The notes beneath the pieces were generated by a model. It saw nothing but the letters and a program-made list of their open reading frames with translations, searched no databases and was not told the DNA's origin. Below, in pieces: positions 1-64,000 of a DNA stretch of 64,000 nucleotides. The translations under genes were made by a program, and so were the position numbers. The stretch's first letter is position 1. Each line of letters begins with the position of its first letter. Source of the stretch: Mesorhizobium sp. M4B.F.Ca.ET.058.02.1.1 (lineage in GTDB: Bacteria > Pseudomonadota > Alphaproteobacteria > Rhizobiales > Rhizobiaceae); contig NZ_CP034450.1 in assembly GCF_003952505.1 (NCBI RefSeq), positions 1,426,001-1,490,000 of the forward strand, given 5' to 3'.

Positions 1-1001
1 GCGATGCTCTCGCCGTTCTCGCGCACGCGCGTCAGCGTGTAGCGCAGCTCGGCCTCCGCCTGGTTCTTGCGCTCGGAGAGCTGGACGAAGTTGCGACCGA
101 TGACCACCATCGAGGTCGAGGTGATGGCGGCATAGATGACAGCGGCGATGACCAGGAAGCCGGGAATGGTGATGGTCTCGCCGGCGATCGGCAGGGTGAG
201 CGCCCCACCGATCGTCCACAGCACCACGATGAAGGTCGAGGCGGCGAGAAACGCCACCAGGACGCCTGAGATGAAATCGACGGGCGAATCGGTGGCGATG
301 CGCAGATCCTCGGTCATGCGGGCTTCGGGGTTCTGGTGGTCGCCGCTGACCAGGTTCAGCTGATAGTAGCGGCCGCTGGCCAGCCAGCGCGAGATGACCG
401 CGGTGGTCAGCCAGGAACGCCAGCGGCGCTGGATCGTCATGCGCAGATAGACCTGCGCAACGACAAGGCTTCCGTTGGCGAACACGAGCGGCAGGAAGAC
501 GGCGGTGAGGAGATAGACGGTGCGGGCGTCGCGCTGCTCGAGGGCGTCGAAGATCGAACGGTTCCAGACATTGATGCCGTACTGGACGCCGACATTGATG
601 CAGATCAGGATCAACAGCCCGATCGTGAACGGCCAGGCGAGCCTGTCGCCGCGCCGGCTCCAGTAGCCGCGGGCGCTGATCCAGAAACGCCGCAGCAGAT
701 ATTTCTTGCGCGCCTGCTCGGCTTCTTCGGGGGTCAGCTTCGGATCGGGTTCGACGGCCTCCGGCGGCGGCGCGGCCTCGCCGTTGACCTCGGGAGCCGA
801 GGCCTTCTCTTCGCGCGACTTCTCTTGGCTCGATTCCTCCTGGCGCGATTTCTCTGCCCTCGTTTTCTCTGGACGCGCCTTCTCTCCGCGCGACTTCTCT
901 TCGTCTGGCGTCCCTGGGCGCGACCGCTTCTGGCGTGACTTCGGGGCACCGCGCGGTTTGGCGCCGGCGGCCGGCTTCGGTTTGGAATCAACTTCTGACA
1001 T
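1..1001 (-). CDS. SbmA/BacA-type ABC transporter, N-terminal part
   Basis: The gene runs off the left edge; 333 codons from the start are present. After the ATG comes a charged, low-complexity arm of about 100 residues made of variations on EKSR, then a conserved stretch with membrane segments (for example residues about 120-140, AWPFTIGLLILICINVGVQY) and the motif region VYLRMTIQRRWRSWLT and ITSTSMVVIGRNF. These are typical of the ABC_membrane_2 permease family (SbmA/BacA, YddA, BclA, peroxisomal-type half transporters), which import peptides or acyl compounds through the inner membrane. Whether an ATP-binding domain follows cannot be seen here; the YddA/BclA branch carries one, BacA does not. 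It is divergent from the Hpt gene. Family placement is fairly sure, the substrate is not. Confidence 0.75.
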   Translation of the reverse strand, partial: MSEVDSKPKPAAGAKPRGAPKSRQKRSRPGTPDEEKSRGEKARPEKTRAEKSRQEESSQEKSREEKASAPEVNGEAAPPPEAVEPDPKLTPEEAEQARKKYLLRRFWISARGYWSRRGDRLAWPFTIGLLILICINVGVQYGINVWNRSIFDALEQRDARTVYLLTAVFLPLVFANGSLVVAQVYLRMTIQRRWRSWLTTAVISRWLASGRYYQLNLVSGDHQNPEARMTEDLRIATDSPVDFISGVLVAFLAASTFIVVLWTIGGALTLPIAGETITIPGFLVIAAVIYAAITSTSMVVIGRNFVQLSERKNQAEAELRYTLTRVRENGESI

Positions 1002-1170
1002 CAGCCGACAACGGCTTCAAAATCAGAAGGTTTCATGCCGTCGGCTCGATAGTCCGGCTGCCGGCAGCCCTGACCAGCACTTGCAACGGCCTGACGCCAC
1101 CCAGCAATCCCGCCCCGGCCATTCCAACACGCCCGACTTTCTGTTTGAATGCCGCCGACATTCGAATGGA

Positions 1171-1455
1171 GTGCGGCCCATTTCAAACGATCCCTTCGCC
1201 CCCTTGCGGGAGCGTTTCCTGGCCCGGTGCGCCGATCAGCTCGCGGAGCTGAAGGCCGCGCGGGAGCAAGGTCCCCTGCCCGACGTGACCAAGCTCGCCC
1301 ACTCGCTGGCGGGAGCCGGCGGAACATTCGGCTTTGCGGAGATCAGTGCCAAGGCAGCGGCGCTGGAGACGCTGCTGGTCGAACAGGCGGATGGCGGTGC
1401 CATTGACGCAGCGCTCGATGCGCTGATCGCGGAGATCGAGCGCACGCTGCAATGA
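1171..1455 (+). CDS. Hpt-domain histidine phosphotransfer protein
   Basis: This small protein of about 94 residues ends at a TGA at 1453-1455. The central stretch KLAHSLAGAGGTFGF matches the Hpt signature in which the histidine of AHSLAG accepts a phosphoryl group from a receiver domain; the rest is helical and alanine/leucine rich as in the four-helix Hpt bundle. No ATG fits: the frame stays open far upstream into the transporter antisense strand, so the GTG at 1171 is chosen because the domain begins just after it. TTG 1081 is an alternative. The gene converges on the glycosyltransferase gene (30 bp between stops). An Hpt protein beside a hybrid kinase with two receiver domains and two free receivers suggests it relays phosphate among them; that is inference. 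Confidence 0.7.
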   Translation: MRPISNDPFAPLRERFLARCADQLAELKAAREQGPLPDVTKLAHSLAGAGGTFGFAEISAKAAALETLLVEQADGGAIDAALDALIAEIERTLQ

Positions 1456-1485
1456 CGCGAATGGCCGGGCGCGAACCGGCCGCGC

Positions 1486-2913
1486 CTATTTCTTGGCGCC
1501 GCCGAGGCCGGTCCTGGTCATCTCGCCCCAGCCCTGGTTGCCGCGCAAAAACTGCCACCAGCCCTTCACGCGCCAGAAATTGTTGAGCTGGCGGTAGCCG
1601 AAATTCTCGATCACGGCGACCGCCGTCAGCACGGCCAGGTCCCTGGCGCGAGGAAAGCGTTGCAACTCGGCCTCTTCGAGGACGAGCGAGCAGACGCTGA
1701 CGCAGACGCCATAGGTGAAGACGAGTGAAGTGAAGGCGAGCAGATATTCGCCCGACAGGATGCCGAGCAGCCAGAAGGCCGGGATCAATATATAGCCCAG
1801 CACCTCGGCCACCGGCCCCAGCACGTCGACGATCAGTATGTGGCCGAAGCCGAGGAAGCCGACGCGGCCGTAGCGCGGGTTGAACAGCATCGCGCGGTAG
1901 CGGAAGAAGCATTCGAGCGCGCCGCGCTGCCAGCGCGTGCGCTGCCTGCCCAGCACGCTCAGCGTCTCCGGCGCCTCGGTCCAGCACACCGGCTCGGGAA
2001 CGAACTGGATGCGGTATTTGCGCCTGGTATCGCGCATGTGGCGGTGCAGCTTGATGACGAGGTCGAGGTCTTCGCCCATCGAACCCTGGGTGAAGCCGCC
2101 GACCGCCACCACTTCGGCGCGGCGGAACATGCCGAAGGCGCCGGAGACCAGCATCAGCGTGTTGATGCGGCTCCAGGCAAGCCTGGCCATCAGGAAAGCG
2201 CGCAGGTATTCGACCACCTGCAGCAGCGGCAGCAGGCGCCACGGCAGGCGCACCTCGCGCACCCTGCCCGCCTCGATCCGCGAGCCGTTGGCGATGCGGA
2301 TCGTGCCGCCGACAGCGATGGTGCGCTCCGGATCGTCGATGAAGGGTTGCGCCGCGCGCATCAGCGCGTCGGGTTCGAGGATGGAATCGCCGTCGATGAC
2401 GCAGAACAGCGGCGCGCGGCAGACATTGATGCCGGCATTCTGGGCATCGGCCTTGCCGCCATTCTCCTTGTCGACCACGAACAGCCGCTCGGTCATCGGC
2501 GAGGAATAGAGGCCGCGGATCGGCTGGTGCGCCAGTTCCTCCTCGTAGGGCCGGTGGAACTTCACCAGCCTGAAGGCCTCGATCAGGCGCTGCAGCGTGT
2601 CGTCCTTCGAGCCGTCGTTGATGACGATCACCTCGAAATTCGGATATTCGAGCGCCAGCATGGAATGGACGCTCTCGACCACGTTCAGTGCCTCGTTGTA
2701 GGCGGGCACCAAAAGCGCGATCGGCGGCGCGACGTCGCCATAGCGGTGCCAGAGCAGCGCCGAGCGCGCCACCGGCGGGCGCATGGACAGCGCGTAGGCG
2801 GCGACGATGAGCTGCAACAGGTAGATCGCCGTTTGCGCCAGCCCGGCCCCGATGATGAACCAGGACAGGATTGAGGCTGTCAGAACGATCTGGTGGCTCC
2901 AGTCGGCGATCAT
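1486..2913 (-). CDS. Membrane glycosyltransferase family 2, processive type
   Basis: The 475-residue protein starts with one membrane span (about residues 12-40), then a GT2 catalytic domain, then three or four C-terminal spans. Key residues visible: DGSKD near 98, GKADAQNAG near 155, DGDS (the DxD metal/UDP site) near 174, GED near 281 (catalytic base) and QRTRWQRG near 326, that is the D, DxD, D, QxxRW set of processive synthases such as PgaC, hyaluronan and cellulose synthases. It should polymerise a sugar nucleotide at the inner membrane and push the chain to the periplasm. The ATG at 2913 overlaps the TGA of the HEAT gene by four bases (ATGA), so the two are translationally coupled; the longer ORF upstream of that ATG is rejected. 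The sugar is unknown. Confidence 0.85.
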   Translation of the reverse strand: MIADWSHQIVLTASILSWFIIGAGLAQTAIYLLQLIVAAYALSMRPPVARSALLWHRYGDVAPPIALLVPAYNEALNVVESVHSMLALEYPNFEVIVINDGSKDDTLQRLIEAFRLVKFHRPYEEELAHQPIRGLYSSPMTERLFVVDKENGGKADAQNAGINVCRAPLFCVIDGDSILEPDALMRAAQPFIDDPERTIAVGGTIRIANGSRIEAGRVREVRLPWRLLPLLQVVEYLRAFLMARLAWSRINTLMLVSGAFGMFRRAEVVAVGGFTQGSMGEDLDLVIKLHRHMRDTRRKYRIQFVPEPVCWTEAPETLSVLGRQRTRWQRGALECFFRYRAMLFNPRYGRVGFLGFGHILIVDVLGPVAEVLGYILIPAFWLLGILSGEYLLAFTSLVFTYGVCVSVCSLVLEEAELQRFPRARDLAVLTAVAVIENFGYRQLNNFWRVKGWWQFLRGNQGWGEMTRTGLGGAKK

Positions 2914-3947
2914 GTGGCAGGGCCCTCGGCAAGGATGAGCGAGGCGGTGCGCTGGCTGCGCGAGACGTCGCTGGCGGCCATCGCGCGCAGCATCTTTTCG
3001 CCGGGCTGGCCGAAGGAGCGCAGCGCGTTGGCGGCGGCATAGCGCACGGTCCACACCTCGTCGTCCATCAGCCCGGCGAGCGTCGCAGCGAGTTCGCTGA
3101 GGCCGAGGCGGCCGGCGGCGTCGGCGGCGTCGGCGCGCACGTCGAGGTCGTCGCTCGCCATCGCGCTCGCCAGGATGGACGGCGCGTCGGCATGGCCGGT
3201 CAGGCCGAGCGCGCGGAGCGCGGCGGCGGCGACCTCGGGTGAGGCATCGCCGGCGAGGCTGGCGAAGAAATCGGCGAAGCCGAAGCCGCCGGCGCGGGCC
3301 AGCGCTTCGATCGCGGCCGCCCTGACGACTGGCACGCCGTCCGCGCGCGATGCATGCACCGCAAGCTCGTTGAAGCGCGTCCGCGGAAAGCGCCTGAACA
3401 GCTCGATGACGCGCCGCGAGCGCTGCCCCGCCACGCCGATATTGTCCAGTACGAAGTCGAGCAGCGGCAGGCTGCCGAGATCGCTGAGCGCGATGGCCGC
3501 GGCGATCCTGACTTCGCGCGAGCGGTCCTCGGCCAGCGCCGAAAGCAGGCGTGCCGACGCATCCTCCGAATCCAGCGCCGCGAGCATCTCGGCGGCGTGG
3601 ATGCGTTCGGCGACGTTGCCTCGTTCAAGCTGCCTGCCGACACGGGCCGGCATGCCGCATTCCTTGAAGGCGGCAAGGACGTCGTCGTGCTCCGCGCCGC
3701 GCAGCAGCGACAGGAATTCGAAGCCGGCATTGATCGCCACCCCGGCCGGCACCGCGAGGATGGCCGCCTTCAGGGCCTCGCGGTCGCGGTTTTCGGTGAA
3801 GGCGATCAGCGCCGTCAGAAGCTGGCGCCGCTGATCGGCGGCGGCAGTGCTCCGGCGCTCCTGCAGCACCCGGCGCGCGATCAAAAGCAGCATGATCACC
3901 AGCGAAAGGGCGCTGAGCAGAATGGACATGTCCCAGACCAGCCACAT
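2910..3947 (-). CDS. Membrane-anchored HEAT-repeat protein
   Basis: The chosen start, ATG 3947, lies two bases after the stop of the upstream TPR/barrel gene and gives 345 residues: an N-terminal membrane segment (about residues 8-28, ILLSALSLVIMLLLIARRVL), a basic stretch, then from about residue 100 onward a series of helix pairs of the HEAT/PBS type with repeated motifs such as VRIAAAIALSDLG, VVRAAAIEALARAG, EVAAAALRALG, DVRADAADAAGRLG and VRYAAANALRSFG. HEAT repeats form a curved scaffold for protein binding. Anchored in the inner membrane and encoded between an outer-membrane exporter and a polysaccharide synthase, it probably bridges or regulates the two. The domain faces the cytoplasm or periplasm depending on topology, which I cannot settle. 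The domain is clear, the role inferred. Confidence 0.8.
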   Translation of the reverse strand: MWLVWDMSILLSALSLVIMLLLIARRVLQERRSTAAADQRRQLLTALIAFTENRDREALKAAILAVPAGVAINAGFEFLSLLRGAEHDDVLAAFKECGMPARVGRQLERGNVAERIHAAEMLAALDSEDASARLLSALAEDRSREVRIAAAIALSDLGSLPLLDFVLDNIGVAGQRSRRVIELFRRFPRTRFNELAVHASRADGVPVVRAAAIEALARAGGFGFADFFASLAGDASPEVAAAALRALGLTGHADAPSILASAMASDDLDVRADAADAAGRLGLSELAATLAGLMDDEVWTVRYAAANALRSFGQPGEKMLRAMAASDVSRSQRTASLILAEGPAT

Positions 3948-3949
3948 GA

Positions 3950-5707
3950 TCAGAACCGCGCGGTCAGACCGAGCCCGAATATGGTCCGGTCGAAGGTCGG
4001 GCGTTGCTCGTGCGCCAGGCTGGCGCGCAGCGTCAGCGGATCGCTGACATCCCAGGAAAGGCCACCGAAGACGGTGCGCGTCGGCACCAGCGTGCCGTCG
4101 GAGATTTCCGGCGCGTCGGCGTAACCGCCGAACAGGTTGAAGCGGGGCGTCACCACAAGATCGGCGCGCAGCACATAACCGTCGGCGCGCGTGCCGATAT
4201 CGTCCTCGGCGTGCACCCAGCGGGCGGAAAGCCCGAGGCGGCCATCGAGGATGTAGCCCTGCACCCGGGGCGAGATGGTGGTGACGCCGGCATTGGCGAA
4301 ATCGTCGTAGCGGGCGTCGATGTTGAGCGAGACCGGACCGAATTGCCTGGCCGGCGCCATGACCTGCCAGGACGCGCCGGCACCGATCGAGTAGCGCGCC
4401 AGGAAATCGGCGTCCGGGGTCGCTGCCGCCAGCGCATAGGCGGAGAAGGCGGGCGAAAAGGCCTGGTCGATGCGGCCCTCGACCTGGACGTCGGTATGGC
4501 CGTAGCGGGTCGCCACCCGGCTGCGGCCCGAAATGGTCGTTGCCGGCGACAGCCGATAGGCAAGACCTGCCGAACTGTCGGTCCAGTCGCCGAGCCCGTC
4601 GCTGAGATCGCTCATCTCTGTGCCGATATCGAGCCGCCATTTGCGCGGCGGCGGCACGGCCAGCCTCTGCTCGATGTCGGCGGAGCCGGGCTCGATGGCC
4701 AGCGCCTGTCGGTAGGCCAGCCGCGCGGCGGCGTCGTCACCCTCGGCGCGGCGCACATCGCCGATGCCGACCAGCGCCTCGGCATTGCGCGGATCGACCG
4801 CAAATGCGCGCTGGAACGACTGTTCGGCCCGCCTGTAATCCGCTTCCAGCAGGGCAATCCTGGCGTCGAGGTTCAGCACCTCGACATTGTCCGGCGCCGA
4901 AGCCAGCGCCTCATCGGCCAGCGCGCGGGCGCGCGGCAAATCGCCCTGCCAGATCGCCAGGCGCACCTTGCCGAGGCGAGCGTCGAGCAGGCCGGGATCG
5001 ATGGCCAACGCCCTGTCGAAAAAATGCCCGGCCTCGTCGAAGCGCTGGCCGGAGCCGACGACAAGGCCAAGGGCGACCAGTATGTCGGTGTTCTTCGGCG
5101 CCAGCCTTAGCGCCCGGCGATAGGCCTGCTCGGCCTCTGGCAGCTTGCCCGCCGCCCTGAGCCGCCTGCCCTGCTGCATCAGCCCGGCGACGGGATCCGC
5201 CCGCCGCGGGGGCGCCTTCTTCGCGGGCACTGCAGCCGCCGGAGCGGGCTTCATCTTGCTGCCGGCGGCGGCCTGCTTTGCCTTGCGAATGGTCTCGACC
5301 AGCGCCGCGGCGTCGGCATTGCCGGGCTCGGCGCGGACCACCGATTCGGCCAGCGGCAGTGCCGCATCCAGATTGCCGGAGCGGAACTCAACCTCGGCCA
5401 GGCCGAAGCTGGCATCCTGATAGGCCGGGGCAAGCGAGAGCGCCCTGGAAAAGGCCTCGCGCGCGGCCGGCAGATCGTTGCGGCCGAGCTCGGCAAAGCC
5501 GAGCTGCACCAGAACATCGGCATTGCCGGGTTTCAGCGCCAGCGCGCGCTTGAGCAGGTCCGCCGCCTCATCGAAATGCTGGGCTTGCCTTGCCTTGACG
5601 CCGGACGCGTAGAGCTCGTCGGCGGTCTGGGCCAATGAGACGCCGGGAGATGCGGCGATTGCCAGGAACATGCATGCGGCAATGGCGGCGCGCCGGCTTC
5701 GCTGCAT
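3950..5707 (-). CDS. TPR protein with C-terminal YaiO-like outer-membrane beta-barrel
   Basis: The protein has 585 residues. A signal peptide (residues 1-27, ending SLAQ) is followed by TPR units (about 28-160 and 175-335, for example ALKPGNADVLVQLGFAELGR and ALRLAPKNTDILVALGLVVG) separated by a K/P/A-rich linker. From about 350 to the end there are alternating beta-strand segments of a barrel, finishing with the aromatic C-terminal residue (TARF) typical of proteins inserted by the Bam complex. The layout resembles PgaA-like export proteins and YaiO/NfrA-type proteins: periplasmic TPR superhelix plus outer-membrane pore. The ATG 5707 overlaps the stop of the receiver gene by one base (TGATG). 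With the downstream glycosyltransferase it most likely exports a polysaccharide. Confidence 0.82.
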   Translation of the reverse strand: MQRSRRAAIAACMFLAIAASPGVSLAQTADELYASGVKARQAQHFDEAADLLKRALALKPGNADVLVQLGFAELGRNDLPAAREAFSRALSLAPAYQDASFGLAEVEFRSGNLDAALPLAESVVRAEPGNADAAALVETIRKAKQAAAGSKMKPAPAAAVPAKKAPPRRADPVAGLMQQGRRLRAAGKLPEAEQAYRRALRLAPKNTDILVALGLVVGSGQRFDEAGHFFDRALAIDPGLLDARLGKVRLAIWQGDLPRARALADEALASAPDNVEVLNLDARIALLEADYRRAEQSFQRAFAVDPRNAEALVGIGDVRRAEGDDAAARLAYRQALAIEPGSADIEQRLAVPPPRKWRLDIGTEMSDLSDGLGDWTDSSAGLAYRLSPATTISGRSRVATRYGHTDVQVEGRIDQAFSPAFSAYALAAATPDADFLARYSIGAGASWQVMAPARQFGPVSLNIDARYDDFANAGVTTISPRVQGYILDGRLGLSARWVHAEDDIGTRADGYVLRADLVVTPRFNLFGGYADAPEISDGTLVPTRTVFGGLSWDVSDPLTLRASLAHEQRPTFDRTIFGLGLTARF

Positions 5708-6093
5708 CAGCGCTTGTTCCGCGCGATCAGACGCGCAAGCCGGGCCAGGAGTTCTTCGGGGATGAACGGCTTCACCAGGTAGTCGTCGGCACCCTTTTCG
5801 AGCGCCGAGACGATGTCCTTTTCGGCCTTGCGCGCGGTCAGCATGACGACCGGAGTTTCGGACAGAGCCGGATCGCCCTTGATGCGCGCCAGCACCTCGA
5901 TGCCGTCAGCCTTGGGCATCATCGCATCGAGCACGATGATGTCGGGTGCGTCCCGCTCCGCCTTGGAGAGCGCTTCGGCACCGTCGACCGCTTTGATGAC
6001 CTCGTATCCCTTCGCCCTCAGCCTGAATTCCATCAGCTCGAGCAGCAACGGATCGTCATCGCAGATCAGAATTCTTGCCTTCGCTCCGTTCAC
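5707..6093 (-). CDS. Stand-alone response-regulator receiver protein
   Basis: This is a single receiver domain of 128 residues: acidic pocket ICDDD near residues 10-14, phospho-acceptor aspartate in VLDAMMP near 55, threonine in MLTARKAEK near 83 and the conserved lysine in LVKPF near 105. No output domain follows. The start chosen is GTG 6093, which has GGAG eight bases upstream and places the domain right at the N-terminus; ATG 6147 and ATG 6165 (the latter with GGAA upstream) are in-frame alternatives. It is the first gene of the coupled unit receiver, TPR/barrel, HEAT, glycosyltransferase, so it probably passes a phosphorylation signal to the polysaccharide machine by protein contact. A 268-bp gap separates it from the next receiver gene; that gap probably carries the operon promoter. 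Confidence 0.85.
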   Translation of the reverse strand: MNGAKARILICDDDPLLLELMEFRLRAKGYEVIKAVDGAEALSKAERDAPDIIVLDAMMPKADGIEVLARIKGDPALSETPVVMLTARKAEKDIVSALEKGADDYLVKPFIPEELLARLARLIARNKR

Positions 6094-6361
6094 CTGTCCT
6101 GCTCCGGTTCCGTCGCCCCCCGGAGTGATCAATCCATGGACCGCCATCCGCCAATGCGGGTCCATGCCATAGTTCCGCGCGGGTGTTCCCCGCGCCCGCC
6201 AACGCCGCGTAATCATAGATAAAGCCGATTCGCGACGGCCGCATTTCGATACAATCAGTAGATGAATATGAGGGCATGGTATAGGAGCCGTAAACGGCGC
6301 CGCACAGCTTCCGCAGCAGCTTATCGCCTATGCCGGCCGCGTGGACATCCGAAGCAGGCCG

Positions 6362-6742
6362 TCAGCCCGTTCGTAGCGCAAGCAGCTTGCTGACTTCACC
6401 GGCAAGCGCCAGCGGGTCGAAGGGTTTGGCGATGACCCCGACTGCCCCCATGGCCAGATAGTGTTCGACCTGATGCGTCTGGGTGCGCGCCGTGATGAAC
6501 GCCACGGGTATCGATGCCGTAAGCGGCGAGGCGGCCAGCCGCTTCAGCGTCTCCGGCCCGTCCATGTCCGGCATCATCACGTCGAGCAGGATGAGGTTGG
6601 GCTGCCAATCGGCGGCGACCGCCAGTGCTTCGGCGCCAGAAGAGCAGGACCGCACCTCGAACCGTGGCTCGAGCTCGAGCGACATTTGGGCGATCTCGCG
6701 AATGTCGTCCTCGTCATCCACATAGAGTATCCTTGTCGACAT
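6362..6742 (-). CDS. Second stand-alone receiver protein
   Basis: The 126-residue protein has a complete receiver domain and nothing else: VDDEDD near residues 8-13, the acceptor aspartate in LLDVMMPDMDG near 54, the threonine in FITARTQ near 83 and lysine in VIAKPFDP near 105. ATG 6742 follows the stop of the hybrid kinase gene by five bases and has GGGAG eight bases upstream. A GTG at 6751 that overlaps the kinase stop (GTGA) is possible but has its AGGGA directly adjacent. It is therefore the second gene of a kinase-receiver operon and is the obvious phospho-acceptor of that kinase or of the Hpt protein. It differs clearly in sequence from the receiver at 5707-6093, so this is not a recent duplication. 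Confidence 0.85.
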   Translation of the reverse strand: MSTRILYVDDEDDIREIAQMSLELEPRFEVRSCSSGAEALAVAADWQPNLILLDVMMPDMDGPETLKRLAASPLTASIPVAFITARTQTHQVEHYLAMGAVGVIAKPFDPLALAGEVSKLLALRTG

Positions 6743-6747
6743 CAACC

Positions 6748-9189
6748 TCACTCCCTTGCTTGCACGGTGGGTCCCGCTGCGTTGCGGGACGCAACCAACA
6801 TGCGTCGGACCAGCTTGGCCACATCGATCTCCGACGCCCTGGTCTTGGTCATCATCGCCTGCACCCGGTCGCCGAGTTTCTCGTCCATCTCCGCCGCCGA
6901 GAACACGATAACTCCGGTCTCCTGCGGCAGATCGATGAGCAGATCCAGCCCCGATCCGTCAGGAAGCGCGATGTCGAGGATGACCAGGTCGTAGCGATGC
7001 TTCGCGACCGCCCGCCGCGCCTCCTGCAGCGTTTTCGCCGAAGCGATCAAGACGTCCGGACCCAGCCCCGCCGACATTACGGCAAGCACACCTTCGTCGT
7101 CCTCGACGTGGAGGATCCTCGGCCTCCGCTCGACCTTGCCGGCGACGATCTTGGCGAGAGCGGCATGAAGCCGCGTCGAATCCACCGGCTTTTCCAGCCA
7201 GTCGACGATGCCGACGGCGGTGCCGTTCAGCGAACGCTTGGCCTCATCGGCGACGGCGGAGATGACGATGACCGAAATGTCGGAATTCACCGGTGACGCC
7301 CTGATGTCGTGAAAGAGCTTGATACCGGATTCCCCGGCAAGCTTGATATCGAGCGTCAGCGCCACATAGTCGCGGGTGCGCAGGAGCGCCATGGCGGTGT
7401 CGATGTCGGGGGCGACGTCGCTGGAAAAGCCTTCCGCATCGAGGAGTGCCGCGATCACCGCCGCGACATCGGTCTCGTCCTCGCAAATGAGAACACGCAG
7501 GCGGCCATCGCGCGGCCGCGATCGACGCTCCGTCGCAACCGGCTTCTCGGCCTGCCTTTGCGCTTCGGCAAGGTCGACGTGGAACGAGGTTCCCTTGCCT
7601 TCCTCGGTTTCGAAGGAAACGGCGCCGCCCAGCTTTTCCACGATGGTCTTGACGATGCTCAAGCCGAGACCGGTGCCGCCCTGCTTGCGGGTGCTCGACG
7701 CGTCCGCCTGCTCGAACTTGCCGAATATGCGGCTGCGGAATGCCTCGGGAATGCCAGCGCCCTGATCGATCACCGAGATGCGCAGCATGTCACGATCGCG
7801 GCGCTCCAGTTTCACCGTCACGGTGCCGTCGGCGTCGGAGAACTTGATTGCATTCGACAGGAGATTGGCCATCACCTGATGCAGGCGATCCTCATCGATG
7901 TTGGCCTCGGCGCGCGGGGCATCGTCGACCAGGACGATGCGGATTCGGCCATCGGCCCTATAGTTGGAACTGGCGGCAATGGCCTGCTCCAGCAGGGGGC
8001 GAACAGGCATCTGCCTGATCTTGAAGGCGATCACGCCCGATTCGATCTTCTCCATGTCGAGGATGTCGTTGATGAGAAGAACCAGCCTCTCGCTGTTGTT
8101 GTGGGCGATGTTGATGAGGTTGGCGGCCTTTGGCGGCAGTTCGCCCGCCACTCCGGCCGCGATCAGGCCAAGCGAACCGCGGATTGATGTCAGCGGGGTG
8201 CGCAATTCATGGCTGACCGTCGAGATGAAATCGTTCTTGAGCTGGGCATTTCGTTTCTGCTCCGTGATGTCGCGATTGTAGGTGATGACGCCGGTGATCT
8301 TGCCGGCCTCGTCGCGGAACGGCGCCTTCAGCGTGTAGAGCCAGCCCTGCCTGCCGTCCGGGAAAACCGCCGGCTGGTCGATGCGCAGCGTCTGCCCGGC
8401 CTCCAGCGCGCCCATCTCGTCCTGCCGGAAGCGCTCAGCCACATCCTTCGGATAGAAATCGAAATCCGTCTTGCCGATAAGGTTCTCGACCGAAGTGGCT
8501 CTCACCATTTCGGCGGTCGCCGGATTGGCCGCGATGAAGCGGCCGTCGACATCCTTTATGTTGAGGCAATCCGGCAGCTCGCGAACCATGGCCCGGTAGA
8601 TCATGTTGGACATTGCGAGTTCGCGCCGTCGCTCCTGGCGGTCGAGCAGCACGCTGATGATGATGGTGCTGAGGAAGCGGAAAACGAGGGACGGGAACGT
8701 GCTCAGCTGCACCATGCCGGCGACGACCTGGGGTGGGATGACCAGAAGCGTGATCAGCCCGGCGAGAGCGACCGACACGCCGAGGCCGAAAATGTCGAAG
8801 ATGGTGCGCGTTCGGGCGGCGACGATGTGATGCCATGCAATGCCAACGACAGCCGTGATGAGGATGCCCACGATTCCGATGCTCGCGCCCTGCCCGCCGA
8901 GATGAATGCGATAGGCAATCGAACCGGCGGTGGCGATGATCATTGCAGGCCATCCGCCAAAGAACGCGGCGGCGGCGATGAAGGCTGCGCGCAGATCGAC
9001 GATGAAGCCGGCGACAGAGAGCGCCGTCGCCATGGAAATGATCGCGCCGGCGCACATGACCACGCCGAGAATCAGCGACCGCCTCCGCCGCGAAAGTCGC
9101 CCGGTGAAATCCGCCACAAGGTCCCAGGCGACCACCAGGATGGAGACCAGCGCAAGATTGGCGAGGAGTGAGCGCCAGATATCGGTCAT
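6748..9189 (-). CDS. Hybrid sensor histidine kinase: 5TM-LYT, PAS, HisKA, HATPase, two receivers
   Basis: The 813-residue protein has an N-terminal membrane module (about residues 1-180, with FFGGWPAMIIATAGSIAYR and HLGGQG) that fits the 5TM-5TMR_LYT sensor family. A PAS domain follows (about 195-315, DCLNIKDVDGRFIAANPATA), then HisKA with the phospho-accepting histidine in STVSHELRTPL near 326. The HATPase has the N box NLLSNAIKFS near 441 and the G boxes GAGIP and GTGLGLS. Two receiver domains follow: acceptor aspartate in TLDIKL near 613, and in ILDIALPDGSG near 738. Two receivers in series imply a phosphorelay needing an Hpt protein, and one is encoded at 1171-1455. LytS-type 5TM modules in other kinases sense extracellular or membrane signals; the ligand here is unknown. 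Confidence 0.88.
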   Translation of the reverse strand: MTDIWRSLLANLALVSILVVAWDLVADFTGRLSRRRRSLILGVVMCAGAIISMATALSVAGFIVDLRAAFIAAAAFFGGWPAMIIATAGSIAYRIHLGGQGASIGIVGILITAVVGIAWHHIVAARTRTIFDIFGLGVSVALAGLITLLVIPPQVVAGMVQLSTFPSLVFRFLSTIIISVLLDRQERRRELAMSNMIYRAMVRELPDCLNIKDVDGRFIAANPATAEMVRATSVENLIGKTDFDFYPKDVAERFRQDEMGALEAGQTLRIDQPAVFPDGRQGWLYTLKAPFRDEAGKITGVITYNRDITEQKRNAQLKNDFISTVSHELRTPLTSIRGSLGLIAAGVAGELPPKAANLINIAHNNSERLVLLINDILDMEKIESGVIAFKIRQMPVRPLLEQAIAASSNYRADGRIRIVLVDDAPRAEANIDEDRLHQVMANLLSNAIKFSDADGTVTVKLERRDRDMLRISVIDQGAGIPEAFRSRIFGKFEQADASSTRKQGGTGLGLSIVKTIVEKLGGAVSFETEEGKGTSFHVDLAEAQRQAEKPVATERRSRPRDGRLRVLICEDETDVAAVIAALLDAEGFSSDVAPDIDTAMALLRTRDYVALTLDIKLAGESGIKLFHDIRASPVNSDISVIVISAVADEAKRSLNGTAVGIVDWLEKPVDSTRLHAALAKIVAGKVERRPRILHVEDDEGVLAVMSAGLGPDVLIASAKTLQEARRAVAKHRYDLVILDIALPDGSGLDLLIDLPQETGVIVFSAAEMDEKLGDRVQAMMTKTRASEIDVAKLVRRMLVASRNAAGPTVQARE

Positions 9190-9394
9190 GACTTTCCGGC
9201 TCCTTTTCTCCGATAGATACCGGCAAAACCTATCCGAGGTCTAAAGAGCCGTGGACCGGTCTGAGCGACAATGGGACAGGCCGAAACGCCGAATCGGCGA
9301 CCAGTGCGAAGCGTCAGGCCGACGCGATCATCGCCCAGCGAACGGCATATGTCGACGACCTCCGGCCGCAGGCTAGGTGGCGGAAGGTCGATGG

Positions 9395-9590
9395 TGGCTG
9401 CGCCACCCAGGCCTCGATCTGCTGCGTGACGAAGGCAGCCGCCTGGTGGTGGATGAAATGGCCGGCGCCAGGCAGCGCCACCACGGAAGAGACGTTGTCG
9501 ACCTCGCGGAACGTGCCGTCGAAGGCACTGGCCGGAACATAGCGGCCGTCGGCGCCGAAGATCACCAAAGTCGGCGTACCAAAGGCAAAT
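9395..9590 (-). pseudogene. C-terminal remnant of an alpha/beta-hydrolase
   Basis: On the minus strand, residues such as PTLVIFGADGRYVP and VVALPGAGHFIHHQAAAFV are the usual last third of an alpha/beta-hydrolase: the strand carrying the acid residue, then the catalytic-histidine loop GAGHF and the final helix. Nothing resembling the nucleophile elbow or N-terminal half lies upstream; instead, beyond about 9600 the sequence switches to a fragment of another gene on the opposite strand. The frame runs on to 9314 with no convincing hydrolase end. I call it a gene remnant. It sits between the hybrid kinase (starting at 9189) and the patatin gene. Confidence 0.6.
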
Positions 9591-9599
9591 GGCGTCGCC

Positions 9600-9776
9600 A
9601 AGCAGTTGCTGGGGCATGGCCTGGTCGACCGCATCCGCCTGCTCAGCTATCCCGGCGTCGTCGGCCACGGCAAGCCGCTGTTTGCGCCCGGCGGGCGAGT
9701 GCCGCTCGAGCTGATTTCGGCAACGCCGTTCAGCAACGGCGTGGTGGCGCTGGAATATGCAACCGCGAAGTCTTGA
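9600..9776 (+). pseudogene. C-terminal remnant of a RibD_C/dihydrofolate-reductase family protein
   Basis: On the plus strand one frame reads KQLLGHGLVDRIRLLSYPGV, then VGHGKPLF, then ATPFSNGVVALEYATAKS and a TGA at 9774-9776. This is the typical end of small RibD C-domain/DHFR-like proteins (helix LLxxGLVDE, strand of the form PVVLGxGKPLF, final strand ending in LxY). The N-terminal two thirds, including the nucleotide-binding part, are absent, and the reading frame upstream has no start codon in a plausible place. It abuts the hydrolase remnant so that both genes have lost their 5' halves at one junction near 9590-9600. Confidence 0.55.
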
Positions 9777-9840
9777 TGCAGCTTCGCAGGGGACGGCGAT
9801 GATGGCCACCTCACCCGCTTGGGAGATCGGCAGCTTTCCC

Positions 9841-10713
9841 TCACCCGGCCTTCTTGCCCCGCTTGCCCTTCACGGCAGCCCTGCCCTCCAGCACCCGCTC
9901 GACCTCGCGCTTCAGCTGGTCCTTGATCTCGACCGTCTCGGCCATCAGCGTGTCGATCTTGAGGAAATCGAGCACGCGGTACTTCGACACGTTCGGGCGG
10001 ATCAGTATGTCGGGCGGGCACTGCCGCAGCTTGTTGGCGATGATCGACTGCATCATCAACTGCGTGGCGCCGTACATCAGATCGACGGTGGTCGGGTGCC
10101 GGCGCTCGGCCTCGCTCGGCGCGCCGACGACGTCGATGGCGATGATAATGTCGGCGTCCTTTTCGATGAGGTCAAAGGGCACGGGGTTGTAGATGCCACC
10201 GTCGATCAGCACGCGGCCGTCGCGCGTCACCGGACGGAACACCGCCGGAATGGCGGCGGAAGCGGCCAATGCCGAATGCAGGTCGCCGTCCTCGAAGACG
10301 GCGAGCTTGTGGCCGAAATAGTCGGTCGCCGTCACTTTCAGCGGGATCTTCAGCTGTGCGAAGGTTTCCGGGATGGCGTCGGGCAGGAAGGATTTCAGGA
10401 TGCGCTCGACATTGAATTGGCTGACGCGGATGCCGTTCTGCATAGCCTCGGCGATGGTTCCCGGTCTTGCCCGCCACATGCGCGAGGCCACCTCGGCGCG
10501 GCTGCCGAGGATAGAACGGGCATAGGCGTGGATCTCCGCACCGGTCATGCCGGAGGCCATGCCGGCGCCCATGATGGCGCCAATCGAGGAGCCGGCGATC
10601 GCCGCCGGCCTGATGCCGAGCTCGTCCAGTGCCTCTATTGCGTGGATGTGCGCGAGACCGCGCGCGCCGCCGCCACCGAAGGCAACGCCGAAGGTGGGAC
10701 CGCCGCTAGCCAT
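9841..10713 (-). CDS. Patatin-like phospholipase
   Basis: The 290-residue protein has the patatin signature set: the oxyanion-hole glycine run GGGGARG (residues about 13-19), the serine elbow GSSIG (about 41-45) and the catalytic aspartate in DGGIYNP (about 172), close to the RssA/YchK family in length and pattern. It should hydrolyse acyl esters of membrane lipids at the cytoplasmic face; no signal peptide is present. The last 15 residues are lysine/arginine rich. The start ATG 10713 lies 26 bases after the stop of the M16-like gene on the same strand, so it is probably the third gene of the M16-M16-patatin operon. Confidence 0.88.
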   Translation of the reverse strand: MASGGPTFGVAFGGGGARGLAHIHAIEALDELGIRPAAIAGSSIGAIMGAGMASGMTGAEIHAYARSILGSRAEVASRMWRARPGTIAEAMQNGIRVSQFNVERILKSFLPDAIPETFAQLKIPLKVTATDYFGHKLAVFEDGDLHSALAASAAIPAVFRPVTRDGRVLIDGGIYNPVPFDLIEKDADIIIAIDVVGAPSEAERRHPTTVDLMYGATQLMMQSIIANKLRQCPPDILIRPNVSKYRVLDFLKIDTLMAETVEIKDQLKREVERVLEGRAAVKGKRGKKAG

Positions 10714-10739
10714 TGCTCACCATCTTCCCGCCCCGGGCC

Positions 10740-12137
10740 TCATCCCTTGCTTCCTAGCGGTGGACCGACGACCATGATGGCGGGATCGGACGACAAAAGC
10801 TTCTTCGCCGCCGCCTTGACGTCGGCGATCGTCACCGCGTTGATGAGGGCCGCGCGACGCTGCAGATAGTCGATGCCGAGATTGTCGAGCTGCAGTTCCA
10901 GCAGCGTCGCGGCGATAGAAGCCGAAGAGTCCAGATTGTTGATGGCATAGGCGCCGATCATGTATTTCTTGGCCGCCTCGAGTTCGACTTCGGTCGGACC
11001 CTGCTCCGCCATCCCCTTCACCACCTGGCGCACCAATGCGAGCGTCTCGGCGGCACGGTCCGAGCGAGTCGCGGTGGTGATGACCAACGCGTTGGAATGC
11101 TCGTGGTCGACCAGGTTGGAATCGACGCCATAGGCAAGGCCGCGCTTTTCGCGCACCTCTTCATAGAGGCGCGAGGTGAAGGTGCCGCCGCCGAGGATAT
11201 CGTTCACCAGCACGGCGGCGAAGAAATCCGGTGCGCTGCGCTTCACGCCGGGATAGGCGAACTGCAGCGAGGTCTGCGGCAGGTCGTAGTCGACTTCCAG
11301 CTGCTGGCCGAGCTTCGGCTGGGTGTCGGCGATCGGGGCGAGCGCCTGCTTCTGCGGCAGGTCGCCAAACAGCTGGTCGAGCTTCCGCCTCAGGGTTGCC
11401 GCGTCGATGTCGCCGACCACGGCGACATGCAGGCCGTCGCGGGCGAAACTTGCCTTGTGGAAAGCGCCGAGGTCCTGCGGCGTGATCGCGGCGATGCTCT
11501 GCCTGGTGCCTTCATCGGGCCTCGAATAGGGATGCTCGCCATAGATCGCGCTTAGCCATTTGCGCTGGGCGATCGCGTTCGGGTCGCGCTCGTTGGCGAT
11601 GATGCCCGACAGCACCTGGGCGCGCACGCGGTCGAGCGGCGCCTGGTCGAAGCGCGGTCTGTTGACGGCAAGCGTCAATAGGTCGAAGGCGGCGTCCTTC
11701 CCTTCCGACAGCATGCGCATCGAGCCATAGGTGCCATCGCGCTGCGCGTCGAAGCTCATCTCGGCGCCGGCATCGTCAAGTTTCACCTGGAAGGCGTCGC
11801 TGTCGAGGTCGCCGGCGCCCTCGTCGAACAGGCCGGTCATCAGGTTGGCAAGCCCTTCCTTGCCAGCCGGGTCCTGCGCCGTGCCGCCGTCGAAGACGAA
11901 GCGGATGGCGACGATCGGCACCGTATGATCCTCGACCAGCCAGGCGGTGATGCCCTTTTCAGACTTCACCTCCTGGATGTTCATCGCGGCACGGGCGGCA
12001 AGCGCCGGCAGGACGAGGAAGAACAAGGTAAAGCAAAGGGTGGCGAAGGCGCGTGCCAATTTCCCGTCTCTCCTTGAAGGAAAATGGTGAGCCTGGTGGG
12101 GAAAAGGCATCGTGCGGCTGTGCTGGTGCGTCATCAT
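10740..12137 (-). CDS. M16 family peptidase-like protein lacking the zinc motif
   Basis: The start ATG 12137 overlaps the stop of the upstream M16 gene by one base (TGATG), giving 465 residues; the longer ORF is rejected. A hydrophobic segment ending LPALAARAA (about residues 30-52) acts as signal peptide or anchor. The body is an M16 fold with the usual second-half features (GGGTFTSRLYEEVREKRGLAYG). At the place where the active member has HFFEH this protein reads LANLMTG, so the inverted HxxEH zinc site is missing. Bacterial M16 enzymes often work as a catalytic/non-catalytic pair, one subunit supplying the substrate-gripping R/Y pair; that is the likely arrangement here. Confidence 0.85.
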   Translation of the reverse strand: MMTHQHSRTMPFPHQAHHFPSRRDGKLARAFATLCFTLFFLVLPALAARAAMNIQEVKSEKGITAWLVEDHTVPIVAIRFVFDGGTAQDPAGKEGLANLMTGLFDEGAGDLDSDAFQVKLDDAGAEMSFDAQRDGTYGSMRMLSEGKDAAFDLLTLAVNRPRFDQAPLDRVRAQVLSGIIANERDPNAIAQRKWLSAIYGEHPYSRPDEGTRQSIAAITPQDLGAFHKASFARDGLHVAVVGDIDAATLRRKLDQLFGDLPQKQALAPIADTQPKLGQQLEVDYDLPQTSLQFAYPGVKRSAPDFFAAVLVNDILGGGTFTSRLYEEVREKRGLAYGVDSNLVDHEHSNALVITTATRSDRAAETLALVRQVVKGMAEQGPTEVELEAAKKYMIGAYAINNLDSSASIAATLLELQLDNLGIDYLQRRAALINAVTIADVKAAAKKLLSSDPAIMVVGPPLGSKG

Positions 12138-13492
12138 CAATTCCCCGCCTGTTGCTGCGGCAGAAGATAGCCGGTCGTCGAATGATCGAGCACAAGATAG
12201 CGAGCGGCGACCGTCTTGACCTCCTCGGCGGTGACCTTGCGGATGCGGTCCGGCCATTCCAGGACGTCGCGCACATTGCCGCCCGTGGCCAGCGTCGCGC
12301 CGTACATGTTGGCCATGTCGTCCTGCTTGTCGCGGGCGAAGATCATCGAGCGGACATAGCGCTGCTTGGCCTTTTCCAGCTCGTCATCGGTGACGCCGTC
12401 CCTGGCGATGCGGGCGACCTCGGCGTTGACCGCCGCTTCGACATCGGCGAGCCTGGCATCGCCGCGCGGCGCGGCGTAAACGGTGAAGTTGGTGGCGTCG
12501 AGCATGGTGCCCTGGAAGAAGGCGCCGGCTTCCGCGGCAATGCCCTGCTTGACCACGAGCTGCTGGTAGAGCCGGCTGCGGTTGCCACCGCCAAGGATCT
12601 CGGCCAGCAGGTCGAGCGCCTCGGCCTCGCCTGGCTGGGCCGTGTGATAGGACGGCACCACCCACTGCGTCGAGAAGCTCGGCACGGAAACGCGCGCGTC
12701 CGTCAGCGTCACCGTCCGTTTGGTGTTCTGCTCTGGCTCGACCGGGCGAATGCGCGGCGGCAGGTCCGGGCCGCGCGCGACCTTGCCGTAGGTCTTCCCG
12801 GCCAGCGCCTTCACCGTGTCGGGCTCGACATCGCCGGCCACCACCAGCACGGCGTTGTTCGGCCGGTAATACTTGTCATAGAAGGCGATCGCGTCGGTGC
12901 GGTTCAGTTGTTCCATCTCCTGCATCCAGCCGATGACCGGGATGCGGTAGGGCTGGTTCTGCCAGAGCGTGGTGTCGACTTCCTCGTCCAGCACCGCCTG
13001 CGGGTTGTTGTCGATGCGCGAACGGCGTTCCTCAAGGATCACGTCGCGTTCGGTCTTGATGACGTCGTCGGTAAGGATGAGATTGCGCATGCGGTCGGCC
13101 TCGAAGGCCATCATCTCGCCCAGCGCCGACGGGGCCACCGTCTCGTGGAAGGCTGTGTAGTCGTAGGAAGTGAAGGCGTTGTTGGAGCCGCCGATCTCCG
13201 AGACGGCGCGATCGAACTCGCCGGCGGCGTGGTTGGTCGTCGCCTTGAACATCAGGTGTTCGAAGAAATGCGCGATGCCGGACTTGCCGGCCGGCTCGTC
13301 GGCGCTGCCGATCTTGTACCACACCATATGGGTGACGATCGGCGCGCGATGGTCGGGGATGACCACCACCTCCATGCCGTTGTCGAGCAGGAAATCCGTG
13401 ACCTTGCCGTCATCGGCGGCGAGTGCGGGGTCGGTCAGGAACAGCGAAGTGGTGAGCAAGACTCTCCGCAGCCATTCAGTATGGGGTGTCAT
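12137..13492 (-). CDS. M16 family zinc metallopeptidase
   Basis: The 451-residue protein carries a signal peptide (residues 1-25, ending PALAADD), then the M16 catalytic domain with the inverted zinc motif HFFEH at about 74-78 and the third ligand glutamate in [12 protein letters not shown] about 70 residues later. It should be a periplasmic endopeptidase that degrades small peptides or processed signal sequences. GGAG lies upstream of ATG 13492. Together with the overlapping downstream non-catalytic partner it forms a two-subunit peptidase of the PqqL/YmxG kind found throughout alphaproteobacteria. The natural substrate cannot be told from sequence. Confidence 0.9.
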
Positions 13493-13574
13493 TGATGGCT
13501 CCGGTTCTCATTGCGGGACGATAGGCAAGGTTGCCAGCCGAGGCAAAGTGAATTGTTCGTCATTTTCGAGGCGC

Positions 13575-14129
13575 TCACCCCGCCTTGATGAACCGGATCA
13601 CCGTTTCGCCGTAGCCGCGCTCGTCGACCACGGCGAACCCCTCGCCGGCATCGAACGGGGCGGAAGCCACTTCCTCGACCACGCAGAGCGCGCCGGGCAG
13701 CAACCAACCGCCTTGTCTCGCGGAGCGCAGGGCGCGCTCGCCCAGGCCCTTGCCGTAAGGTGGATCGGCGAAGACGAGGCCGAAGGCGGCAAGCGTGCCG
13801 GCCTCGCCCAGAGCGGTGGCGTCGCGCCGAAAAATCTTGGTGCGGCCGGTCAGCCCGAACGTCTCGACATTGCTGCGGATCAGGCCGCGTCCCTCGGCCG
13901 ATTCCTCGATGAAGACGCCATAGGAAGCGCCGCGCGACAGCGCCTCGAGGCCGAGCGCGCCCGTACCGGCGAAGAGGTCGAGCACGCGTGCGCCATCGAG
14001 CTTATCTGCAAAACGGTGCGCCAGCACGTTGAACACCGCCTCGCGGGTGCGGTCGGTGGTCGGACGGATGGCATTGCTGCGTGGCGTCGCCAGCGGACGC
14101 CCGCGAAACTCACCACCGACGATCCTCAT
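13575..14129 (-). CDS. rsmD: 16S rRNA guanine-966 N2-methyltransferase RsmD
   Basis: The 184-residue protein has the RsmD hallmarks: N-terminal MRIVGGEFRGRPL, RPTTDRTREAVFN, the SAM-binding motif LDLFAGTGALGLEALSRGA (about residues 49-67) and the catalytic DPPY motif at about 121-124. It methylates the exocyclic nitrogen of G966 in 16S rRNA during 30S assembly. The start overlaps the stop of the pseudouridine synthase gene by four bases (ATGA), so two ribosomal RNA modification enzymes are made as a coupled pair, an arrangement common in rhizobia. Confidence 0.93.
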   Translation of the reverse strand: MRIVGGEFRGRPLATPRSNAIRPTTDRTREAVFNVLAHRFADKLDGARVLDLFAGTGALGLEALSRGASYGVFIEESAEGRGLIRSNVETFGLTGRTKIFRRDATALGEAGTLAAFGLVFADPPYGKGLGERALRSARQGGWLLPGALCVVEEVASAPFDAGEGFAVVDERGYGETVIRFIKAG

Positions 14130-16177
14130 CTGGTGCGGGAACCCTTGGGGCCACCACGTGGCCTGTCACCACCAGGCCTGCCGCCGCCTTCCGGCCGGTC
14201 GCCTCGCGGCTTGCCGTACGGCTTGGCGCCACCTGGCTTGCCGCCAGGCTTGCCATATGCCGGCTTGAACGAGGCCTTGCGCGCCTTGGCGTCGGCCGCC
14301 TTGGCCGCATCGGCCTCCGCCCTGCCCTTGCCGATCGGACGCGCGCCTGGCGCCATCCAGACATTCGCCTTGCGCTGACCGGGCGGCTCGATCGGCCGCT
14401 GATCGCGTTCGGCCTTCTTGCCGCCGAAACGGGGCTTGTCGCCAAAACCGCCACGAGGTTTGTCGCCGAAGCCGGAACGCTCCGGCTTCGCGCCGCGCTC
14501 GCCGAACGCCCGGTCGGGCTTGGTCGAAAGCTTGCCCAGCGCCTCGTCGCGGCTGCCCTCGCGGCGCTTGCGCGCCTTGATCAGGCCGCCCTCGCCGATC
14601 GGCCGGCGGTCGCCGTCGCGAGAGAATTTCGGCGGTTCGGCCCCTTCGCGGCGCGGCTCGGTGCGGCGCACCGGCCTGTTGGAGAAGGGTTTTGCAATCT
14701 CGGCATCGAAATTGGCGCCGGATTCCTCGATCAGGCGCTCGCCGAGCTGCTCACGCAGCACGCGGCCCTTGATCTCCAGCACATGGCCCTCCGGCAGATC
14801 CTCGAGCTGGAACGGCCCGTAGGAAATGCGGATCAGCCGCGTCACCTCGAGGCCGAGCGCGCCCAGGATGTTCTTGACCTCGCGGTTCTTGCCTTCGCGC
14901 AGGCCGATCGTCAGCCAGGCATTGGTGCCCTGTTCGCGGTCGAGGCTGGCTTCGATCGCGCCATAGAAGACGCCGTCGACGGCGATGCCTTCGCGCAAGC
15001 CCGCGAGCGCGCTTTCCTCGACCTTGCCGTGGACGCGCACGCGGTAGCGCCTGAGCCAACCGGTGGCCGGCAATTCGAGCACGCGCGACAGGCCGCCGTC
15101 ATTGGTGAGCAGCAGCAGCCCTTCGGTGTTGATGTCGAGGCGACCGATGGTCATCAGCCGCGGCAGTTCGGCCGGCAGCACGTCGAAGACGGTCTTGCGG
15201 CCCTCGGGATCGCGGTTGGTGGTGACGACGCCGGCCGGCTTGTGGAACAGGAACAGCCGAGTGCGCTCGATCTTGGGGATTTCCATGCCGTCGAGATGGA
15301 CGATGTCGTCGGGCATGACGTTGAAGGCCGGCGAGGACAGCACCCGGCCATTGACCTTGACGCGGCCGGCGGCGATCAGTTCCTCGGCGTCGCGGCGCGA
15401 GGCCAGGCCGGCGCGGGCAAGCCGCTTGGCGATGCGCTCGCCGGCTTCCTCAGCGGCTTCGGCGGGACGCGGGCGAGGCTTGAAGCCGCCGCCTGATGCG
15501 CCTTGCGGCCGCTCGCCAAAGTCACGCTTGGGGCGATCGCTGAAGTCGCGCTTGGGACGATCCGCGAAGTCGCGTTTCGGACGGTCCGCGAAATCTCGCT
15601 TCGGGTGGTCGCCAAAATCACGCTTGGGCCGTTCGAAACGTTTTTCGCCGCCCTCGCCTGACGCGGCCATCGGCCGGTCGCCGCGCGGGGCGTAGGGCTT
15701 GCGCGGTCCCTTCTCATAAGGCTTGCCCTCGGGGCGCGGTCCCTTGCGGAACGGCTTTTCGCCGCGCGGGCCAGCGCCCTCGCTCGCCTCACGCGGCAAG
15801 TATTCGCGCTTAAAGTCGCGCGCCGGCCGCTCACCGTCCGCTGCCATCGGCCGATCACCACGCGGCGCATAGGGCTTGCGCGGTCCGTCGCGCTTCTCGA
15901 AGGGCTTGCCCTCGGGACGCGGCGCCTTGCGGAACGGCTTTTCCGCCCGCGCCGCACCAGCCTCACGAGGCCGGTCGCCGCTTTTGAAATTGCGCTTTGG
16001 CCGCTCGCCTTCGGCGGCTATCGGCCGGTCGCCACGCGGCGCGTAGGGCTTCTTGGCGCCGAAGGACGGCTTGCCGCCTTTGCTGGCGGCGCCGTCGCGG
16101 CTGCGCGATCCCGCGGCTTTCGGACCGCCCCTGACCGGACCCTTTTTAGCCCGGAATTTCTTGTCGTTGTCGTCCAT
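14126..16177 (-). CDS. RsuA/RluB-family pseudouridine synthase with long basic disordered arms
   Basis: From ATG 16177 the protein has 683 residues, more than twice the family's usual size. The recognisable core spans about residues 247-476: an S4 RNA-binding domain (RIAKRLARAGLASRRDAEEL) and the synthase domain with the catalytic aspartate in GRLDINTEGLLLLTNDGG. The preceding 246 residues and the final 200 are rich in R, K, G, P and D and contain internal repeats: three copies of a RKPYAPRGDRP unit and a run of four to five octapeptides of the form ADRPKRDF (DNA 15515-15634). The core should isomerise uridine in 23S rRNA as RluB does. The arms look disordered and RNA-binding, as in other rhizobial homologues. 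Confidence 0.87.
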   Translation of the reverse strand: MDDNDKKFRAKKGPVRGGPKAAGSRSRDGAASKGGKPSFGAKKPYAPRGDRPIAAEGERPKRNFKSGDRPREAGAARAEKPFRKAPRPEGKPFEKRDGPRKPYAPRGDRPMAADGERPARDFKREYLPREASEGAGPRGEKPFRKGPRPEGKPYEKGPRKPYAPRGDRPMAASGEGGEKRFERPKRDFGDHPKRDFADRPKRDFADRPKRDFSDRPKRDFGERPQGASGGGFKPRPRPAEAAEEAGERIAKRLARAGLASRRDAEELIAAGRVKVNGRVLSSPAFNVMPDDIVHLDGMEIPKIERTRLFLFHKPAGVVTTNRDPEGRKTVFDVLPAELPRLMTIGRLDINTEGLLLLTNDGGLSRVLELPATGWLRRYRVRVHGKVEESALAGLREGIAVDGVFYGAIEASLDREQGTNAWLTIGLREGKNREVKNILGALGLEVTRLIRISYGPFQLEDLPEGHVLEIKGRVLREQLGERLIEESGANFDAEIAKPFSNRPVRRTEPRREGAEPPKFSRDGDRRPIGEGGLIKARKRREGSRDEALGKLSTKPDRAFGERGAKPERSGFGDKPRGGFGDKPRFGGKKAERDQRPIEPPGQRKANVWMAPGARPIGKGRAEADAAKAADAKARKASFKPAYGKPGGKPGGAKPYGKPRGDRPEGGGRPGGDRPRGGPKGSRTR
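15515..15634 (-). repeat. In-frame 24-bp tandem repeat inside the pseudouridine synthase gene
   Basis: About five copies of a 24-bp unit encode consecutive octapeptides: FGDHPKRD, FADRPKRD twice, FSDRPKRD, FGERPQ. Third codon positions vary between copies, so the repeat is kept at protein level and is not a fresh slippage product. Copy number may vary between strains. Confidence 0.75.
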
Positions 16178-16199
16178 GTGGCCTTTGCCTGTTTGCGCT

Positions 16200-16304
16200 G
16201 CTACAGCGTGGCGCATCCTTTCGGGCGCGCAAAGGACGCTGTAGCACTTTGATTTGGCGCATGATCGTTTCCGAAAACCGAGTCCGATTTTCGAGGTTAG
16301 GCGC
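16200..16304. repeat. Two-part intergenic palindromic repeat (Rhizobiales REP-like)
   Basis: The first part (16200-16245) has arms GCTACAGCGT and ACGCTGTAGC enclosing an inner pair TCCTTT/AAAGGA. The second (16257-16304) has CGAAAA/TTTTCG inside GCGC ends and a core AAAACCGAGTCCGATTTT. It lies upstream of both the pseudouridine synthase gene and tadA, which diverge from here. I recognise the style from the numerous intergenic palindromes of Mesorhizobium; a copy count needs the whole genome. It may form a transcribed hairpin or be a mobile non-coding element. Confidence 0.65.
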
Positions 16305-16357
16305 TAGATAACAGGATCGCTGTCGGGTGGCGAGGAGATAATCGGAATGGAAACCGC

Positions 16358-16810
16358 GTGAAGCGGCCGGATTTCATGGCATTGGCGCTTGAGGAGGCGG
16401 CAGCCGCCGCGCAGCGCGGAGAAGTGCCGGTGGGCGCGGTCATCGCCAGCCGCGGCATCGTCGTGGCAAGAGCCGGCAACCGCACCCGCGAGCTTGCCGA
16501 CCCGACGGCGCATGCCGAGATGCTGGCGATCCGCCAGGCCTGCGAAAAGCTCGCCAGCGAGCGGCTCACCGGCCACGATCTCTATGTGACGCTGGAGCCC
16601 TGCGCCATGTGCGCGGGCGCCATCTCCTTCGCGAGGCTGCGCCGGCTTTATTTCGGCGCCGTCGACGAGAAGGGCGGCGCGGTGGTCAACGGCGTGCGCT
16701 TCTTCGCCTCGCCGACCTGCCACCACGCGCCGGACATCTATCCGGGCATGGGCGAGAGCGAGGCATCGCTCATTCTCAAGGATTTTTTCCGCGAGCGGCG
16801 CGAGGTCTAG
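16358..16810 (+). CDS. tadA: tRNA-specific adenosine deaminase TadA
   Basis: The 150-residue protein contains the zinc/catalytic motifs of the cytidine-deaminase fold: HAEM (histidine ligand and proton-shuttle glutamate, about residues 53-56) and PCAMC (two cysteine ligands, about 83-87), plus VPVGAVI, typical of TadA. It converts A34 of tRNA-Arg(ACG) to inosine and is usually essential. The start could be GTG 16358 or ATG 16376; GTG is preferred because GGA lies about ten bases upstream and the extra residues are family-like. It diverges from the pseudouridine synthase gene across the palindromic repeat. Confidence 0.92.
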   Translation: MKRPDFMALALEEAAAAAQRGEVPVGAVIASRGIVVARAGNRTRELADPTAHAEMLAIRQACEKLASERLTGHDLYVTLEPCAMCAGAISFARLRRLYFGAVDEKGGAVVNGVRFFASPTCHHAPDIYPGMGESEASLILKDFFRERREV

Positions 16811-16891
16811 CCACGATTTTTGGACGATGGCGGGACCGAGGAGGCGCGAAAGATAGCTACCGCTGTCGTTGTGCAGCGATGCGCTGAAACC

Positions 16892-17566
16892 TTACCACCA
16901 GTCGAACCAGCCGCCGCTCTTGCTCTTGGCGGCCGCCTCCTTCTTGAGGCGGCGTTCCTTCTTGTACTCGTCCTCGCCGAGTTCGCCCTGCGGCGCTGTG
17001 CCGGCTGCGACGCGATAGGCCAGCGGCGGCTCGCTGAGATATTTGCGGGTGTTCGGGTCGCCCTGCTTGCCCTCTGCCATGCGACGCTGGATCTCGGCGG
17101 CGCGGCCCTTGTCGGAGTCCTCCGGCGACCAGCGCGGCGGATGGCTCGAAGCCGAGTCCGCCAACGCCTTCTTCACCGCGGTCGGATCGGTCTGCACGTC
17201 GTCGACGATCTGCGACTGATAGGACGGATCGTCCTGGTGGGCGGTGGCGTCGGCGCGCAGGCGGGCGCGGCGCTGCTCCGGCGATTCGGGCCAATCGGCG
17301 CTCGCCGTCTCGATGCTCTCCTGCGGCGGCGGCAAGTTTTCCTTTTGACCCGGCGCCGGCTTCACCAGATCGGGACGCGGCTTGTAGTCGATCGGATCCT
17401 TGCGCTTCGGCGCGATCGAAAAGGCGCTGGAAAGGTCGCCGGCAAGCTGTTCGCCGGCGGTCTTGTCGGTGCCGTAGGTGGGCGAGCTCATGCAGCCCGA
17501 CAAGGCAAGTCCGGATGCGACCAGCGGCGCCAGCAGTGCGGCGCGCACACAGATTCTCTCGGTCAT
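16892..17566 (-). CDS. Putative lipoprotein of unknown function
   Basis: ATG 17566 gives 224 residues with a lipoprotein signal: basic start, hydrophobic run ALLAPLVASGLALSGC with lipobox LSGC (cysteine about residue 25). The mature part is hydrophilic, proline/lysine rich and has no recognisable domain; it ends in a lysine/glutamate-rich helix and the aromatic tail GGWFDWW. The longer ORF up to 17662 would hide the signal and is rejected. Not recognised beyond an alphaproteobacterial hypothetical lipoprotein; it lies downstream of ileS on the same strand but a strong palindrome separates them. Confidence 0.75.
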   Translation of the reverse strand: MTERICVRAALLAPLVASGLALSGCMSSPTYGTDKTAGEQLAGDLSSAFSIAPKRKDPIDYKPRPDLVKPAPGQKENLPPPQESIETASADWPESPEQRRARLRADATAHQDDPSYQSQIVDDVQTDPTAVKKALADSASSHPPRWSPEDSDKGRAAEIQRRMAEGKQGDPNTRKYLSEPPLAYRVAAGTAPQGELGEDEYKKERRLKKEAAAKSKSGGWFDWW

Positions 17567-17765
17567 GCCAAAAAGTCCCACACTAGACAGCCTCTCGATC
17601 GCCACCGGCCAAAAGATCCGGTCCCCATCGACGATGCACTTGCGACGGAAATCCGGCGACAATTTGTCGTCCGGAGTTTCGCGTGTTTACCTCAACCACC
17701 CGTTAAGGGCAACGCGCCGGCGGATTTGCATTGCCCGGCGTGGCATTTGTGCACTTATTTGATTG

Positions 17766-17816
17766 GGTGCATGTCGTTTTCCCAAAACCGCGGCACACTT
17801 TTGGGCGACATGCACC
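17766..17816. repeat. Palindromic repeat at the ileS stop codon, likely acting as terminator
   Basis: There are perfect 11-bp arms, GGTGCATGTCG (17766-17776) and CGACATGCACC (17806-17816), and a second perfect pair nested inside, CCCAAAA/TTTTGGG, with the loop containing CCGCGGCACAC. The distal arm touches the last base of the ileS stop codon. A hairpin this strong directly after a stop should end or stabilise the ileS transcript. The core (AAAACCGnnnCACACTTTT) is shared with the palindrome at 39741-39788, so both belong to one dispersed family. Confidence 0.75.
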
Positions 17817-20791
17817 TAAAGCCGCCCAAGCGCTTTCAGTTCATGCAGCACGGCCGCATCCCTGGCCGAAACATCGGGGAATGCCCCGTCCTGCCCGACA
17901 TCGGCCGTGTAGCGCCACGACCGCGCGCACTTAACGAGCCCGCGGTCCTCGGCCTTCTCGACCACCACCGCCACGCCCTTGACGTCGTCCAGCGTGAACG
18001 CGCCGTCCGGCGCCTTGCCTTTGGCGATGACGAGATCGCTGGTGATCGCCATCTCGGCCATATCGACATCCGATATCGCCGCTTCCAGCGCGGCATCGTC
18101 GAGGCTCACGACCGGCACGGCCTCCAGCGAGGAGCCGATCAGTTTCTCGGCGCGCGCGATCTCCAGCGCGCCGGTGACGACGCGGCGCACCTGCCGGACC
18201 TTGCGCCATTTCTCGGCCAGCGCCTCGTTCCGCCAGTTTTGCGGAATGACCGGGAACTGGTCGAGATGCACCGAGACGGCATCCGGGTGACGATCGAGCC
18301 AGGCCTCTTCCATCGTGAAGGGCAGCATCGGCGACAGCCACTTCACCAGGCATTCGAAGAGGTGGCGCACGACCTGCACAGCCGCCTTGCGGCGCAGGCT
18401 CGATGGCCCGTCGCAATAGAGCGCGTCCTTGCGGATGTCGAAGTAGAATGCCGAGAGCTCGACCACCATGAAGTCGAGCAAAGCGCGCGTGATGCGCTTG
18501 AACTCGAAGGCGTCGTAGCCCTGGCGCACCACTTCGTCGAGCTCGGACAGCCGGTGCAGCATCAGCCGCTCCAGTTCCGGCATCTCATCCAGCGGAACGT
18601 CCTCGCCATCGTCGTGGGCAAGCGTGCCCAGCATCCAGCGGATGGTGTTCCTGAGCTTGCGGTAGGCGTCGATATTGGTCTGCAGCACGTTCTTGCCGAG
18701 GCGCTGGTCTTCCCAATAGTCGGTCGTCACCACCCAGAGCCGGAGGATATCGGCGCCGGACTGTTTGATGACGTCCTGCGGCACCACGGTGTTGCCGAGC
18801 GACTTCGACATTTTCCGCCCCTCTTCATCCATGGTGAAGCCATGGGTGACGACGGTGTCGTATGGCGCCCTGCCCCGGGTGGCGCAGCTTTCGAGCAGCG
18901 AGGAGTGGAACCAGCCGCGATGCTGGTCGGAGCCTTCGAGATAGACGTCGGCCGGCCATTTGAGATCCGGACGGTCCTCCAGCGTGAAGACATGCGTCGA
19001 GCCCGAATCGAACCAGACATCGAGGATGTCCATCACCTGATGCCATTTCGCGGCATCGTGATTGCCGAGGAAGCGCTCCTTGGCGCCGGGCGCGAACCAG
19101 GCGTCGGCGCCCTCGGCCTCGAAGGCCTCCATGATGCGCTGGTTAACCGCCTCGTCCTTCAGCACGTTGCCGTCCACGTCGGCGAAGACGGCGATCGGCA
19201 CGCCCCAGGCGCGCTGGCGCGATAGCACCCAGTCGGGGCGCTCCTCGATCATGGCGCGGATGCGGTTCTGGCCGGCGGATGGCACGAAGCGGGTGTCGTC
19301 GATCGCCTTCAGCGCGCGGCTGCGTAGCGTCGTGCCGTCGCCGAGGTCCTTGTCCATGTAGACGAACCATTGCGGCGTGTTGCGGAAGATGATGGGTTTT
19401 TTGGATCGCCAGGAGTGCGGATAGGAATGCTTCAGGCGGCCGCGCGCGAACAGCGCGTTGCGCTTGATCAGTTCCTCGATGACGGCCTGGTTGGCGTTGC
19501 CCTTCTTGCCATTGTCGTCGATGACGCGCGCTGCCCCACCTTCGCGGTCCGGACCGAAGCCCGGCGCGTCCTTGGTGAAGAAGCCGGCATCGTCGACCGG
19601 GAACGGGATCGCGGTGTCGACGCCGCGCTTGAGCAATTCCGCCACGGCGTCCATCCAGGCGTCGAAGTCCTCGCGGCCGTGGCTGGGCGCGGTGTGCACG
19701 AAGCCGGTGCCGGCATCGTCGGTGACATGTTCGCCACCGATCATCGGCACCGGGAACTGGTAGCCGTCGGCCAGCCCCCTGAACGGGTGCGAAAGCGTCA
19801 GGCTGGCAAGCTGTTCGGCCGAAACGTCGTGAACGCGCGCCAGCGTCACCTTGGCCTTGGCGGCGGCGTCCTCGGCCAGCGCGTCGGCGAAGATCAGCTT
19901 CTCGCTAGGCTGTGGACCGAACGCGTTCTCGGCCGCGGTCACCTCGTAGAGACCGTAGGCGACGCGCGGCGAATAGCTGACGGCGCGGTTGCCGGGCAAG
20001 GTCCAGGGCGTCGTCGTCCAGATGACGACATGGGCCTCGAGCAGATCGAGCGACGATTCCGACAGCGCCGCCGCGGCGGCGTCCTCGGCGCCGACGACCG
20101 GGCGCGCGAGGCTCGCGACCGGGAATTTCACCCAGATCGTGTCGCTCTCATAGTCCTGGTACTCGACCTCGGCCTCGGCCAGCGCCGTGCGCTCGACCAC
20201 GCTCCACATGACCGGCTTCGAGCCACGATAGAGCTGGCCGGACATGGCGAATTTCAACAACTCGCCGGCGATGCGCGCCTCGGCGTGATAAGCCATCGTC
20301 GTATAGGGATTGTCGAAATCGCCGACGACGCCGAGGCGCTGGAACTCGCCGCCCTGCACCTTGATCCAGTGCGCGGCGAAGTCGCGGCATTCCTTGCGGA
20401 ATTCGTTGACCGGCACCTCGTCCTTGTTCTTGCCCTTGGCGCGGTACTGCTCCTCGATCTTCCACTCGATCGGCAGGCCGTGGCAGTCCCAGCCCGGCAC
20501 GTAGTTGGCGTCGTAGCCGCGCATCTGGAAGGAGCGGTTGATAACGTCCTTGAGGATCTTGTTCAGCGCATGGCCGATATGGATGTTGCCGTTGGCGTAG
20601 GGCGGGCCATCATGCAGCACGAATTTCTCGCGGCCGGCGGCCTCCTCGCGCAGCGTGCGGTAAAGGTCCATGTCCTGCCAGCGCTTGACCAGCGCCGGCT
20701 CCTTCTCGGGCAAGCCGGCGCGCATCGGGAAATCCGTCTGCGGCAAGTAAAGCGTGCGGGAATAGTCGATCGTTTCAGCGGTATCGGTCAT
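17816..20791 (-). CDS. ileS: Isoleucyl-tRNA synthetase
   Basis: The 991-residue class I synthetase has [18 protein letters not shown] with the HIGH motif near residue 70, [12 protein letters not shown], and [10 protein letters not shown] near 660; the editing (CP1) domain lies between them. It charges tRNA-Ile and edits valine. At the C-terminus the E. coli-type zinc-binding region (CxxC...CxxC) is eroded: only the first cysteine remains in KCARSWRY, and the second pair is replaced by DVSARD. The flanking SWRYTADVG sequence still aligns, so the fold may be kept without zinc. About 230 bp without a gene lie upstream of the start; a palindrome follows the stop. Confidence 0.95.
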
Positions 20792-21022
20792 TGGTCTGCC
20801 ATGTGCATTGCCCGGCGGCGGAAAAGCTCGGGCGTTGAACTATCATCATCTGGAAAAGCGCGAGAGCCACGCGCAAAAGTCCCGGCGGCTCCGGCGGCGC
20901 TCAGGCCACCCGGAACACCGGGCTCGTAATTCGTATCGCGATCGCAAACAGGCGCGAAAAGCTCGTCATGGCCGGGCTTTTAGCGGATTAGTCAGCAGGA
21001 ATAAAGCGCCGAGTTCAGGCGG

Positions 21023-21820
21023 CTACATTGAAAAGTCGAAGCGATAGGTGGTCGACACGCCGACGGTCCACTGGTTGCGGTCGCCGCGCTCCTTGACCAG
21101 GCTGGAATCGGCCGCCGGCCCCATCAGGCGCGAATACTCGGTGAAGACGCTGGCCGTCATCGGCTCGGTCACCTTCCAGGTGATCGCGCCGCCGAGGCCG
21201 GTCGACTTCAGGCCGCCGTCCGGATGGTATTCGCTGAGGCCGGAGGCCGCCGCCTCGGTGGCGTTGACGCCGTAGTAGGCGTCGAAATAGCCCGACGAGG
21301 CGAAGGAAACGCGCGGCCCGCCGGAGATGCGGACCGTCGGCGTGACGTCGTAGAAGGCATCCGCCGCGATGTCGGCGACGAAGCCGTCATGGGCGCGGAT
21401 GCCATGCCTGAGCTCGGCCCGCGCCCGCACCCAGTCGAGCGGATAGAATTCGAAAAAGCCGCCGACCTCGCCGCCCCAGCGCACCGGATCAAGGCCTTCC
21501 AATTCGTCCTTGCTGGCACGCGAGAACAGGAGCTTGCCGGTGAGGCCGGCGCGCACGCTGCCGTCGTCGATCAGCGCCAGCGAGATGTTGTCGTTGCGCG
21601 AGGTGAAGCGCGCTTCCGGACCCACCTTGCCGAGCGAGATGATCGGCTGGGCGCTGAGCATGTACTTCTTGCCGCCCTCGAAATTCGGCGCGATGAGGCC
21701 GGTTGCGCCGAGCGTCAGGTACCAGTCGCCGGATATCCAGCTGCCCTCGCCCGCCCCGGCGGTCGGGACACCCAGCAGGACGGCGGTCATTACCAGCGGA
21801 ATCGCCCGGACAATACGCAT
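21023..21820 (-). CDS. MipA/OmpV family outer-membrane protein
   Basis: From ATG 21820 the protein has 265 residues: a signal peptide (1-24, ending TAGAGEG), then WYLTLGATGLIAPNFEGGKKY, typical of the start of MipA/OmpV barrels, and alternating amphipathic strands to the end (TVGVSTTYRFDF). These are beta-barrel proteins that scaffold murein hydrolases or act as porin-like proteins. The longer ORF start at 22027 would bury the signal and is rejected. It is a single gene with a 230-bp AT-richer upstream region, so probably has its own promoter. Confidence 0.82.
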   Translation of the reverse strand: MRIVRAIPLVMTAVLLGVPTAGAGEGSWISGDWYLTLGATGLIAPNFEGGKKYMLSAQPIISLGKVGPEARFTSRNDNISLALIDDGSVRAGLTGKLLFSRASKDELEGLDPVRWGGEVGGFFEFYPLDWVRARAELRHGIRAHDGFVADIAADAFYDVTPTVRISGGPRVSFASSGYFDAYYGVNATEAAASGLSEYHPDGGLKSTGLGGAITWKVTEPMTASVFTEYSRLMGPAADSSLVKERGDRNQWTVGVSTTYRFDFSM

Positions 21821-22052
21821 CGTTACCCCATACGCGAAACACGCCGGCGCAAACAACCGGCAGTGCTCAAGCCATGGCGCGGGTTCGGTAAAATTTGACT
21901 TAAAGTCGTAACATCGGAAGCTGGACTGGTTGACTCCCAACCAATTCAACGACCCGCACTGTCGCAAACTCGAGATGTCCGAAACGCGCTTAGGGTGTGA
22001 ATTGGGAAGCATCGACAACGGTTGCAACGGGACATTCGGGTTGCTCGCCTCA

Positions 22053-22286
22053 CTAAGCGTCGCCGCTCACTCGGCCTGCGATGGCGAATGCCTGTAGGTT
22101 TTTGACCTTTCCGTGGTCCTGGTCGGCGTTAGCGATGATCGAAAAGAACGCCGCGCGGGCGATGTCTTTCTTGGATGCATCGGGGTGTTCCTTCCTTGCC
22201 GCCTTCAACAGTTGTTTCGGCGTCATATCCGGCGTCACAATCCGCATCAGAGTATCGCTGATCGTCCGCAATTCCGTGGCATCCAT
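22053..22286 (-). CDS. Small conserved-looking hypothetical protein, 77 aa
   Basis: The start ATG 22286 has AGGGAG seven bases upstream. The protein is helical and charged: the segment MTPKQLLKAARKEHPDASKKDIARAAFFSIIANAD looks like two helices with a turn, and the whole is acidic/basic balanced without membrane or signal sequence. I do not recognise a family. Similar small helical proteins in rhizobia often belong to stress regulons, which is only a guess here. Base composition and codon use match the neighbours, which supports it as a real gene. Confidence 0.6.
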   Translation of the reverse strand: MDATELRTISDTLMRIVTPDMTPKQLLKAARKEHPDASKKDIARAAFFSIIANADQDHGKVKNLQAFAIAGRVSGDA

Positions 22287-22484
22287 TGGGAAACTCCCTG
22301 GCCCCCACTAACAAACTTTAGCAGAGCGACTTTGGTAGCTGAATCTAAATTCACGTTACAAAGCAGACAAGAGCCAGCGCGTGCGGGCTGGGTCGGCTGT
22401 CTCATAAGGGCGAAAGCGCATGGCTGCAATCGGCGGCAACCAACCGGCCGGCTCGTGCCGCTAGGAATTGAGGAAGCCGACAGA

Positions 22485-22611
22485 TCAGTCTTCCTTCAAA
22501 TTTCCGGCTTCGTCCTTGAGCCAGTCGGCACCATGCTTCCACAGCAAGGCACGCGCCTGTTTCGGCGTGACGTCGGCAATTTCCGTCAGATGCTGCTCTT
22601 GCCCGGCTCAC
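22485..22611 (-). pseudogene. Small gene apparently broken by a one-base insertion
   Basis: One minus-strand frame reads EQHLTEIADVTPKQARALLW then KHGADWLKDEAGNLKED and a stop, which looks like real helical protein, but the only usable start with a strong ribosome-binding site (AAGGAGG before GTG 22611, reading VSRA) is in another frame. Dropping a single A near 22600 would join them into a 41-residue protein. TPKQA recalls the TPKQLL of the neighbouring 22053-22286 gene. Either the gene is frameshifted in this strain or the assembly has an error. In the unshifted frame a 78-residue ORF from 22638 exists but its composition is unconvincing. Confidence 0.4.
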
Positions 22612-22833
22612 ATTCCTCCTTTTTTCTTTGGTAGCCATCTCCTGTGTCCTTTTCCTGCATCATCGGATGAACGAGGACTGACAGGTATGGTACCGGCCCG
22701 CATATCGTCGTCAGCCGGCTTGAGGTCCGGCCACAGATGGTCAAGGCGAGCGGTTGTTTGTGACAGCTTTATGACGCACCATGCAGGGAGGGTCCCTTCG
22801 ATTGTCGTGAAGTTGCGCGGCGCCGAGGACATC

Positions 22834-24282
22834 ATGCAGGAAACGGAACTGAAGTTCGAGCTGTCGCGGTCGGGTGCGGGATCGCTCCTCAAGAAGAATC
22901 CGTTCGGGTCCTCGCCCACAATTCTTCAGCAGAAATCCATCTATTTCGATACGCTCGGATGGGACCTGTCCAAGCGCGGTCTATCGCTTCGCATCCGGCA
23001 ATCGGGTGATAAAAGGATCCAAACCCTCAAAGCCGGCGATGGCACCGCCGCCGGATCGTTCACGCGCGAGGAATGGGAGCGCCCGGTCGACGGCGATACA
23101 CCGATACTTGACGATCCGCAGATCAGAGACCTGCTTGCAGAGGATGGCGCAAAGCTGGCGCCATTGTTCGAGGTTCATGTCAAACGGCATTCTTGGAATG
23201 TGTCGGATGGCGACGCCACGATCGAGGTTGCCCTGGATCTTGGCAAGGTCGTCGCAGCCGGTCGCGAGGCACCGCTCTGCGAGATCGAGTTGGAGAAGAA
23301 GGCGGGCTCGCCGGCAGCTCTGTTTGCGCTCGCTCGGAAAATTGACCTGGTCACGCCGGCGCATCTCGGGGTGCTAAGCAAAGCTGAACGAGGCTATCGT
23401 CTGCTTGGCCCTGCACCGGGTGCTGTGAAATCAGTTGCGACCCCGCTCACGTCCGAGATGAGCGTGGCAATGGCTTTCGCGCGCATCGCAGCGGCCTGTC
23501 TCAAACAGTTCCGTCTCAATGAGATGGCGCTGGGATGGTCTCGCGATGCCGACTCCCTGCACCAGGCTCGCGTGTCGCTGCGACGGCTGCGCTCCCTATG
23601 CTCGATCTGCAAGTCGCTATTCGACGACAGCCGTTTCGACTACATGCGAGGAGAATTGAAATGGCTCGCAGCGGAACTTGGCGATGCACGCAATATCGAC
23701 GTGATGATCGATCACGCTTCCAGCAGGATTCTTGCAAGCCGTCTTCAGGAAGTGCGCGACGACGCCTATGCGGCGGTCGCAGCATCGTTCTCTTCAATTC
23801 GCGCCCGCTCCTTGATGATCGATGTCACCGAGTGGATTTCCATCAAGGACTGGCGAACCCAATCGGATGAAATGTTGTCCGAACAGTCGTCGAAGGATTT
23901 CGCCTCGGATGTATTTGATAAACTTTGGAAGAAGGTGGCGAAGGGCGGCAACAATCTTATCGACGCCGATGACGATACCCGCCATAAAGTACGGATCGCC
24001 GCAAAGAAACTGCGCTACGCGGCCGAGTTCTTCGAGCCGCTCTACAACGGCAAGGCCGAGGCCAAACGCCATCGACGGTTCATCGAGGCGATGAAGGGCC
24101 TGCAGGATCATCTCGGCAGCCTCAACGATATTGCCACCGCCCCCGATATGCTGGCAGCGCTGGAGCTTTCGGACGTAACTGGTGCGGACGATCTCTTCAG
24201 CGGCGAGGACAAGTCCAAGCTTCTCAAGGACGCCGCGGAAGCACACGACACCTTTGTCAAGACCAGGCGCTTCTGGCGTTGA
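22834..24282 (+). CDS. CYTH and CHAD domain protein (inorganic triphosphatase-like)
   Basis: From ATG 22834 (GAGGA a few bases upstream) the protein has 482 residues. Residues about 2-200 are a CYTH domain: ETELKFEL is the ExExK signature, and LSLRIRQSGDKRIQTLKAG and CEIELE supply the basic and acidic tunnel residues that bind triphosphate with metal. Residues about 215-482 are a CHAD domain with the paired helical motifs HQARVSLRRLRS and HKVRIAAKKLRYAAEFF, whose histidines and arginines bind polyphosphate. The family hydrolyses inorganic triphosphate, and CHAD domains direct proteins to polyphosphate granules. It converges on the adenylate cyclase gene. Its start codon lies within a longer open frame, which is rejected. 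Confidence 0.88.
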   Translation: MQETELKFELSRSGAGSLLKKNPFGSSPTILQQKSIYFDTLGWDLSKRGLSLRIRQSGDKRIQTLKAGDGTAAGSFTREEWERPVDGDTPILDDPQIRDLLAEDGAKLAPLFEVHVKRHSWNVSDGDATIEVALDLGKVVAAGREAPLCEIELEKKAGSPAALFALARKIDLVTPAHLGVLSKAERGYRLLGPAPGAVKSVATPLTSEMSVAMAFARIAAACLKQFRLNEMALGWSRDADSLHQARVSLRRLRSLCSICKSLFDDSRFDYMRGELKWLAAELGDARNIDVMIDHASSRILASRLQEVRDDAYAAVAASFSSIRARSLMIDVTEWISIKDWRTQSDEMLSEQSSKDFASDVFDKLWKKVAKGGNNLIDADDDTRHKVRIAAKKLRYAAEFFEPLYNGKAEAKRHRRFIEAMKGLQDHLGSLNDIATAPDMLAALELSDVTGADDLFSGEDKSKLLKDAAEAHDTFVKTRRFWR

Positions 24283-24383
24283 GGCAGCATGCGGAGGGAG
24301 CGACGAAGCTCCAATGCCCACTTCCGGTGTCACCGCGCTCGCCGGCCTAGCCATCGCCATGGGCTGGCCGGTGCGGAGCTGTT

Positions 24384-26312
24384 CTATGGCTGCCCGAGAG
24401 GCTGCGCCTCGCCCGCCTCGCATTCCGGCAGTCGCACAGGTTTGGCGAGTTTCGCCAGCGCCTCGGGCTTGGCGCAAGCCGGAAAACCGGCGAGCGGCAT
24501 CGTTTCAATAAACCGGCTGCGCTCACTAGTGCTCAAGCCGACTTCATTGATCATGCTCTCGACGGTCAGGTCGGGGTACTGCTTGAGAGTTTCCCTAACC
24601 GCGGCATTCGCCTCATCCATCCGACCCAGAGCCGCAAGGGAGCCGCTAAACACCACCCACCTCCAATGGTCGTAGTTGTCAGGTGTCATGCGCTCCAGCA
24701 TCTTCAAGGCGTCCTCATACCGGCCGGCCATAAAATAGGCAGGGCCGAAGAAGTTGGACGTCCACATCGGATAGTTCGGGTCGAGCCGCATTACCTGGTC
24801 GACCATCTGAGCGCCGCGTTCGGGTTCACCGAAGCGTGCCGCATAGCCGGTATAGAACGTCAGGATTTCGGACGAACCGGGAGCAAGACGAAGGGCCGTA
24901 TCCAGTTCGGCCTTGGCGCGGGCGTTGTCGCCCTTGTGGCTGAGACTCATCCCAAACACGGCGTGTGCCTCAGCGTCGCCTGGATCGAGCCGCACCGCGT
25001 GTTCGGCCACATCGGCAGCCGCCTTGATCTCGCTCTCGGGATTGATACCGAAGCCAGCCAATATGCCATGCGCATGGTAAAGTTCTACCCAGGCGCGAGC
25101 CAGCCCGGGGTCCAGCTCAATGGCGCGGTTGAGAAGCGCGATTGCCTCCTGCTCATCGGCTACGGTGATCTCTTCAATCTTCTCGGTCCCGAGCAGATAA
25201 TAGTCGTAAGCATTTAGGTTTTCAGGTCGTTTGCGTTTGGCCGCGGCCCGCCCGGCCGTCTGAATCAACCCTACGCCACCGCCCAGCCGGTTGGAGACTT
25301 GCTCTGCGATCTCGGTCTGGACGGCGAACACGTCCTCAGCGGGCCGGTCCCAACGATCCGACCAAAGGTGGTTGCCGGTTAGTGCATCGATCAACTGTGC
25401 GGTGACCCGCACCCGCCCATCTTGCCGCTGGATGGAGCCTTCCAGTACGAAGCCGACATGGAGCGCACGCGCGACCTGGCGGGCATCCACCGGCTTGCCC
25501 TTGTAAACTTCCGTCGAATTCCGGGCCACGACGTCAAGTTCGGGAAACCGCGCGAGGTCGGTGATGATATCCTCAGTCAAGCCATCGGCCAAACGCCCGC
25601 TGGCCTCGTCGCCATAATTATTGAAAGGCAGCACCGCGACCGACGGCTTGGCCCCCAGTAACGCGGGCTGAAAGAACCACCAGGTCCCCACACCCACCAA
25701 AGCCAGCACCACGATCGCCGCCGCAGCCGTCCTGGTCCAGTGCGGCATCGCCTGGCGTAAGGTCCGGCGCAGCCGCTTGCCATCGAGCCTCACCCGGTAC
25801 ATCCGCACGGGGCGGTTGATATTCTTGACGTGCTGCTCGCCGACGAAATCGAGTGGCCAATCAAGCTTGCCCTGCAAATGGTCGTAGGCCGTACCTGACA
25901 CCATCACCCCGCCCGGCTCGGCAAGCTGCTCTATGCGAGCGGCGATATTGACGCCGTCGCCATACACATCGCCATCCACCAGCGCCACATCGCCAAGATT
26001 TATCCCGATGCGGAACACGATCCGCTCTTGCTCCGGCAGTCCACCATTGCGAACGGCCACAGCTTTTTGAATTTCGGCTGCGCAGATCACCGCATCGACC
26101 ACGCTGTCGAAGACGACAAGTGCGCCATCTCCCAACAGCTTGACAATTCGACCCTGATGCAGAGCGATCGCCGTATCGGTTACGTCGGCCCGGATAGCTC
26201 TCAGGCGCTCGATTGTGCCAGCTTCGTCAATCTCGGTCGCCTTTGAATAGCCGACCATATCCACTGCAAGGATCGCCAGCAGTTTCCGGTTCATTGGAGG
26301 GACGATCATCAT
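24384..26312 (-). CDS. Class III adenylate/guanylate cyclase with TolB-like and TPR regions
   Basis: The protein has 642 residues (ATG 26312 with GGGGCAGG close upstream, or ATG 26294). The N-terminal cyclase domain has both metal aspartates (LAVDMVGYSK and LGDGALVVF) and the transition-state asparagine/arginine pair in GDGVNIAARIE, so it should be active. A single membrane span follows at about 205-225 (AAAAIVVLALVGVGTWWFF), then a TolB/FlgO-like domain beginning PSVAVLPFNNYGDE, then TPRs to the end. The same C-terminal plan is used by the CadC-like regulator at 50608-52107. Rhizobia carry many such cyclases; the cytoplasmic catalytic domain would make cAMP in response to something sensed by the periplasmic part. 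Confidence 0.87.
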   Translation of the reverse strand: MMIVPPMNRKLLAILAVDMVGYSKATEIDEAGTIERLRAIRADVTDTAIALHQGRIVKLLGDGALVVFDSVVDAVICAAEIQKAVAVRNGGLPEQERIVFRIGINLGDVALVDGDVYGDGVNIAARIEQLAEPGGVMVSGTAYDHLQGKLDWPLDFVGEQHVKNINRPVRMYRVRLDGKRLRRTLRQAMPHWTRTAAAAIVVLALVGVGTWWFFQPALLGAKPSVAVLPFNNYGDEASGRLADGLTEDIITDLARFPELDVVARNSTEVYKGKPVDARQVARALHVGFVLEGSIQRQDGRVRVTAQLIDALTGNHLWSDRWDRPAEDVFAVQTEIAEQVSNRLGGGVGLIQTAGRAAAKRKRPENLNAYDYYLLGTEKIEEITVADEQEAIALLNRAIELDPGLARAWVELYHAHGILAGFGINPESEIKAAADVAEHAVRLDPGDAEAHAVFGMSLSHKGDNARAKAELDTALRLAPGSSEILTFYTGYAARFGEPERGAQMVDQVMRLDPNYPMWTSNFFGPAYFMAGRYEDALKMLERMTPDNYDHWRWVVFSGSLAALGRMDEANAAVRETLKQYPDLTVESMINEVGLSTSERSRFIETMPLAGFPACAKPEALAKLAKPVRLPECEAGEAQPLGQP

Positions 26313-26347
26313 CCTGCCCCGGACCCATCATTGCCAAAATGGTACAC

Positions 26348-26467
26348 CTAACCCAGCATGCTGACGAGAGGCCCGACCCACCAGGCCAGGATGTCGTCCA
26401 TTGGTCCGGCGGTCGGAAAGGTCGCTTCCACACTGCGCTGGGCCACCGGAATGGCGCTGAAGAGATA
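26348..26467 (-). pseudogene. Possible C-terminal remnant of a membrane protein
   Basis: Just after ribF, one minus-strand frame reads NYLFSAIPVAQRSVEATFPT, then AGPMDDILAWWVGPLVSMLG and a TAG. The composition is protein-like and ends in a hydrophobic helix, but no start codon with a ribosome-binding site is available and the frame runs back into ribF. I do not recognise a family. It could be a remnant left by deletion, or chance. Confidence 0.25.
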
Positions 26468-26469
26468 GT

Positions 26470-27462
26470 TCAGAACGCCACGGCTGCGTCCAGCTCCGAA
26501 AGCGGGCGCACGCCTGCCAGCAGCGCCCTCGCCTCGGCCTCGTCGCGCTTCATCTGCGCGACCAGCGCATCCAGCCCGTCGAACTTCAGCTCCGGCCGCA
26601 GGAAGCCGAAGATCGACACCTCGCAGGCCTCGCCATAGAGGTCGCCGGAGAAGTCGAAGACGAAGGTTTCGAGCAGCGGCGCGCCATTGTCGTCGACGGT
26701 CGGACGACGGCCGAAGCTGGCGACGCCGTCATGCAGCGTGCCGTCGGCGCGGCGGAAGCGGACGGCATAAATCCCTTCCTTGAGAGAAGCTTCCGGCGAA
26801 AGCCTCATGTTGGCAGTCGGAAAGCCAAGCGTACGGCCGAGCTTCTGGCCGCCGATCACCTCGGCCTCGACGGTGAAGCGGTAGCCGAGCAGGCCGGCGG
26901 CCTCGGCCACCGCGCCTTCGCCGAGAAGCGCGCGGATGCGGCTCGACGAGATCACCTCGGCCCCCTCGTCGCGAAAGGCGTCGACCAGCGTCACGCCAAA
27001 GCCGTGGCGCTCGCCCGCCGCCATCAGGAAGGCGGGGCCGCCCTGGCGGTCCTTGCCGAAATGGAAATCGAAGCCGGTGACGGCGTGCGTGACGCCGAGA
27101 TTCCTTTCCAGAACCCCGGTCACGAAGTCTTCTGCCGAGAGCGCGGCGAAATCGCGCGTGAAGGGCTGCTCGACCAGCGCGGCGAACCCGAGAAGCGACA
27201 GGAGCCGGGCCTTCATCGGCGGTGGCGTCAGCACGAAGAGCGGAACCTCGGGCCGGAAGACCTTTCGCGGATGCGGCTCGAAGCTCAGCACCATGGCCGG
27301 CGCGCCGCGGCGCCGCGCTTCGGCCAGCGCGCGCTCCAGCACCGCCTGGTGGCCGCGATGGACGCCGTCGAAATTGCCGATCGCCACCACGCCGCCGCGC
27401 AAATGGGTCGGCAGCGGCGATGTCGCCGAGATGCGCGCGAAGCTTTGTGAGGTTTCCGTCAT
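26470..27462 (-). CDS. ribF: Bifunctional riboflavin kinase/FAD synthetase
   Basis: The 330-residue protein shows the FAD-synthetase half with the nucleotidyl-transfer motif GNFDGVHRGHQ (residues about 29-39) and SSSRIR (about 172), and the riboflavin-kinase half with RTLGFPTANM (about 210) and PTVDDNG and ETFVFDFSGDLYG (about 255-275). It converts riboflavin to FMN and FAD. It starts nine bases after the stop of the HAD hydrolase gene and is co-directional, so the two form an operon. No FMN riboswitch is visible upstream. Confidence 0.95.
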   Translation of the reverse strand: MTETSQSFARISATSPLPTHLRGGVVAIGNFDGVHRGHQAVLERALAEARRRGAPAMVLSFEPHPRKVFRPEVPLFVLTPPPMKARLLSLLGFAALVEQPFTRDFAALSAEDFVTGVLERNLGVTHAVTGFDFHFGKDRQGGPAFLMAAGERHGFGVTLVDAFRDEGAEVISSSRIRALLGEGAVAEAAGLLGYRFTVEAEVIGGQKLGRTLGFPTANMRLSPEASLKEGIYAVRFRRADGTLHDGVASFGRRPTVDDNGAPLLETFVFDFSGDLYGEACEVSIFGFLRPELKFDGLDALVAQMKRDEAEARALLAGVRPLSELDAAVAF

Positions 27463-27471
27463 GGAACGCCC

Positions 27472-28332
27472 CTATTGCAGCCTTGGAATGACCGCGACCG
27501 GGCGGTAGCCGTGCTTATCGAGAAAGGCGGCGAGCCTGTCGGGATCGGGCTGCAGCGGATCGCCATAGTCGCGGGCATGGATGCCTCCCGAGACATAGAG
27601 CACGTCGAATCCATTGTCGGCCGCGCCCTTGATGTCGGTCATCAAGCCGTCGCCGATGGCCAGCACCCGCGAGCGTTCGACGGGACGCCCGAGCAGGCCG
27701 GCAACCTCCTTCATCGCGACGTCGTAGATCGGCGCGTAGGGTTTGCCGGCGATCAGGGTTCGCCCGCCAAGCTGGGCGTAGTCGCGGGCAAGCGCACCGG
27801 CGCACCAGATCAAGCGTTCGCCGCGCTCCACCACGATGTCGGGGTTGGCGCAGATGAACGGCAGGTCGCGGGCGCGCAGCCGCTGCAGCAAGTCGGCATA
27901 GTCGGAAGGCTTTTCCACCTCGTCGTCGAACAGGCCGGTGCAGACCACGCCGGAGGCCTCGAACTCCTCGACCAGATCGACGCCGAGGCTGTCATAGAGG
28001 GTGAAATCGCGGTCGGGGCCGATGTGGAAGATCTTTCTCGGGCCCTCGGCGATCAGATCGCGGGTGACGTCGCCGGAGGTGACGATGCGGTCATAGGCGT
28101 CGGTGGGAACGCCTATCGCGTTCATCTGCGCAACGACATCGGCGCTGCGGCGCGGCGAGTTGGTGATCAGCACGATCGGGACGTCCGCCGCGCGCGCCGC
28201 GGCCAGTGCCAGCGCGGCCTGGGGAAAATGCCATTCGCCATTGTGCACCACGCCCCAGACATCGCACAGGATGGCCGAATAGGCACCCGACAAATCCGCG
28301 AGCGAGCCGATGATGTCTGGCAGATCCGCCAT
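27472..28332 (-). CDS. HAD-superfamily subfamily IIA hydrolase (TIGR01459-like)
   Basis: The 286-residue protein has motif I LCDVWGVVHNG (nucleophile aspartate about residue 24; a tryptophan replaces the usual second aspartate position context), motif II ITNSPR (about 57), motif III lysine in AGKPYAPIY (about 196) and motif IV IGDGLMTDIKGAADNG (about 228). This is the NagD/CbbY-like IIA cap type found directly upstream of ribF in many Rhizobiales, and may act on a nucleotide or flavin phosphate. The link to riboflavin is from context only. Confidence 0.88.
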   Translation of the reverse strand: MADLPDIIGSLADLSGAYSAILCDVWGVVHNGEWHFPQAALALAAARAADVPIVLITNSPRRSADVVAQMNAIGVPTDAYDRIVTSGDVTRDLIAEGPRKIFHIGPDRDFTLYDSLGVDLVEEFEASGVVCTGLFDDEVEKPSDYADLLQRLRARDLPFICANPDIVVERGERLIWCAGALARDYAQLGGRTLIAGKPYAPIYDVAMKEVAGLLGRPVERSRVLAIGDGLMTDIKGAADNGFDVLYVSGGIHARDYGDPLQPDPDRLAAFLDKHGYRPVAVIPRLQ

Positions 28333-28590
28333 GCTGTCTACCCTGCCGATCGTTGCGAAAGCCGCCGCCGACGGTCCGCCGCGGCCGGTCCCGCATTAAC
28401 CGAAGCGCCTCATCCTGTCACCAGCTTTCGGCAGACAGCACCCGCTACCGCAGGACTGATACCGTGGGCAGGACACGCGTTCGTGACTGAATTCCCAGGC
28501 CCCTCGGCACCCTCGCCGCGAGCCCGATGGTTAACGGGCCTTGAAAACGCAGGTTGAGGTTGGATGCATTCGCGCAACCTGAAATTTAAT

Positions 28591-28614
28591 GATCTGTGAC
28601 CATGGTTGCAGATC
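28591..28614. promoter_or_regulatory. Imperfect 24-bp palindrome upstream of TadG-like gene
   Basis: GATCTGTGACC and GGTTGCAGATC face each other around a central AT pair; eight or nine of eleven positions are complementary. It sits 42 bp before the start codon and directly before a second palindrome, so it is a candidate operator. Confidence 0.35.
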
Positions 28615-28617
28615 AAC

Positions 28618-28633
28618 TACGACCTTGGTCGTA
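28618..28633. promoter_or_regulatory. Perfect 16-bp palindrome overlapping a possible promoter
   Basis: TACGACC and GGTCGTA are exact inverted repeats with a two-base spacer. The right end runs into TATATT (28632-28637), a plausible -10 box 18 bases before the ATG at 28656. A protein bound here would cover the promoter, which points to repression of the three TadG-like genes. Confidence 0.45.
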
Positions 28634-28655
28634 TATTAGTGGGGGACTAAAGGCT

Positions 28656-30572
28656 ATGATCCGCAAGTTCGGAGCGATGATCCGCAGCTTCGTGCACAAC
28701 AGGCGGGGCAACTATGCCTTGATTGCCGTCATCACGATGGTGCCTGTGATGGGCGGCGTGGCATTGGCGGTCGACTATACGGAGCTGGTTCGCCAAAAAC
28801 AGGAAACGTTGAACGCGCTCGATGCCGCCGGCGTCGCCACGGCGCAGCAGATCGTCGCCAATGTAAGCGATGCCGATGCCAAGGCTTATGCGAAGAACTT
28901 CTTCGAAGCCAATCTGTCGCATGTCAGCCCGGCCGACACCACGCTGAGCGTCACCTTGCCCAACAACAATAGCGGTGGCGGCACGCTGAAGCTTTGCGCG
29001 AACCTGCGCTACCATCCGTTTTTCCTGCCGGCTGCCGCAATGCTGATCGGCAGGACGGCCAGCGACCGAAGCTTGGCCGCGTGCTCGGAAGTCCGACTGA
29101 AGAACACCCTGGAAGTCGCCCTGGTGCTCGACAATTCCGGCTCGATGAGCACGAATGGATCCGGTACCGGCCAGCAGCGAATAGAGTTGCTCAAGACCGC
29201 CGCGACAGAACTCGTCAACACGTTGGCCCTGCAGGCAGGCCAAATGAAGCAGGTCACCAAGCCGGTGCAATTCGCCCTGGTACCGTTTTCGGCCTCGGTC
29301 AATGTCGGCTCAGCCAACAAGGACAAGACCTGGATGGATCTCGGCGGCATCTCGCCGGTGCATCATGAGAATTTCGACTGGACGCAGATGAACAAGACCG
29401 TCTCCGGCGTCGATCCGAACAAATACATCGAGAAGGTTGGCGACGCCTACTACCAGAGGGGCACCGGCTGGGGCGCCGACGCGGGCAAGGCAATGACCCG
29501 CTTCACCCTCTACCAGGATATGATGGCCACGACGCGAACCTGCACCAAGAAAAACCACGGCACGTGTCAGACTTATGTCGACACGACCGCCCAATACCAA
29601 GCCTGGAAAGGCTGCGTGGAAGCAAGGCCGTATCCTTACAATGTGGACGATACGACGCCGGCAACGTCCACACCCGCCAGCCTGTTCGTCCCGATGTTCG
29701 CTCCGGACGAGGCCGGCAATTTCTGGACCGACTCCACCCACGCCAGCACGACGTCATGGGGTTACACCAACAATTGGTGGGTGGATTCGGCCGACAGCCT
29801 GGCCGTCGCAAAACGCCAGTCGGATATGCGCAAGTATTTCGTCACAAAGCCCTACAACGCGGCGGCGGAGCCGGCTGACGGCGGCCCCAACTCCGGGTGC
29901 ACGACTGCCGCCATCACGCCGTTGCAGGACATAACCACGACCACGGGCAAGAACACCATCACAAGCGCCATCAGCGCGATGACACCAACAGGCAATACCA
30001 ACGTGCCGGAAGGGCTTGCCTGGGGCTGGCGGGCATTGTCGAGCAATGAGCCTTTCACGGACGGCCGGGCCAACACCGAAAGAGGCAACGACAAGGTCGT
30101 CATCGTGCTGACCGACGGCGCCAACACCTACAGCCCGATCGCCGACGCCACCTACGCCAAGAACATGTCGACTTACGCCGCGTATGGCTACACGGGCCTG
30201 ACCTATCCGGGCTCCGGCACGTTGACCCGACTGTTCATGAACACCAGCGCTTCCGTTGGCAAGACGACCTACACCGCCGCCAACTACACGACGGCGCTCG
30301 ACGAGCAGATGCAGACGCTTTGCGCCAATGCAAAGAATTCGAACGTCATCGTGATGACGGTTTCGCTTGACCTCGTGGAAACCAAATCCGCGGAAAAGGC
30401 CGCAATGGCTGCGCTGAAGACCTGTTCCTCGGACTCGAGGTTCCGAAAAGACCCGGCCGACCCGACCGGCAAGACAGCGGCGAAATTGTACTGGAACGCG
30501 ACCGGCGCCACGCTGTCGAAAAGCTTCAAGGAAATCGCCGACGAACTGTCGAACCTGCGCATCGTCAGCTGA
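28656..30572 (+). CDS. TadG-like surface protein with von Willebrand A domain (first copy)
   Basis: From ATG 28656 (AAAGG two bases upstream; ATG 28677 is an alternative) the protein has 638 residues. The N-terminus RRGNYALIAVITMVPVMGGV with a single span and DY after it is the TadE/TadG signature. A VWA domain starts near residue 150 with the metal site DNSGSMS (about 156-162). The later aspartate in IVLTDGANTY lies near 482, because a 200-residue insert rich in W, Y, T and paired cysteines interrupts the fold. Such proteins are anchored in the inner membrane with a large periplasmic or surface part, and in Tad systems they help pilus assembly or adhesion. No other tad genes are nearby. Confidence 0.82.
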   Translation: MIRKFGAMIRSFVHNRRGNYALIAVITMVPVMGGVALAVDYTELVRQKQETLNALDAAGVATAQQIVANVSDADAKAYAKNFFEANLSHVSPADTTLSVTLPNNNSGGGTLKLCANLRYHPFFLPAAAMLIGRTASDRSLAACSEVRLKNTLEVALVLDNSGSMSTNGSGTGQQRIELLKTAATELVNTLALQAGQMKQVTKPVQFALVPFSASVNVGSANKDKTWMDLGGISPVHHENFDWTQMNKTVSGVDPNKYIEKVGDAYYQRGTGWGADAGKAMTRFTLYQDMMATTRTCTKKNHGTCQTYVDTTAQYQAWKGCVEARPYPYNVDDTTPATSTPASLFVPMFAPDEAGNFWTDSTHASTTSWGYTNNWWVDSADSLAVAKRQSDMRKYFVTKPYNAAAEPADGGPNSGCTTAAITPLQDITTTTGKNTITSAISAMTPTGNTNVPEGLAWGWRALSSNEPFTDGRANTERGNDKVVIVLTDGANTYSPIADATYAKNMSTYAAYGYTGLTYPGSGTLTRLFMNTSASVGKTTYTAANYTTALDEQMQTLCANAKNSNVIVMTVSLDLVETKSAEKAAMAALKTCSSDSRFRKDPADPTGKTAAKLYWNATGATLSKSFKEIADELSNLRIVS

Positions 30573-30619
30573 CCGATGAAAGCGCCTTGCAGCCCCCCGC
30601 CCAGGGCCGCTTACGCGAT

Positions 30620-32584
30620 ATGCGTGACTTCTGGCGTGACTTCTGCCGCGACCGGCGCGGCAACTATGCCCTCATGACCGTGCTCGCCATGGTGCCGCTG
30701 ATGGGAGCCGTGGCGCTGAGCGTCGACTATTCGAGCATGATCAGCGAGAAACAGAAGGTGGTGAACGCGCTCGACGCCGCCAATTTCGCCACCGCCCGCC
30801 GCCTTGCCGAAGGCGCCACCGATGACCAGCTGAGGGCCTATGCGCTGGAGTTCTTCAAGGCCAACCTCGGCGACAGTATCGATCCGGCCAACACCACGCT
30901 CAGCGTCACGCTGCCCAGCAGCACCACCGGCGGCGGCCTGGTGAAGCTCTGCGCGGCGCTGGTCTACAAGCCCTATTTCCTGCCGGCGGCGGCGATGCTG
31001 ATCGATAAACAGTCTTCCGACGTCGACTACTCGGTATGCTCGGAAGTGCGGTTGAAAAACACGCTGGAAGTCGCCATGGTGCTCGACAATTCCGGCTCGA
31101 TGAGCAACCTCGGCACCGGCGCGGGGCAAAAGCGCATCGACCTGCTCAAGCAGGCCGCCAAGCAGCTCGTCGACACGCTGGCGCAGCAGGCGGCCGCAAT
31201 CAAGCAGATCGACAAGCCGGTCCAGTTCAGCATCGTGCCCTTCGCCGCCTCGGTGAATGTCGGGACGCAGAACGACAACGCTTCCTGGATGGACACCTAT
31301 GGGCTGTCGCCGGTACACCACGAGAATTTCGACTGGACGACGCTGAACGCCACCAACAAATACGCGCAGAAGTTCAACGGCATCTGGTACAAGAAGGGCT
31401 CCGACTGGGGCGAGCAGGAAGGCCAGATGCTGACCCGCTTCTCGCTCTACCGCGACATGAAGGTGGTCACCAGCCATGAGCGCATCGTCGGCTCCAAGCG
31501 CGTGGTCTGCGACGAATATCGTTCGAACCATACCTGCAAACGCAGCCACGACGAATACGACTACAACGACACCTACGGCCCGTTCGCCAGCTGGCAGGGC
31601 TGCGTCGAGGACCGTCCCTACCCTTACAATGTCAATGACGCGCCGGCCTCCGGCGGCCCCAACAACACCGGCACCGGCGTCGGCGACCCGGCAACCATGT
31701 TCGTCCCCATGTTCGCGCCGGACGAGCCGGGCAACCACTGGTATCTGACGCAGGATCCCGACGAGGCGAAACCGGTCACCTATGGCGCGGCCAACAGCTG
31801 GTGGAACGACGATCCGTCGAGCACCACCGGCAAGACACGGCAATCCAACATGGCCAAGTATTTCCAGCCGCGGCCGATCAATGCGCCCGTGCTGTCGACC
31901 GGTGCCGGTCCCAACTACAGCTGCACCACGACGCCGATCACACCGCTGACCGATGTCACCCAGGCGGCAGGGCTGACGGCGATCAAGGCGGCGATCGACC
32001 TGATGCAGCCGAACGGCAACACCAATGTGCCGGAAGGCATGGCCTGGGGCTGGCGCACCGTATCGAGCACCGAGCCCTTCACCGAAGGGCGGCCAGAGAG
32101 CGAGCGCGGCAATGACAAGGTCGTCATCGTGCTCACCGACGGCGAGAATACCTATTCGACGGTCAGCAGCGACCCGGCCGGCAACAAGTCGACCTATGCC
32201 GCCTATGGATACACCGGCCTCGCCTATCACGGCACGGCCTTGACCCGGCTGTTCACCGGCACGTCGAGCGCCATCGGCCAGTTCAACTATACGTCCAGCA
32301 ACTACACCGCCGCGCTCAACGAGCAGATGGCGAGCCTGTGCGACAACGCCAAGGCGGCCAACATCATGGTGATGACCGTCGCGCTCGACATGTCCTTGAC
32401 GGATTCCGGCGACAAGAAGGCGATGGACGCGCTGAAGGCCTGCTCTTCCGACTCTCGCTTCCGCAAGGATCCGATCGACCCCAGCAAGCCGGCCAAGCTG
32501 TTCTGGAACGCGACCGGCGCTACGCTGTCGGACAATTTCAAGGAAATTGCGAACGAATTGTCGAATTTGCGCGTGGTGGGGTAA
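30620..32584 (+). CDS. TadG-like surface protein with von Willebrand A domain (second copy)
   Basis: This paralogue of the preceding gene has 654 residues with the same order: DRRGNYALMTVLAMVPLMGA span, VWA metal site DNSGSMS near 153, a long insert, IVLTDGENTY near 503 and the closing motif FKEIANELSNLRVV. ATG 30620 is chosen because it aligns with the first copy, although its ribosome-binding site is poor; TTG 30587 is an alternative. Only 47 bp separate the two genes, so they are probably one transcript and arose by tandem duplication. The inserts differ most: this copy has an extra CDEYRSNHTCKR cysteine pair. Confidence 0.82.
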   Translation: MRDFWRDFCRDRRGNYALMTVLAMVPLMGAVALSVDYSSMISEKQKVVNALDAANFATARRLAEGATDDQLRAYALEFFKANLGDSIDPANTTLSVTLPSSTTGGGLVKLCAALVYKPYFLPAAAMLIDKQSSDVDYSVCSEVRLKNTLEVAMVLDNSGSMSNLGTGAGQKRIDLLKQAAKQLVDTLAQQAAAIKQIDKPVQFSIVPFAASVNVGTQNDNASWMDTYGLSPVHHENFDWTTLNATNKYAQKFNGIWYKKGSDWGEQEGQMLTRFSLYRDMKVVTSHERIVGSKRVVCDEYRSNHTCKRSHDEYDYNDTYGPFASWQGCVEDRPYPYNVNDAPASGGPNNTGTGVGDPATMFVPMFAPDEPGNHWYLTQDPDEAKPVTYGAANSWWNDDPSSTTGKTRQSNMAKYFQPRPINAPVLSTGAGPNYSCTTTPITPLTDVTQAAGLTAIKAAIDLMQPNGNTNVPEGMAWGWRTVSSTEPFTEGRPESERGNDKVVIVLTDGENTYSTVSSDPAGNKSTYAAYGYTGLAYHGTALTRLFTGTSSAIGQFNYTSSNYTAALNEQMASLCDNAKAANIMVMTVALDMSLTDSGDKKAMDALKACSSDSRFRKDPIDPSKPAKLFWNATGATLSDNFKEIANELSNLRVVG

Positions 32585-32679
32585 GGCACATCAAAGGATG
32601 CCGGTGCGTTGAAGATCGTCCTTCGCCATGCCGATCCTATAAGCTCGCCTCGTCCGGCGGCCTCGTCGTCGGTAAGTAG

Positions 32680-32696
32680 AAGGCTACAAAAGCCTT
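32680..32696 (+). terminator. Short hairpin after the TadG-like pair
   Basis: AAGGCT and AGCCTT form a six-base stem with a five-base loop ACAAA, about 95 bases after the stop of the second TadG-like gene. There is no T run, so termination is weak or factor dependent. Confidence 0.3.
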
Positions 32697-32730
32697 GGAG
32701 ATGAGTGCCTTCGTTTGAGACTGTGCAGCG

Positions 32731-32748
32731 CACGTCCATTTGGACGTG
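32731..32748. promoter_or_regulatory. Perfect 18-bp palindrome upstream of LysE gene
   Basis: CACGTCCA and TGGACGTG are exact inverted repeats around TT, the size expected for a dimeric repressor site. It lies 157 bp before the LysE-family start, a little far for a core promoter. Confidence 0.35.
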
Positions 32749-32905
32749 ACCGCGGAGGCAGGCCGAGACTACCCACCAACCTGCGGCATGCCACCCTGGC
32801 GCAACGGCCGGCGCCGGCAAGCCCTTGTGCGCGTTCGCGGCGCAAGGCACAAGTCGGTGCTCGCCGGCATCGGACCGTCCCTGCCGCATGCGCTGGAGTC
32901 AAGCA

Positions 32906-33538
32906 ATGCCCGACGTCGCCAACCATCTGACCTTCGCGCTGGTCTGCCTCGGCATGGTGCTGACGCCGGGGCCGAACATGATCTACCTGATCTCGCGTTC
33001 GCTGTCGCAAGGGCCGAAGGCCGGGCTGATCTCGCTTGGCGGCGTCGCCTGCGGTTTCCTGTTCTACGTGGTCTCGGCGGCCTTCGGCATCACCGCGCTG
33101 CTGCTTGCCGTGCCCTTCGCCTATGACGTGCTGCGCATTTCCGGCGCGCTCTATCTTCTGTGGCTCGCCTGGCAAGCGGTGAGGCCCGGCGGGCGCTCGC
33201 CGTTCCACGTCCGCGAGATGCCGAAGGACAGGCCGCGCAAGCTGTTCGCGATGGGGCTTATGACCAACCTGCTCAACCCCAAGGTGGCGGTGCTCTACCT
33301 TTCGCTGCTGCCGCAGTTCATCAACCCGGCCAAGGGCCATGTCCTGTCGCAGCTTCTGGTGCTGGGCGTCACCCAGATCTCGATCAGCCTCACCGTCAAT
33401 GCCATCATCGCGGTGACAGCCGGCTCGATCGCGACCTTCCTCGCCGGACGACCGCTGTGGATGGTCATCCAGCGCTGGATGATGGGCACGGTGCTGGCGG
33501 CGCTGGCTCTGAGGATGGCAACCGAAGCGCAGCGCTGA
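32906..33538 (+). CDS. LysE/RhtB family amino-acid exporter
   Basis: The start ATG 32906 has GGAG seven bases upstream. The 210-residue protein has the family's opening motif LTPGPNMIYLISRSLSQGPKAG and the GLMTNLLNPKVAVLYLSLLPQF motif near the middle, with five or six membrane spans. It exports amino acids or related metabolites such as homoserine lactones. It lies between the TadG-like genes without an obvious functional link, and has its own upstream region of 321 bp. Confidence 0.9.
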   Translation: MPDVANHLTFALVCLGMVLTPGPNMIYLISRSLSQGPKAGLISLGGVACGFLFYVVSAAFGITALLLAVPFAYDVLRISGALYLLWLAWQAVRPGGRSPFHVREMPKDRPRKLFAMGLMTNLLNPKVAVLYLSLLPQFINPAKGHVLSQLLVLGVTQISISLTVNAIIAVTAGSIATFLAGRPLWMVIQRWMMGTVLAALALRMATEAQR

Positions 33539-33710
33539 CGGGGCGTGCCGATATTCAGGTCTTGTTGCGCGCCAGCTGCCGCTGTGGCCTGGCAGGCTTG
33601 GCCAACCATTTGTGCAGCATTTTACAATTCAAGCATTTTATCATTTGCTTAAATTGCTCGTAGAGACCCCTGGCGTATCACTTGAGCTTTACAGAGTTCG
33701 GCGAGGGGCA

Positions 33711-34934
33711 ATGTTCGCATTGAAACGCTTCCGGGCCTCCGAGCGCGGCAACTTCGCCATGGGGACCGCCATAGCGATGCTGCCGATAATGCTTGGCGTG
33801 GCCGGCACCATCGATCTGGTGGGCACCAGCGACGACGCAGCGCAGTTGCAGAACTCGCTGGACGCGGCCGGGCTTGCCGTCGCCACGAAGTACTCAGCCG
33901 GGATGACAGCCGGTGACGTCCAGTCGCTTGGGCTGACATTTTTTGCGGCCAACATGAGCGCCGCCGACCAGCAGGAATATTCAGGCAGCGTCTCCGCCTT
34001 TTCGGCAGCCGCCAGTGGGAGCCCGAGCGCCTATTACATCTCGCTTTCGTCCAGCATCAGCCGGCCAAGCTTCCTCAGCGGCGCGGCCTCGTGGCAGGCC
34101 AACCGCTCGGCCAAGGTCAAGATGAACCCGGGTGCACAGGCCTGCGTGCTGGCGCTCGATCCGCATGTGTCTTCAGCGGTGAGCCTGCAAGGCTCGACCA
34201 ATGTCACGATGAGCAGTTGCGTGATCGCCGCGAACTCCGACGCGTCCGATGCCGTCAGCAGAGGTGGCTCCGCCCTGGTCTCGGCGGCATGCGTCTCGAC
34301 GGTCGGCGGCACTTCCGGCCTTTCGCCACCAAGCGCCAATCTCACCTGCGGAACGCCGCTCGAGCATCAATACGCGTCTTTCGATCCCCTGGCCGACGTC
34401 GTTCCCCCCGACTACACGTTGTGTTTGCCGGTCCCCAAGGGCAAGACCTACACGCTGGCGCCCGGCACCTATTGCGACAAGACATTGTCGGGTAACATCA
34501 CGCTTGAGCCTGGCGTCTACATAATGCGCGGCACCGCCATCAAACCCGGGGGCAACGGCAGCCTGACCGGCCAGGGGGTGACGATATTCCTCATGGAGGG
34601 CGCGCAGATTTACATAAATGCCAATGAGCAGGTGAACCTTTCCCCGCCCACCAGCGGTCCCTATGCCGGCATCACCATCTTCGAAAACCACGAAAACACG
34701 TCGGCCTTGACGTTGAATGGCGGCGCCAATTCCGTGATCAGCGGTTTCGTCTACGCGCCGGACGCGCCCGTTAGCTATGCCGGCAACTCCGACATGAGCG
34801 GCCAGGGAGACTGCCTGAGGCTTGTCGGCAAGACCGTGCAGATGACCGGAAACTCATCCATCAAAACGGACTGCTCAGCCGTGCTTGGAAGTCGCGAGAT
34901 GTATGCCAGCCGCCTCATCACGCTCGTGAAATAA
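33711..34934 (+). CDS. TadE/G-like protein with beta-helix-like C-terminal region
   Basis: From ATG 33711 (GAGGGG three bases upstream) the protein has 407 residues. The N-terminus SERGNFAMGTAIAMLPIMLG is the same TadE/G anchor as in the two VWA proteins, but no VWA domain follows. Instead, from about residue 245 there are short glycine/asparagine-rich strands (TLAPGTYCDKTLSGNITLEP, GQGVTIFLMEGAQIYINAN, LTLNGGANSVISGFVYAPD) that look like rungs of a right-handed beta-helix, with several cysteine pairs. It should be an envelope or surface protein. An AT-rich stretch at about 33605-33660 may hold its promoter. The family link to Tad pili is weak beyond the anchor. Confidence 0.75.
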   Translation: MFALKRFRASERGNFAMGTAIAMLPIMLGVAGTIDLVGTSDDAAQLQNSLDAAGLAVATKYSAGMTAGDVQSLGLTFFAANMSAADQQEYSGSVSAFSAAASGSPSAYYISLSSSISRPSFLSGAASWQANRSAKVKMNPGAQACVLALDPHVSSAVSLQGSTNVTMSSCVIAANSDASDAVSRGGSALVSAACVSTVGGTSGLSPPSANLTCGTPLEHQYASFDPLADVVPPDYTLCLPVPKGKTYTLAPGTYCDKTLSGNITLEPGVYIMRGTAIKPGGNGSLTGQGVTIFLMEGAQIYINANEQVNLSPPTSGPYAGITIFENHENTSALTLNGGANSVISGFVYAPDAPVSYAGNSDMSGQGDCLRLVGKTVQMTGNSSIKTDCSAVLGSREMYASRLITLVK

Positions 34935-34948
34935 GGAGTATTCGTTGG

Positions 34949-34973
34949 GCGGCGCCAGGCGCGCTGGCGCCGC
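34949..34973. terminator. Bidirectional hairpin between convergent genes
   Basis: GCGGCGCCAG and CTGGCGCCGC form a perfect ten-base stem with loop GCGCG, 15 bp after the TadE/G-like stop and 13 bp after the GST stop on the other strand. It has no long T run, but its place and strength fit a shared terminator. Confidence 0.6.
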
Positions 34974-34985
34974 ACAATAGCAGCT

Positions 34986-35690
34986 CTAGGCCGCGAAGCG
35001 TTCGATCACCTCGGCCAGCGGGACATGCCCAAGGCAGGCACCCGAACCCACAGGCTTTCTGCCATCCTCTACGGCGAGCGCGTATTGCACGACCGGATCG
35101 GCCTGGATGCGCTCGCGCAAAGCGGCAAGCCTGGGATAGTCGGCGCCCTCGATCGCCTGGTGGAACTCGGCCCAGCGCGCCACGCCGATCAGCGTGGTGT
35201 CGGCCAGCGTCAGCCGATCGCCGACCAGGAAGTCGGTCCCGTTGATCATCGCCTCGAGCCGGTCGTGGCGTTCGGCAACGGCCTTGCGACCAAAGTCGCG
35301 CAAGGTTGCCTGCAAGACTGGGTCCGGCGACGTCATTTCCAACGCCGCCCAGAGCGGCATGAAAGCGGCGGTAAATCCGGTGTTCACAAAAGCCATGAGT
35401 TGATGCATCCGATCGGCTTCCTGCGTGCGCGGGTCGAAGCTGATGCGCCGGTTTGTATCGCGGGCCTCGAGCCATGCGGCGATCGCCATGGTCTCGGTCA
35501 GCACCTTGCCTTCGTCGGTGATCAGCACCGGCGTTTCCTGCCGGCCGTTGATGCTGGCATAGGCTTCGTTCTTCATGTCGGCCAGCATGTCCACCCGGCA
35601 CAGCCGGTAGGGTAGCCCGAGGCGTTCGAAGGCAGCGACGAGCCCCATCGAGCTTCCCGCCGGGAAGCCGTAAAGGAGGATAGGTTCCAT
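34986..35690 (-). CDS. Glutathione S-transferase family protein
   Basis: The 234-residue protein has an N-terminal thioredoxin-fold domain (PILLYGFPAGSSMGLVAAFE with serines at the glutathione-activating position, INGRQETPVLITDEG with the cis-proline, and LTETMAIAAWL with the E/T pair that binds the gamma-glutamyl group) and an all-helical C-terminal domain ending with FLVGDRLTLADTTLIG. It likely conjugates or reduces electrophiles with glutathione. It is divergent from an HxlR regulator 112 bp away, the usual arrangement for regulation by that protein. Confidence 0.87.
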   Translation of the reverse strand: MEPILLYGFPAGSSMGLVAAFERLGLPYRLCRVDMLADMKNEAYASINGRQETPVLITDEGKVLTETMAIAAWLEARDTNRRISFDPRTQEADRMHQLMAFVNTGFTAAFMPLWAALEMTSPDPVLQATLRDFGRKAVAERHDRLEAMINGTDFLVGDRLTLADTTLIGVARWAEFHQAIEGADYPRLAALRERIQADPVVQYALAVEDGRKPVGSGACLGHVPLAEVIERFAA

Positions 35691-35802
35691 TTGTTGTCTC
35701 TTCCATGTTCGAGGATCACGCCGCGCAGCGAAACTTGACCCTAAACGCTGGTCGCCCCATGTAAATTACGCACTATTCTGTAACCACGCCCCCAGGTCCC
35801 CA

Positions 35803-36153
35803 ATGAAAGATGTCATTTCGTGCTGCCCGATCGAAGAGACCATGCGCGTGCTCAGCGGCCGCTGGCCGACCTTGCTGCTCTATTATCTGAAGGACGGGAC
35901 CAAACGCTTCAGCGAGCTCCGGCGTGACAATCCGACCGTGTCGCATCGCATTCTGGCGCTGGAGTTGCGCAAGCTGGAGGACGCCGGCATCGTGCGGCGC
36001 ACGGCGCATCAGGGCTATCCGCTGCGCGTCGACTACGACCTCACGGAAGCGGGCCGCGGGCTTGTGCCGCTGATCGATGCGCTCGGCGCCTGGTGGGAGC
36101 ATACGCAAGACGACCGGATCGGCCAAGGTTCGCCCGCCGCGAAAGCCGCCTAG
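35803..36153 (+). CDS. HxlR family transcriptional regulator
   Basis: The 116-residue winged-helix protein has the HxlR pattern: CCPIEETMRVLSGRWPTLLLYYL, FSELRRDNPTVSHRILALELRKLEDAGIV and the wing region YDLTEAG. The two cysteines at residues 7-8 are at the place where redox- or electrophile-sensing members carry their reactive cysteine. It very likely controls the divergent GST gene; the shared region contains a GTAA-A-TTAC palindrome near 35762. Confidence 0.88.
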   Translation: MKDVISCCPIEETMRVLSGRWPTLLLYYLKDGTKRFSELRRDNPTVSHRILALELRKLEDAGIVRRTAHQGYPLRVDYDLTEAGRGLVPLIDALGAWWEHTQDDRIGQGSPAAKAA

Positions 36154-36224
36154 GACCAGGCGCGTCGGGAGATTTTCGTCGCCCTGCCCGGCAAAAGCCA
36201 TGATCGCCATTATGTCAGGCGGGC

Positions 36225-36740
36225 ATGACCGTTGCTAGAATCGAAACCCACCAGATCCCGGACCTGAACAGGCGCCTGCTGCTCAAAGGCGCTGGCATAG
36301 CCGCTTTGGCCGGGCTCGCCGCATGCTCGACCACTGTGCTGCCGACCGGAGAAGGCGCCGGGGTCTCCTCCTCCGCCACCGGGACGCTCGCCGGCATCCG
36401 GTCTTCGGCCGGGCTCCCGCCACTGGCGGCCGATGCGCAGCTCGAACAGGCGGCGCTGCAGCAGGCCGGCTATATGGCGTCACGTGCCCGCATGAGCCAC
36501 ACCACCGGCTGGGGCAAGGACTTCGCCTCGCGCATGAAGGACAACGGCGTACGCGGCGCCGCAGGCGAGAACATCGCCGAGGGCCGCTTCGACCTGCAGA
36601 AGCTGTTCGACATCTGGATGCATTCGGACGGCCACCGCCGCAACATGCTCGACCCGGACTTTTCCCGCTTCGGCCTCGCCTATGTGCGCGACGGCCGCGA
36701 TCCGAGCCTGCGCTACTGGAGCCTCGTGCTCGGGAGATAG
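36225..36740 (+). CDS. CAP (SCP/PR1) domain lipoprotein
   Basis: The 171-residue protein begins with a basic stretch NRRLLLKGAG, a hydrophobic run and lipobox LAAC (cysteine about residue 34); the twin arginine hints at Tat export. The rest is a short CAP domain with SHTTGWGKDF, AGENIAEG and WMHSDGHRRNML, holding the two histidines of the CAP cavity. CAP proteins of bacteria are secreted or lipid-anchored and may bind lipids or peptidoglycan; the reaction, if any, is unknown. It converges with the EAL protein gene seven bases away. Confidence 0.85.
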   Translation: MTVARIETHQIPDLNRRLLLKGAGIAALAGLAACSTTVLPTGEGAGVSSSATGTLAGIRSSAGLPPLAADAQLEQAALQQAGYMASRARMSHTTGWGKDFASRMKDNGVRGAAGENIAEGRFDLQKLFDIWMHSDGHRRNMLDPDFSRFGLAYVRDGRDPSLRYWSLVLGR

Positions 36741-36747
36741 GCCTCGC

Positions 36748-39486
36748 CTATCCCTGTTTTGTCGTCAGAGTTCCCGACGCCGGAACGCCTTGGCCGTCAT
36801 CCGCCACGCTCGCCGTGTGGAGCAGTTTCTCGATGCCCTGGGCAGAGACCGGCTTGCTGAAATGATAGCCCTGCATTTCATCGCAATTGTTCTTGCGCAG
36901 GAAGGCCACCTGGTCGTCTGTCTCGACTCCCTCGGCAATGACCCTAAGATGCAGATTCTGACCCAGTGAAATCACGGCGCTGGCGACAGCCTGATCGTTC
37001 TCGTCGGCGGCGAGATCCTTGATGAATGACTTGTCGATCTTCAGCCGCGCCACGGGAAAGGTCTTGAGCGCGCTGAGGCTGGAATAGCCTGTTCCGAAAT
37101 CGTCGATCGAAATCTGAACCCCCAGGCTCTGCAAGGCGTCCATCGTCGCGACCGCCAATTCGACGTCCTGCATGATAAGGCTCTCGGTTACCTCGAGCTC
37201 GAGATGTCTGGCCTCCAGGCCGCTGTCCGTCAGCGCGTTCACGACACGGCCAATCAGGTTCGGTTCCCTGAATTGCCGCGCCGAGACGTTTACGCATACG
37301 GTCAGGGGTGGCAGACCGGCATCCTGCCAGGCCTTGTTCTGCCGACAGGCTTCGTGCAGGACCCAGTCGCCGATCGGTACGATCAGCCCGGTCTCCTCGG
37401 CGGTCGGAATGAACGTGTCCGGCGCCACCATGCCTCGCGTCGGATGCTTCCAACGCAGCAAAGCCTCGACCGCAAAGACGTCTCCTGAGCGAAGATCGAC
37501 CTGCGGCTGATAGAGCAGAATGAATTCCGAGCGAGCCAGGGCATTTCGCAACTCCTCCTGAAGCAGGAATTTCTCATGCGCCCTGGTGTTGAACTCGGGA
37601 GCGTAGAACTGGAAATTGTCGCGGCCGAATTCCTTCGCGCGGTACATGGCAGCATCGGCATTGGCCAGCAGCTGATCTGGATTCGTCCCATCCTTGGGAT
37701 AGTTGGCGATGCCGATGCTGGCCGTCGCCCTCAGCCGATGCCTTCCCAGATGAACCGGCTCCGCGATCGCTGCCCGGATCTTTTGCAGGGTCTCGGAGAT
37801 CAGATCGACATTCGTCGGCTGGTCGAACAGGACTATGACGAACTCGTCGCCGCCAAGCCGCACGACTGTGTCGGTCGGCCTTACGCATTCGACCATGCGG
37901 TTGGCGACGGTCTTCAGCAGTACGTCGCCGGCGTTGTGGCCGAGCGTGTCGTTGACGAGTTTGAAATTGTCGAGGTCGATGAACACCACCGTCACCCAGC
38001 GATCGTACCGCTGCGCATAGAGCAGAGCCTGCGAGAGCCGGTCCTCGAGCAGAGCGCGATTTGGAAGCCCTGTCAGCACATCATGGTTGGCCATGAAATG
38101 AATCTGGTCTTCAGCCAGTTTGCGCTCGATGGCGATCCCTGCAATCCGTGTCGTGAAGTCGATCAGCCGCGTTTCGGCCTCGGTCGGTTCGCGCACCGTC
38201 ATCGAATACATCGCAAAGACACCGAGCACGGCGCCTTGATGCGATAGGATCGGGGTCGACCAGCAGGAACGATAGCCGAAGGGCGCCACCACCTGACGGT
38301 ATTCTTCCCAAAGCGGGTCCTGCATGATGTCCGCGACGATGACCGGCTCCCGCCGGTAGACGGCGGTGCCACATGATCCAACCTTGGGGCCGATGGCGAT
38401 CCCGTCGATGGCATCGGTATATTCTTTCGCCAGGCTCGGCGCGCCGCCGTGCCGCAAATGGCTGCCGTCCTTGTCGAGCAGCAGGACGGAACCGAATATC
38501 CCCGTCAACTGCGACTCGACGAGGCGCATCAGACGGTCGAGCACGTCTTCGAGCAGGGCGCTCATTGCGATCATTTCCAGGATATGCGCCTGCCCGTCCC
38601 GAAGGACGTCCGCCTGCTTGCGTGCGGTGACATCGTGAGCGATGCCAACCAGTCCGATGACGTCATTCTGGGCATTGCGCAGCGGCACCTTTGTCGATGA
38701 CACCCACTTGCCGGCGCCCAATGCATCGACAATGAACTCTTCCTTGTCGATCATTGGTTGCCCGCTGCTGAGCACGTTCTGCTCCACAGCGCGAAATTTC
38801 CGAGCAAGTTCCGGGGCATGGAGATCAAAATCGGTCAAACCGACCATGTCGCTGGTCTTCTCCCTTCCGCTGTCGAGCGCGAGAGCCCTGTTCGCCACGA
38901 TGAAGCGGCTTTCCGTGTCCTTGACCCAGAGATAGTCGGGCACCCAGTCGATCAGCGTTTGCAGCGAGATGCGCTCAGCGGCGATCTGTCGATTGGCAGC
39001 GAGCGCCGTAATGTCCTCATGCGTGGCCACCCAACTGCCGTCGGGCATAGGCTGGTGGCAGACCTGAATTGTCCGACCGTCGGCGAGGTTGGCGGTCCAT
39101 ACTCTTGGTGCCGTGCCCGAATTGGCGGAGCGGGCCAATGCAAGATAGGCGTCGGCATCGGTCGCGGAGGTTCCGACAGCGACGCGAAGTGCGACGATTT
39201 CCCGGAGCGTTAGCCCCGGCCGCAATTGCTCAGGCGCAATGTGGTAGATTTCCGCATAGCGGCGGTTGGACAGGATCAGCCGTTCACCGGCGTCGAAAAA
39301 GCAGATGCCCTGCGAAACGTTGTCGATCGCCGTCTCAAATCGCAGCGCCTGCCCTTCGAGCGATGCGATCCTGGCTCGAAGATCGCGCTCGAGCGTTTCG
39401 TATGAAGCCATCGTCAGCTTTGCCAGCGCCGCAAGATTGGCCGACTCGGGTGCTTCGGCGGCTTTCCTGGATGATTTCGTGCCCAA
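36748..39486 (-). CDS. PAS-GAF-GGDEF-EAL cyclic-di-GMP turnover protein
   Basis: The start is set at TTG 39486 because GGAGGAA stands seven bases upstream; the longer ORF from a GTG at 39525 has no such site. The protein has 912 residues: PAS domains (about 40-150 and 170-300), a GAF domain (about 310-460), a diguanylate cyclase domain with intact GGDEF (about 545) and an inhibitory RxxD (RPTD) exactly five residues before it, and a phosphodiesterase domain with intact EALLRW (about 673) and DDFGTGYSSL. Both activities could therefore be real, with product inhibition of the cyclase. No membrane span is seen, so the sensor part works in the cytoplasm. It might feed the polysaccharide synthase at 1486-2913, but that is speculation. 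Confidence 0.9.
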   Translation of the reverse strand: MGTKSSRKAAEAPESANLAALAKLTMASYETLERDLRARIASLEGQALRFETAIDNVSQGICFFDAGERLILSNRRYAEIYHIAPEQLRPGLTLREIVALRVAVGTSATDADAYLALARSANSGTAPRVWTANLADGRTIQVCHQPMPDGSWVATHEDITALAANRQIAAERISLQTLIDWVPDYLWVKDTESRFIVANRALALDSGREKTSDMVGLTDFDLHAPELARKFRAVEQNVLSSGQPMIDKEEFIVDALGAGKWVSSTKVPLRNAQNDVIGLVGIAHDVTARKQADVLRDGQAHILEMIAMSALLEDVLDRLMRLVESQLTGIFGSVLLLDKDGSHLRHGGAPSLAKEYTDAIDGIAIGPKVGSCGTAVYRREPVIVADIMQDPLWEEYRQVVAPFGYRSCWSTPILSHQGAVLGVFAMYSMTVREPTEAETRLIDFTTRIAGIAIERKLAEDQIHFMANHDVLTGLPNRALLEDRLSQALLYAQRYDRWVTVVFIDLDNFKLVNDTLGHNAGDVLLKTVANRMVECVRPTDTVVRLGGDEFVIVLFDQPTNVDLISETLQKIRAAIAEPVHLGRHRLRATASIGIANYPKDGTNPDQLLANADAAMYRAKEFGRDNFQFYAPEFNTRAHEKFLLQEELRNALARSEFILLYQPQVDLRSGDVFAVEALLRWKHPTRGMVAPDTFIPTAEETGLIVPIGDWVLHEACRQNKAWQDAGLPPLTVCVNVSARQFREPNLIGRVVNALTDSGLEARHLELEVTESLIMQDVELAVATMDALQSLGVQISIDDFGTGYSSLSALKTFPVARLKIDKSFIKDLAADENDQAVASAVISLGQNLHLRVIAEGVETDDQVAFLRKNNCDEMQGYHFSKPVSAQGIEKLLHTASVADDGQGVPASGTLTTKQG

Positions 39487-39684
39487 ACAGAGTTCCTCCA
39501 GTTTGGTGCCGGCGCAAAGCAACACGGCTCGCCTTCAACCCAAAAGCGACCGCATCGTGATCGATATATACTAATGGTAGGTGAACCGGGAGCGGTAGGT
39601 TGTGTCTATCTGAAAATCCTGGCGCTGTTCCCTAGCCACGATTTTTTGAGTCCCGGATGCAGGCGCGGCCGCTACGCCGCGCCG

Positions 39685-39729
39685 GTCAGAGCAGTTTAGC
39701 GTCTGGTAGAACCGCTGAACTGGTCTGAC
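39685..39729. repeat. Palindrome with 17-bp arms downstream of emrB
   Basis: GTCAGAGCAGTTTAGCG and CGCTGAACTGGTCTGAC pair at 15 of 17 positions around TCTGGTAGAAC. With the next palindrome it forms a double-hairpin block after the emrB stop. It looks like a dispersed rhizobial intergenic element. Confidence 0.65.
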
Positions 39730-39740
39730 TATTTGTTTGT

Positions 39741-39788
39741 ACGCAATTCCGGACGGAAAACCGTTTCACACTTTTCCTGGAATTGCGT
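39741..39788. repeat. Palindromic repeat, same family as at the ileS stop
   Basis: Arms ACGCAATTCC and GGAATTGCGT are exact, with an inner GGAAAA/TTTTCC pair and loop CCGTTTCACAC. The loop and inner stem share the plan AAAACCGnnnCACACTTTT with 17766-17816. It lies nine bases past the emrB stop, so transcripts should end or be trimmed here. Confidence 0.7.
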
Positions 39789-39797
39789 CAGCAAACG

Positions 39798-41330
39798 TCA
39801 GTCCATATGCGCTGCTGACGCGCCGCCCGCCGGCGCCGCCTTCGGCTTGCGCAGCAGGAAGACGAACGGAATGGCAAGCAGCGTCATCACCATCAGGATT
39901 TTGAAATCGTTGACGTAGGAGATCATCATCGCCTGGATGTTGACCAGCCGATCGATCTGCGACAGCGCCGTCGGATCGCCGCTCGCCGCCGCCGGCGAAG
40001 CGGCCCAGAGATTTGGGTTGAACGGGTTGATGAAGGCCGAAAGCTCGGTGTGGTTGATCTGGGTGTTGCGCACCATCAGGACCGTCACCACCGACACGCC
40101 GATCGAGGAGCCGAGATTGCGCACCAGGCTGAACAGCGCGGTGGCATCGGTGCGGTAGCGCGCGTCGAGCGTGGCGAAGGCGACCGTCGACAGCGGCACG
40201 AACACCATTCCCATGCCCAGCCCCTGGATGACGCCGGAACTGAGGATGAGCCAGTTATCCATCTGCGGCGAGAAGCTGGACATGGTGTAGAGCGATTGCG
40301 CGGTCAAAAGGAAGCCGATGACGACGAGGATGCGGGCGTCGATCTTGCTCATGAGCCGCCCGACGACGAGCATCGAAATCATCGTGCCTACGCCGCGGGG
40401 ACCGATGACGACGCCGATGGTCATGGTGGGATAACCGAAGATGGTCGACAGCATCGGGGGCAGCAGCGACATCGAGGCCAGGATGAGCACGCCCATGACG
40501 AAGATGAACGCCAGGCCGGTCACGAAATTGCGGTCGAGGAAGATCTTGGGATCGATGAACGGGTGCTCGGCCGTCACTGTGTGGATGGTGAACACCCAGA
40601 AGCCGGTGATGGCCAGGCCGAGCTCGATCCAGATCTCGACCGAGGAAAACCAGTCGACCTCGCCGCCGCGATCCAGCATCAGCTGCAATGCGCCGACGCC
40701 GAGCGATATCATGGCGAAGCCGAAGAAATCGAAGCTGCGCACCCGCCGGGCAACGGCCGGCAGATAGGCGGCCATGCCAAGGAAGGCGAGGATGCCGACC
40801 GGCAGGTTGATGAAGAACACCCAGCGCCAGTTGAAATTCTCGGTCAGCCAGCCGCCCAGCGTCGGGCCCAGGATCGGCCCCAGCATGATGCCCGCGCCCC
40901 AGATCGCCATCGCCTGGCCGTGGCGCTCCTTCGGGTTGATGTCGAGCAGGAAGGTCTGCGACAGCGGTACGATCGCGGCACCGAACACGCCTTGCATCAA
41001 CCGGAACAGGACGATGGTCTCGAGGCTCCACGCCAGGCCGCACAGCATGGAGAAGATGGTGAAGCCGACGACGGCCGTCAGGAACAGTTCCTTGCGGCCG
41101 AGGCGGTCGGCCAGCCAGCCGGTGACCGGCGTCATGATCGCGGCGGCGACGATGTAGGAGGTCAGCACCCAGTTGATGTTGTCCGGCGAGGCGCCGAGAT
41201 CGCCGGTCATGGTCGGCAGCGCGACGTTGGCGATGGTGGTGTCGAGCGCCTGCATGACCGTCGCCAGCATGAGCGCGACCGTGATCAGGCCGCGGTGCGG
41301 CACGTCTCGAAAGGGCTCTGGGCTGCTCAT
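39798..41330 (-). CDS. emrB: DHA2 family (EmrB-type) multidrug exporter of the MFS
   Basis: The 510-residue protein has 14 predicted membrane spans and the DHA2 motifs: LDTTIANVALPTM (motif D1) in span 1, GWLADRLGRKELF (motif A), RLMQGVFGAAIVPLSQ (motif B) and GIMLGPILGPTLGGWL (motif C, the antiporter signature). It pumps hydrophobic drugs out with protons, linked by EmrA to the outer membrane. It is the last gene of a MarR-emrA-emrB unit on the minus strand, but 331 bp with a large fold-back separate it from emrA, so its expression may be tuned separately. Confidence 0.9.
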   Translation of the reverse strand: MSSPEPFRDVPHRGLITVALMLATVMQALDTTIANVALPTMTGDLGASPDNINWVLTSYIVAAAIMTPVTGWLADRLGRKELFLTAVVGFTIFSMLCGLAWSLETIVLFRLMQGVFGAAIVPLSQTFLLDINPKERHGQAMAIWGAGIMLGPILGPTLGGWLTENFNWRWVFFINLPVGILAFLGMAAYLPAVARRVRSFDFFGFAMISLGVGALQLMLDRGGEVDWFSSVEIWIELGLAITGFWVFTIHTVTAEHPFIDPKIFLDRNFVTGLAFIFVMGVLILASMSLLPPMLSTIFGYPTMTIGVVIGPRGVGTMISMLVVGRLMSKIDARILVVIGFLLTAQSLYTMSSFSPQMDNWLILSSGVIQGLGMGMVFVPLSTVAFATLDARYRTDATALFSLVRNLGSSIGVSVVTVLMVRNTQINHTELSAFINPFNPNLWAASPAAASGDPTALSQIDRLVNIQAMMISYVNDFKILMVMTLLAIPFVFLLRKPKAAPAGGASAAHMD

Positions 41331-41661
41331 GATGCCAATCTTCCAGCAGGTAACAAAAACGTGTACACGAAGGTTTCCGGGCGGCGAGGCCTTGGAGAGA
41401 CCCTCATCGCGGTGGGACGCGACTATCGATGTGGGGGTTACATCGACCGAGCGTCTCGTTTGTACGGGCGCCGCCGCCCGGAAACCTGAGGACCGAAGGA
41501 TCCCATGCCGAAGGATCGGAGGTTTCGATCAAGCCGCAACGCCGGCCGGCTCCAACCTCTCCTTCCCACTCCTCCCACGGCCCCTGCCATTCACATCCAC
41601 CGCCGGTCCGGGGGGCTTCCGGCATTGTTCAACCGGCCGCCAAGGCGCCCGGGATCGTCTT
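41331..41661. other. emrA-emrB intercistronic gap
   Basis: These 331 bp are unusually long for an emrAB gap. Apart from the fold-back at 41371-41487, the part next to emrA (41490-41661) is GC-rich and proline-codon-like in several frames, with no start site or ribosome-binding site that would support a gene. Confidence 0.6.
41371..41487 (-). ncRNA. Structured intercistronic element between emrA and emrB
   Basis: Perfect 16-bp arms AGGTTTCCGGGCGGCG (41371-41386) and its complement (41472-41487) close an 85-nt interior. That interior folds again: TCGATGT/ACATCGA (41426-41432, 41440-41446, seven-base loop) within GACGC/GCGTC (41416-41420, 41451-41455). A competing pair GAGAC/GTCTC (41397-41401, 41453-41457) shares bases with the latter. 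Read on the minus strand it would lie in the emrA-emrB message, ending 40 nt before the emrB start codon. It matches no RNA family I know; it could be a switch, an RNase processing site or a dispersed repeat element. Strand is inferred from the operon. Confidence 0.5.
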
Positions 41662-42885
41662 TTACTCAGCCGCCTCGCCGGCCGTGGCGTGGCCGAAGAT
41701 CTTCGGCAGGCCGCGCGCAACGCCTGTGTCGACGGTGACGGTGGCGCTCATGCCGGTGCGCAGCGCCATTTTTGCGTCAGGATCGGTCAGTTCCAGGCGC
41801 ACCGGAATACGCTGGGTGACCTTGACCCAGTTGCCGGTGGCGTTCTGCGCCGGCAGCAGCGAGAACTCCGCCCCGGTGCCGGCGCCGATCGCCTTGACGG
41901 TGGCCTCGAAGGTCTTGCCCGGATAGGTGTCGACGATGATCTCCGCCTTCTGGCCCGGCTTCATGTGGGTAAGCTGGGTCTCCTTGAAATTGGCGTCGAT
42001 CCAGGTGTCGCCGGTCTCGACCAGCGTGAACAGTGGCGTGCCGACGGCGACATATTGGCCGGGCTTGAACGAGGAAGCCTGGCTGATGACGCCATCCGCC
42101 GGCGCCGTGACCGTGGTCTGCGCCAGGTCATAGGCGGCCTTGTCGCGCGCGGCGAGCGCTGCCATCACCGTCGGGTGCTTGTCGGTCTCGATATCCGGGT
42201 TGCCGCCGAGTGCCGCCTTGGCGCTGATGATGCCCTGCTCGGCTACCGCGAGCTGCTGCCTGGCCTTGTCGAGGTCATTCTTCGCCTCGTCCAGCGACGA
42301 TTTGGCGTTGATGCCCTTCTGGGCAAGGTCGGCGGCGCGGTCATATTGCGACTGCGCGTAGGCGACTTCGCTGGTGTCGGACTTCTCCTGAGCCATCGCC
42401 TGGCTGTAGGCGGCGCGCAACTGCTCGACATTGAGGCGCGCGGTGGCGACCGCCGCGTCGGCCTGGGCGAGCGCGATCCGGTAGGATTCGGGATCGACGG
42501 CGAACAGCACGTCACCCTGCTTGACGAGTTGGTTGTCAGCGATGCCGACCTTGACGATGCGGCCCGCCGTGTCGGACGCGATTGACACCTTGGCCTGCTG
42601 CAGGTTGGCGTTCTCGGTCTCCTGGTAGCGGCCGCCGGTAACCCAGACGTAAGCACCGCCGGCAAGGAGCGCCGCGGGCAGCGCGACCATCAGGAGAAAA
42701 CGGCCGGCGCGGCGCTTCTTCTTCGGCGCCACTGGTGCCGGCTGCGGCGTTGGGGTCACCGCCACCGGGGCGGGCTGCGCCGGGGTTTCGGCGACCGGCT
42801 GCGCCGGCGCCTCGGCGACCGGCTGCGCCGGCGCCTCCATCTCCAACCTGGCGGCCTTCTCGTCTACCTTGGCTACCGCGTTCAT
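41662..42885 (-). CDS. emrA: EmrA/HlyD-type membrane fusion protein
   Basis: From ATG 42885 (GGAAGG about nine bases upstream) the protein has 407 residues. A cytoplasmic N-terminus carries a proline/alanine repeat (QPVAEAPA three times, about residues 20-45), then one span (about 62-80, FLLMVALPAALLAGGAYVWV). The periplasmic part follows: a biotinyl-lipoyl half (IVKVGIADNQLVKQGDVLF), a long alpha-hairpin with KSSLDEAKNDLDKARQQL, the second lipoyl half (APADGVISQASSFKPGQYV) and a beta-barrel domain. It connects the inner-membrane pump to an outer-membrane channel. The P/A repeat before the span is longer than usual for the family. It follows the MarR gene by 22 bp. Confidence 0.9.
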   Translation of the reverse strand: MNAVAKVDEKAARLEMEAPAQPVAEAPAQPVAETPAQPAPVAVTPTPQPAPVAPKKKRRAGRFLLMVALPAALLAGGAYVWVTGGRYQETENANLQQAKVSIASDTAGRIVKVGIADNQLVKQGDVLFAVDPESYRIALAQADAAVATARLNVEQLRAAYSQAMAQEKSDTSEVAYAQSQYDRAADLAQKGINAKSSLDEAKNDLDKARQQLAVAEQGIISAKAALGGNPDIETDKHPTVMAALAARDKAAYDLAQTTVTAPADGVISQASSFKPGQYVAVGTPLFTLVETGDTWIDANFKETQLTHMKPGQKAEIIVDTYPGKTFEATVKAIGAGTGAEFSLLPAQNATGNWVKVTQRIPVRLELTDPDAKMALRTGMSATVTVDTGVARGLPKIFGHATAGEAAE

Positions 42886-42907
42886 GCTGCTGCGCCTTCC
42901 GTACTTT

Positions 42908-43369
42908 TCACTTTTCCGAGGACGGCGTCTCGCCGTCCGCAAGATTCTGCACGATCGCGTCCAGTGCCCGGATCAGGGCCCGGCGATCTTCCGGCGAAAC
43001 GCCGACCAGCGATTCCTCATAGACCTCGCCGGCAAGGCTCTTGACGTGGGCATAGGCCTCGCTCGCCTTGGCGGTCGGGAAGATCATGCGAACGCGGCGG
43101 TCGGCCGCGTCGGAACGGCGCTCGATCCAGCCGCCCTCCTCCATCCGGTCGACGAGGCGCGAAACGCTGATCGGCTCGATTTCGAGCAGTTCAGCCAGTC
43201 GCGCCTGCGCGACACCCGCCTCCTTGGCGACGCGGACCAGAAGCCGCCATTGCGCCGAGGAAAGGCCGAAGCCGCTGGCGCGCGCCTCGAAGCGCTTGCG
43301 CATCAGGCGCTGCACGTCGTGGATCAGGAAGCCCAGTCTGTCGATGCCGTCGGAAACCATGAGCGGCAT
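42908..43369 (-). CDS. MarR family regulator of the emrAB operon
   Basis: The 153-residue winged-helix protein shows the MarR core: GLSSAQWRLLVRVAKEAGVAQARLAELL, the recognition helix EPISVSRLVDRMEEGGWIERR and the wing SDAADRRVRMIFPT. ATG 43369 and ATG 43360 are both possible; neither has a good ribosome-binding site, which may mean a leaderless transcript. It is first in the operon MarR-emrA-emrB, and a palindrome lies right before its start, so it very likely represses its own operon and releases on binding a drug or phenolic compound. Confidence 0.9.
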   Translation of the reverse strand: MPLMVSDGIDRLGFLIHDVQRLMRKRFEARASGFGLSSAQWRLLVRVAKEAGVAQARLAELLEIEPISVSRLVDRMEEGGWIERRSDAADRRVRMIFPTAKASEAYAHVKSLAGEVYEESLVGVSPEDRRALIRALDAIVQNLADGETPSSEK

Positions 43370-43372
43370 ATA

Positions 43373-43390
43373 TAATAAGCGTGCTTACTA
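43373..43390. promoter_or_regulatory. Palindromic operator before the MarR gene
   Basis: TAATAAGC and GCTTACTA flank GT; seven of eight positions match. The spacing and AT-rich ends are those of MarR sites, and it starts four bases upstream of ATG 43369, overlapping the likely -10 region TATTATA on the minus strand. Confidence 0.65.
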
Positions 43391-43813
43391 TTCAAGGCAG
43401 CGGTGTTGATCCAGAAGCCGGCAACTGTGGATGGCAGACCCGCGACGCCGGCATGGTTAGCGGCTGGTGAACGTCCTGCGAGGCTCGCGCCCTCAGCCGG
43501 AGCCCATCGACGCCGGCAACGGCTTTTTGATTGAGTTTGTTCGCATGCGCCGCATCTGCCAGTTCTGATATGTCATAACGTTACGTGCCAATCTCTGTTT
43601 TGTGCTGTCAACCGGCCTCGACGAGCCTGGCAGGGCGCCGATCCCAAAACATCGGAAAATTTTCAGAAACCGTTCGGGATTTCGCGGACCTGAAACGCGA
43701 AAAGGGATCGGGCTGGCAAACGACAGGCAGCAACGCCCGATCGCTCCCAGCCAACGCATTTTTTCGGTCGCCGCATCGTCGCGCGCGGCCGCAACCTTGG
43801 TCATGGAGACAAC
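43391..43813. other. Divergent intergenic region between MarR and RND adaptor genes
   Basis: These 423 bp contain no convincing gene. They hold a TAACGTTA palindrome near 43576-43583 and a symmetrical patch near 43645-43684 (ATCCC, then GGAAAATTTTC in the middle, then GGGAT). Either could be a control site of the RND operon. A short ORF antisense and one sense ORF here look like chance. Confidence 0.55.
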
Positions 43814-44953
43814 ATGATTGCTACCCTTCTCCACAACAGGCCGCTGAGGCGCCGCCTTCTCGCCGGATCGATCGCCGTCCTTGCCTGCGGCGCCGCGATG
43901 GTCTGGCATGGCGCCAGGAGCGAGGCCTCGAACGCAAAGCCCGACGCGCCAGAGACGAAGCTCGTCAAGACGATAGCGGTGGCGCCGGTAGCCAATGCCG
44001 ACACCCGCACCGCCATCGGTGAAATCCGCCCACGGCTCGAGAGCGACCTTGGTTTTCGCGTTTCCGGCAAGCTCGTCGAACGCATGGCGGAGATCGGCTC
44101 GACCGTGAACAAGGGCGAGGTGCTCGCCCGCATCGACGACCAGGACTACCGCAACCGGCTGCTTAGCGCCGAGGCGGATGTCGCGGCGGCGCAAGCCGTG
44201 CTGGTCGAGGCGAGTGCCGCCGAGGCCCGCATCGGCGCGCTGCTGGCCAAGGGTTTTACAACGCGCGCCAGCTATGACGCGACGCTGAAGAATTTGCGCT
44301 CGGCCGAGGCGAAGCTGAAGTCGGCGAACATCGCTTACGAAATGGCGAAGGACCAACTCGGATATACCGAACTGCATGCCGATTTCGACGGCATCGTCAC
44401 CGCGACCGGCGCCGAAGCCGGCCAGTCCGTCAATGTCGGGCAGATGGTGGCGCGCGTCGCCGATCCAAACAGCCGCGACGCGGTATTCTCGATCGCCGAG
44501 GCCGCCTTCGCGAACACGCCTGATACGAAGCGGCCGCCGAAGGTCACGGTCTCGCTGCTCAGCAATCCGGCGATCACGGCGACGGGCACCGTGCGCGAGA
44601 TCGCGCCGGTGGCCGATGCCGCGACCCGCACCTTCGAGGTCAAGGTCTCGCTCGAGGGCGCGCCCGACGAAATGCGCTTCGGCGCAAGCGTCGCCGGCCG
44701 CGCCGAAATCGCCGGCGCGCCGGTCGTCATGCTGCCGGGAAGCGCACTGTTCGACAAGGACGGCAGGCCGGCCGTCTGGGTCGTCACCGCCACATCCGCC
44801 GTCGAGCTCAGGCCCGTCGCCATTGCCCGCTACGAGACCGACCGCGTCGTCGTCCGCGATGGGCTGGCCAAAGGCGACATCGTCGTCACCGCCGGCGTCA
44901 ACCGGCTGCGGGAACATGAAAAAGTCCGTATCGTTGAAGGGGAAGAGAAATGA
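43814..44953 (+). CDS. RND efflux adaptor (membrane fusion protein)
   Basis: The 379-residue protein starts with a basic/hydrophobic anchor (residues 10-32, RRRLLAGSIAVLACGAAMVW; no lipobox fits). The adaptor body follows: lipoyl half DLGFRVSGKLVERMAEIGSTVNKGEVLARID, alpha-hairpin (RNRLLSAEADVAAAQAVLV to AKLKSANIAYEMAKDQL), second half LHADFDGIVTATGAEAGQSV and a beta-barrel domain. It belongs to the AcrA/MdtA-like group. Its stop overlaps the start of the flavin monooxygenase gene by four bases (ATGA). Confidence 0.9.
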   Translation: MIATLLHNRPLRRRLLAGSIAVLACGAAMVWHGARSEASNAKPDAPETKLVKTIAVAPVANADTRTAIGEIRPRLESDLGFRVSGKLVERMAEIGSTVNKGEVLARIDDQDYRNRLLSAEADVAAAQAVLVEASAAEARIGALLAKGFTTRASYDATLKNLRSAEAKLKSANIAYEMAKDQLGYTELHADFDGIVTATGAEAGQSVNVGQMVARVADPNSRDAVFSIAEAAFANTPDTKRPPKVTVSLLSNPAITATGTVREIAPVADAATRTFEVKVSLEGAPDEMRFGASVAGRAEIAGAPVVMLPGSALFDKDGRPAVWVVTATSAVELRPVAIARYETDRVVVRDGLAKGDIVVTAGVNRLREHEKVRIVEGEEK

Positions 44954-46524
44954 GCATGTCCAAGACCAAGGTCCTGATCGCCGGTGCCGGCCCGACCGGG
45001 CTGACGCTCGCGCTGTGGCTGACCAGACTCGGCGTGCCGGTGCGCATCTTCGACAAGGCCGCCGCTCCCGGCGAAACCTCTCGGGCGCTTGCCGTCCAGG
45101 CGCGCACGCTGGAGTTCCACCGCCAGATCGGCATCGTCGACGACGTGCTCGCCGCCGGCGTGCGGCTGGAGCGGCTGACCCTCCACACGCCGGCCGGCGT
45201 CGCGGCGAGGCTGCCGCTGTCGGATTTCGGCCGCGGCATCAGCCTCTACTCCTTCGCCTTCGCGCTGCCGCAGGACATCCACGAGCGCGTGCTGATCACG
45301 CATCTCGAGCGCGCCGGCGTCGAGGTCGAGCGCGGCACCGAGCTTGTCGCCTTCCAGGACAAGGGCGAAGCGGTCATCGCCACGCTGTCCCGGGACGGCC
45401 GCCCCGAGACCGTCAGCGCCGCCTATCTCGCCGGTTGCGACGGCGCCCGCAGCGCCGTGCGCCATGGGCTGAACATCGGCTTCCCCGGCGGCACCTACGA
45501 ACAGTCGTTCTACGTCGCCGACGTCAAAGGCAGCGGCGAAATCACGCCCAACGGCATGGACACGACGATCAGCAGCTATGGCTTCGCCATCGTTATGCCT
45601 GTCCGGCAGTCGGGTTCGGTCAGGCTGATTGGCATCGTGCCGAAGGCGCATGAGGCCGACGAGACGATCACCTTCGAGGCGATCCGCGCCGATGTCGAAC
45701 GCGACACCGGCGTCAAGGTCCATGAGGTCAACTGGTTCTCGACCTACCGCGTCCATCATCGCGTCGCGGAACGCTTCCGCGCCGGCCGCGTGTTCCTGTG
45801 CGGCGATGCCGGCCACATCCACAGCCCCGCCGGCGGCCAGGGCATGAACACCGGCATGGGCGATGCGGTGAACCTCGCCTGGAAGCTCGCCGCCGTGGTC
45901 CAGGGCCGCGCCGATGCCCGCCTGCTCGACAGCTATGAGCCGGAGCGCATCGCCTTCGCCCACAAGCTGATCGAAAGCACCGACAAGGTGTTCCGCTTCG
46001 TCACCAGCCGCTCGCGGCTCGTCGGTATTTTCCGGCGCTACCTGATGCCGAAGATCATGAACGTCGCGCTGCATACCTCGTTCGGCTCGCGTGCCTTCTT
46101 CGGCGTGATCTCGCAGGCGGCGATCGAGTACCGCGCCGGGCCGATCAGCGCGGGCACGGCCGGCAAGGTCAGCGGCGGCGACCGCCTGCCTTATGTGGTC
46201 GGCGCGAGGGGCGACAATTTCGAGCCGCTGCGCTCGCTGGACTGGCAGGTCCATGTCTATGGCGAGGTCAATTGCGATTTCCGGGCGATGCTCGCGCCGA
46301 GCGGCATTCCGGTCCACGCCTTCGCCTGGTCCGAAGCGGCCGGCAAAGCCGGCTTGCTGCGTGACGCCGCCTATCTGGTGAGGCCCGACGGCCATGTCGC
46401 GCTCGCCTCGCCCATCCAGGAGGCGGCGACTTTCCAGCGCTATCTCGCCGGCCTCGCCATCAGGCCGAGGACCGCCGAGCGCGCGCCTTACCGTGTGGCC
46501 GGCACCATGCACAGCCTGGCCTGA
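44950..46524 (+). CDS. FAD-dependent aromatic hydroxylase (group A flavin monooxygenase)
   Basis: The 524-residue protein has the three flavin motifs of the para-hydroxybenzoate hydroxylase fold: GAGPTG at about 11-16 (dinucleotide fold), CDGARSAVR near 158 (DG motif) and GRVFLCGDAGHIHSPAGGQG near 290 (GD motif). A C-terminal domain of about 120 residues resembles the thioredoxin-like tail of MhpA, PgaE and rifampicin monooxygenases. It uses NADPH and oxygen to hydroxylate an aromatic or polyketide-like compound. The start is fixed by the ATGA overlap with the adaptor gene, which makes it a coupled member of an RND efflux operon. A drug-modifying or catabolic role is possible; the substrate is not predictable by eye. 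Confidence 0.87.
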   Translation: MSMSKTKVLIAGAGPTGLTLALWLTRLGVPVRIFDKAAAPGETSRALAVQARTLEFHRQIGIVDDVLAAGVRLERLTLHTPAGVAARLPLSDFGRGISLYSFAFALPQDIHERVLITHLERAGVEVERGTELVAFQDKGEAVIATLSRDGRPETVSAAYLAGCDGARSAVRHGLNIGFPGGTYEQSFYVADVKGSGEITPNGMDTTISSYGFAIVMPVRQSGSVRLIGIVPKAHEADETITFEAIRADVERDTGVKVHEVNWFSTYRVHHRVAERFRAGRVFLCGDAGHIHSPAGGQGMNTGMGDAVNLAWKLAAVVQGRADARLLDSYEPERIAFAHKLIESTDKVFRFVTSRSRLVGIFRRYLMPKIMNVALHTSFGSRAFFGVISQAAIEYRAGPISAGTAGKVSGGDRLPYVVGARGDNFEPLRSLDWQVHVYGEVNCDFRAMLAPSGIPVHAFAWSEAAGKAGLLRDAAYLVRPDGHVALASPIQEAATFQRYLAGLAIRPRTAERAPYRVAGTMHSLA

Positions 46525-46643
46525 ACCTCACGGCGTCCGCCTGACCGGCGGGCGCCGAGCATAACCCCGATCGTCATTTGTCCGCCAGCCGGCGCAGCCG
46601 GCCGCGCGCCGGGATGGCGCGCGCCATTCAACGGAGTTGCATC

Positions 46644-49600
46644 ATGACCAGCTTCAACCTTTCCGAATGGGCGCTGCGCCACCGGAGCTTCGTCATCTAC
46701 CTGATGATCGCTGCAGCACTTGCCGGCCTCTACGCCTATCAAGGCCTCGGCCGCGAGGAGGACCCGCCCTTCACCATCAAGACCATGGTGGTGAAGACGA
46801 TGTGGCCCGGCGCCACGACCAGCGACACGGTCGAGCAGATCACCGACCGCATCGAGAAGAAGCTCGAGGAACTGCCCGATCTCGACTACGTAAAGAGCTA
46901 CACCAAGCCCGGCGAATCCGTCGTGTTCGTCAACCTCAAGGACACGGTCGCGGGCGACCAGGTGCAGCCGCTCTGGTACCAGGTGCGCAAGAAGCTCGAC
47001 GACATCAAGCCGACGCTGCCGTCCGGCGTCCAGGGCCCGTTTTACAATGACGAGTTCGGCGACACCTATTCGCTGATCTACGCGCTCACCTCCGACAGTC
47101 TCAGCCATCGCGAGCTGAAGGACTTGGCCAGCAGCCTGCGCGCCGGACTGCTCACCGTGAAGGATGTCGCCAAGGTCGACCTGGTCGGCCAGCAGGACGA
47201 GAAGATCTACCTCGAATTCTCGACGCGGAAGGTGGCGGCGCTCGGCCTCGACGTCGGCACGCTGTCGCAGGCGCTGCAGGCGCAAAACGAGCTGACGCCG
47301 AGCGGCACGGTCGATGCCGGTCCCGAGCGCATCGCCATCCGCGTCTCGGGCAGCTTCACCTCCGAGGAGAGCCTGAAGGCGATCAATTTCTACGCCAACG
47401 GCCACTATTTCCGGCTGGGCGACGTCGCCGAGGTCAAGCGCGCCTATTCCGATCCGCCGCAGCCGCTGTTCCGCTTCAACGGCAGGCCGGCGGTCGGCAT
47501 CGCGATCTCGATGACTGCTGGCGGCGACGCACTGGCGCTCGGCGAAAACGTCAAGGAGAAGATGCACGAGATGGAGGCCGAGCTGCCGCTCGGCGCCGAG
47601 CTCGGCCTGGTCGCCGACCAGTCGCATGTGGTGGAAGAATCCGTCGGCGAGTTCACCAAAAGCCTCGGCGAAGCGATCGCTATCGTGCTTGCCGTCTCGC
47701 TGCTGGCGCTCGGCTGGCGCCCCGGCATCGTGGTCGCCGTCGCCATCCCGCTGGTGCTGGCGATCACCTTCGTCACCATGGAGTATTTCGGCATCTCGCT
47801 GCAGCGCATCTCGCTCGGCGCGCTGATCATCGCGCTCGGCTTGCTGGTCGACGACGCCATGATCGCCGTCGAGATGATGATCTCGCGCATGGAGGAAGGC
47901 CACGACAAGATCTCGGCCGCCACCTATGCCTATACGTCCACCGCCTTCCCGATGCTCACCGGCACGCTGGTGACGATCGCCGGCTTCGTGCCGGTCGGCT
48001 TCGCCAAGAGCGGCGCCGGCGAATACTGCTTCTCGCTGTTCGCGGTCGTCGGCATCGCGCTGGTCGTCTCCTGGATCGTGGCGGTGCTGTTCACGCCGCT
48101 CACTGGCGTGTTCCTTTTGCCCGATCGCATCAAGGGCCACGGCAGCCATCAGCCTTCGCGCATCGCCCGCGTCTTCCAGGCACTGCTCGAGATGGCGATG
48201 CGGGCGAAATGGCTGGTGCTGTCGGCGACCGCCGGGCTGTTCGCGCTGTCGGTCGTTGCCATGGGCTTCGTCGGCCAGGAGTTCTTCCCGAAGTCCGACC
48301 GGCCGGAGGTCATGGTCGACCTCACCCTGCCGCGCACCGCCTCGATCAAGGCGACCGGCGCGGTGGTGGAGCGCGTGGAAAAGCTGCTCGCCGCCGATCC
48401 GGACATCGACCATTGGAGCTTCTATGTCGGCCAGGGCGCGGTCCGCTTCTACCTGCCGCTCGACGCGCAGCTCGCCAATGACTTCTTCGCCCAGGCGGTG
48501 GTGGTGACCAAGGGTCACGCCGTGCGCCAGGCCGTCATCGACCGGCTGGAGAAGAAGCTGTCGACCGGCTTCGACGACGTCATGGCTCGCGTCACGCCGC
48601 TCGAGCTCGGCCCGCCGGTCGGCTGGCCGCTAAAATTCCGCGTCAGCGGTCCGGACCCGGACAAGACACGCAGCCTCGCGCAGCAGTTCGCGCAGGTGCT
48701 GGGGAGCGATGCCGCGGTGCGCAACATCAACTACGACTGGAACGAGCCGGCAAAGGTCATCAAGGTCGAGGTCGACCAGGACCGGGCGCGCGCACTTGGC
48801 ATCTCCTCGCAGCAGCTTTCCGAGACGATCAACGCGGTCCTGTCGGGCTCGAAGATCACGCAGATGCGCGACGACACCTACCTCGTCGACATCATCGCCC
48901 GCGCCGTGGAACAGGAACGCGCCAGTATCGACACGCTGCGCGGCCTGACGATCAGCGCGTCGGGCGGACGCCGCGTGCCGCTCGAGCAGGTGGCGACGCT
49001 CTCCTACCAGACCGAACCGCCGCTGATCTGGCGCCGCGGCCGCCTGCCGACGGTGACCGTCCAGGCCGACGTCGCGCCGGGCAGCGATGCCGTCTCGGTG
49101 GCGCGCAAGCTCGGCACGGCGATCGACGCCTTCAAGGCGGAGCTGCCGGCCCGCTATAGCGTCGAGCAGGGCGGCGTCACGGAAGACAGCGCCAAGGCGC
49201 AGGCCAGCATCTTCGTGGTCTTCCCGCTGATGCTGTTCATCATGGCGACCGTGCTGATGATCCAGCTGATGAGCTTCCAGCGCCTGGTGCTGGTGCTGCT
49301 CACCGCACCGCTGGCGCTGATCGGCGTCGCCGGCGCGCTGCTCATCTCCGGCGCACCGATGGGCTTCGTCGCCATCCTCGGGGTGATGTCGCTGATCGGC
49401 ATGGTGATCCGCAACTCGGTGATCCTGATCGCGCAGATCGACCAGCATATAGCCGCAGGCGAAGAGCCCTGGGCGGCAGTGATCAGCGCCACGACGCACC
49501 GGCTGCGGCCGATCCTGCTGACGGCGGCGGCCGCCATCCTCGGCATGATCCCGATCGCGCCGACCGTATTCTGGGGGCCGATGGCCTATGCGGTGATGGG

Positions 49601-49745
49601 CGGCCTGATGGTGGCGACGGTGCTGACGCTGGTCTTCCTGCCGACGCTCTACGTCACCTGGTTCGGCATCAAGGCGCCGACCGGAGCGACAGCCGCCACC
49701 GAGCCCGCCATGGCTATTGCCGAGCCGCAAGCCATCGCCGCCTGA
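46644..49745 (+). CDS. RND family multidrug efflux permease
   Basis: From ATG 46644 (CGGAG eight bases upstream) the protein has 1033 residues. It has the AcrB/MdtB architecture: N-terminal span FVIYLMIAAALAGLYAYQGL, two large periplasmic loops, and the paired aspartates in span 4 (GLLVDDAMIAVEMM, about residues 401-402) that carry protons. The second half repeats the pattern, ending MAYAVMGGLMVATVLTLVFL. This is a trimeric inner-membrane pump working with the adaptor encoded two genes upstream; an outer-membrane channel is not encoded in the cluster. The upstream extension to 46578 has no ribosome-binding site and is rejected. Confidence 0.93.
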   Translation: MTSFNLSEWALRHRSFVIYLMIAAALAGLYAYQGLGREEDPPFTIKTMVVKTMWPGATTSDTVEQITDRIEKKLEELPDLDYVKSYTKPGESVVFVNLKDTVAGDQVQPLWYQVRKKLDDIKPTLPSGVQGPFYNDEFGDTYSLIYALTSDSLSHRELKDLASSLRAGLLTVKDVAKVDLVGQQDEKIYLEFSTRKVAALGLDVGTLSQALQAQNELTPSGTVDAGPERIAIRVSGSFTSEESLKAINFYANGHYFRLGDVAEVKRAYSDPPQPLFRFNGRPAVGIAISMTAGGDALALGENVKEKMHEMEAELPLGAELGLVADQSHVVEESVGEFTKSLGEAIAIVLAVSLLALGWRPGIVVAVAIPLVLAITFVTMEYFGISLQRISLGALIIALGLLVDDAMIAVEMMISRMEEGHDKISAATYAYTSTAFPMLTGTLVTIAGFVPVGFAKSGAGEYCFSLFAVVGIALVVSWIVAVLFTPLTGVFLLPDRIKGHGSHQPSRIARVFQALLEMAMRAKWLVLSATAGLFALSVVAMGFVGQEFFPKSDRPEVMVDLTLPRTASIKATGAVVERVEKLLAADPDIDHWSFYVGQGAVRFYLPLDAQLANDFFAQAVVVTKGHAVRQAVIDRLEKKLSTGFDDVMARVTPLELGPPVGWPLKFRVSGPDPDKTRSLAQQFAQVLGSDAAVRNINYDWNEPAKVIKVEVDQDRARALGISSQQLSETINAVLSGSKITQMRDDTYLVDIIARAVEQERASIDTLRGLTISASGGRRVPLEQVATLSYQTEPPLIWRRGRLPTVTVQADVAPGSDAVSVARKLGTAIDAFKAELPARYSVEQGGVTEDSAKAQASIFVVFPLMLFIMATVLMIQLMSFQRLVLVLLTAPLALIGVAGALLISGAPMGFVAILGVMSLIGMVIRNSVILIAQIDQHIAAGEEPWAAVISATTHRLRPILLTAAAAILGMIPIAPTVFWGPMAYAVMGGLMVATVLTLVFLPTLYVTWFGIKAPTGATAATEPAMAIAEPQAIAA

Positions 49746-49820
49746 GGCGGCGACGCGTTCCGACAAGCCACGGCGGAATGCCGCCGTGGCAGCCAAACAC
49801 GAAACCGAAGGAAAACGACC

Positions 49821-50231
49821 ATGACCCCGTTCTTTGGAAACCTGCTCATCCGCGTCAACGCCTGCTTCCTGATCGTCGCATCGGCCGGCGGGCTCGCCAC
49901 CGACATTGCCGGCTCCTTCTTCGGGCGCGGCGCCGAAGCCATACTGCTCGCCGACGCACCCGGCACCGGCATCGGCTTCATCGAGGCGCACGGACTGGCC
50001 CTGATCATCGGGGCCACGCTCTCGCGCATCGCCTATTCGCGGACCTGGCATGCCTTCCTGGCTGCCGTCCACATGCTGCTCGGAACGGCAAACCTGTTGT
50101 TCTGGCAGTTCTTCATCGCCGCCGACGTGCTCGTCGTCGGCTACGTCACAACCGCGGCGCACTTTCTGTTCGTGGTTGCTCACCTCGCGGCTCTGGCGGG
50201 CACCGCCCGGCTTGCCGCGTCCCCCCGTTGA
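49821..50231 (+). CDS. Small four-span membrane protein of unknown function
   Basis: The 136-residue protein follows the RND pump by 75 bp with AAGGAAAA before its ATG. It is almost all hydrophobic, with four predicted spans (about 12-32, 52-68, 76-96, 105-128). I do not recognise a family; it resembles small inner-membrane hypothetical proteins next to efflux or transport genes. Position and direction suggest it is transcribed with the RND operon. Confidence 0.7.
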   Translation: MTPFFGNLLIRVNACFLIVASAGGLATDIAGSFFGRGAEAILLADAPGTGIGFIEAHGLALIIGATLSRIAYSRTWHAFLAAVHMLLGTANLLFWQFFIAADVLVVGYVTTAAHFLFVVAHLAALAGTARLAASPR

Positions 50232-50260
50232 ACTTCGATCGAGCCTTAAGGAGAGAGAAA

Positions 50261-50593
50261 ATGCGTTTGAAATCCATGACGAAAATTCGTTCGGCCGCGG
50301 CCCTGCTCGCCATCGGCATGGCCGCCGTCGAGATCATCGGCGGCACGGTGCCGGCGCTGTCGCTGGTCGGCACGGCCGAGGCCCGCGTCGGCCATCCCTG
50401 GACGCCGCGCAGCGCCGCCGGTGTCGCCCGCCGCAATACGACATGGCGGGTGCTGAGGCACACCACTGCCTGGGTCGCGACCTTGCCGGCCGGCTGCGTC
50501 CGCACCAAGGTCAACGGCTTCGACGTCTGGCGTTGCGGCGGCACCTACTACCGGGCCTATCAGGGCCGCTACATCGTGGTCGTCGTCGATTGA
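50261..50593 (+). CDS. Small exported protein of unknown function
   Basis: A strong ribosome-binding site, AAGGAGAG, stands seven bases before ATG 50261. The 110-residue product has a signal peptide (residues about 8-42, ending GTAEARVG) and a short mature domain with GCVRTKVNGFDVWRCGGTYY and RYIVVVVD. The two cysteines may bond. The pattern of aromatic residues near the end recalls small periplasmic proteins with a YYxPY-type core (DUF6515-like), but I am not certain. It lies 30 bp after the membrane protein gene in the same direction. Confidence 0.72.
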   Translation: MRLKSMTKIRSAAALLAIGMAAVEIIGGTVPALSLVGTAEARVGHPWTPRSAAGVARRNTTWRVLRHTTAWVATLPAGCVRTKVNGFDVWRCGGTYYRAYQGRYIVVVVD

Positions 50594-50607
50594 CGATCGG
50601 CCTCAGG

Positions 50608-52107
50608 CTAAACCTCGCCGAGGGCAAGTCGCACGCCTTCGGCGAGATGCTCGGCATCGGCCCGGTTCTCGAAGGGCACGCCGCGCAACGCGTAGTCGAG
50701 CGGCGCAAAAGCATCGCCCTCCTCGATGAGGGCGATCTGCCGCCGCGCCCTTTCCATGTCGCCCATCTGGGCATAGCAGGCCGCCAGCCGCGTCCGGATC
50801 CAGGGCGCCGGACGCGTGGCCAGCTCCAGCGCTTCCGCCGCCTGCCGGTATTCCCCCATCATGTAGAGCGCCAGCGCACGGTCGAACTGGTACCAGTGCG
50901 GGTGCAAGGGATCGATGCGGATGCCGCGCGCCAGCCAGGTCAGCGCCTCCAGCGGCCGGCCGCGCATGGTCAGCAGCATGCCCATCTGCTCGATGCTGTC
51001 GGCATCGCAGGGATTGAGCTGCAGCGCGATGCGCATGTGGTGCTCGGCCGCCTCGTGGTCGCGCATGTAGAGGCGGATCAGCGATTGCACGCGGTGGCCG
51101 GTCGGCTGGTCCGGCGACAAGGCCAGGCCCTTGTCGGCAAGGTCACGCGCGTTCTGCAGCACCGCGTCGCTGGCGCGGCCGAACTCCCCGTCCAGCGAGC
51201 GCGCCAGGGCGAGATAGGTGTAGGCCAGCCCATAATTCGGATCCTTGGCGATGGCCGCCTCGAACAATGCCTCGGCGCCGCGCTGGTCGGTCTGGGCCGG
51301 ATCGCGCAGCAGCGCAAAACCGCGCAGCAGAAGCTCATAGGCGGCGAGGCTGGTCACCGGCTTGCGTGAGGCCTGTTCCAGCCCGGCATTGGTGACCCGC
51401 GTGACCAGCCGGCTGACGATCTGCTCGACGATCTCGCCTCCGGTCGCGAACAGACCAGCGCCCTGCGACTGGTAGCGGTCGCCCCAGAGCTGGCTGGCGG
51501 TCGCGATGTCGACCAGGCTGACGGCCACCACGACATGCTCGCCTTGCCGGCGCAGCGACCCTTCGACCAGGTAGTCGGCGCCGATGCGGGCACGGATCTG
51601 CGGCCACTCGCCACGGCCGAAGGAGGAGAAGGAAAAGCTCGAATTGCGCGCCAGCACGGTGACTGTACCGAAGCGGGCCACGCCGTTGATCAGATCCTCG
51701 GCAAAGCCGTCGACCATCGCTTCGTCGGCCGGATTGCCGCTCTCGTTGCGAAAGCGAACGACCGCCACGATCGGCTGGGAGCTCATCTCGGGCGGGGGTT
51801 CCGCCTCCCCGGCAAGCATGTAGCCGCGCTTGGAGACGGTGCGCACCATTTCCTCGCCAAGCACCTTGCGGATTTCGCGCACCGACTGCGTGAGCGAGTC
51901 CTCGGTGACGTAGACGCCCGGCCAGACAACGTCCATCAACTCCGCTTTCGGCACGACACGGCCCATGTTTCGGGCAAGATGCGAAAGCAGGGCGTAGGCC
52001 TTCGGGCGCAGGAACAGCGGCTCGTTGACGCCGCGCAACGTGCCCATGGCGAGGTCGAGCGTGAACCCGCCAAACCGGTATACCTGATCGGCAGCCGCCG
52101 TGGTCAT
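50608..52107 (-). CDS. CadC-like winged-helix regulator with TolB-like and TPR regions
   Basis: The 499-residue protein begins with an OmpR-type DNA-binding domain (about residues 10-100: FRLRPKAYALLSHLARN-type core, LTQSVREIRKVLGEE, TVSKRGYML). A TolB/FlgO-like domain follows (about 112-235, PIVAVVRFRNESGN) and then TPR repeats (about 265-450). No membrane span separates them, so unlike CadC itself it is cytoplasmic. The same TolB-TPR tail occurs behind the adenylate cyclase at 24384-26312. It converges on the small exported protein gene and diverges from the AraC gene. The target genes are unknown; the RND operon or AraC gene are natural guesses. Confidence 0.87.
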   Translation of the reverse strand: MTTAAADQVYRFGGFTLDLAMGTLRGVNEPLFLRPKAYALLSHLARNMGRVVPKAELMDVVWPGVYVTEDSLTQSVREIRKVLGEEMVRTVSKRGYMLAGEAEPPPEMSSQPIVAVVRFRNESGNPADEAMVDGFAEDLINGVARFGTVTVLARNSSFSFSSFGRGEWPQIRARIGADYLVEGSLRRQGEHVVVAVSLVDIATASQLWGDRYQSQGAGLFATGGEIVEQIVSRLVTRVTNAGLEQASRKPVTSLAAYELLLRGFALLRDPAQTDQRGAEALFEAAIAKDPNYGLAYTYLALARSLDGEFGRASDAVLQNARDLADKGLALSPDQPTGHRVQSLIRLYMRDHEAAEHHMRIALQLNPCDADSIEQMGMLLTMRGRPLEALTWLARGIRIDPLHPHWYQFDRALALYMMGEYRQAAEALELATRPAPWIRTRLAACYAQMGDMERARRQIALIEEGDAFAPLDYALRGVPFENRADAEHLAEGVRLALGEV

Positions 52108-52256
52108 CGGGACGCCCCTTCCCCGGACACTGGATCATGCCGCTTCGATTCCCACATCGACGGGGCATGACCGACGCATTATTGCGCAGTGCGCAATTTG
52201 GATCAAACTGACTGTCCGCGCGGGCATTATCGTCGGCCGGCCAAATGCGAGGAACC

Positions 52257-53090
52257 ATGCACCCGACCGAGAAAGCGCTGTGGTTTGTCGAAAGCCATCT
52301 GCCGGACGCGATTTCGCTTGACGATGTCGCGCAAAGCAGCGGCGTGTCGCGTTTCCATGTGACGCGCGCGTTCGGCGCCGCCACCGGGCGCTCGGTGATG
52401 GGCTACATGCGCGCGCGCCGCCTGAGCGAGGCGGCGCGCAAGCTTGCCGGCGGCGCGCCCGATATTCTTTCGGTCGCGCTCGAAGCTGGCTACGGCTCGC
52501 ATGAGGCTTTCACCCGCGCCTTCCGCGACCAGTTCGGCACCACGCCGGAACTGGTGCGCGCGCAAGGCTCGACCAACACCCTAGACCTCGTGGAGCCGAT
52601 CCTGATGGACCAGTCGTTTCTCAGCAATCTCGAACCGCCGCGCTTCGAGACCAGCCGCCCCTTCCTCATCGCCGGGCTCGGCGTACGCTATAGCTGCGAG
52701 ACAAGCGCCGGCATTCCGATGCTGTGGCAGCGTTTCGGACCCTATATCGGCAACATCCCCGGCGAGACCGGCGACGTCGCCTACGGCGTCTGCGTCAACG
52801 GCGACGACGCCGGCAATTTCGACTATGTCGCCGGCGTCGAGGTCGCTGACTTTTCGGAGCTGCCTAAGGAGTTCTTTCGCGTGCGCGTGCCGGCGCAGAA
52901 ATACGCCGTCTTTGCCCATCGCGAGCACATCTCGACCATCCGCCGCACGGTCAACACGATCTGGAACAAATGGTTGCCGGCCTCCGGGCACGAGGTCGCC
53001 GATGCCCCGGAATTCGAGCGCTACGGGCCCGAATTTGATCCGCGCAGCGGCAATGGCGGGCTGGAAATCTGGATACCGGTGAAGGGCTAG
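52257..53090 (+). CDS. AraC-type regulator with GyrI-like ligand domain
   Basis: From ATG 52257 (GAGGA four bases upstream; ATG 52245 is the alternative) the protein has 277 residues: two helix-turn-helix motifs at the N-terminus (SLDDVAQSSGVSRFHVTRAF and ILSVALEAGYGSHEAFTRAF, about residues 18-95), then a GyrI/Rob-like small-molecule domain (about 120-277, FRVRVPAQKYAVFAHREHIS, YGPEFDPRSGNGGLEIWIPV). Proteins of this Rob/BmrR-like plan sense drugs or bile-like compounds and activate efflux. Its stop overlaps that of the convergent MarR-GNAT gene by a shared CTAG. Confidence 0.9.
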   Translation: MHPTEKALWFVESHLPDAISLDDVAQSSGVSRFHVTRAFGAATGRSVMGYMRARRLSEAARKLAGGAPDILSVALEAGYGSHEAFTRAFRDQFGTTPELVRAQGSTNTLDLVEPILMDQSFLSNLEPPRFETSRPFLIAGLGVRYSCETSAGIPMLWQRFGPYIGNIPGETGDVAYGVCVNGDDAGNFDYVAGVEVADFSELPKEFFRVRVPAQKYAVFAHREHISTIRRTVNTIWNKWLPASGHEVADAPEFERYGPEFDPRSGNGGLEIWIPVKG

Positions 53091-54022
53091 AGCGCCAAAT
53101 TCCAGGTCTGGCCGACCAGATCCTTGCCGAAGGAATGGTGGCGCTCTTCTTCCGCCAGTTCGAAGCCCGCCGCCTGATAGATGCGGCGGGCCGAGACGAG
53201 GATGTCGTTGGTCCACAGCGTCAGCGTCCTGTAGCCTTTGGCGCGGGCAAAGCCGATGCATTCATCGACCAGCCGCTTGCCGATACCGAGGCCGCGCGCG
53301 GACGGCTCGACATAGAGCAGGCGCAGTTTCGCCACAGCGTCCGACTTGCGCACGAGGAAGACCGAGCCGACGACCTCTCCTTCCCGCTCGGCGATCCAGG
53401 CACGCTCCCATTTCGGGTCGAACTTCCTGACGAACTCAGCCAGGATCTCGGCGACCAGCGCCTCATAGGTTTCGTCCCAGCCATAGTCCTGCGCATAGAT
53501 GAGGCCCTGGCGCCGCGTGACCCAGCCGATGTCGCCGACCTGCAAGGGCCGCAATACATACGGAACCCTGGGTTCCGGCAGATCGCCGAGCAGACGCTGC
53601 ACGGTGCCCATCGCCTTGACCAGCCTGTCCTGCTCGGCCGGCGGGAGCTTGTCGAGCAAGGCCTGGACCTGCGCATGCGAGTCTTTGTTGAGCGGCGCGA
53701 AAGCATCCCTCCCCACCTGTGTCAGCGCGATCGATGAGCGCCGGGCGTCGGCTTCGGTAGCGGCGCGCTCGGCGAGACCGCGTTCCTCGAATTTCTTCAG
53801 GAGACGGCTGACATAGCCGGCGTCGAGGCCGAGGTCGCGAACAAGGTCGCTGGCGACGAGGCCATCGTGATGGGCGAGTTCATAAAGCACCCGCGCCTCG
53901 GTCAGCGAGAACGGGCTCTTCAGCAGGCCTTCGTCAAGCAGGCCGATCTGTCGGGTGTAGAAGCGGTTGAAGGCGCGCACCGCGTCGGTGCGTTCCTTGC
54001 CGGGGTGATCGTGGATGGTCAT
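53087..54022 (-). CDS. Fused MarR regulator and GNAT acetyltransferase
   Basis: From ATG 54022 (AGGAGAA six bases upstream) the protein has 311 residues. The first half (about 10-145) is a MarR winged helix with SLTEARVLYELAHHDGL and the recognition helix DAGYVSRLLKKFEERGL. The second half (about 158-311) is a GNAT domain with the acetyl-CoA loop SARGLGIGKRLV and the closing strand YQAAGFELAEEE. Fusions of this kind are widespread in actinobacteria and rhizobia and probably acetylate a small molecule that also controls DNA binding. A 27-bp palindrome 30 bp upstream is a good candidate for its own operator. Confidence 0.88.
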   Translation of the reverse strand: MTIHDHPGKERTDAVRAFNRFYTRQIGLLDEGLLKSPFSLTEARVLYELAHHDGLVASDLVRDLGLDAGYVSRLLKKFEERGLAERAATEADARRSSIALTQVGRDAFAPLNKDSHAQVQALLDKLPPAEQDRLVKAMGTVQRLLGDLPEPRVPYVLRPLQVGDIGWVTRRQGLIYAQDYGWDETYEALVAEILAEFVRKFDPKWERAWIAEREGEVVGSVFLVRKSDAVAKLRLLYVEPSARGLGIGKRLVDECIGFARAKGYRTLTLWTNDILVSARRIYQAAGFELAEEERHHSFGKDLVGQTWNLAL

Positions 54023-54052
54023 GGCGCTTCTCCTGTCAGGGAGAAGATCGGG

Positions 54053-54079
54053 CATTTAGTTGACTGAGTCAAGTAAATG
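54053..54079. promoter_or_regulatory. 27-bp palindrome before the MarR-GNAT gene
   Basis: CATTTAGTTGAC and GTCAAGTAAATG face each other around TGA; 11 of 12 positions pair. MarR dimers bind sites of this size. It lies 30 bp upstream of the start codon and includes a TTGACT that could serve as -35 box, so binding would block transcription. Confidence 0.6.
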
Positions 54080-54106
54080 CTTGCAGGTCGAGGCGTGATA
54101 CGCGTT

Positions 54107-54163
54107 CGTCATCCTACGGCGAAGCAAGGAGCGGAGCGACGCAGCGCAGACCCTAGGATGACG
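54107..54163. repeat. Inverted-repeat element with CGTCATCCTA ends
   Basis: Perfect ten-base ends, CGTCATCCTA and TAGGATGACG, flank a GC-rich, purine-biased interior. The ends plus the interior GAAGCAAGGAGCGGAGCGAC are of a type repeated in intergenic regions of many rhizobia. It lies 40 bp past the stop of the PLP-enzyme gene and could end that operon's transcript. Confidence 0.6.
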
Positions 54164-54203
54164 ATGTCGCGGAGGCCTGCGCCAATGGCGAGCGCTTCGC
54201 ACC

Positions 54204-55337
54204 TCACCCCATCGGCAACGCCGGCCAGCGCTCGACAATATGTCCGGCCGAAAACACCGCGATCGAGCCGAAATGCTGCAGCACGGCCTCGCTCTGCGTC
54301 GGACGCAGGAAGGCGCAGTCGCCGGGCTTTACGTCGGCTCCGGCCGGCAGGGCCATGAACTGCTGGTTGGAGGACAGGCCCATCAGGCTGTTTACCTTCA
54401 TTCCCTCCGGGAACACCGGCCCGGCCATCCACTTGCCGCCGTAGAGATAGCAGCCCTTGCGCGGGAACAGGCCAAGCGCCGTGAGCATGCGGGACACCGA
54501 GGCCGGCCCCGGCAGCACCGGCTCCACCACCTTCAGGATCGGCGTCGCGATGAAGGCTGCAGGCTGGAGGCCATCCAGGCCGGGGACGTCGAAATCGCTG
54601 GGCAGCACGAAAGCGGAGCCGATCGAGACTTCGTTGGCGACCCCGCCATGGTGCAGCAACGCCGTCTTCGAGCCGCCTATGTTCAGGATGCGGCGCTGGT
54701 CCTCGCCGAGGCTGTCGGCGAATTCCTCGGCCAGCGCCTGGGCTTTCCCCAGCGCGCCGGCCTGGCCGCCGAACAGGCCGGGAATCTCCGGCGCATGCGC
54801 CTCGTAGGCCATGATACCTTCGCAGCGCAGGCCGTTCGGGATGGTCAGCGCCTTTATGTCTTCGGGGCTGGCGAAGCCGCCGCGATGCAGCCCGACATCG
54901 ACCTCGAAGGCAAAGCGCAGTTCGGTGCCAAGTTCGGCCGCCAGCGCGCCATACTCGGCCAGCCGCTGGTCGGTGTCGATCAGCCAGCAGACGCGCGACC
55001 AGCCGGCGCCGCCCTTGGTGAGCGCGGCTCTCGCCGCGCCGACCGGCATCGGCTTGCCGTAAAGCAGATCCGCCTCGGGAAAGGCGTCGAGCACGGCCTG
55101 CGTAATCGGCGGATGGAAAGTCATGAAACGGCTGGAGCCGAGCGCGCCGGCAATATGCTGGAGCAGCGGCATGGAGGCGAGCGACTTGTCGACCAGCCGC
55201 ACGGCGAGGCCCGGCGCCAGTCTGTCCTTCACCAGCGCGATGTTGCGGTCGAGCCGGTCGCGGTCGAGCACGAGCGCGGGCTGGAAGATGCCGGCTTGCC
55301 TCAGCGCCTCGGAGAGATCGGCGAAATAGGCGCTCAT
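54204..55337 (-). CDS. DSD1-type PLP enzyme (D-threonine aldolase/D-serine dehydratase-like)
   Basis: The 377-residue protein has the alanine-racemase-like barrel with PLP lysine in VRLVDKSLASMPLL (about residue 51), FEVDVGLHRGGF (about 145), NIGGSKTALLHH (about 230) and a C-terminal metal/beta domain with LYGGKWMAGPVFPEG and FLRPTQSEAVLQHFG. The family cleaves or dehydrates D-3-hydroxyamino acids with help from a metal. The start overlaps the stop of the oxidase gene by four bases (ATGA). It is the third gene of the MFS-oxidase-PLP enzyme unit. Substrate uncertain. Confidence 0.85.
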   Translation of the reverse strand: MSAYFADLSEALRQAGIFQPALVLDRDRLDRNIALVKDRLAPGLAVRLVDKSLASMPLLQHIAGALGSSRFMTFHPPITQAVLDAFPEADLLYGKPMPVGAARAALTKGGAGWSRVCWLIDTDQRLAEYGALAAELGTELRFAFEVDVGLHRGGFASPEDIKALTIPNGLRCEGIMAYEAHAPEIPGLFGGQAGALGKAQALAEEFADSLGEDQRRILNIGGSKTALLHHGGVANEVSIGSAFVLPSDFDVPGLDGLQPAAFIATPILKVVEPVLPGPASVSRMLTALGLFPRKGCYLYGGKWMAGPVFPEGMKVNSLMGLSSNQQFMALPAGADVKPGDCAFLRPTQSEAVLQHFGSIAVFSAGHIVERWPALPMG

Positions 55338-56614
55338 GTGTCGATGCCGAACAGGCTGGCCATGTAGGGCGACACGAAGCGGTTTTCGGGATCGATATCG
55401 CGCCGCACCGCCATGGCGTCATCCCAGCGCGGATAGAGTTTCTTGAAATCCGCGGCCTTCAGGCTGTGCATCTTGCCCCAATGCGGCCTGCCGCCATACT
55501 TGCGGAAGATCGGCTCGGCCGCCCGCATGAAGGGCTCGGGACCGTTGGCCGCATCGTGGTGGATGGCGATCGAGCAGGTGAGCCTTTTGTGGAAGGGCGA
55601 AAGCCAGAATTCGTCCGGCGCCACCGAACGCACCTCCATCGGGAAGTAGACTTCCGGAAAGTGCTTCTCGGTCAGCGCGATGATCTCGGCCAGCGCCTTC
55701 GGCCCCTCCTCGAAAGGCAGGTGGTACTCCATCTCGTTGAATTTGGTGCGCCGGTCGCTGACATAGACGTTGAGCCAGTCCTGCACATAATCCTCGGCCG
55801 GCACCTTCTTGACCGCGCCCTTGATCAGCGCGCGGCGCAGCGACGGCAGCCAGCGCAGCACGGTGCGCAGCTTGCGCAGTGTCGCCAAACCCTTCTCGTC
55901 GTCCTCGGTCGGCCGTTGCGTCGGCTGCGCATCGCTCAGGTCGCTGGCGATGAACTGCGCATAGCCGGAAAACGGGATGTAGTAGAATTCGGCCGAACGG
56001 TGCGCGGCCAACATCGTCTCGAAATCGCGCAGCATGTCGCCGATCGGCAGCACCCATTTGCGGCGGCGCAGGCGGTAGGCCGCGATATTCTTCATCGTCA
56101 CTTCGGTGAGGATGCCGAAGGCGCCGAGCGCGACGCCGGTGGCGTGGATCATGTCCTGGTCCCCTGCCCGGCTGTATTCGCGCAGTTTCCCTGTCCCGTC
56201 GACGAGTTGCACCGTCTCCAACTGCGTGTGATAGGCGCCGAGCTTCGGGCCCGAGCCATGCGTGGCGGTGCCCAGCGCGCCGCCGATCGCCTGCTTGTCG
56301 ATGTCGCCCATGTTGGGCAGGGCCTGGCCGATGCCCTGCAGGATGTGCATCAGAGGCCCAAGCCGAGTGCCAGCCCGCAGCCGCGCCCGATTGGCCGCGG
56401 TGTCATGCGAGACCAGCCCCTCGATCTTCTCCAGCGAGACGATGGTGCCATCCGACCGCACCAGTGGCGTGAAGGAATGGCCAGCGCCGGCGACGCGGAG
56501 CGGACCGGGCGCCGAGCGCACCAGATCGGCAAGCTCGCCGGCATCTGACGGAGTGGCGATAAGCTTGGGTGCGGCCTGCACCAGGCCCGACCAGTTGCTC
56601 CAGGCTTTCTGCAT
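55334..56614 (-). CDS. D-arabinono-1,4-lactone oxidase/alditol-oxidase family FAD enzyme
   Basis: From ATG 56614 (GGAG seven bases upstream; a TTG at 56635 is the longer option) the protein has 426 residues. The FAD-binding domain has RVAGAGHSFTPLV (about residues 41-53; the histidine is the usual covalent FAD site) and GGALGTATHGSG (about 111-122). The C-terminal ALO domain ends with PHWGKMHSLKAADFKKLYPR and DPENRFVSPYM. Such enzymes oxidise sugar lactones or alditols with oxygen, giving hydrogen peroxide. It lies between an MFS transporter and a PLP enzyme, so the operon may import and break down a polyol or hydroxyamino acid. Confidence 0.88.
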   Translation of the reverse strand: MQKAWSNWSGLVQAAPKLIATPSDAGELADLVRSAPGPLRVAGAGHSFTPLVRSDGTIVSLEKIEGLVSHDTAANRARLRAGTRLGPLMHILQGIGQALPNMGDIDKQAIGGALGTATHGSGPKLGAYHTQLETVQLVDGTGKLREYSRAGDQDMIHATGVALGAFGILTEVTMKNIAAYRLRRRKWVLPIGDMLRDFETMLAAHRSAEFYYIPFSGYAQFIASDLSDAQPTQRPTEDDEKGLATLRKLRTVLRWLPSLRRALIKGAVKKVPAEDYVQDWLNVYVSDRRTKFNEMEYHLPFEEGPKALAEIIALTEKHFPEVYFPMEVRSVAPDEFWLSPFHKRLTCSIAIHHDAANGPEPFMRAAEPIFRKYGGRPHWGKMHSLKAADFKKLYPRWDDAMAVRRDIDPENRFVSPYMASLFGIDT

Positions 56615-56627
56615 CGCGCTTCTCCGC

Positions 56628-57809
56628 TCAGGCAATGGCGCGGCGATGCCGCGTCACGAGGATGAACAGGCCGAGCAGCGCGACGCTGGCGGCGGCGCTG
56701 GCGGCGGCGAATTCCGGCACCGGCCGGAAATCCTTGTCGATCAGCAGCGAGGCGGCAATCGGCCCGATCGCCAGGCCGAAGAGCTGGGCCGCCGGCACCA
56801 GAAGCACCGCGGTGCGGGTCTCGTCGGCGGTGATCGCCAGGCGGATCTGGTAGGGAACGATGAACAGCAGGATGAAGCCCATCACCAAGGCGGCGACCCA
56901 GAATATCGTCGGGCCAGGTCCGCTGGCGAAAATCAGCGAGCAGACAAGGGCGACGGCGCCGACGGCGGTGATCGCCAGGCGATAGTCGATGCGCGCCTCG
57001 ATGGCGGTCGCGGTCATGGCGCCAACCACCTGCGCGGCGAGGCTTGCCGACACCATCAGGCCGACGGTGCGGCCATCGATGCCGAACTGCGCCCCGAGCG
57101 GCTCGAGGAAGGCCCAGATCGCGCCGAAGAACATGAAGTAGCAGAAGATCGAGAGCAGCGCGGCGATCGATCCGGGCGTCAGCACATTGGCGAAATGCTC
57201 TTCCTTCGGCAGGTCGGCATAGTCGTCCGGCACGATCCAGGCGACCGCCAGCGAGGCGAGGCAGACCACGCCGAGGGCGAGGAAGCCGCCGGACGCGCCG
57301 GCGACCGGGACGACATAGAGCGCCAAGGTCAGCGCCAGCGCGCATTGCGCCAAGGTCTGCACGGTGACGAAATAGCCGCCGATGCGCTCGGCCCGGCGCG
57401 AGCGCGCAATCAGCTCGGTGGCGATGGCGACCAGCCCGCCCTCGGCAAGCCCGGCCAGGCTGCGCGCGCCGATCAGCGCGTTGGCGCCGGCGGCATGGGC
57501 CGTCCACCAGTTGGCCGCCGCCAGCAGGAGCAGCAGGATGGCGCTCTTCCAGCGCATGTTGCGGGCGGACAGGGCCATGGCCACGACGCCCGAGCCGATG
57601 GCGATGGCGATCATCTCGGCGGTGGCGACCAGCGCCAACTCGTCGCCGGTGACATGGCCTTCGGTGTAGAGCGCGCCGAGCAGCACCGGCTGAAGCCCGA
57701 GGATCAGCAGGCCGACCGAGCCGATCCACAGCGCCGAAGCGAGCTGCAGGCCGCTCGGATTGCCGACCAGCCAGTCGCCGCCGTCCGTCTCGCCGGCTTG
57801 TGTAACCAA
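56628..57809 (-). CDS. MFS transporter
   Basis: The start is put at TTG 57809 because GAGGAGG lies five bases upstream; the longer ORF from 57854 would run into the operator. The protein has 393 residues and twelve predicted spans, with a motif-A-like loop ARNMRWKSA and the pattern SRRAERIGGYFVTVQTLAQC in the middle. It resembles sugar or small-acid exporters/importers of the MFS without a clear subfamily. It is first in a three-gene operon divergent from a TetR gene. Confidence 0.82.
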   Translation of the reverse strand: MVTQAGETDGGDWLVGNPSGLQLASALWIGSVGLLILGLQPVLLGALYTEGHVTGDELALVATAEMIAIAIGSGVVAMALSARNMRWKSAILLLLLAAANWWTAHAAGANALIGARSLAGLAEGGLVAIATELIARSRRAERIGGYFVTVQTLAQCALALTLALYVVPVAGASGGFLALGVVCLASLAVAWIVPDDYADLPKEEHFANVLTPGSIAALLSIFCYFMFFGAIWAFLEPLGAQFGIDGRTVGLMVSASLAAQVVGAMTATAIEARIDYRLAITAVGAVALVCSLIFASGPGPTIFWVAALVMGFILLFIVPYQIRLAITADETRTAVLLVPAAQLFGLAIGPIAASLLIDKDFRPVPEFAAASAAASVALLGLFILVTRHRRAIA

Positions 57810-57847
57810 AGGCGCCTCCTCAACGTCCTTGCCGCATCGCCAAAAAA

Positions 57848-57862
57848 CTGACAATCTGTCAG
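57848..57862. promoter_or_regulatory. TetR-type operator between MFS and TetR genes
   Basis: CTGACA and TGTCAG are perfect inverted repeats around ATC, 39 bp before the MFS start and 75 bp before the TetR start. A related half-site sequence AACTGATAGTT lies at about 57874. It is the natural site for the divergently encoded TetR protein. Confidence 0.6.
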
Positions 57863-57937
57863 CATTTCTGGAAACTGATAGTTAATCATGTTTCTTGTCA
57901 ACCGGAATTTTGGACCTCTCGCGAGAGATCGGGCGCA

Positions 57938-58564
57938 ATGAGCGAAGCAAGGCGATTGGCGACGGAGCCCAGGCGCAGGCCAAAGCAGGAGCGCAGCCGC
58001 GAGCGCATCGACGCGATCCTTTCGACGACCATGCGACTGATTGGCGAGAAAGGCATCGATGCCGTCACGATGAAGGAAGTGGGTGCGCTGGCCGGCGGAC
58101 CGATCGCCACCGTCTATCACTATTTCCCCAACAAATCGGCGATCCTGGCGATGCTCTACGAGCGCTTCGCGGAGGAGAGTCGCGCGCGCTTCGGCGCCAT
58201 CATCGCCGGGATCCGCGGGGTGGACGATGTGACGTCGGCCGCGGATCGACTGCTCGACGACTACTACAACCGCGTGGCGGCGGATCCGGCCATCCAGGAC
58301 CTGCAGAACGCGATCCAGGCTGATAAGGCACTGCAGAACCTCGACATCGCCGAGACCAGGCAGCAGGCGAAAATGTTCTGCGACCATGTCGGTCCGATGC
58401 TTGAGCCGGAGCGGCGCGAGGCGTTCGGACGCGTGGTCTTTCTCATCTTCCAGCTTGCCGGCGGCGTGGTGCGGCTGGCGCTGACGCAGGACGAGGCCGA
58501 GAGCCGGCGGACGATCGATGACTACCGGTCGATCATTCACACGCAGTTGCGGTTGTTTCTTTGA
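57938..58564 (+). CDS. TetR family transcriptional regulator
   Basis: The 208-residue protein has a typical N-terminal helix-turn-helix (RERIDAILSTTMRLIGEKGI, VTMKEVGALAGGPIATVYHYFPNKSAIL, about residues 23-70) and an all-helical ligand domain. Divergent to the MFS-oxidase-PLP-enzyme operon with a TetR-like palindrome between, it should repress that operon until an inducer, perhaps the transported compound, binds. Its stop is four bases from that of the convergent LysR gene. Confidence 0.9.
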   Translation: MSEARRLATEPRRRPKQERSRERIDAILSTTMRLIGEKGIDAVTMKEVGALAGGPIATVYHYFPNKSAILAMLYERFAEESRARFGAIIAGIRGVDDVTSAADRLLDDYYNRVAADPAIQDLQNAIQADKALQNLDIAETRQQAKMFCDHVGPMLEPERREAFGRVVFLIFQLAGGVVRLALTQDEAESRRTIDDYRSIIHTQLRLFL

Positions 58565-58568
58565 GCGA

Positions 58569-59465
58569 TCAGGCGTCCAGCTTCGGCCCCAGAATCTCCA
58601 CCAGCCAGTCGACGAAAACCCGCACCCTTGGCGACAGCTGGCGGCTGCGCGGATAAAGGACCGAGATCGGCGTCGGCGTGGGCGGATTGTCCGGAAGCAC
58701 CTCGACTAGCCGACCGGCCTCGATGTCAGCGGCAAAACGGCGGCGCGGCGCCTGGTAGAGGCCGAAACCCTGGAGCACCAGCGTGGCGGCCGTGTCGGAG
58801 TTGGAAACCGTAACCCGCGACGGCAGGACGATCTCGTGCACCTTGCCGTCGACGGTGAGTTCCAGCGGCATCACCTGCCCGGTGCGCGACGAGACGAAGC
58901 CGATCATCACATGGCCGGCCAGCTCGTCCAGGTCACGCGGCAGGCCGTGGCGCTCGACATAGTCGGAGCTGGCGAGCGTCGCCTCGCGCGCCGTGCCGAT
59001 TCGGCGCGCGATCATGTCGCTGTCCGGCAGCGTGCCGGCGCGCACCACGCAGTCGACGCCCTCGCGCACGAGATCGACGAGGCGGTCGCCCTCGCCGATA
59101 TGCAAGCTGAGCCCAGGATAGCGGGCGAGCAGCGCCGGCAGTTCCGGGATGACGACGGTACGAGCCAGGTTGCCGTTGATGTCGATGCTGAGCCGTCCAC
59201 GCACCTCATGCGCGCCGAAGCCGCCCTCGGCGTCCTCGATGTCGGCGAGGATGCCGATGCAGCGCTGGTAATAGGCGTCACCATCGAGAGTGGTCGTGAC
59301 GTGGCGGGTGGTGCGCCTGAGCAGTTGCACGCCGAGCCGCTCCTCCAGCTGCTTGATCGCGGCGGTGGCGCTGGAGCGCGGCAGGCCGAGATCGGCGGCG
59401 GCAGCGGTGAAGCTGCGCCTTTCCACAACGCGGGTGAAGAGCCGCATGCTGTCGAACCTGTCCAT
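58569..59465 (-). CDS. LysR family transcriptional regulator
   Basis: From ATG 59465 the protein has 298 residues: helix-turn-helix at the start (FTRVVERRSFTAAAADLGLPRSSATAAIKQLEERLGVQLLRRTTR, about residues 10-52) and a periplasmic-binding-protein-like effector domain. It is divergent from an SDR gene, the usual LysR arrangement; the 107-bp space holds ATTG and CAAT half-sites 24 bp apart (59469-59500) that may be a binding site. The longer ORF start at 59549 would run through that space and is rejected. Confidence 0.9.
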   Translation of the reverse strand: MDRFDSMRLFTRVVERRSFTAAAADLGLPRSSATAAIKQLEERLGVQLLRRTTRHVTTTLDGDAYYQRCIGILADIEDAEGGFGAHEVRGRLSIDINGNLARTVVIPELPALLARYPGLSLHIGEGDRLVDLVREGVDCVVRAGTLPDSDMIARRIGTAREATLASSDYVERHGLPRDLDELAGHVMIGFVSSRTGQVMPLELTVDGKVHEIVLPSRVTVSNSDTAATLVLQGFGLYQAPRRRFAADIEAGRLVEVLPDNPPTPTPISVLYPRSRQLSPRVRVFVDWLVEILGPKLDA

Positions 59466-59572
59466 CGGTGATTGTTCGCACAGGATGAATAGTGTTGGCA
59501 ATCCGTGCCCGATTATATCGTCCAGCAAGGCGAGTATATGCATCTCCATCCAAAACAGAAGGAGTTCTCGCC

Positions 59573-60334
59573 ATGACCACTCGCCCCATCGCCCTGATCA
59601 CCGGCGGCAGCCGCGGCCTCGGCCGCAACACCGCGCTCCACCTCGCCCGCAAGGGTGTCGACGTCATCGTCACCTATCGCTCGCGCGCCGACGAAGCTGA
59701 GGCGGCTGTCGCCGAAATCGAGGCCGCCGGCGGCCGCGCCGCGGCGCTCCAACTCGATGCGGGAGCCGTCGCCACCTTCCCTGCCTTCGCCGCGGCATTG
59801 AAGAATACGCTTGAGGAAACCTGGCAGCGCGATCGCTTCGACTATCTCGTCAACAATGCCGGCACCGGCCTGCGCAAGATGATCGCCGAGACGACTGAGG
59901 AGGAATTCGACACGCTGATGAACACCCATCTCAAGGGCGTGTTCTTCCTCACCCAGGCGCTGCTGCCGCTGATCAACGATGGCGGCCGCATCATCAACAT
60001 CTCCAGCGGGCTGGCCCGCTTCGCCGCTCCCGGCTCGTCGGCCTATGCGATGATGAAGGGCGGCATCGAGGTGTTCACGCGCTATCTCGCCAAGGAACTC
60101 GGCCAGCGCGGCATCGCCGCCAACACCGTGGCGCCGGGCGCGATCGCCACCGACTTCAACGGCGGTCATGTGCGCGACAATGCCGAGATCAACCGCATGG
60201 TGGCCGGCGTCACCGCGCTCGGCCGCGCCGGCGTGGCCGACGACATCGGCCCGATGATCGCCTCGCTGCTGTCGCAGGACAATCGCTGGGTCAACGCCCA
60301 GCGCATCGAGGTATCGGGCGGGATGAATATCTAG
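59573..60334 (+). CDS. Short-chain dehydrogenase/reductase
   Basis: AAGGAG stands eight bases before ATG 59573. The 253-residue protein has the cofactor motif TGGSRGLGRN (about residues 10-19), NNAG (about 95), the catalytic serine in NISSGLA (about 144), tyrosine and lysine in SAYAMMKGG (about 157-161) and the PGAIATDF motif after it. It reduces or oxidises a small alcohol/ketone with NAD(P). Its regulator is probably the divergent LysR protein. Its stop shares CTAG with the stop of the convergent ATP-grasp gene. Confidence 0.92.
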   Translation: MTTRPIALITGGSRGLGRNTALHLARKGVDVIVTYRSRADEAEAAVAEIEAAGGRAAALQLDAGAVATFPAFAAALKNTLEETWQRDRFDYLVNNAGTGLRKMIAETTEEEFDTLMNTHLKGVFFLTQALLPLINDGGRIINISSGLARFAAPGSSAYAMMKGGIEVFTRYLAKELGQRGIAANTVAPGAIATDFNGGHVRDNAEINRMVAGVTALGRAGVADDIGPMIASLLSQDNRWVNAQRIEVSGGMNI

Positions 60335-61191
60335 GTAACCTGGCGGATCAGCCCTTCGAAGCCGTCGGCGAGATTGGCATTGCCGGCGGCGACGAAGCTC
60401 GAAAGGCGCCTGGCTCGCCCGGGGGTCTTGTTGGCATCGAGCAGCACTGCCCTGCCCTCATGCATGACAAAATCGAATTTCCCGTAGTCGAAGCCAAGTT
60501 GGCGCCTTAGCGCGCGAAGCTCGTCGGGAACCGGAACAGGTTCGCGGCGGATCGTATCGTCGCCCTTGACGAGACTTTGCGGCGAGACGTGGCGGGTGCA
60601 GCGTTCGCGTTCGCCGCAAAACAGCCAGAAGCGGGCTCCAAAGCCGTCCGGCTCCGGTTCGGGAACGAATTTTTCCACCACCAGATCCTCGCGGTCGAAC
60701 ACCGTCGTCGGAACATCGGCAAGCGAGCCATGGACACGATAGCTGTCCAAGGCTTCGAGGCGGGGAAACGGCTCCGGCTTGCCGGCGCGTCGCGACCGCC
60801 GGTTCAGCGAGCGCTCGCGCGTCCCCAGGTTGTTCAGGCTGCTCTTCACGATGACGGGCCCCTGCCAACCGTCGCCCCTGCCGATCACGGCACCGCTGAC
60901 GCGACGCTTGGAGATGTCGGTGGCGCCGATGTTGAGGCAGAAGGGAAAGGCGCGCGCGTATTCGACATATTCGGCCGGCGTCACGGTCGCGTCGACATGC
61001 AGTACCGCGATGTCGGCTTCCGGCCTGGCCGCCGTGCCGGCAAGGATCCGGACCGAATGGCCACGGCGCTTCAGCTCTTCCAGCAGGTCGAAGAGCATAT
61101 ACGGGCTGTCGCGGCGTAGCAGCAGCCCACGCCGGCTCTGAAACCGGTCGAACTCATGCGTGATGACCGCGATGCGTGCCATGCGCCCCAT
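60331..61191 (-). CDS. ATP-grasp family protein
   Basis: The 286-residue protein (ATG 61191, or ATG 61182) lacks a name I know but has ATP-grasp features: VIVKSSLNNLG (about residues 112-122, the lysine binding ATP), DLVVEKFVPEPE (about 168-179, the E/K hinge), and YGKFDFVMHEGRAVLLDANKTPG (about 236-258, acidic metal ligands and the closing D-x-N). ATP-grasp enzymes join a carboxylate to an amine or thiol through an acyl phosphate. It is divergent, with 63 bp between, from a methyltransferase gene, so the two may act on one product. Confidence 0.7.
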   Translation of the reverse strand: MGRMARIAVITHEFDRFQSRRGLLLRRDSPYMLFDLLEELKRRGHSVRILAGTAARPEADIAVLHVDATVTPAEYVEYARAFPFCLNIGATDISKRRVSGAVIGRGDGWQGPVIVKSSLNNLGTRERSLNRRSRRAGKPEPFPRLEALDSYRVHGSLADVPTTVFDREDLVVEKFVPEPEPDGFGARFWLFCGERERCTRHVSPQSLVKGDDTIRREPVPVPDELRALRRQLGFDYGKFDFVMHEGRAVLLDANKTPGRARRLSSFVAAGNANLADGFEGLIRQVT

Positions 61192-61254
61192 TGGCTTCTC
61201 GAGCGTCCTCGATTACTCGATCGAATACAATGCGCTAACCAACCCAGGGTTTGC

Positions 61255-62049
61255 ATGACAGAGCACTGGAATGCAATTCGCAAACACTGGCAGTTGCTCG
61301 GCTCGCCGTTGCGGCCGCCGGCTCAGGTGGTCGAGGCCTATGAACGCGAGCTCGAGCTTGCGCAATCGCACGTCGTCATGCTCGGCGTGACACCGGAGCT
61401 CGCCGGACTTGGCGCCACAATGATTGCGGTCGACGAGTCCGCCGACATGATCGCCGGCATCTGGCCGGGCGACACCGATATGCGCAAGGCGGTGCGAGGC
61501 GACTGGTTCGACCTGCCGTTTCCCGGTGCGAGCATCGACGCGCTGATCGGCGATGGATGTCTCTCGGCGATCGGCGACGCCGAAGCAAGACGGGCGCTTT
61601 TTTCGGCGATCGCGAGCGTGCTCAAGGCCGACGGCCGCGCCGGCATAAGGCTTTACGCCTCTCCCGAAACCCCGGACGACCCGAAGGATGTCCGCGCCCT
61701 GGCGCTGGGCGGTGGCGTCTCGACCTTCCACGAGCTCAAATGGCGCGTGGCCATGACCGCAATCAGCGGCGTGCCCGACTACATCATACCGGTGACGAGA
61801 ATCTTCGAACAATTTGAAGCGATTTTCCCCGATCGCGTGGAGCTTTCGGCGCGCACCGGATGGGACCTGCCGGTCATCGGCACCATCGACGTCTACCGCA
61901 ACTCTTCGGCTATCTACAGCTTCGCCCCGGCTGACGCGGTGATTGGCGAGGCGCATGCGTTCTTCGACAATGTCGGCGTCGTTCCGACCGGCACCTACGG
62001 GCTCGCCGAACGTTGCCCGCTGCTGGCGCTGCGCTCGCCAAGGCGCTAA
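61255..62049 (+). CDS. Class I SAM-dependent methyltransferase-like protein
   Basis: From ATG 61255 (AGGG five bases upstream) the protein has 264 residues. HVVMLGVTPELAGLG (about residues 39-53) is at the place of the SAM-binding glycine motif although the usual GxGxG is altered to GVTPEL; TMIAVDESADMI (about 55-66) supplies the acidic ribose ligand, and DLPFPGASIDALIGDGCLSA (about 84-103) is motif IV-like. The rest fits the Rossmann-type fold. Substrate unknown. It diverges from the ATP-grasp gene, and the groESL promoter follows 100 bp after its stop. Confidence 0.72.
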   Translation: MTEHWNAIRKHWQLLGSPLRPPAQVVEAYERELELAQSHVVMLGVTPELAGLGATMIAVDESADMIAGIWPGDTDMRKAVRGDWFDLPFPGASIDALIGDGCLSAIGDAEARRALFSAIASVLKADGRAGIRLYASPETPDDPKDVRALALGGGVSTFHELKWRVAMTAISGVPDYIIPVTRIFEQFEAIFPDRVELSARTGWDLPVIGTIDVYRNSSAIYSFAPADAVIGEAHAFFDNVGVVPTGTYGLAERCPLLALRSPRR

Positions 62050-62154
62050 GGGGCACCTATGAAATTCCTTCGCGATCCCATCAGCGAAAGACCGCGTTCC
62101 TGATGCGAATCCAGGCCGGGAAAAATTTCGCGCGGTTCGTTCCTTGCGCGCGCC

Positions 62155-62183
62155 TTGACTCTCGAAACCCTCCGGCCTATCTC
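62155..62183 (+). promoter_or_regulatory. Housekeeping-type promoter of groESL
   Basis: TTGACT (62155-62160) and TATCTC (62178-62183) are separated by 17 bp, a good vegetative promoter for this group. Transcription would begin about ten bases before or within the CIRCE element, so HrcA binding would block it. Confidence 0.65.
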
Positions 62184-62192
62184 AGCGCCACG

Positions 62193-62219
62193 TTAGCACT
62201 CGCCTTGCGTGAGTGCTAA
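62193..62219. promoter_or_regulatory. CIRCE element (HrcA operator)
   Basis: TTAGCACTC and GAGTGCTAA are exact inverted repeats with a nine-base spacer, the canonical CIRCE sequence. It places groESL under the HrcA heat-shock repressor and lies 63 bp before the groES start codon. Confidence 0.96.
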
Positions 62220-62281
62220 CTCATATCCGGCCTCGCCGGATGGAGGAACAGTTCTCACCGTTCTCATCGAGGAAGACACTT

Positions 62282-62578
62282 ATGGCAAAGTCCAAGTTCC
62301 GCCCGCTTCATGACCGCGTGGTCGTTCGCCGGGTCGAATCCGAATCCAAGACCGCCGGCGGGATCATCATCCCGGATACGGCGAAGGAGAAGCCGCAGGA
62401 GGGCGAGATCATCGCCGTCGGCTCCGGCGCTCGCGACGAAGCCGGCAAGCTCGTGCCGCTCGACGTCAAGGCCGGCGACCGCATCCTGTTCGGCAAGTGG
62501 TCCGGCACCGAAGTCAAGCTCAATGGCGAAGACCTTCTGATCATGAAGGAATCCGACATCATGGGCATCATCGGCTGA
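62282..62578 (+). CDS. groES: Co-chaperonin GroES
   Basis: The 98-residue protein has the GroES pattern: [40 protein letters not shown] (mobile loop that docks to GroEL) and [20 protein letters not shown]. It caps the GroEL chamber during folding. ATG 62282 is the family start; the track upstream has no ribosome-binding site except GAGGAA just before it. It is the first gene of the CIRCE-controlled operon, 69 bp before groL. Confidence 0.96.
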
Positions 62579-62608
62579 ACATCGGCCTCACCGTCAACTG
62601 AATCTTGA

Positions 62609-64000
<1,392 letters not shown>

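Follow-up and report, generated by a model that had tools for sequence, protein, structure and literature searches.

Can a phosphorelay switch a polysaccharide synthase by protein contact, in the place held by c-di-GMP in many synthase systems? The post-translational control of synthase-dependent polysaccharides is well characterised and is frequently c-di-GMP-based, according to the excerpted text of PMC12802240. The question is raised by a locus in the window, i.e. the whole stretch of 64,000 nucleotides that was analysed (Mesorhizobium sp. M4B.F.Ca.ET.058.02.1.1, GCF_003952505.1, NZ_CP034450.1, 1,426,001–1,490,000, forward strand). On balance, we favour the reading that it is a cassette for making and exporting a synthase-dependent polysaccharide, with an obligate HEAT-repeat partner, in which a phosphorelay switch at a receiver (receiver 1) stands in place of c-di-GMP.

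Gene content and organisation of the locus

According to an earlier note on this DNA, a coupled set of TPR/barrel, HEAT and GT2 genes is flanked by a hybrid kinase with two receivers, by two stand-alone receiver proteins, one of them encoded first in the operon, and by an Hpt protein. All seven genes were found where the note had placed them, and the Pfam and NCBIfam matches agree with it:

1171..1455, plus strand: Hpt phosphotransfer protein, GTG start, convergent to the GT2 gene (PF01627)
1486..2913, minus strand: 475-aa membrane GT2, a likely polysaccharide synthase (PF13641, motifs, predicted fold)
2910..3947, minus strand: 345-aa HEAT-repeat protein with a membrane anchor at its N-terminus, followed by a HEAT solenoid (Pfam HEAT_2)
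3950..5707, minus strand: TPR/YaiO-type outer-membrane beta-barrel protein, 585 aa (TIGR04390, Pfam YaiO)
5707..6093, minus strand: receiver 1, stand-alone, first gene of the four-gene set (Response_reg)
6094..6361, minus strand: stretch before receiver 1, candidate promoter region of the four-gene set (sequence)
6362..6751, minus strand: receiver 2, stand-alone, GTG start overlapping the kinase stop (Response_reg)
6748..9189, minus strand: hybrid histidine kinase (Pfam: 5TM-5TMR_LYT, PAS, HisKA, HATPase, two receivers)

The junctions given in the note were also borne out by the sequence: receiver 1 overlaps the barrel gene by TGATG (5709–5705, minus strand), the barrel and HEAT genes are separated by a two-base gap (3949–3948), and the HEAT and GT2 genes overlap by ATGA (2913–2910). 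Receiver 1 likely starts at the GTG at 6093, as in the annotated relative WP_013525347.1, and its frame is open back to 6216. It is spaced from receiver 2 by about 270 bases (145 with the long receiver 1 frame), so that the four-gene set may be transcribed separately from the kinase/receiver 2 genes. Within 1000–9800, three sigma-70 consensus-like promoter sites were counted against 0.7 expected; one of the three lies upstream of the kinase (9355–9327, minus strand), and no sigma-70 consensus match was found on the minus strand between the two receiver genes. Terminator-like sites in the same scan showed no excess over shuffles. No RNA families or tRNAs were found within the 64-kb window.

The glycosyltransferase and the barrel protein

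The GT2 scored 97.2 bits against PF13641 (Pfam cut-off 27) and carries the motifs DGS (100–102), DGDS (174–177), GED (280–282) and QRTRW (324–328). From the motif positions and the hydrophobic segments, it has the D, DxD, ED and QxxRW motifs and the flanking membrane helices of a processive synthase. Its predicted model (pLDDT 87.9) matched the fold of hyaluronan and cellulose synthases over 370–390 residues. The motifs and the predicted fold thus uphold the earlier assignment to the processive type. The best curated model was PgaC/IcaA (TIGR03937), at 147.6 bits; as this is below the equivalog cut-off of 422.3, the GT2 was not taken for a poly-GlcNAc synthase. It was likewise rejected as a BcsA cellulose synthase (53.8 bits against a TIGR03030 cut-off of 699.1) and as NodC, for which the model score was far below the cut-off.

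The barrel protein begins with a hydrophobic, signal-peptide-like segment (residues 7–25) and matched NCBIfam YaiO (TIGR04390; 176.4 bits, cut-off 32) over residues 357–585, as well as Pfam YaiO (31.7 bits, cut-off 23.9). It had been called PgaA-like. The architecture of TPR plus barrel stands, but the PgaA type does not, the barrel being of the YaiO type; as a PgaA exporter the protein reached 62.6 bits against the TIGR03939 cut-off of 366.65, with the best stretch in the TPR part.

Might the GT2 instead make a glycolipid or lipid-linked sugar that is handled by the YaiO/TPR protein, with no polymer formed? We consider this quite unlikely. The QRTRW motif and the full-length fold match to processive synthases argue against it, as does the rank of PgaC/IcaA as best curated model, even at a score below its cut-off. 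Moreover, a TPR part with an outer-membrane barrel is the layout through which synthase systems export their product.

The HEAT protein is the near-invariant neighbour of the GT2

The HEAT protein scored 81 bits against Pfam HEAT_2 (cut-off 27.7). A hydrophobic segment at residues 6–24 is its predicted N-terminal membrane anchor, and the model (pLDDT 94.3) is that of a membrane-anchored solenoid, predicted to lie on the cytoplasmic side. When the fold was searched, the best 50 of 166 matches at E <= 0.001 were solenoids of the general HEAT/armadillo kind, such as designed alphaRep, importin and PP2A scaffold, and no specific relative was among them.

For a scan of synteny, 80 relatives were fetched with the GT2. 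HEAT lay directly upstream of GT2 in 76 of the 77 evaluable loci, and in 62 of 71 the gene directly preceding the barrel gene encoded a receiver. The order was kept with near-zero gaps in relatives down to 50–65% GT2 identity, and for this reason it is not due to chance. The set is therefore a conserved unit, as had been proposed; orthologues routinely lying apart, named beforehand as the outcome that would speak against it, did not occur. One locus, L015 (Mesorhizobium amorphae CCBAU 01570), was scored as receiver-less in the count of 62 of 71 and as receiver-bearing in the HEAT-linkage scan and in the satellite counts given below. Its joined kinase–receiver 1 frame was rejected as a natural fusion: in the alignment, a deletion of ~0.9 kb joins the kinase to no more than the C-terminal half of receiver 1, which is a strain-level event or an assembly fault.

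The range of the locus extends far beyond Rhizobiales. All 14 plasmid records above a gap in the scores carried HEAT–GT2, compared with none of the six weaker GT2 matches that were opened; the records with the pair span Pseudomonadota, Bacillota, Deinococcota, Bacteroidota and haloarchaea. In the tree, the HEAT-linked GT2s group into a single clade (support 0.992), to which the GT2 of the window belongs by its placement and by the HEAT gene directly upstream. Outside the profile built for this clade, 17 HEAT-linked GT2s scored at least 277 bits, compared with 46.5 for YaiP. In the class sample, the HEAT profile was matched in 6 of 142: at full length in the four genomes that also had the GT2, and partially in two more cases. 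HEAT–GT2 is the near-invariant core; the receiver occurs often, but not in every locus. Owing to this linkage across the clade, the role of HEAT as partner of the GT2 is well supported.

In haloarchaea the arrangement is receiver–HEAT–GT2 without a barrel, the receiver preceding HEAT in three plasmids. Haloarchaeal receivers were kept as no more than candidate orthologues of receiver 1: one ranked first of 24 and another second of 31, and a non-cassette control stood fourth of 6.

HEAT could also be a constitutive assembly or stability subunit, as PgaD is reportedly for PgaC, with control exerted elsewhere and the receiver serving as a phosphate sink or as a co-transcribed regulator of something else. 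We regard this as rather unlikely, but to be taken seriously. It would fit the plasmid records of Paenibacillus, Planococcus, Deinococcus, Bacteroides and Legionella, in which no receiver was annotated or seen adjoining HEAT–GT2, the Methylobacterium loci, which have none before the barrel gene, and the degeneracy of some receivers. Against it stand receiver 1 heading the coupled set in the 62 loci counted above, the receiver before HEAT in the haloarchaeal plasmids, and the finding that receiver 1 follows HEAT and GT2 more closely than the adjacent barrel gene.

The phosphorelay components

Against Pfam Response_reg, receiver 1 scored 106.5 bits and receiver 2 scored 89.1. The phosphorylation residues of receiver 1 are present, the acceptor being D97. 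The Hpt protein matched PF01627 with 49 bits (cut-off 24.6), and its phospho-acceptor is His44, within AHSLAGAGG. In genes and residues, the components of a His–Asp phosphorelay are thus complete: a hybrid kinase, an Hpt with its acceptor His and a receiver with its acceptor Asp. Most of the aligned receivers keep the phosphorylation residues; in some lineages key residues are lost.

The satellite of kinase, receiver 2 and Hpt is often present but varies, and its position differs between lineages. An Hpt gene was near the cassette in 28/28 fully flanked Mesorhizobium-group loci and in 10/27 other loci with receiver 1. Receiver 2 was present in 14/27 non-Mesorhizobium loci with receiver 1, compared with 0/6 without it, the numbers being small.

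That the locus has neither a DNA-binding regulator nor an obvious c-di-GMP domain, as stated before, agrees with what Pfam matched in the seven proteins: neither a DNA-binding output domain nor PilZ, GGDEF, EAL or MshEN is among the domains, and a c-di-GMP factor may be encoded elsewhere. This absence of a DNA-binding domain, the TGATG overlap of receiver 1 with the barrel gene and the co-occurrence of the two receivers, in its small numbers, all argue against a phosphorelay acting on transcription through a distant DNA-binding regulator, with the exopolysaccharide genes as neighbours by shared regulation only. Such an arrangement would gain from a separate promoter, which the ~270 bases between the receivers may hold, and from the varying positions of kinase, receiver 2 and Hpt; we rate it as highly improbable.

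Proposed mechanism

In the mechanism that we favour, the GT2 would sit at the inner membrane, where it would polymerise a nucleotide sugar and extrude the chain, and the TPR/YaiO barrel would carry this putative polymer across the periplasm and the outer membrane. The membrane-anchored HEAT solenoid would be the obligate partner subunit of the synthase on the cytoplasmic side, presumably touching the GT2. Phosphate would pass from the hybrid kinase to its receiver, to Hpt and on to receiver 1, with receiver 2 as a possible side branch or sink. Phosphorylated receiver 1 would then dock on HEAT, or on the HEAT–GT2 complex, and set synthase activity by protein contact, a contact and a direction of control that we infer; the docking would take the place of c-di-GMP. 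Because some receivers are degenerate and some loci have none, the switching of the synthase by the receiver, too, is only inferred.

It is possible, though on the doubtful side, that receiver–HEAT–GT2 is an ancient synthase switch of bacteria and haloarchaea. HEAT would then be the universal regulatory subunit of one clade of processive GT2s, phosphorylation rather than c-di-GMP the original input, and the YaiO/TPR exporter a later addition in diderms.

The earlier note recognised no named locus with this set, and among open-licence papers no description of the HEAT–GT2 pair or of the cassette was found; one match for HEAT and exopolysaccharide, PMC12419801, mentions HEAT repeats for beta-catenin only, in its excerpted text. 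A widespread synthase clade carries a different gene-encoded partner, HEAT, and has a two-component input in most of the Pseudomonadota loci seen. The cassette offers a gene set and testable residues for studying how a polymer synthase can come under phosphorelay control, in tractable soil bacteria and in archaea. It would also account for genes whose only annotation is 'HEAT repeat domain-containing protein' and which lie next to a 'glycosyltransferase'.

Comparison with known systems

PgaABCD of E. coli K-12, which is under c-di-GMP control, resembles the window in joining an exporter, a processive GT2 (PgaC) and an extra synthase subunit (PgaD) in one operon, but that operon has no HEAT protein and no annotated receiver, and the proteins of the window fall far short of the cut-offs of the PgaC and PgaA models. 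The E. coli genes yaiO-yaiX-yaiP-yaiS likewise place a YaiO barrel near a GT2 (YaiP), again without HEAT or an annotated receiver; on the clade profile YaiP lies far under the HEAT-linked GT2s (46.5 bits against at least 277).

In Bcs cellulose secretion, a receiver-like domain is found in BcsE, a regulator of a processive synthase; however, this receiver is degenerate and the signal is c-di-GMP, as described in the excerpted text of PMC7439463. The window GT2 differs from Bcs in having no PilZ match and in missing the BcsA cut-off (53.8 against 699.1).

Two precedents are the nearest. In Methanobacteriaceae, receiver–GT2 fusion proteins, MTH_548 for example, have receivers physically joined to a PF13641 glycosyltransferase (PMC5847659, excerpted text). 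These are single polypeptides, whereas the genes are separate in the window, and the likeness is at the level of the PF13641 family. The other is EpsW/EpsZ of Myxococcus xanthus (PMC12802240), whose target is a phosphoglycosyl transferase of a Wzx/Wzy pathway; in the excerpted text of that paper a HEAT partner, a GT2 synthase and a YaiO barrel do not appear, the terms 'YaiO' and 'GT2' occurring 0 times. Since the sole sugar-transfer enzyme among the seven proteins of our locus is, by Pfam, the GT2, the locus is not a member of that system, but it may work like EpsW/EpsZ.

Results

Composition of the locus

The window corresponds to positions 1426001–1490000 of a one-contig genome of 6.46 Mb. 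All seven genes claimed in the earlier note, with their junctions, were confirmed from the sequence and a Pfam/NCBIfam check. Receiver 1, a TPR/barrel gene, a HEAT gene and a GT2 gene form a cassette on the minus strand, flanked by satellite genes for a hybrid kinase and receiver 2 (both minus strand) and an Hpt protein (plus strand). Comparison with an annotated WSM1271 relative places the start of receiver 1 probably at GTG 6093. The exporter-like protein, previously called PgaA-like, is indeed a barrel with TPRs, of the YaiO type (TIGR04390, 176.4 bits; cut-off 32); a PgaA identity was ruled out (62.6 bits against a cut-off of 366.65). At its N-terminus the HEAT protein carries a membrane segment (residues 6–24) and then an arginine-rich stretch, because of which its solenoid should, by the positive-inside rule, be on the cytoplasmic side. 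The GT2 carries the motifs DGS, DGDS, GED and QRTRW, and hydrophobic segments flank its catalytic part on both sides. A GGDEF-EAL protein is encoded at 36751–39525 of the window, about 27 kb from the cassette.

Conservation and occurrence of the gene set

The best 80 of 216 GT2 relatives were retained as loci (L009–L088), 30 of them from the Mesorhizobium group; the window GT2 is most similar to Mesorhizobium sequences (98% identity to that of L036), which makes Mesorhizobium the most likely source. Adjacency was judged with core-gene profiles, only at loci with sufficient upstream DNA. We checked whether the genes are routinely found apart, and they are not. Among these best 80, a HEAT gene lay directly upstream of the GT2 at 76 of 77 evaluable loci, the sole exception being L082, a partial GT2 match, and the two genes overlapped or nearly so at almost every locus. 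A YaiO-type gene was upstream at 71/73. Counting any same-strand receiver up to 6 kb upstream gave 59/68, and the stricter requirement of a receiver directly before the barrel gene gave 62/71, nine of the 80 loci not being judgeable. The nine loci lacking it there were five from Methylobacterium, L069, L074, L078 and the deletion-broken L015. Sixteen further loci gave, where evaluable, an adjacent HEAT gene in 15/15, YaiO in 13/15 and a receiver in 12/14; three of them (L119, L123, L124) consist of DNA already counted under scan loci L039, L043 and L057, the flank of L118 was too short to judge, and L117 is the other side of an apparent contig break in the same genome.

The Methylobacterium loci (L048, L051, L052, L053, L056) keep YaiO-HEAT-GT2 with no adjoining receiver, and their YaiO proteins are mostly longer (754–761 residues; 597 as called in L053). 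In L079 (Maricaulaceae; 5776–6907) the YaiO gene appears split across two frames.

With the window genome included, the GT2 clade was present in 19 of 81 genus genomes (one, G204, a partial match), 5/121 genomes of the family sample and 4/142 of the class sample at a threshold of 1e-90, and in 13/299 of the phylum sample at 1e-70. The GT2 was plasmid-borne in three Mesorhizobium ciceri records. The clade is patchily distributed and looks like an accessory trait, not a housekeeping one. A Devosia plasmid copy (L125, 3835–8437) looks eroded or misread: the C-terminal end of its receiver 1 diverges from relatives as if out of frame, and its GT2 is annotated in two pieces.

The HEAT–GT2 pair beyond Pseudomonadota

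A looser-limit plasmid search listed 60 of 138 matching records. Fourteen had a GT2 scoring at least 251 bits, the next among the matches listed scoring 168. These came from Alpha- and Gammaproteobacteria, Bacillota (Paenibacillus, Planococcus), Deinococcus, Bacteroidota and three haloarchaea. A HEAT gene was directly upstream in 14/14, as judged from 12 opened records and, for two, from features annotated under the match; the Paenibacillus record was unannotated. Pfam HEAT_2 exceeded its cut-off in nine of the ten HEAT proteins scanned (the exception, from Emticicia, reached 25.0 against 27.7), and our HEAT profile recovered 11 of the 12 opened loci, missing Emticicia. As controls we took six weaker GT2 matches (168 to 128 bits, not strictly the next six), and no HEAT gene was annotated within their 3 kb flanks. 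The profile likewise found none in these six loci, nor at yai and pga of E. coli (0/8).

In a tree of 65 GT2s, 51 HEAT-linked sequences split from the 14 others with support 0.992, these others being eight comparison sequences and six window-genome GT2s with unchecked neighbour genes. Seventeen HEAT-linked GT2s outside the clade profile scored at least 277 bits against it, and others at most 183. In Planococcus (L136, 1–7386) the setting differs: a polyphosphate polymerase, DUF4956, a CotH kinase and a hypothetical gene precede HEAT-GT2.

Receiver 1 and the satellite genes

The three haloarchaeal plasmids have the order receiver–HEAT–GT2; they lack the barrel, as one would expect of cells that have no outer membrane. 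Halosolutus has a short hypothetical gene between receiver and HEAT, which may be the N-terminal piece of the HEAT protein. A cassette receiver encoded in a genome of another class ranked receiver 1 top of 27 window-genome matches (107.6 against 86.5 bits). With two haloarchaeal cassette receivers it was the best of 24 matches and the second best of 31; with a non-cassette haloarchaeal receiver it was fourth of six.

In an alignment of 29 chosen receivers, the acceptor Asp was kept in 28, and the Thr/Ser and Lys in all 29. Two genomes of one non-alpha family have a degenerate receiver, still first in the set: L112:11706-12158 has Lys to Arg, and L108:6955-7395 has Lys to Arg and acceptor Asp to Glu. 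The Emticicia cassette receiver is also degenerate. Retention of such receivers suggests that contact persists without phosphorylation in some lineages.

Across 26 hand-picked loci, distances correlated best between HEAT and GT2 (0.82); receiver 1 came next, with values of 0.69 against GT2 and 0.66 against HEAT, and its correlation with the barrel was the weakest (0.41). Common ancestry by itself inflates every one of these values, so only their order carries information.

Satellite genes were counted at 61 loci with full flanks, 19 of the 80 being left out for short flanks. The queries were the window's own proteins, which divergent kinases escape, so the counts are lower bounds. Kinase and Hpt were present at all 28 Mesorhizobium-group loci and receiver 2 at 27. 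Receiver 1 was present at 27 of the 33 others, accompanied by the kinase at 14, receiver 2 at 14, Hpt at 10 and all three at 10. The six loci lacking receiver 1 had receiver 2 in none, the kinase in two and Hpt in one (L082). Satellite genes shift position and strand between lineages yet remain at the locus; several Brevundimonas loci have the order GT2-kinase-receiver 2-Hpt.

A natural kinase–receiver 1 fusion in Mesorhizobium amorphae CCBAU 01570 (L015:2583-5213) was ruled out: a deletion of ~0.9 kb has fused the kinase frame with no more than the C-terminal half of receiver 1. The deletion, a strain-level event or an assembly fault, also removes receiver 2.

Discussion

We propose that the GT2 is a membrane synthase with the cytoplasmic HEAT protein as its obligate partner, and that in Pseudomonadota loci the YaiO barrel would serve as the outer-membrane exporter. 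The stand-alone receiver, the first gene in most of the Pseudomonadota loci examined and in the three haloarchaeal plasmids, would target the HEAT–GT2 complex. Having no output domain, it must work either through contact with another protein or through transfer of phosphate. The complex is its likeliest target, given the receiver's place in the cassette and a set without c-di-GMP domains; none was found there, as the earlier note had said.

Neighbouring genes hint at the product. In Legionella adelaidensis (L133, 1739–8126) YaiO-HEAT-GT2 is enclosed on both sides by genes for nucleotide sugar dehydrogenase and epimerase, a hint that the polymer contains uronic acid. In Halosolutus (L135, 7441–10415) the GT2 gene is followed by genes for a sugar nucleotidyltransferase and GlmS, a hint of an amino sugar donor. 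Donors may differ between lineages.

That no named locus was recognised held within the open-licence literature, where we found no description of the cassette; an earlier one elsewhere is possible. Taken singly, the components (YaiO barrels, processive GT2s, phosphorelays, HEAT scaffolds) are already known. The closest precedents are the Myxococcus xanthus pair EpsW/EpsZ, in which a single-domain receiver is reported to switch polysaccharide synthesis post-translationally (PMC12802240), and the receiver–PF13641 fusions of Methanobacteriaceae (PMC5847659). What is new as far as we have seen is the near-invariant HEAT partner of one GT2 clade, across domains, and a receiver input to a synthase-type system.
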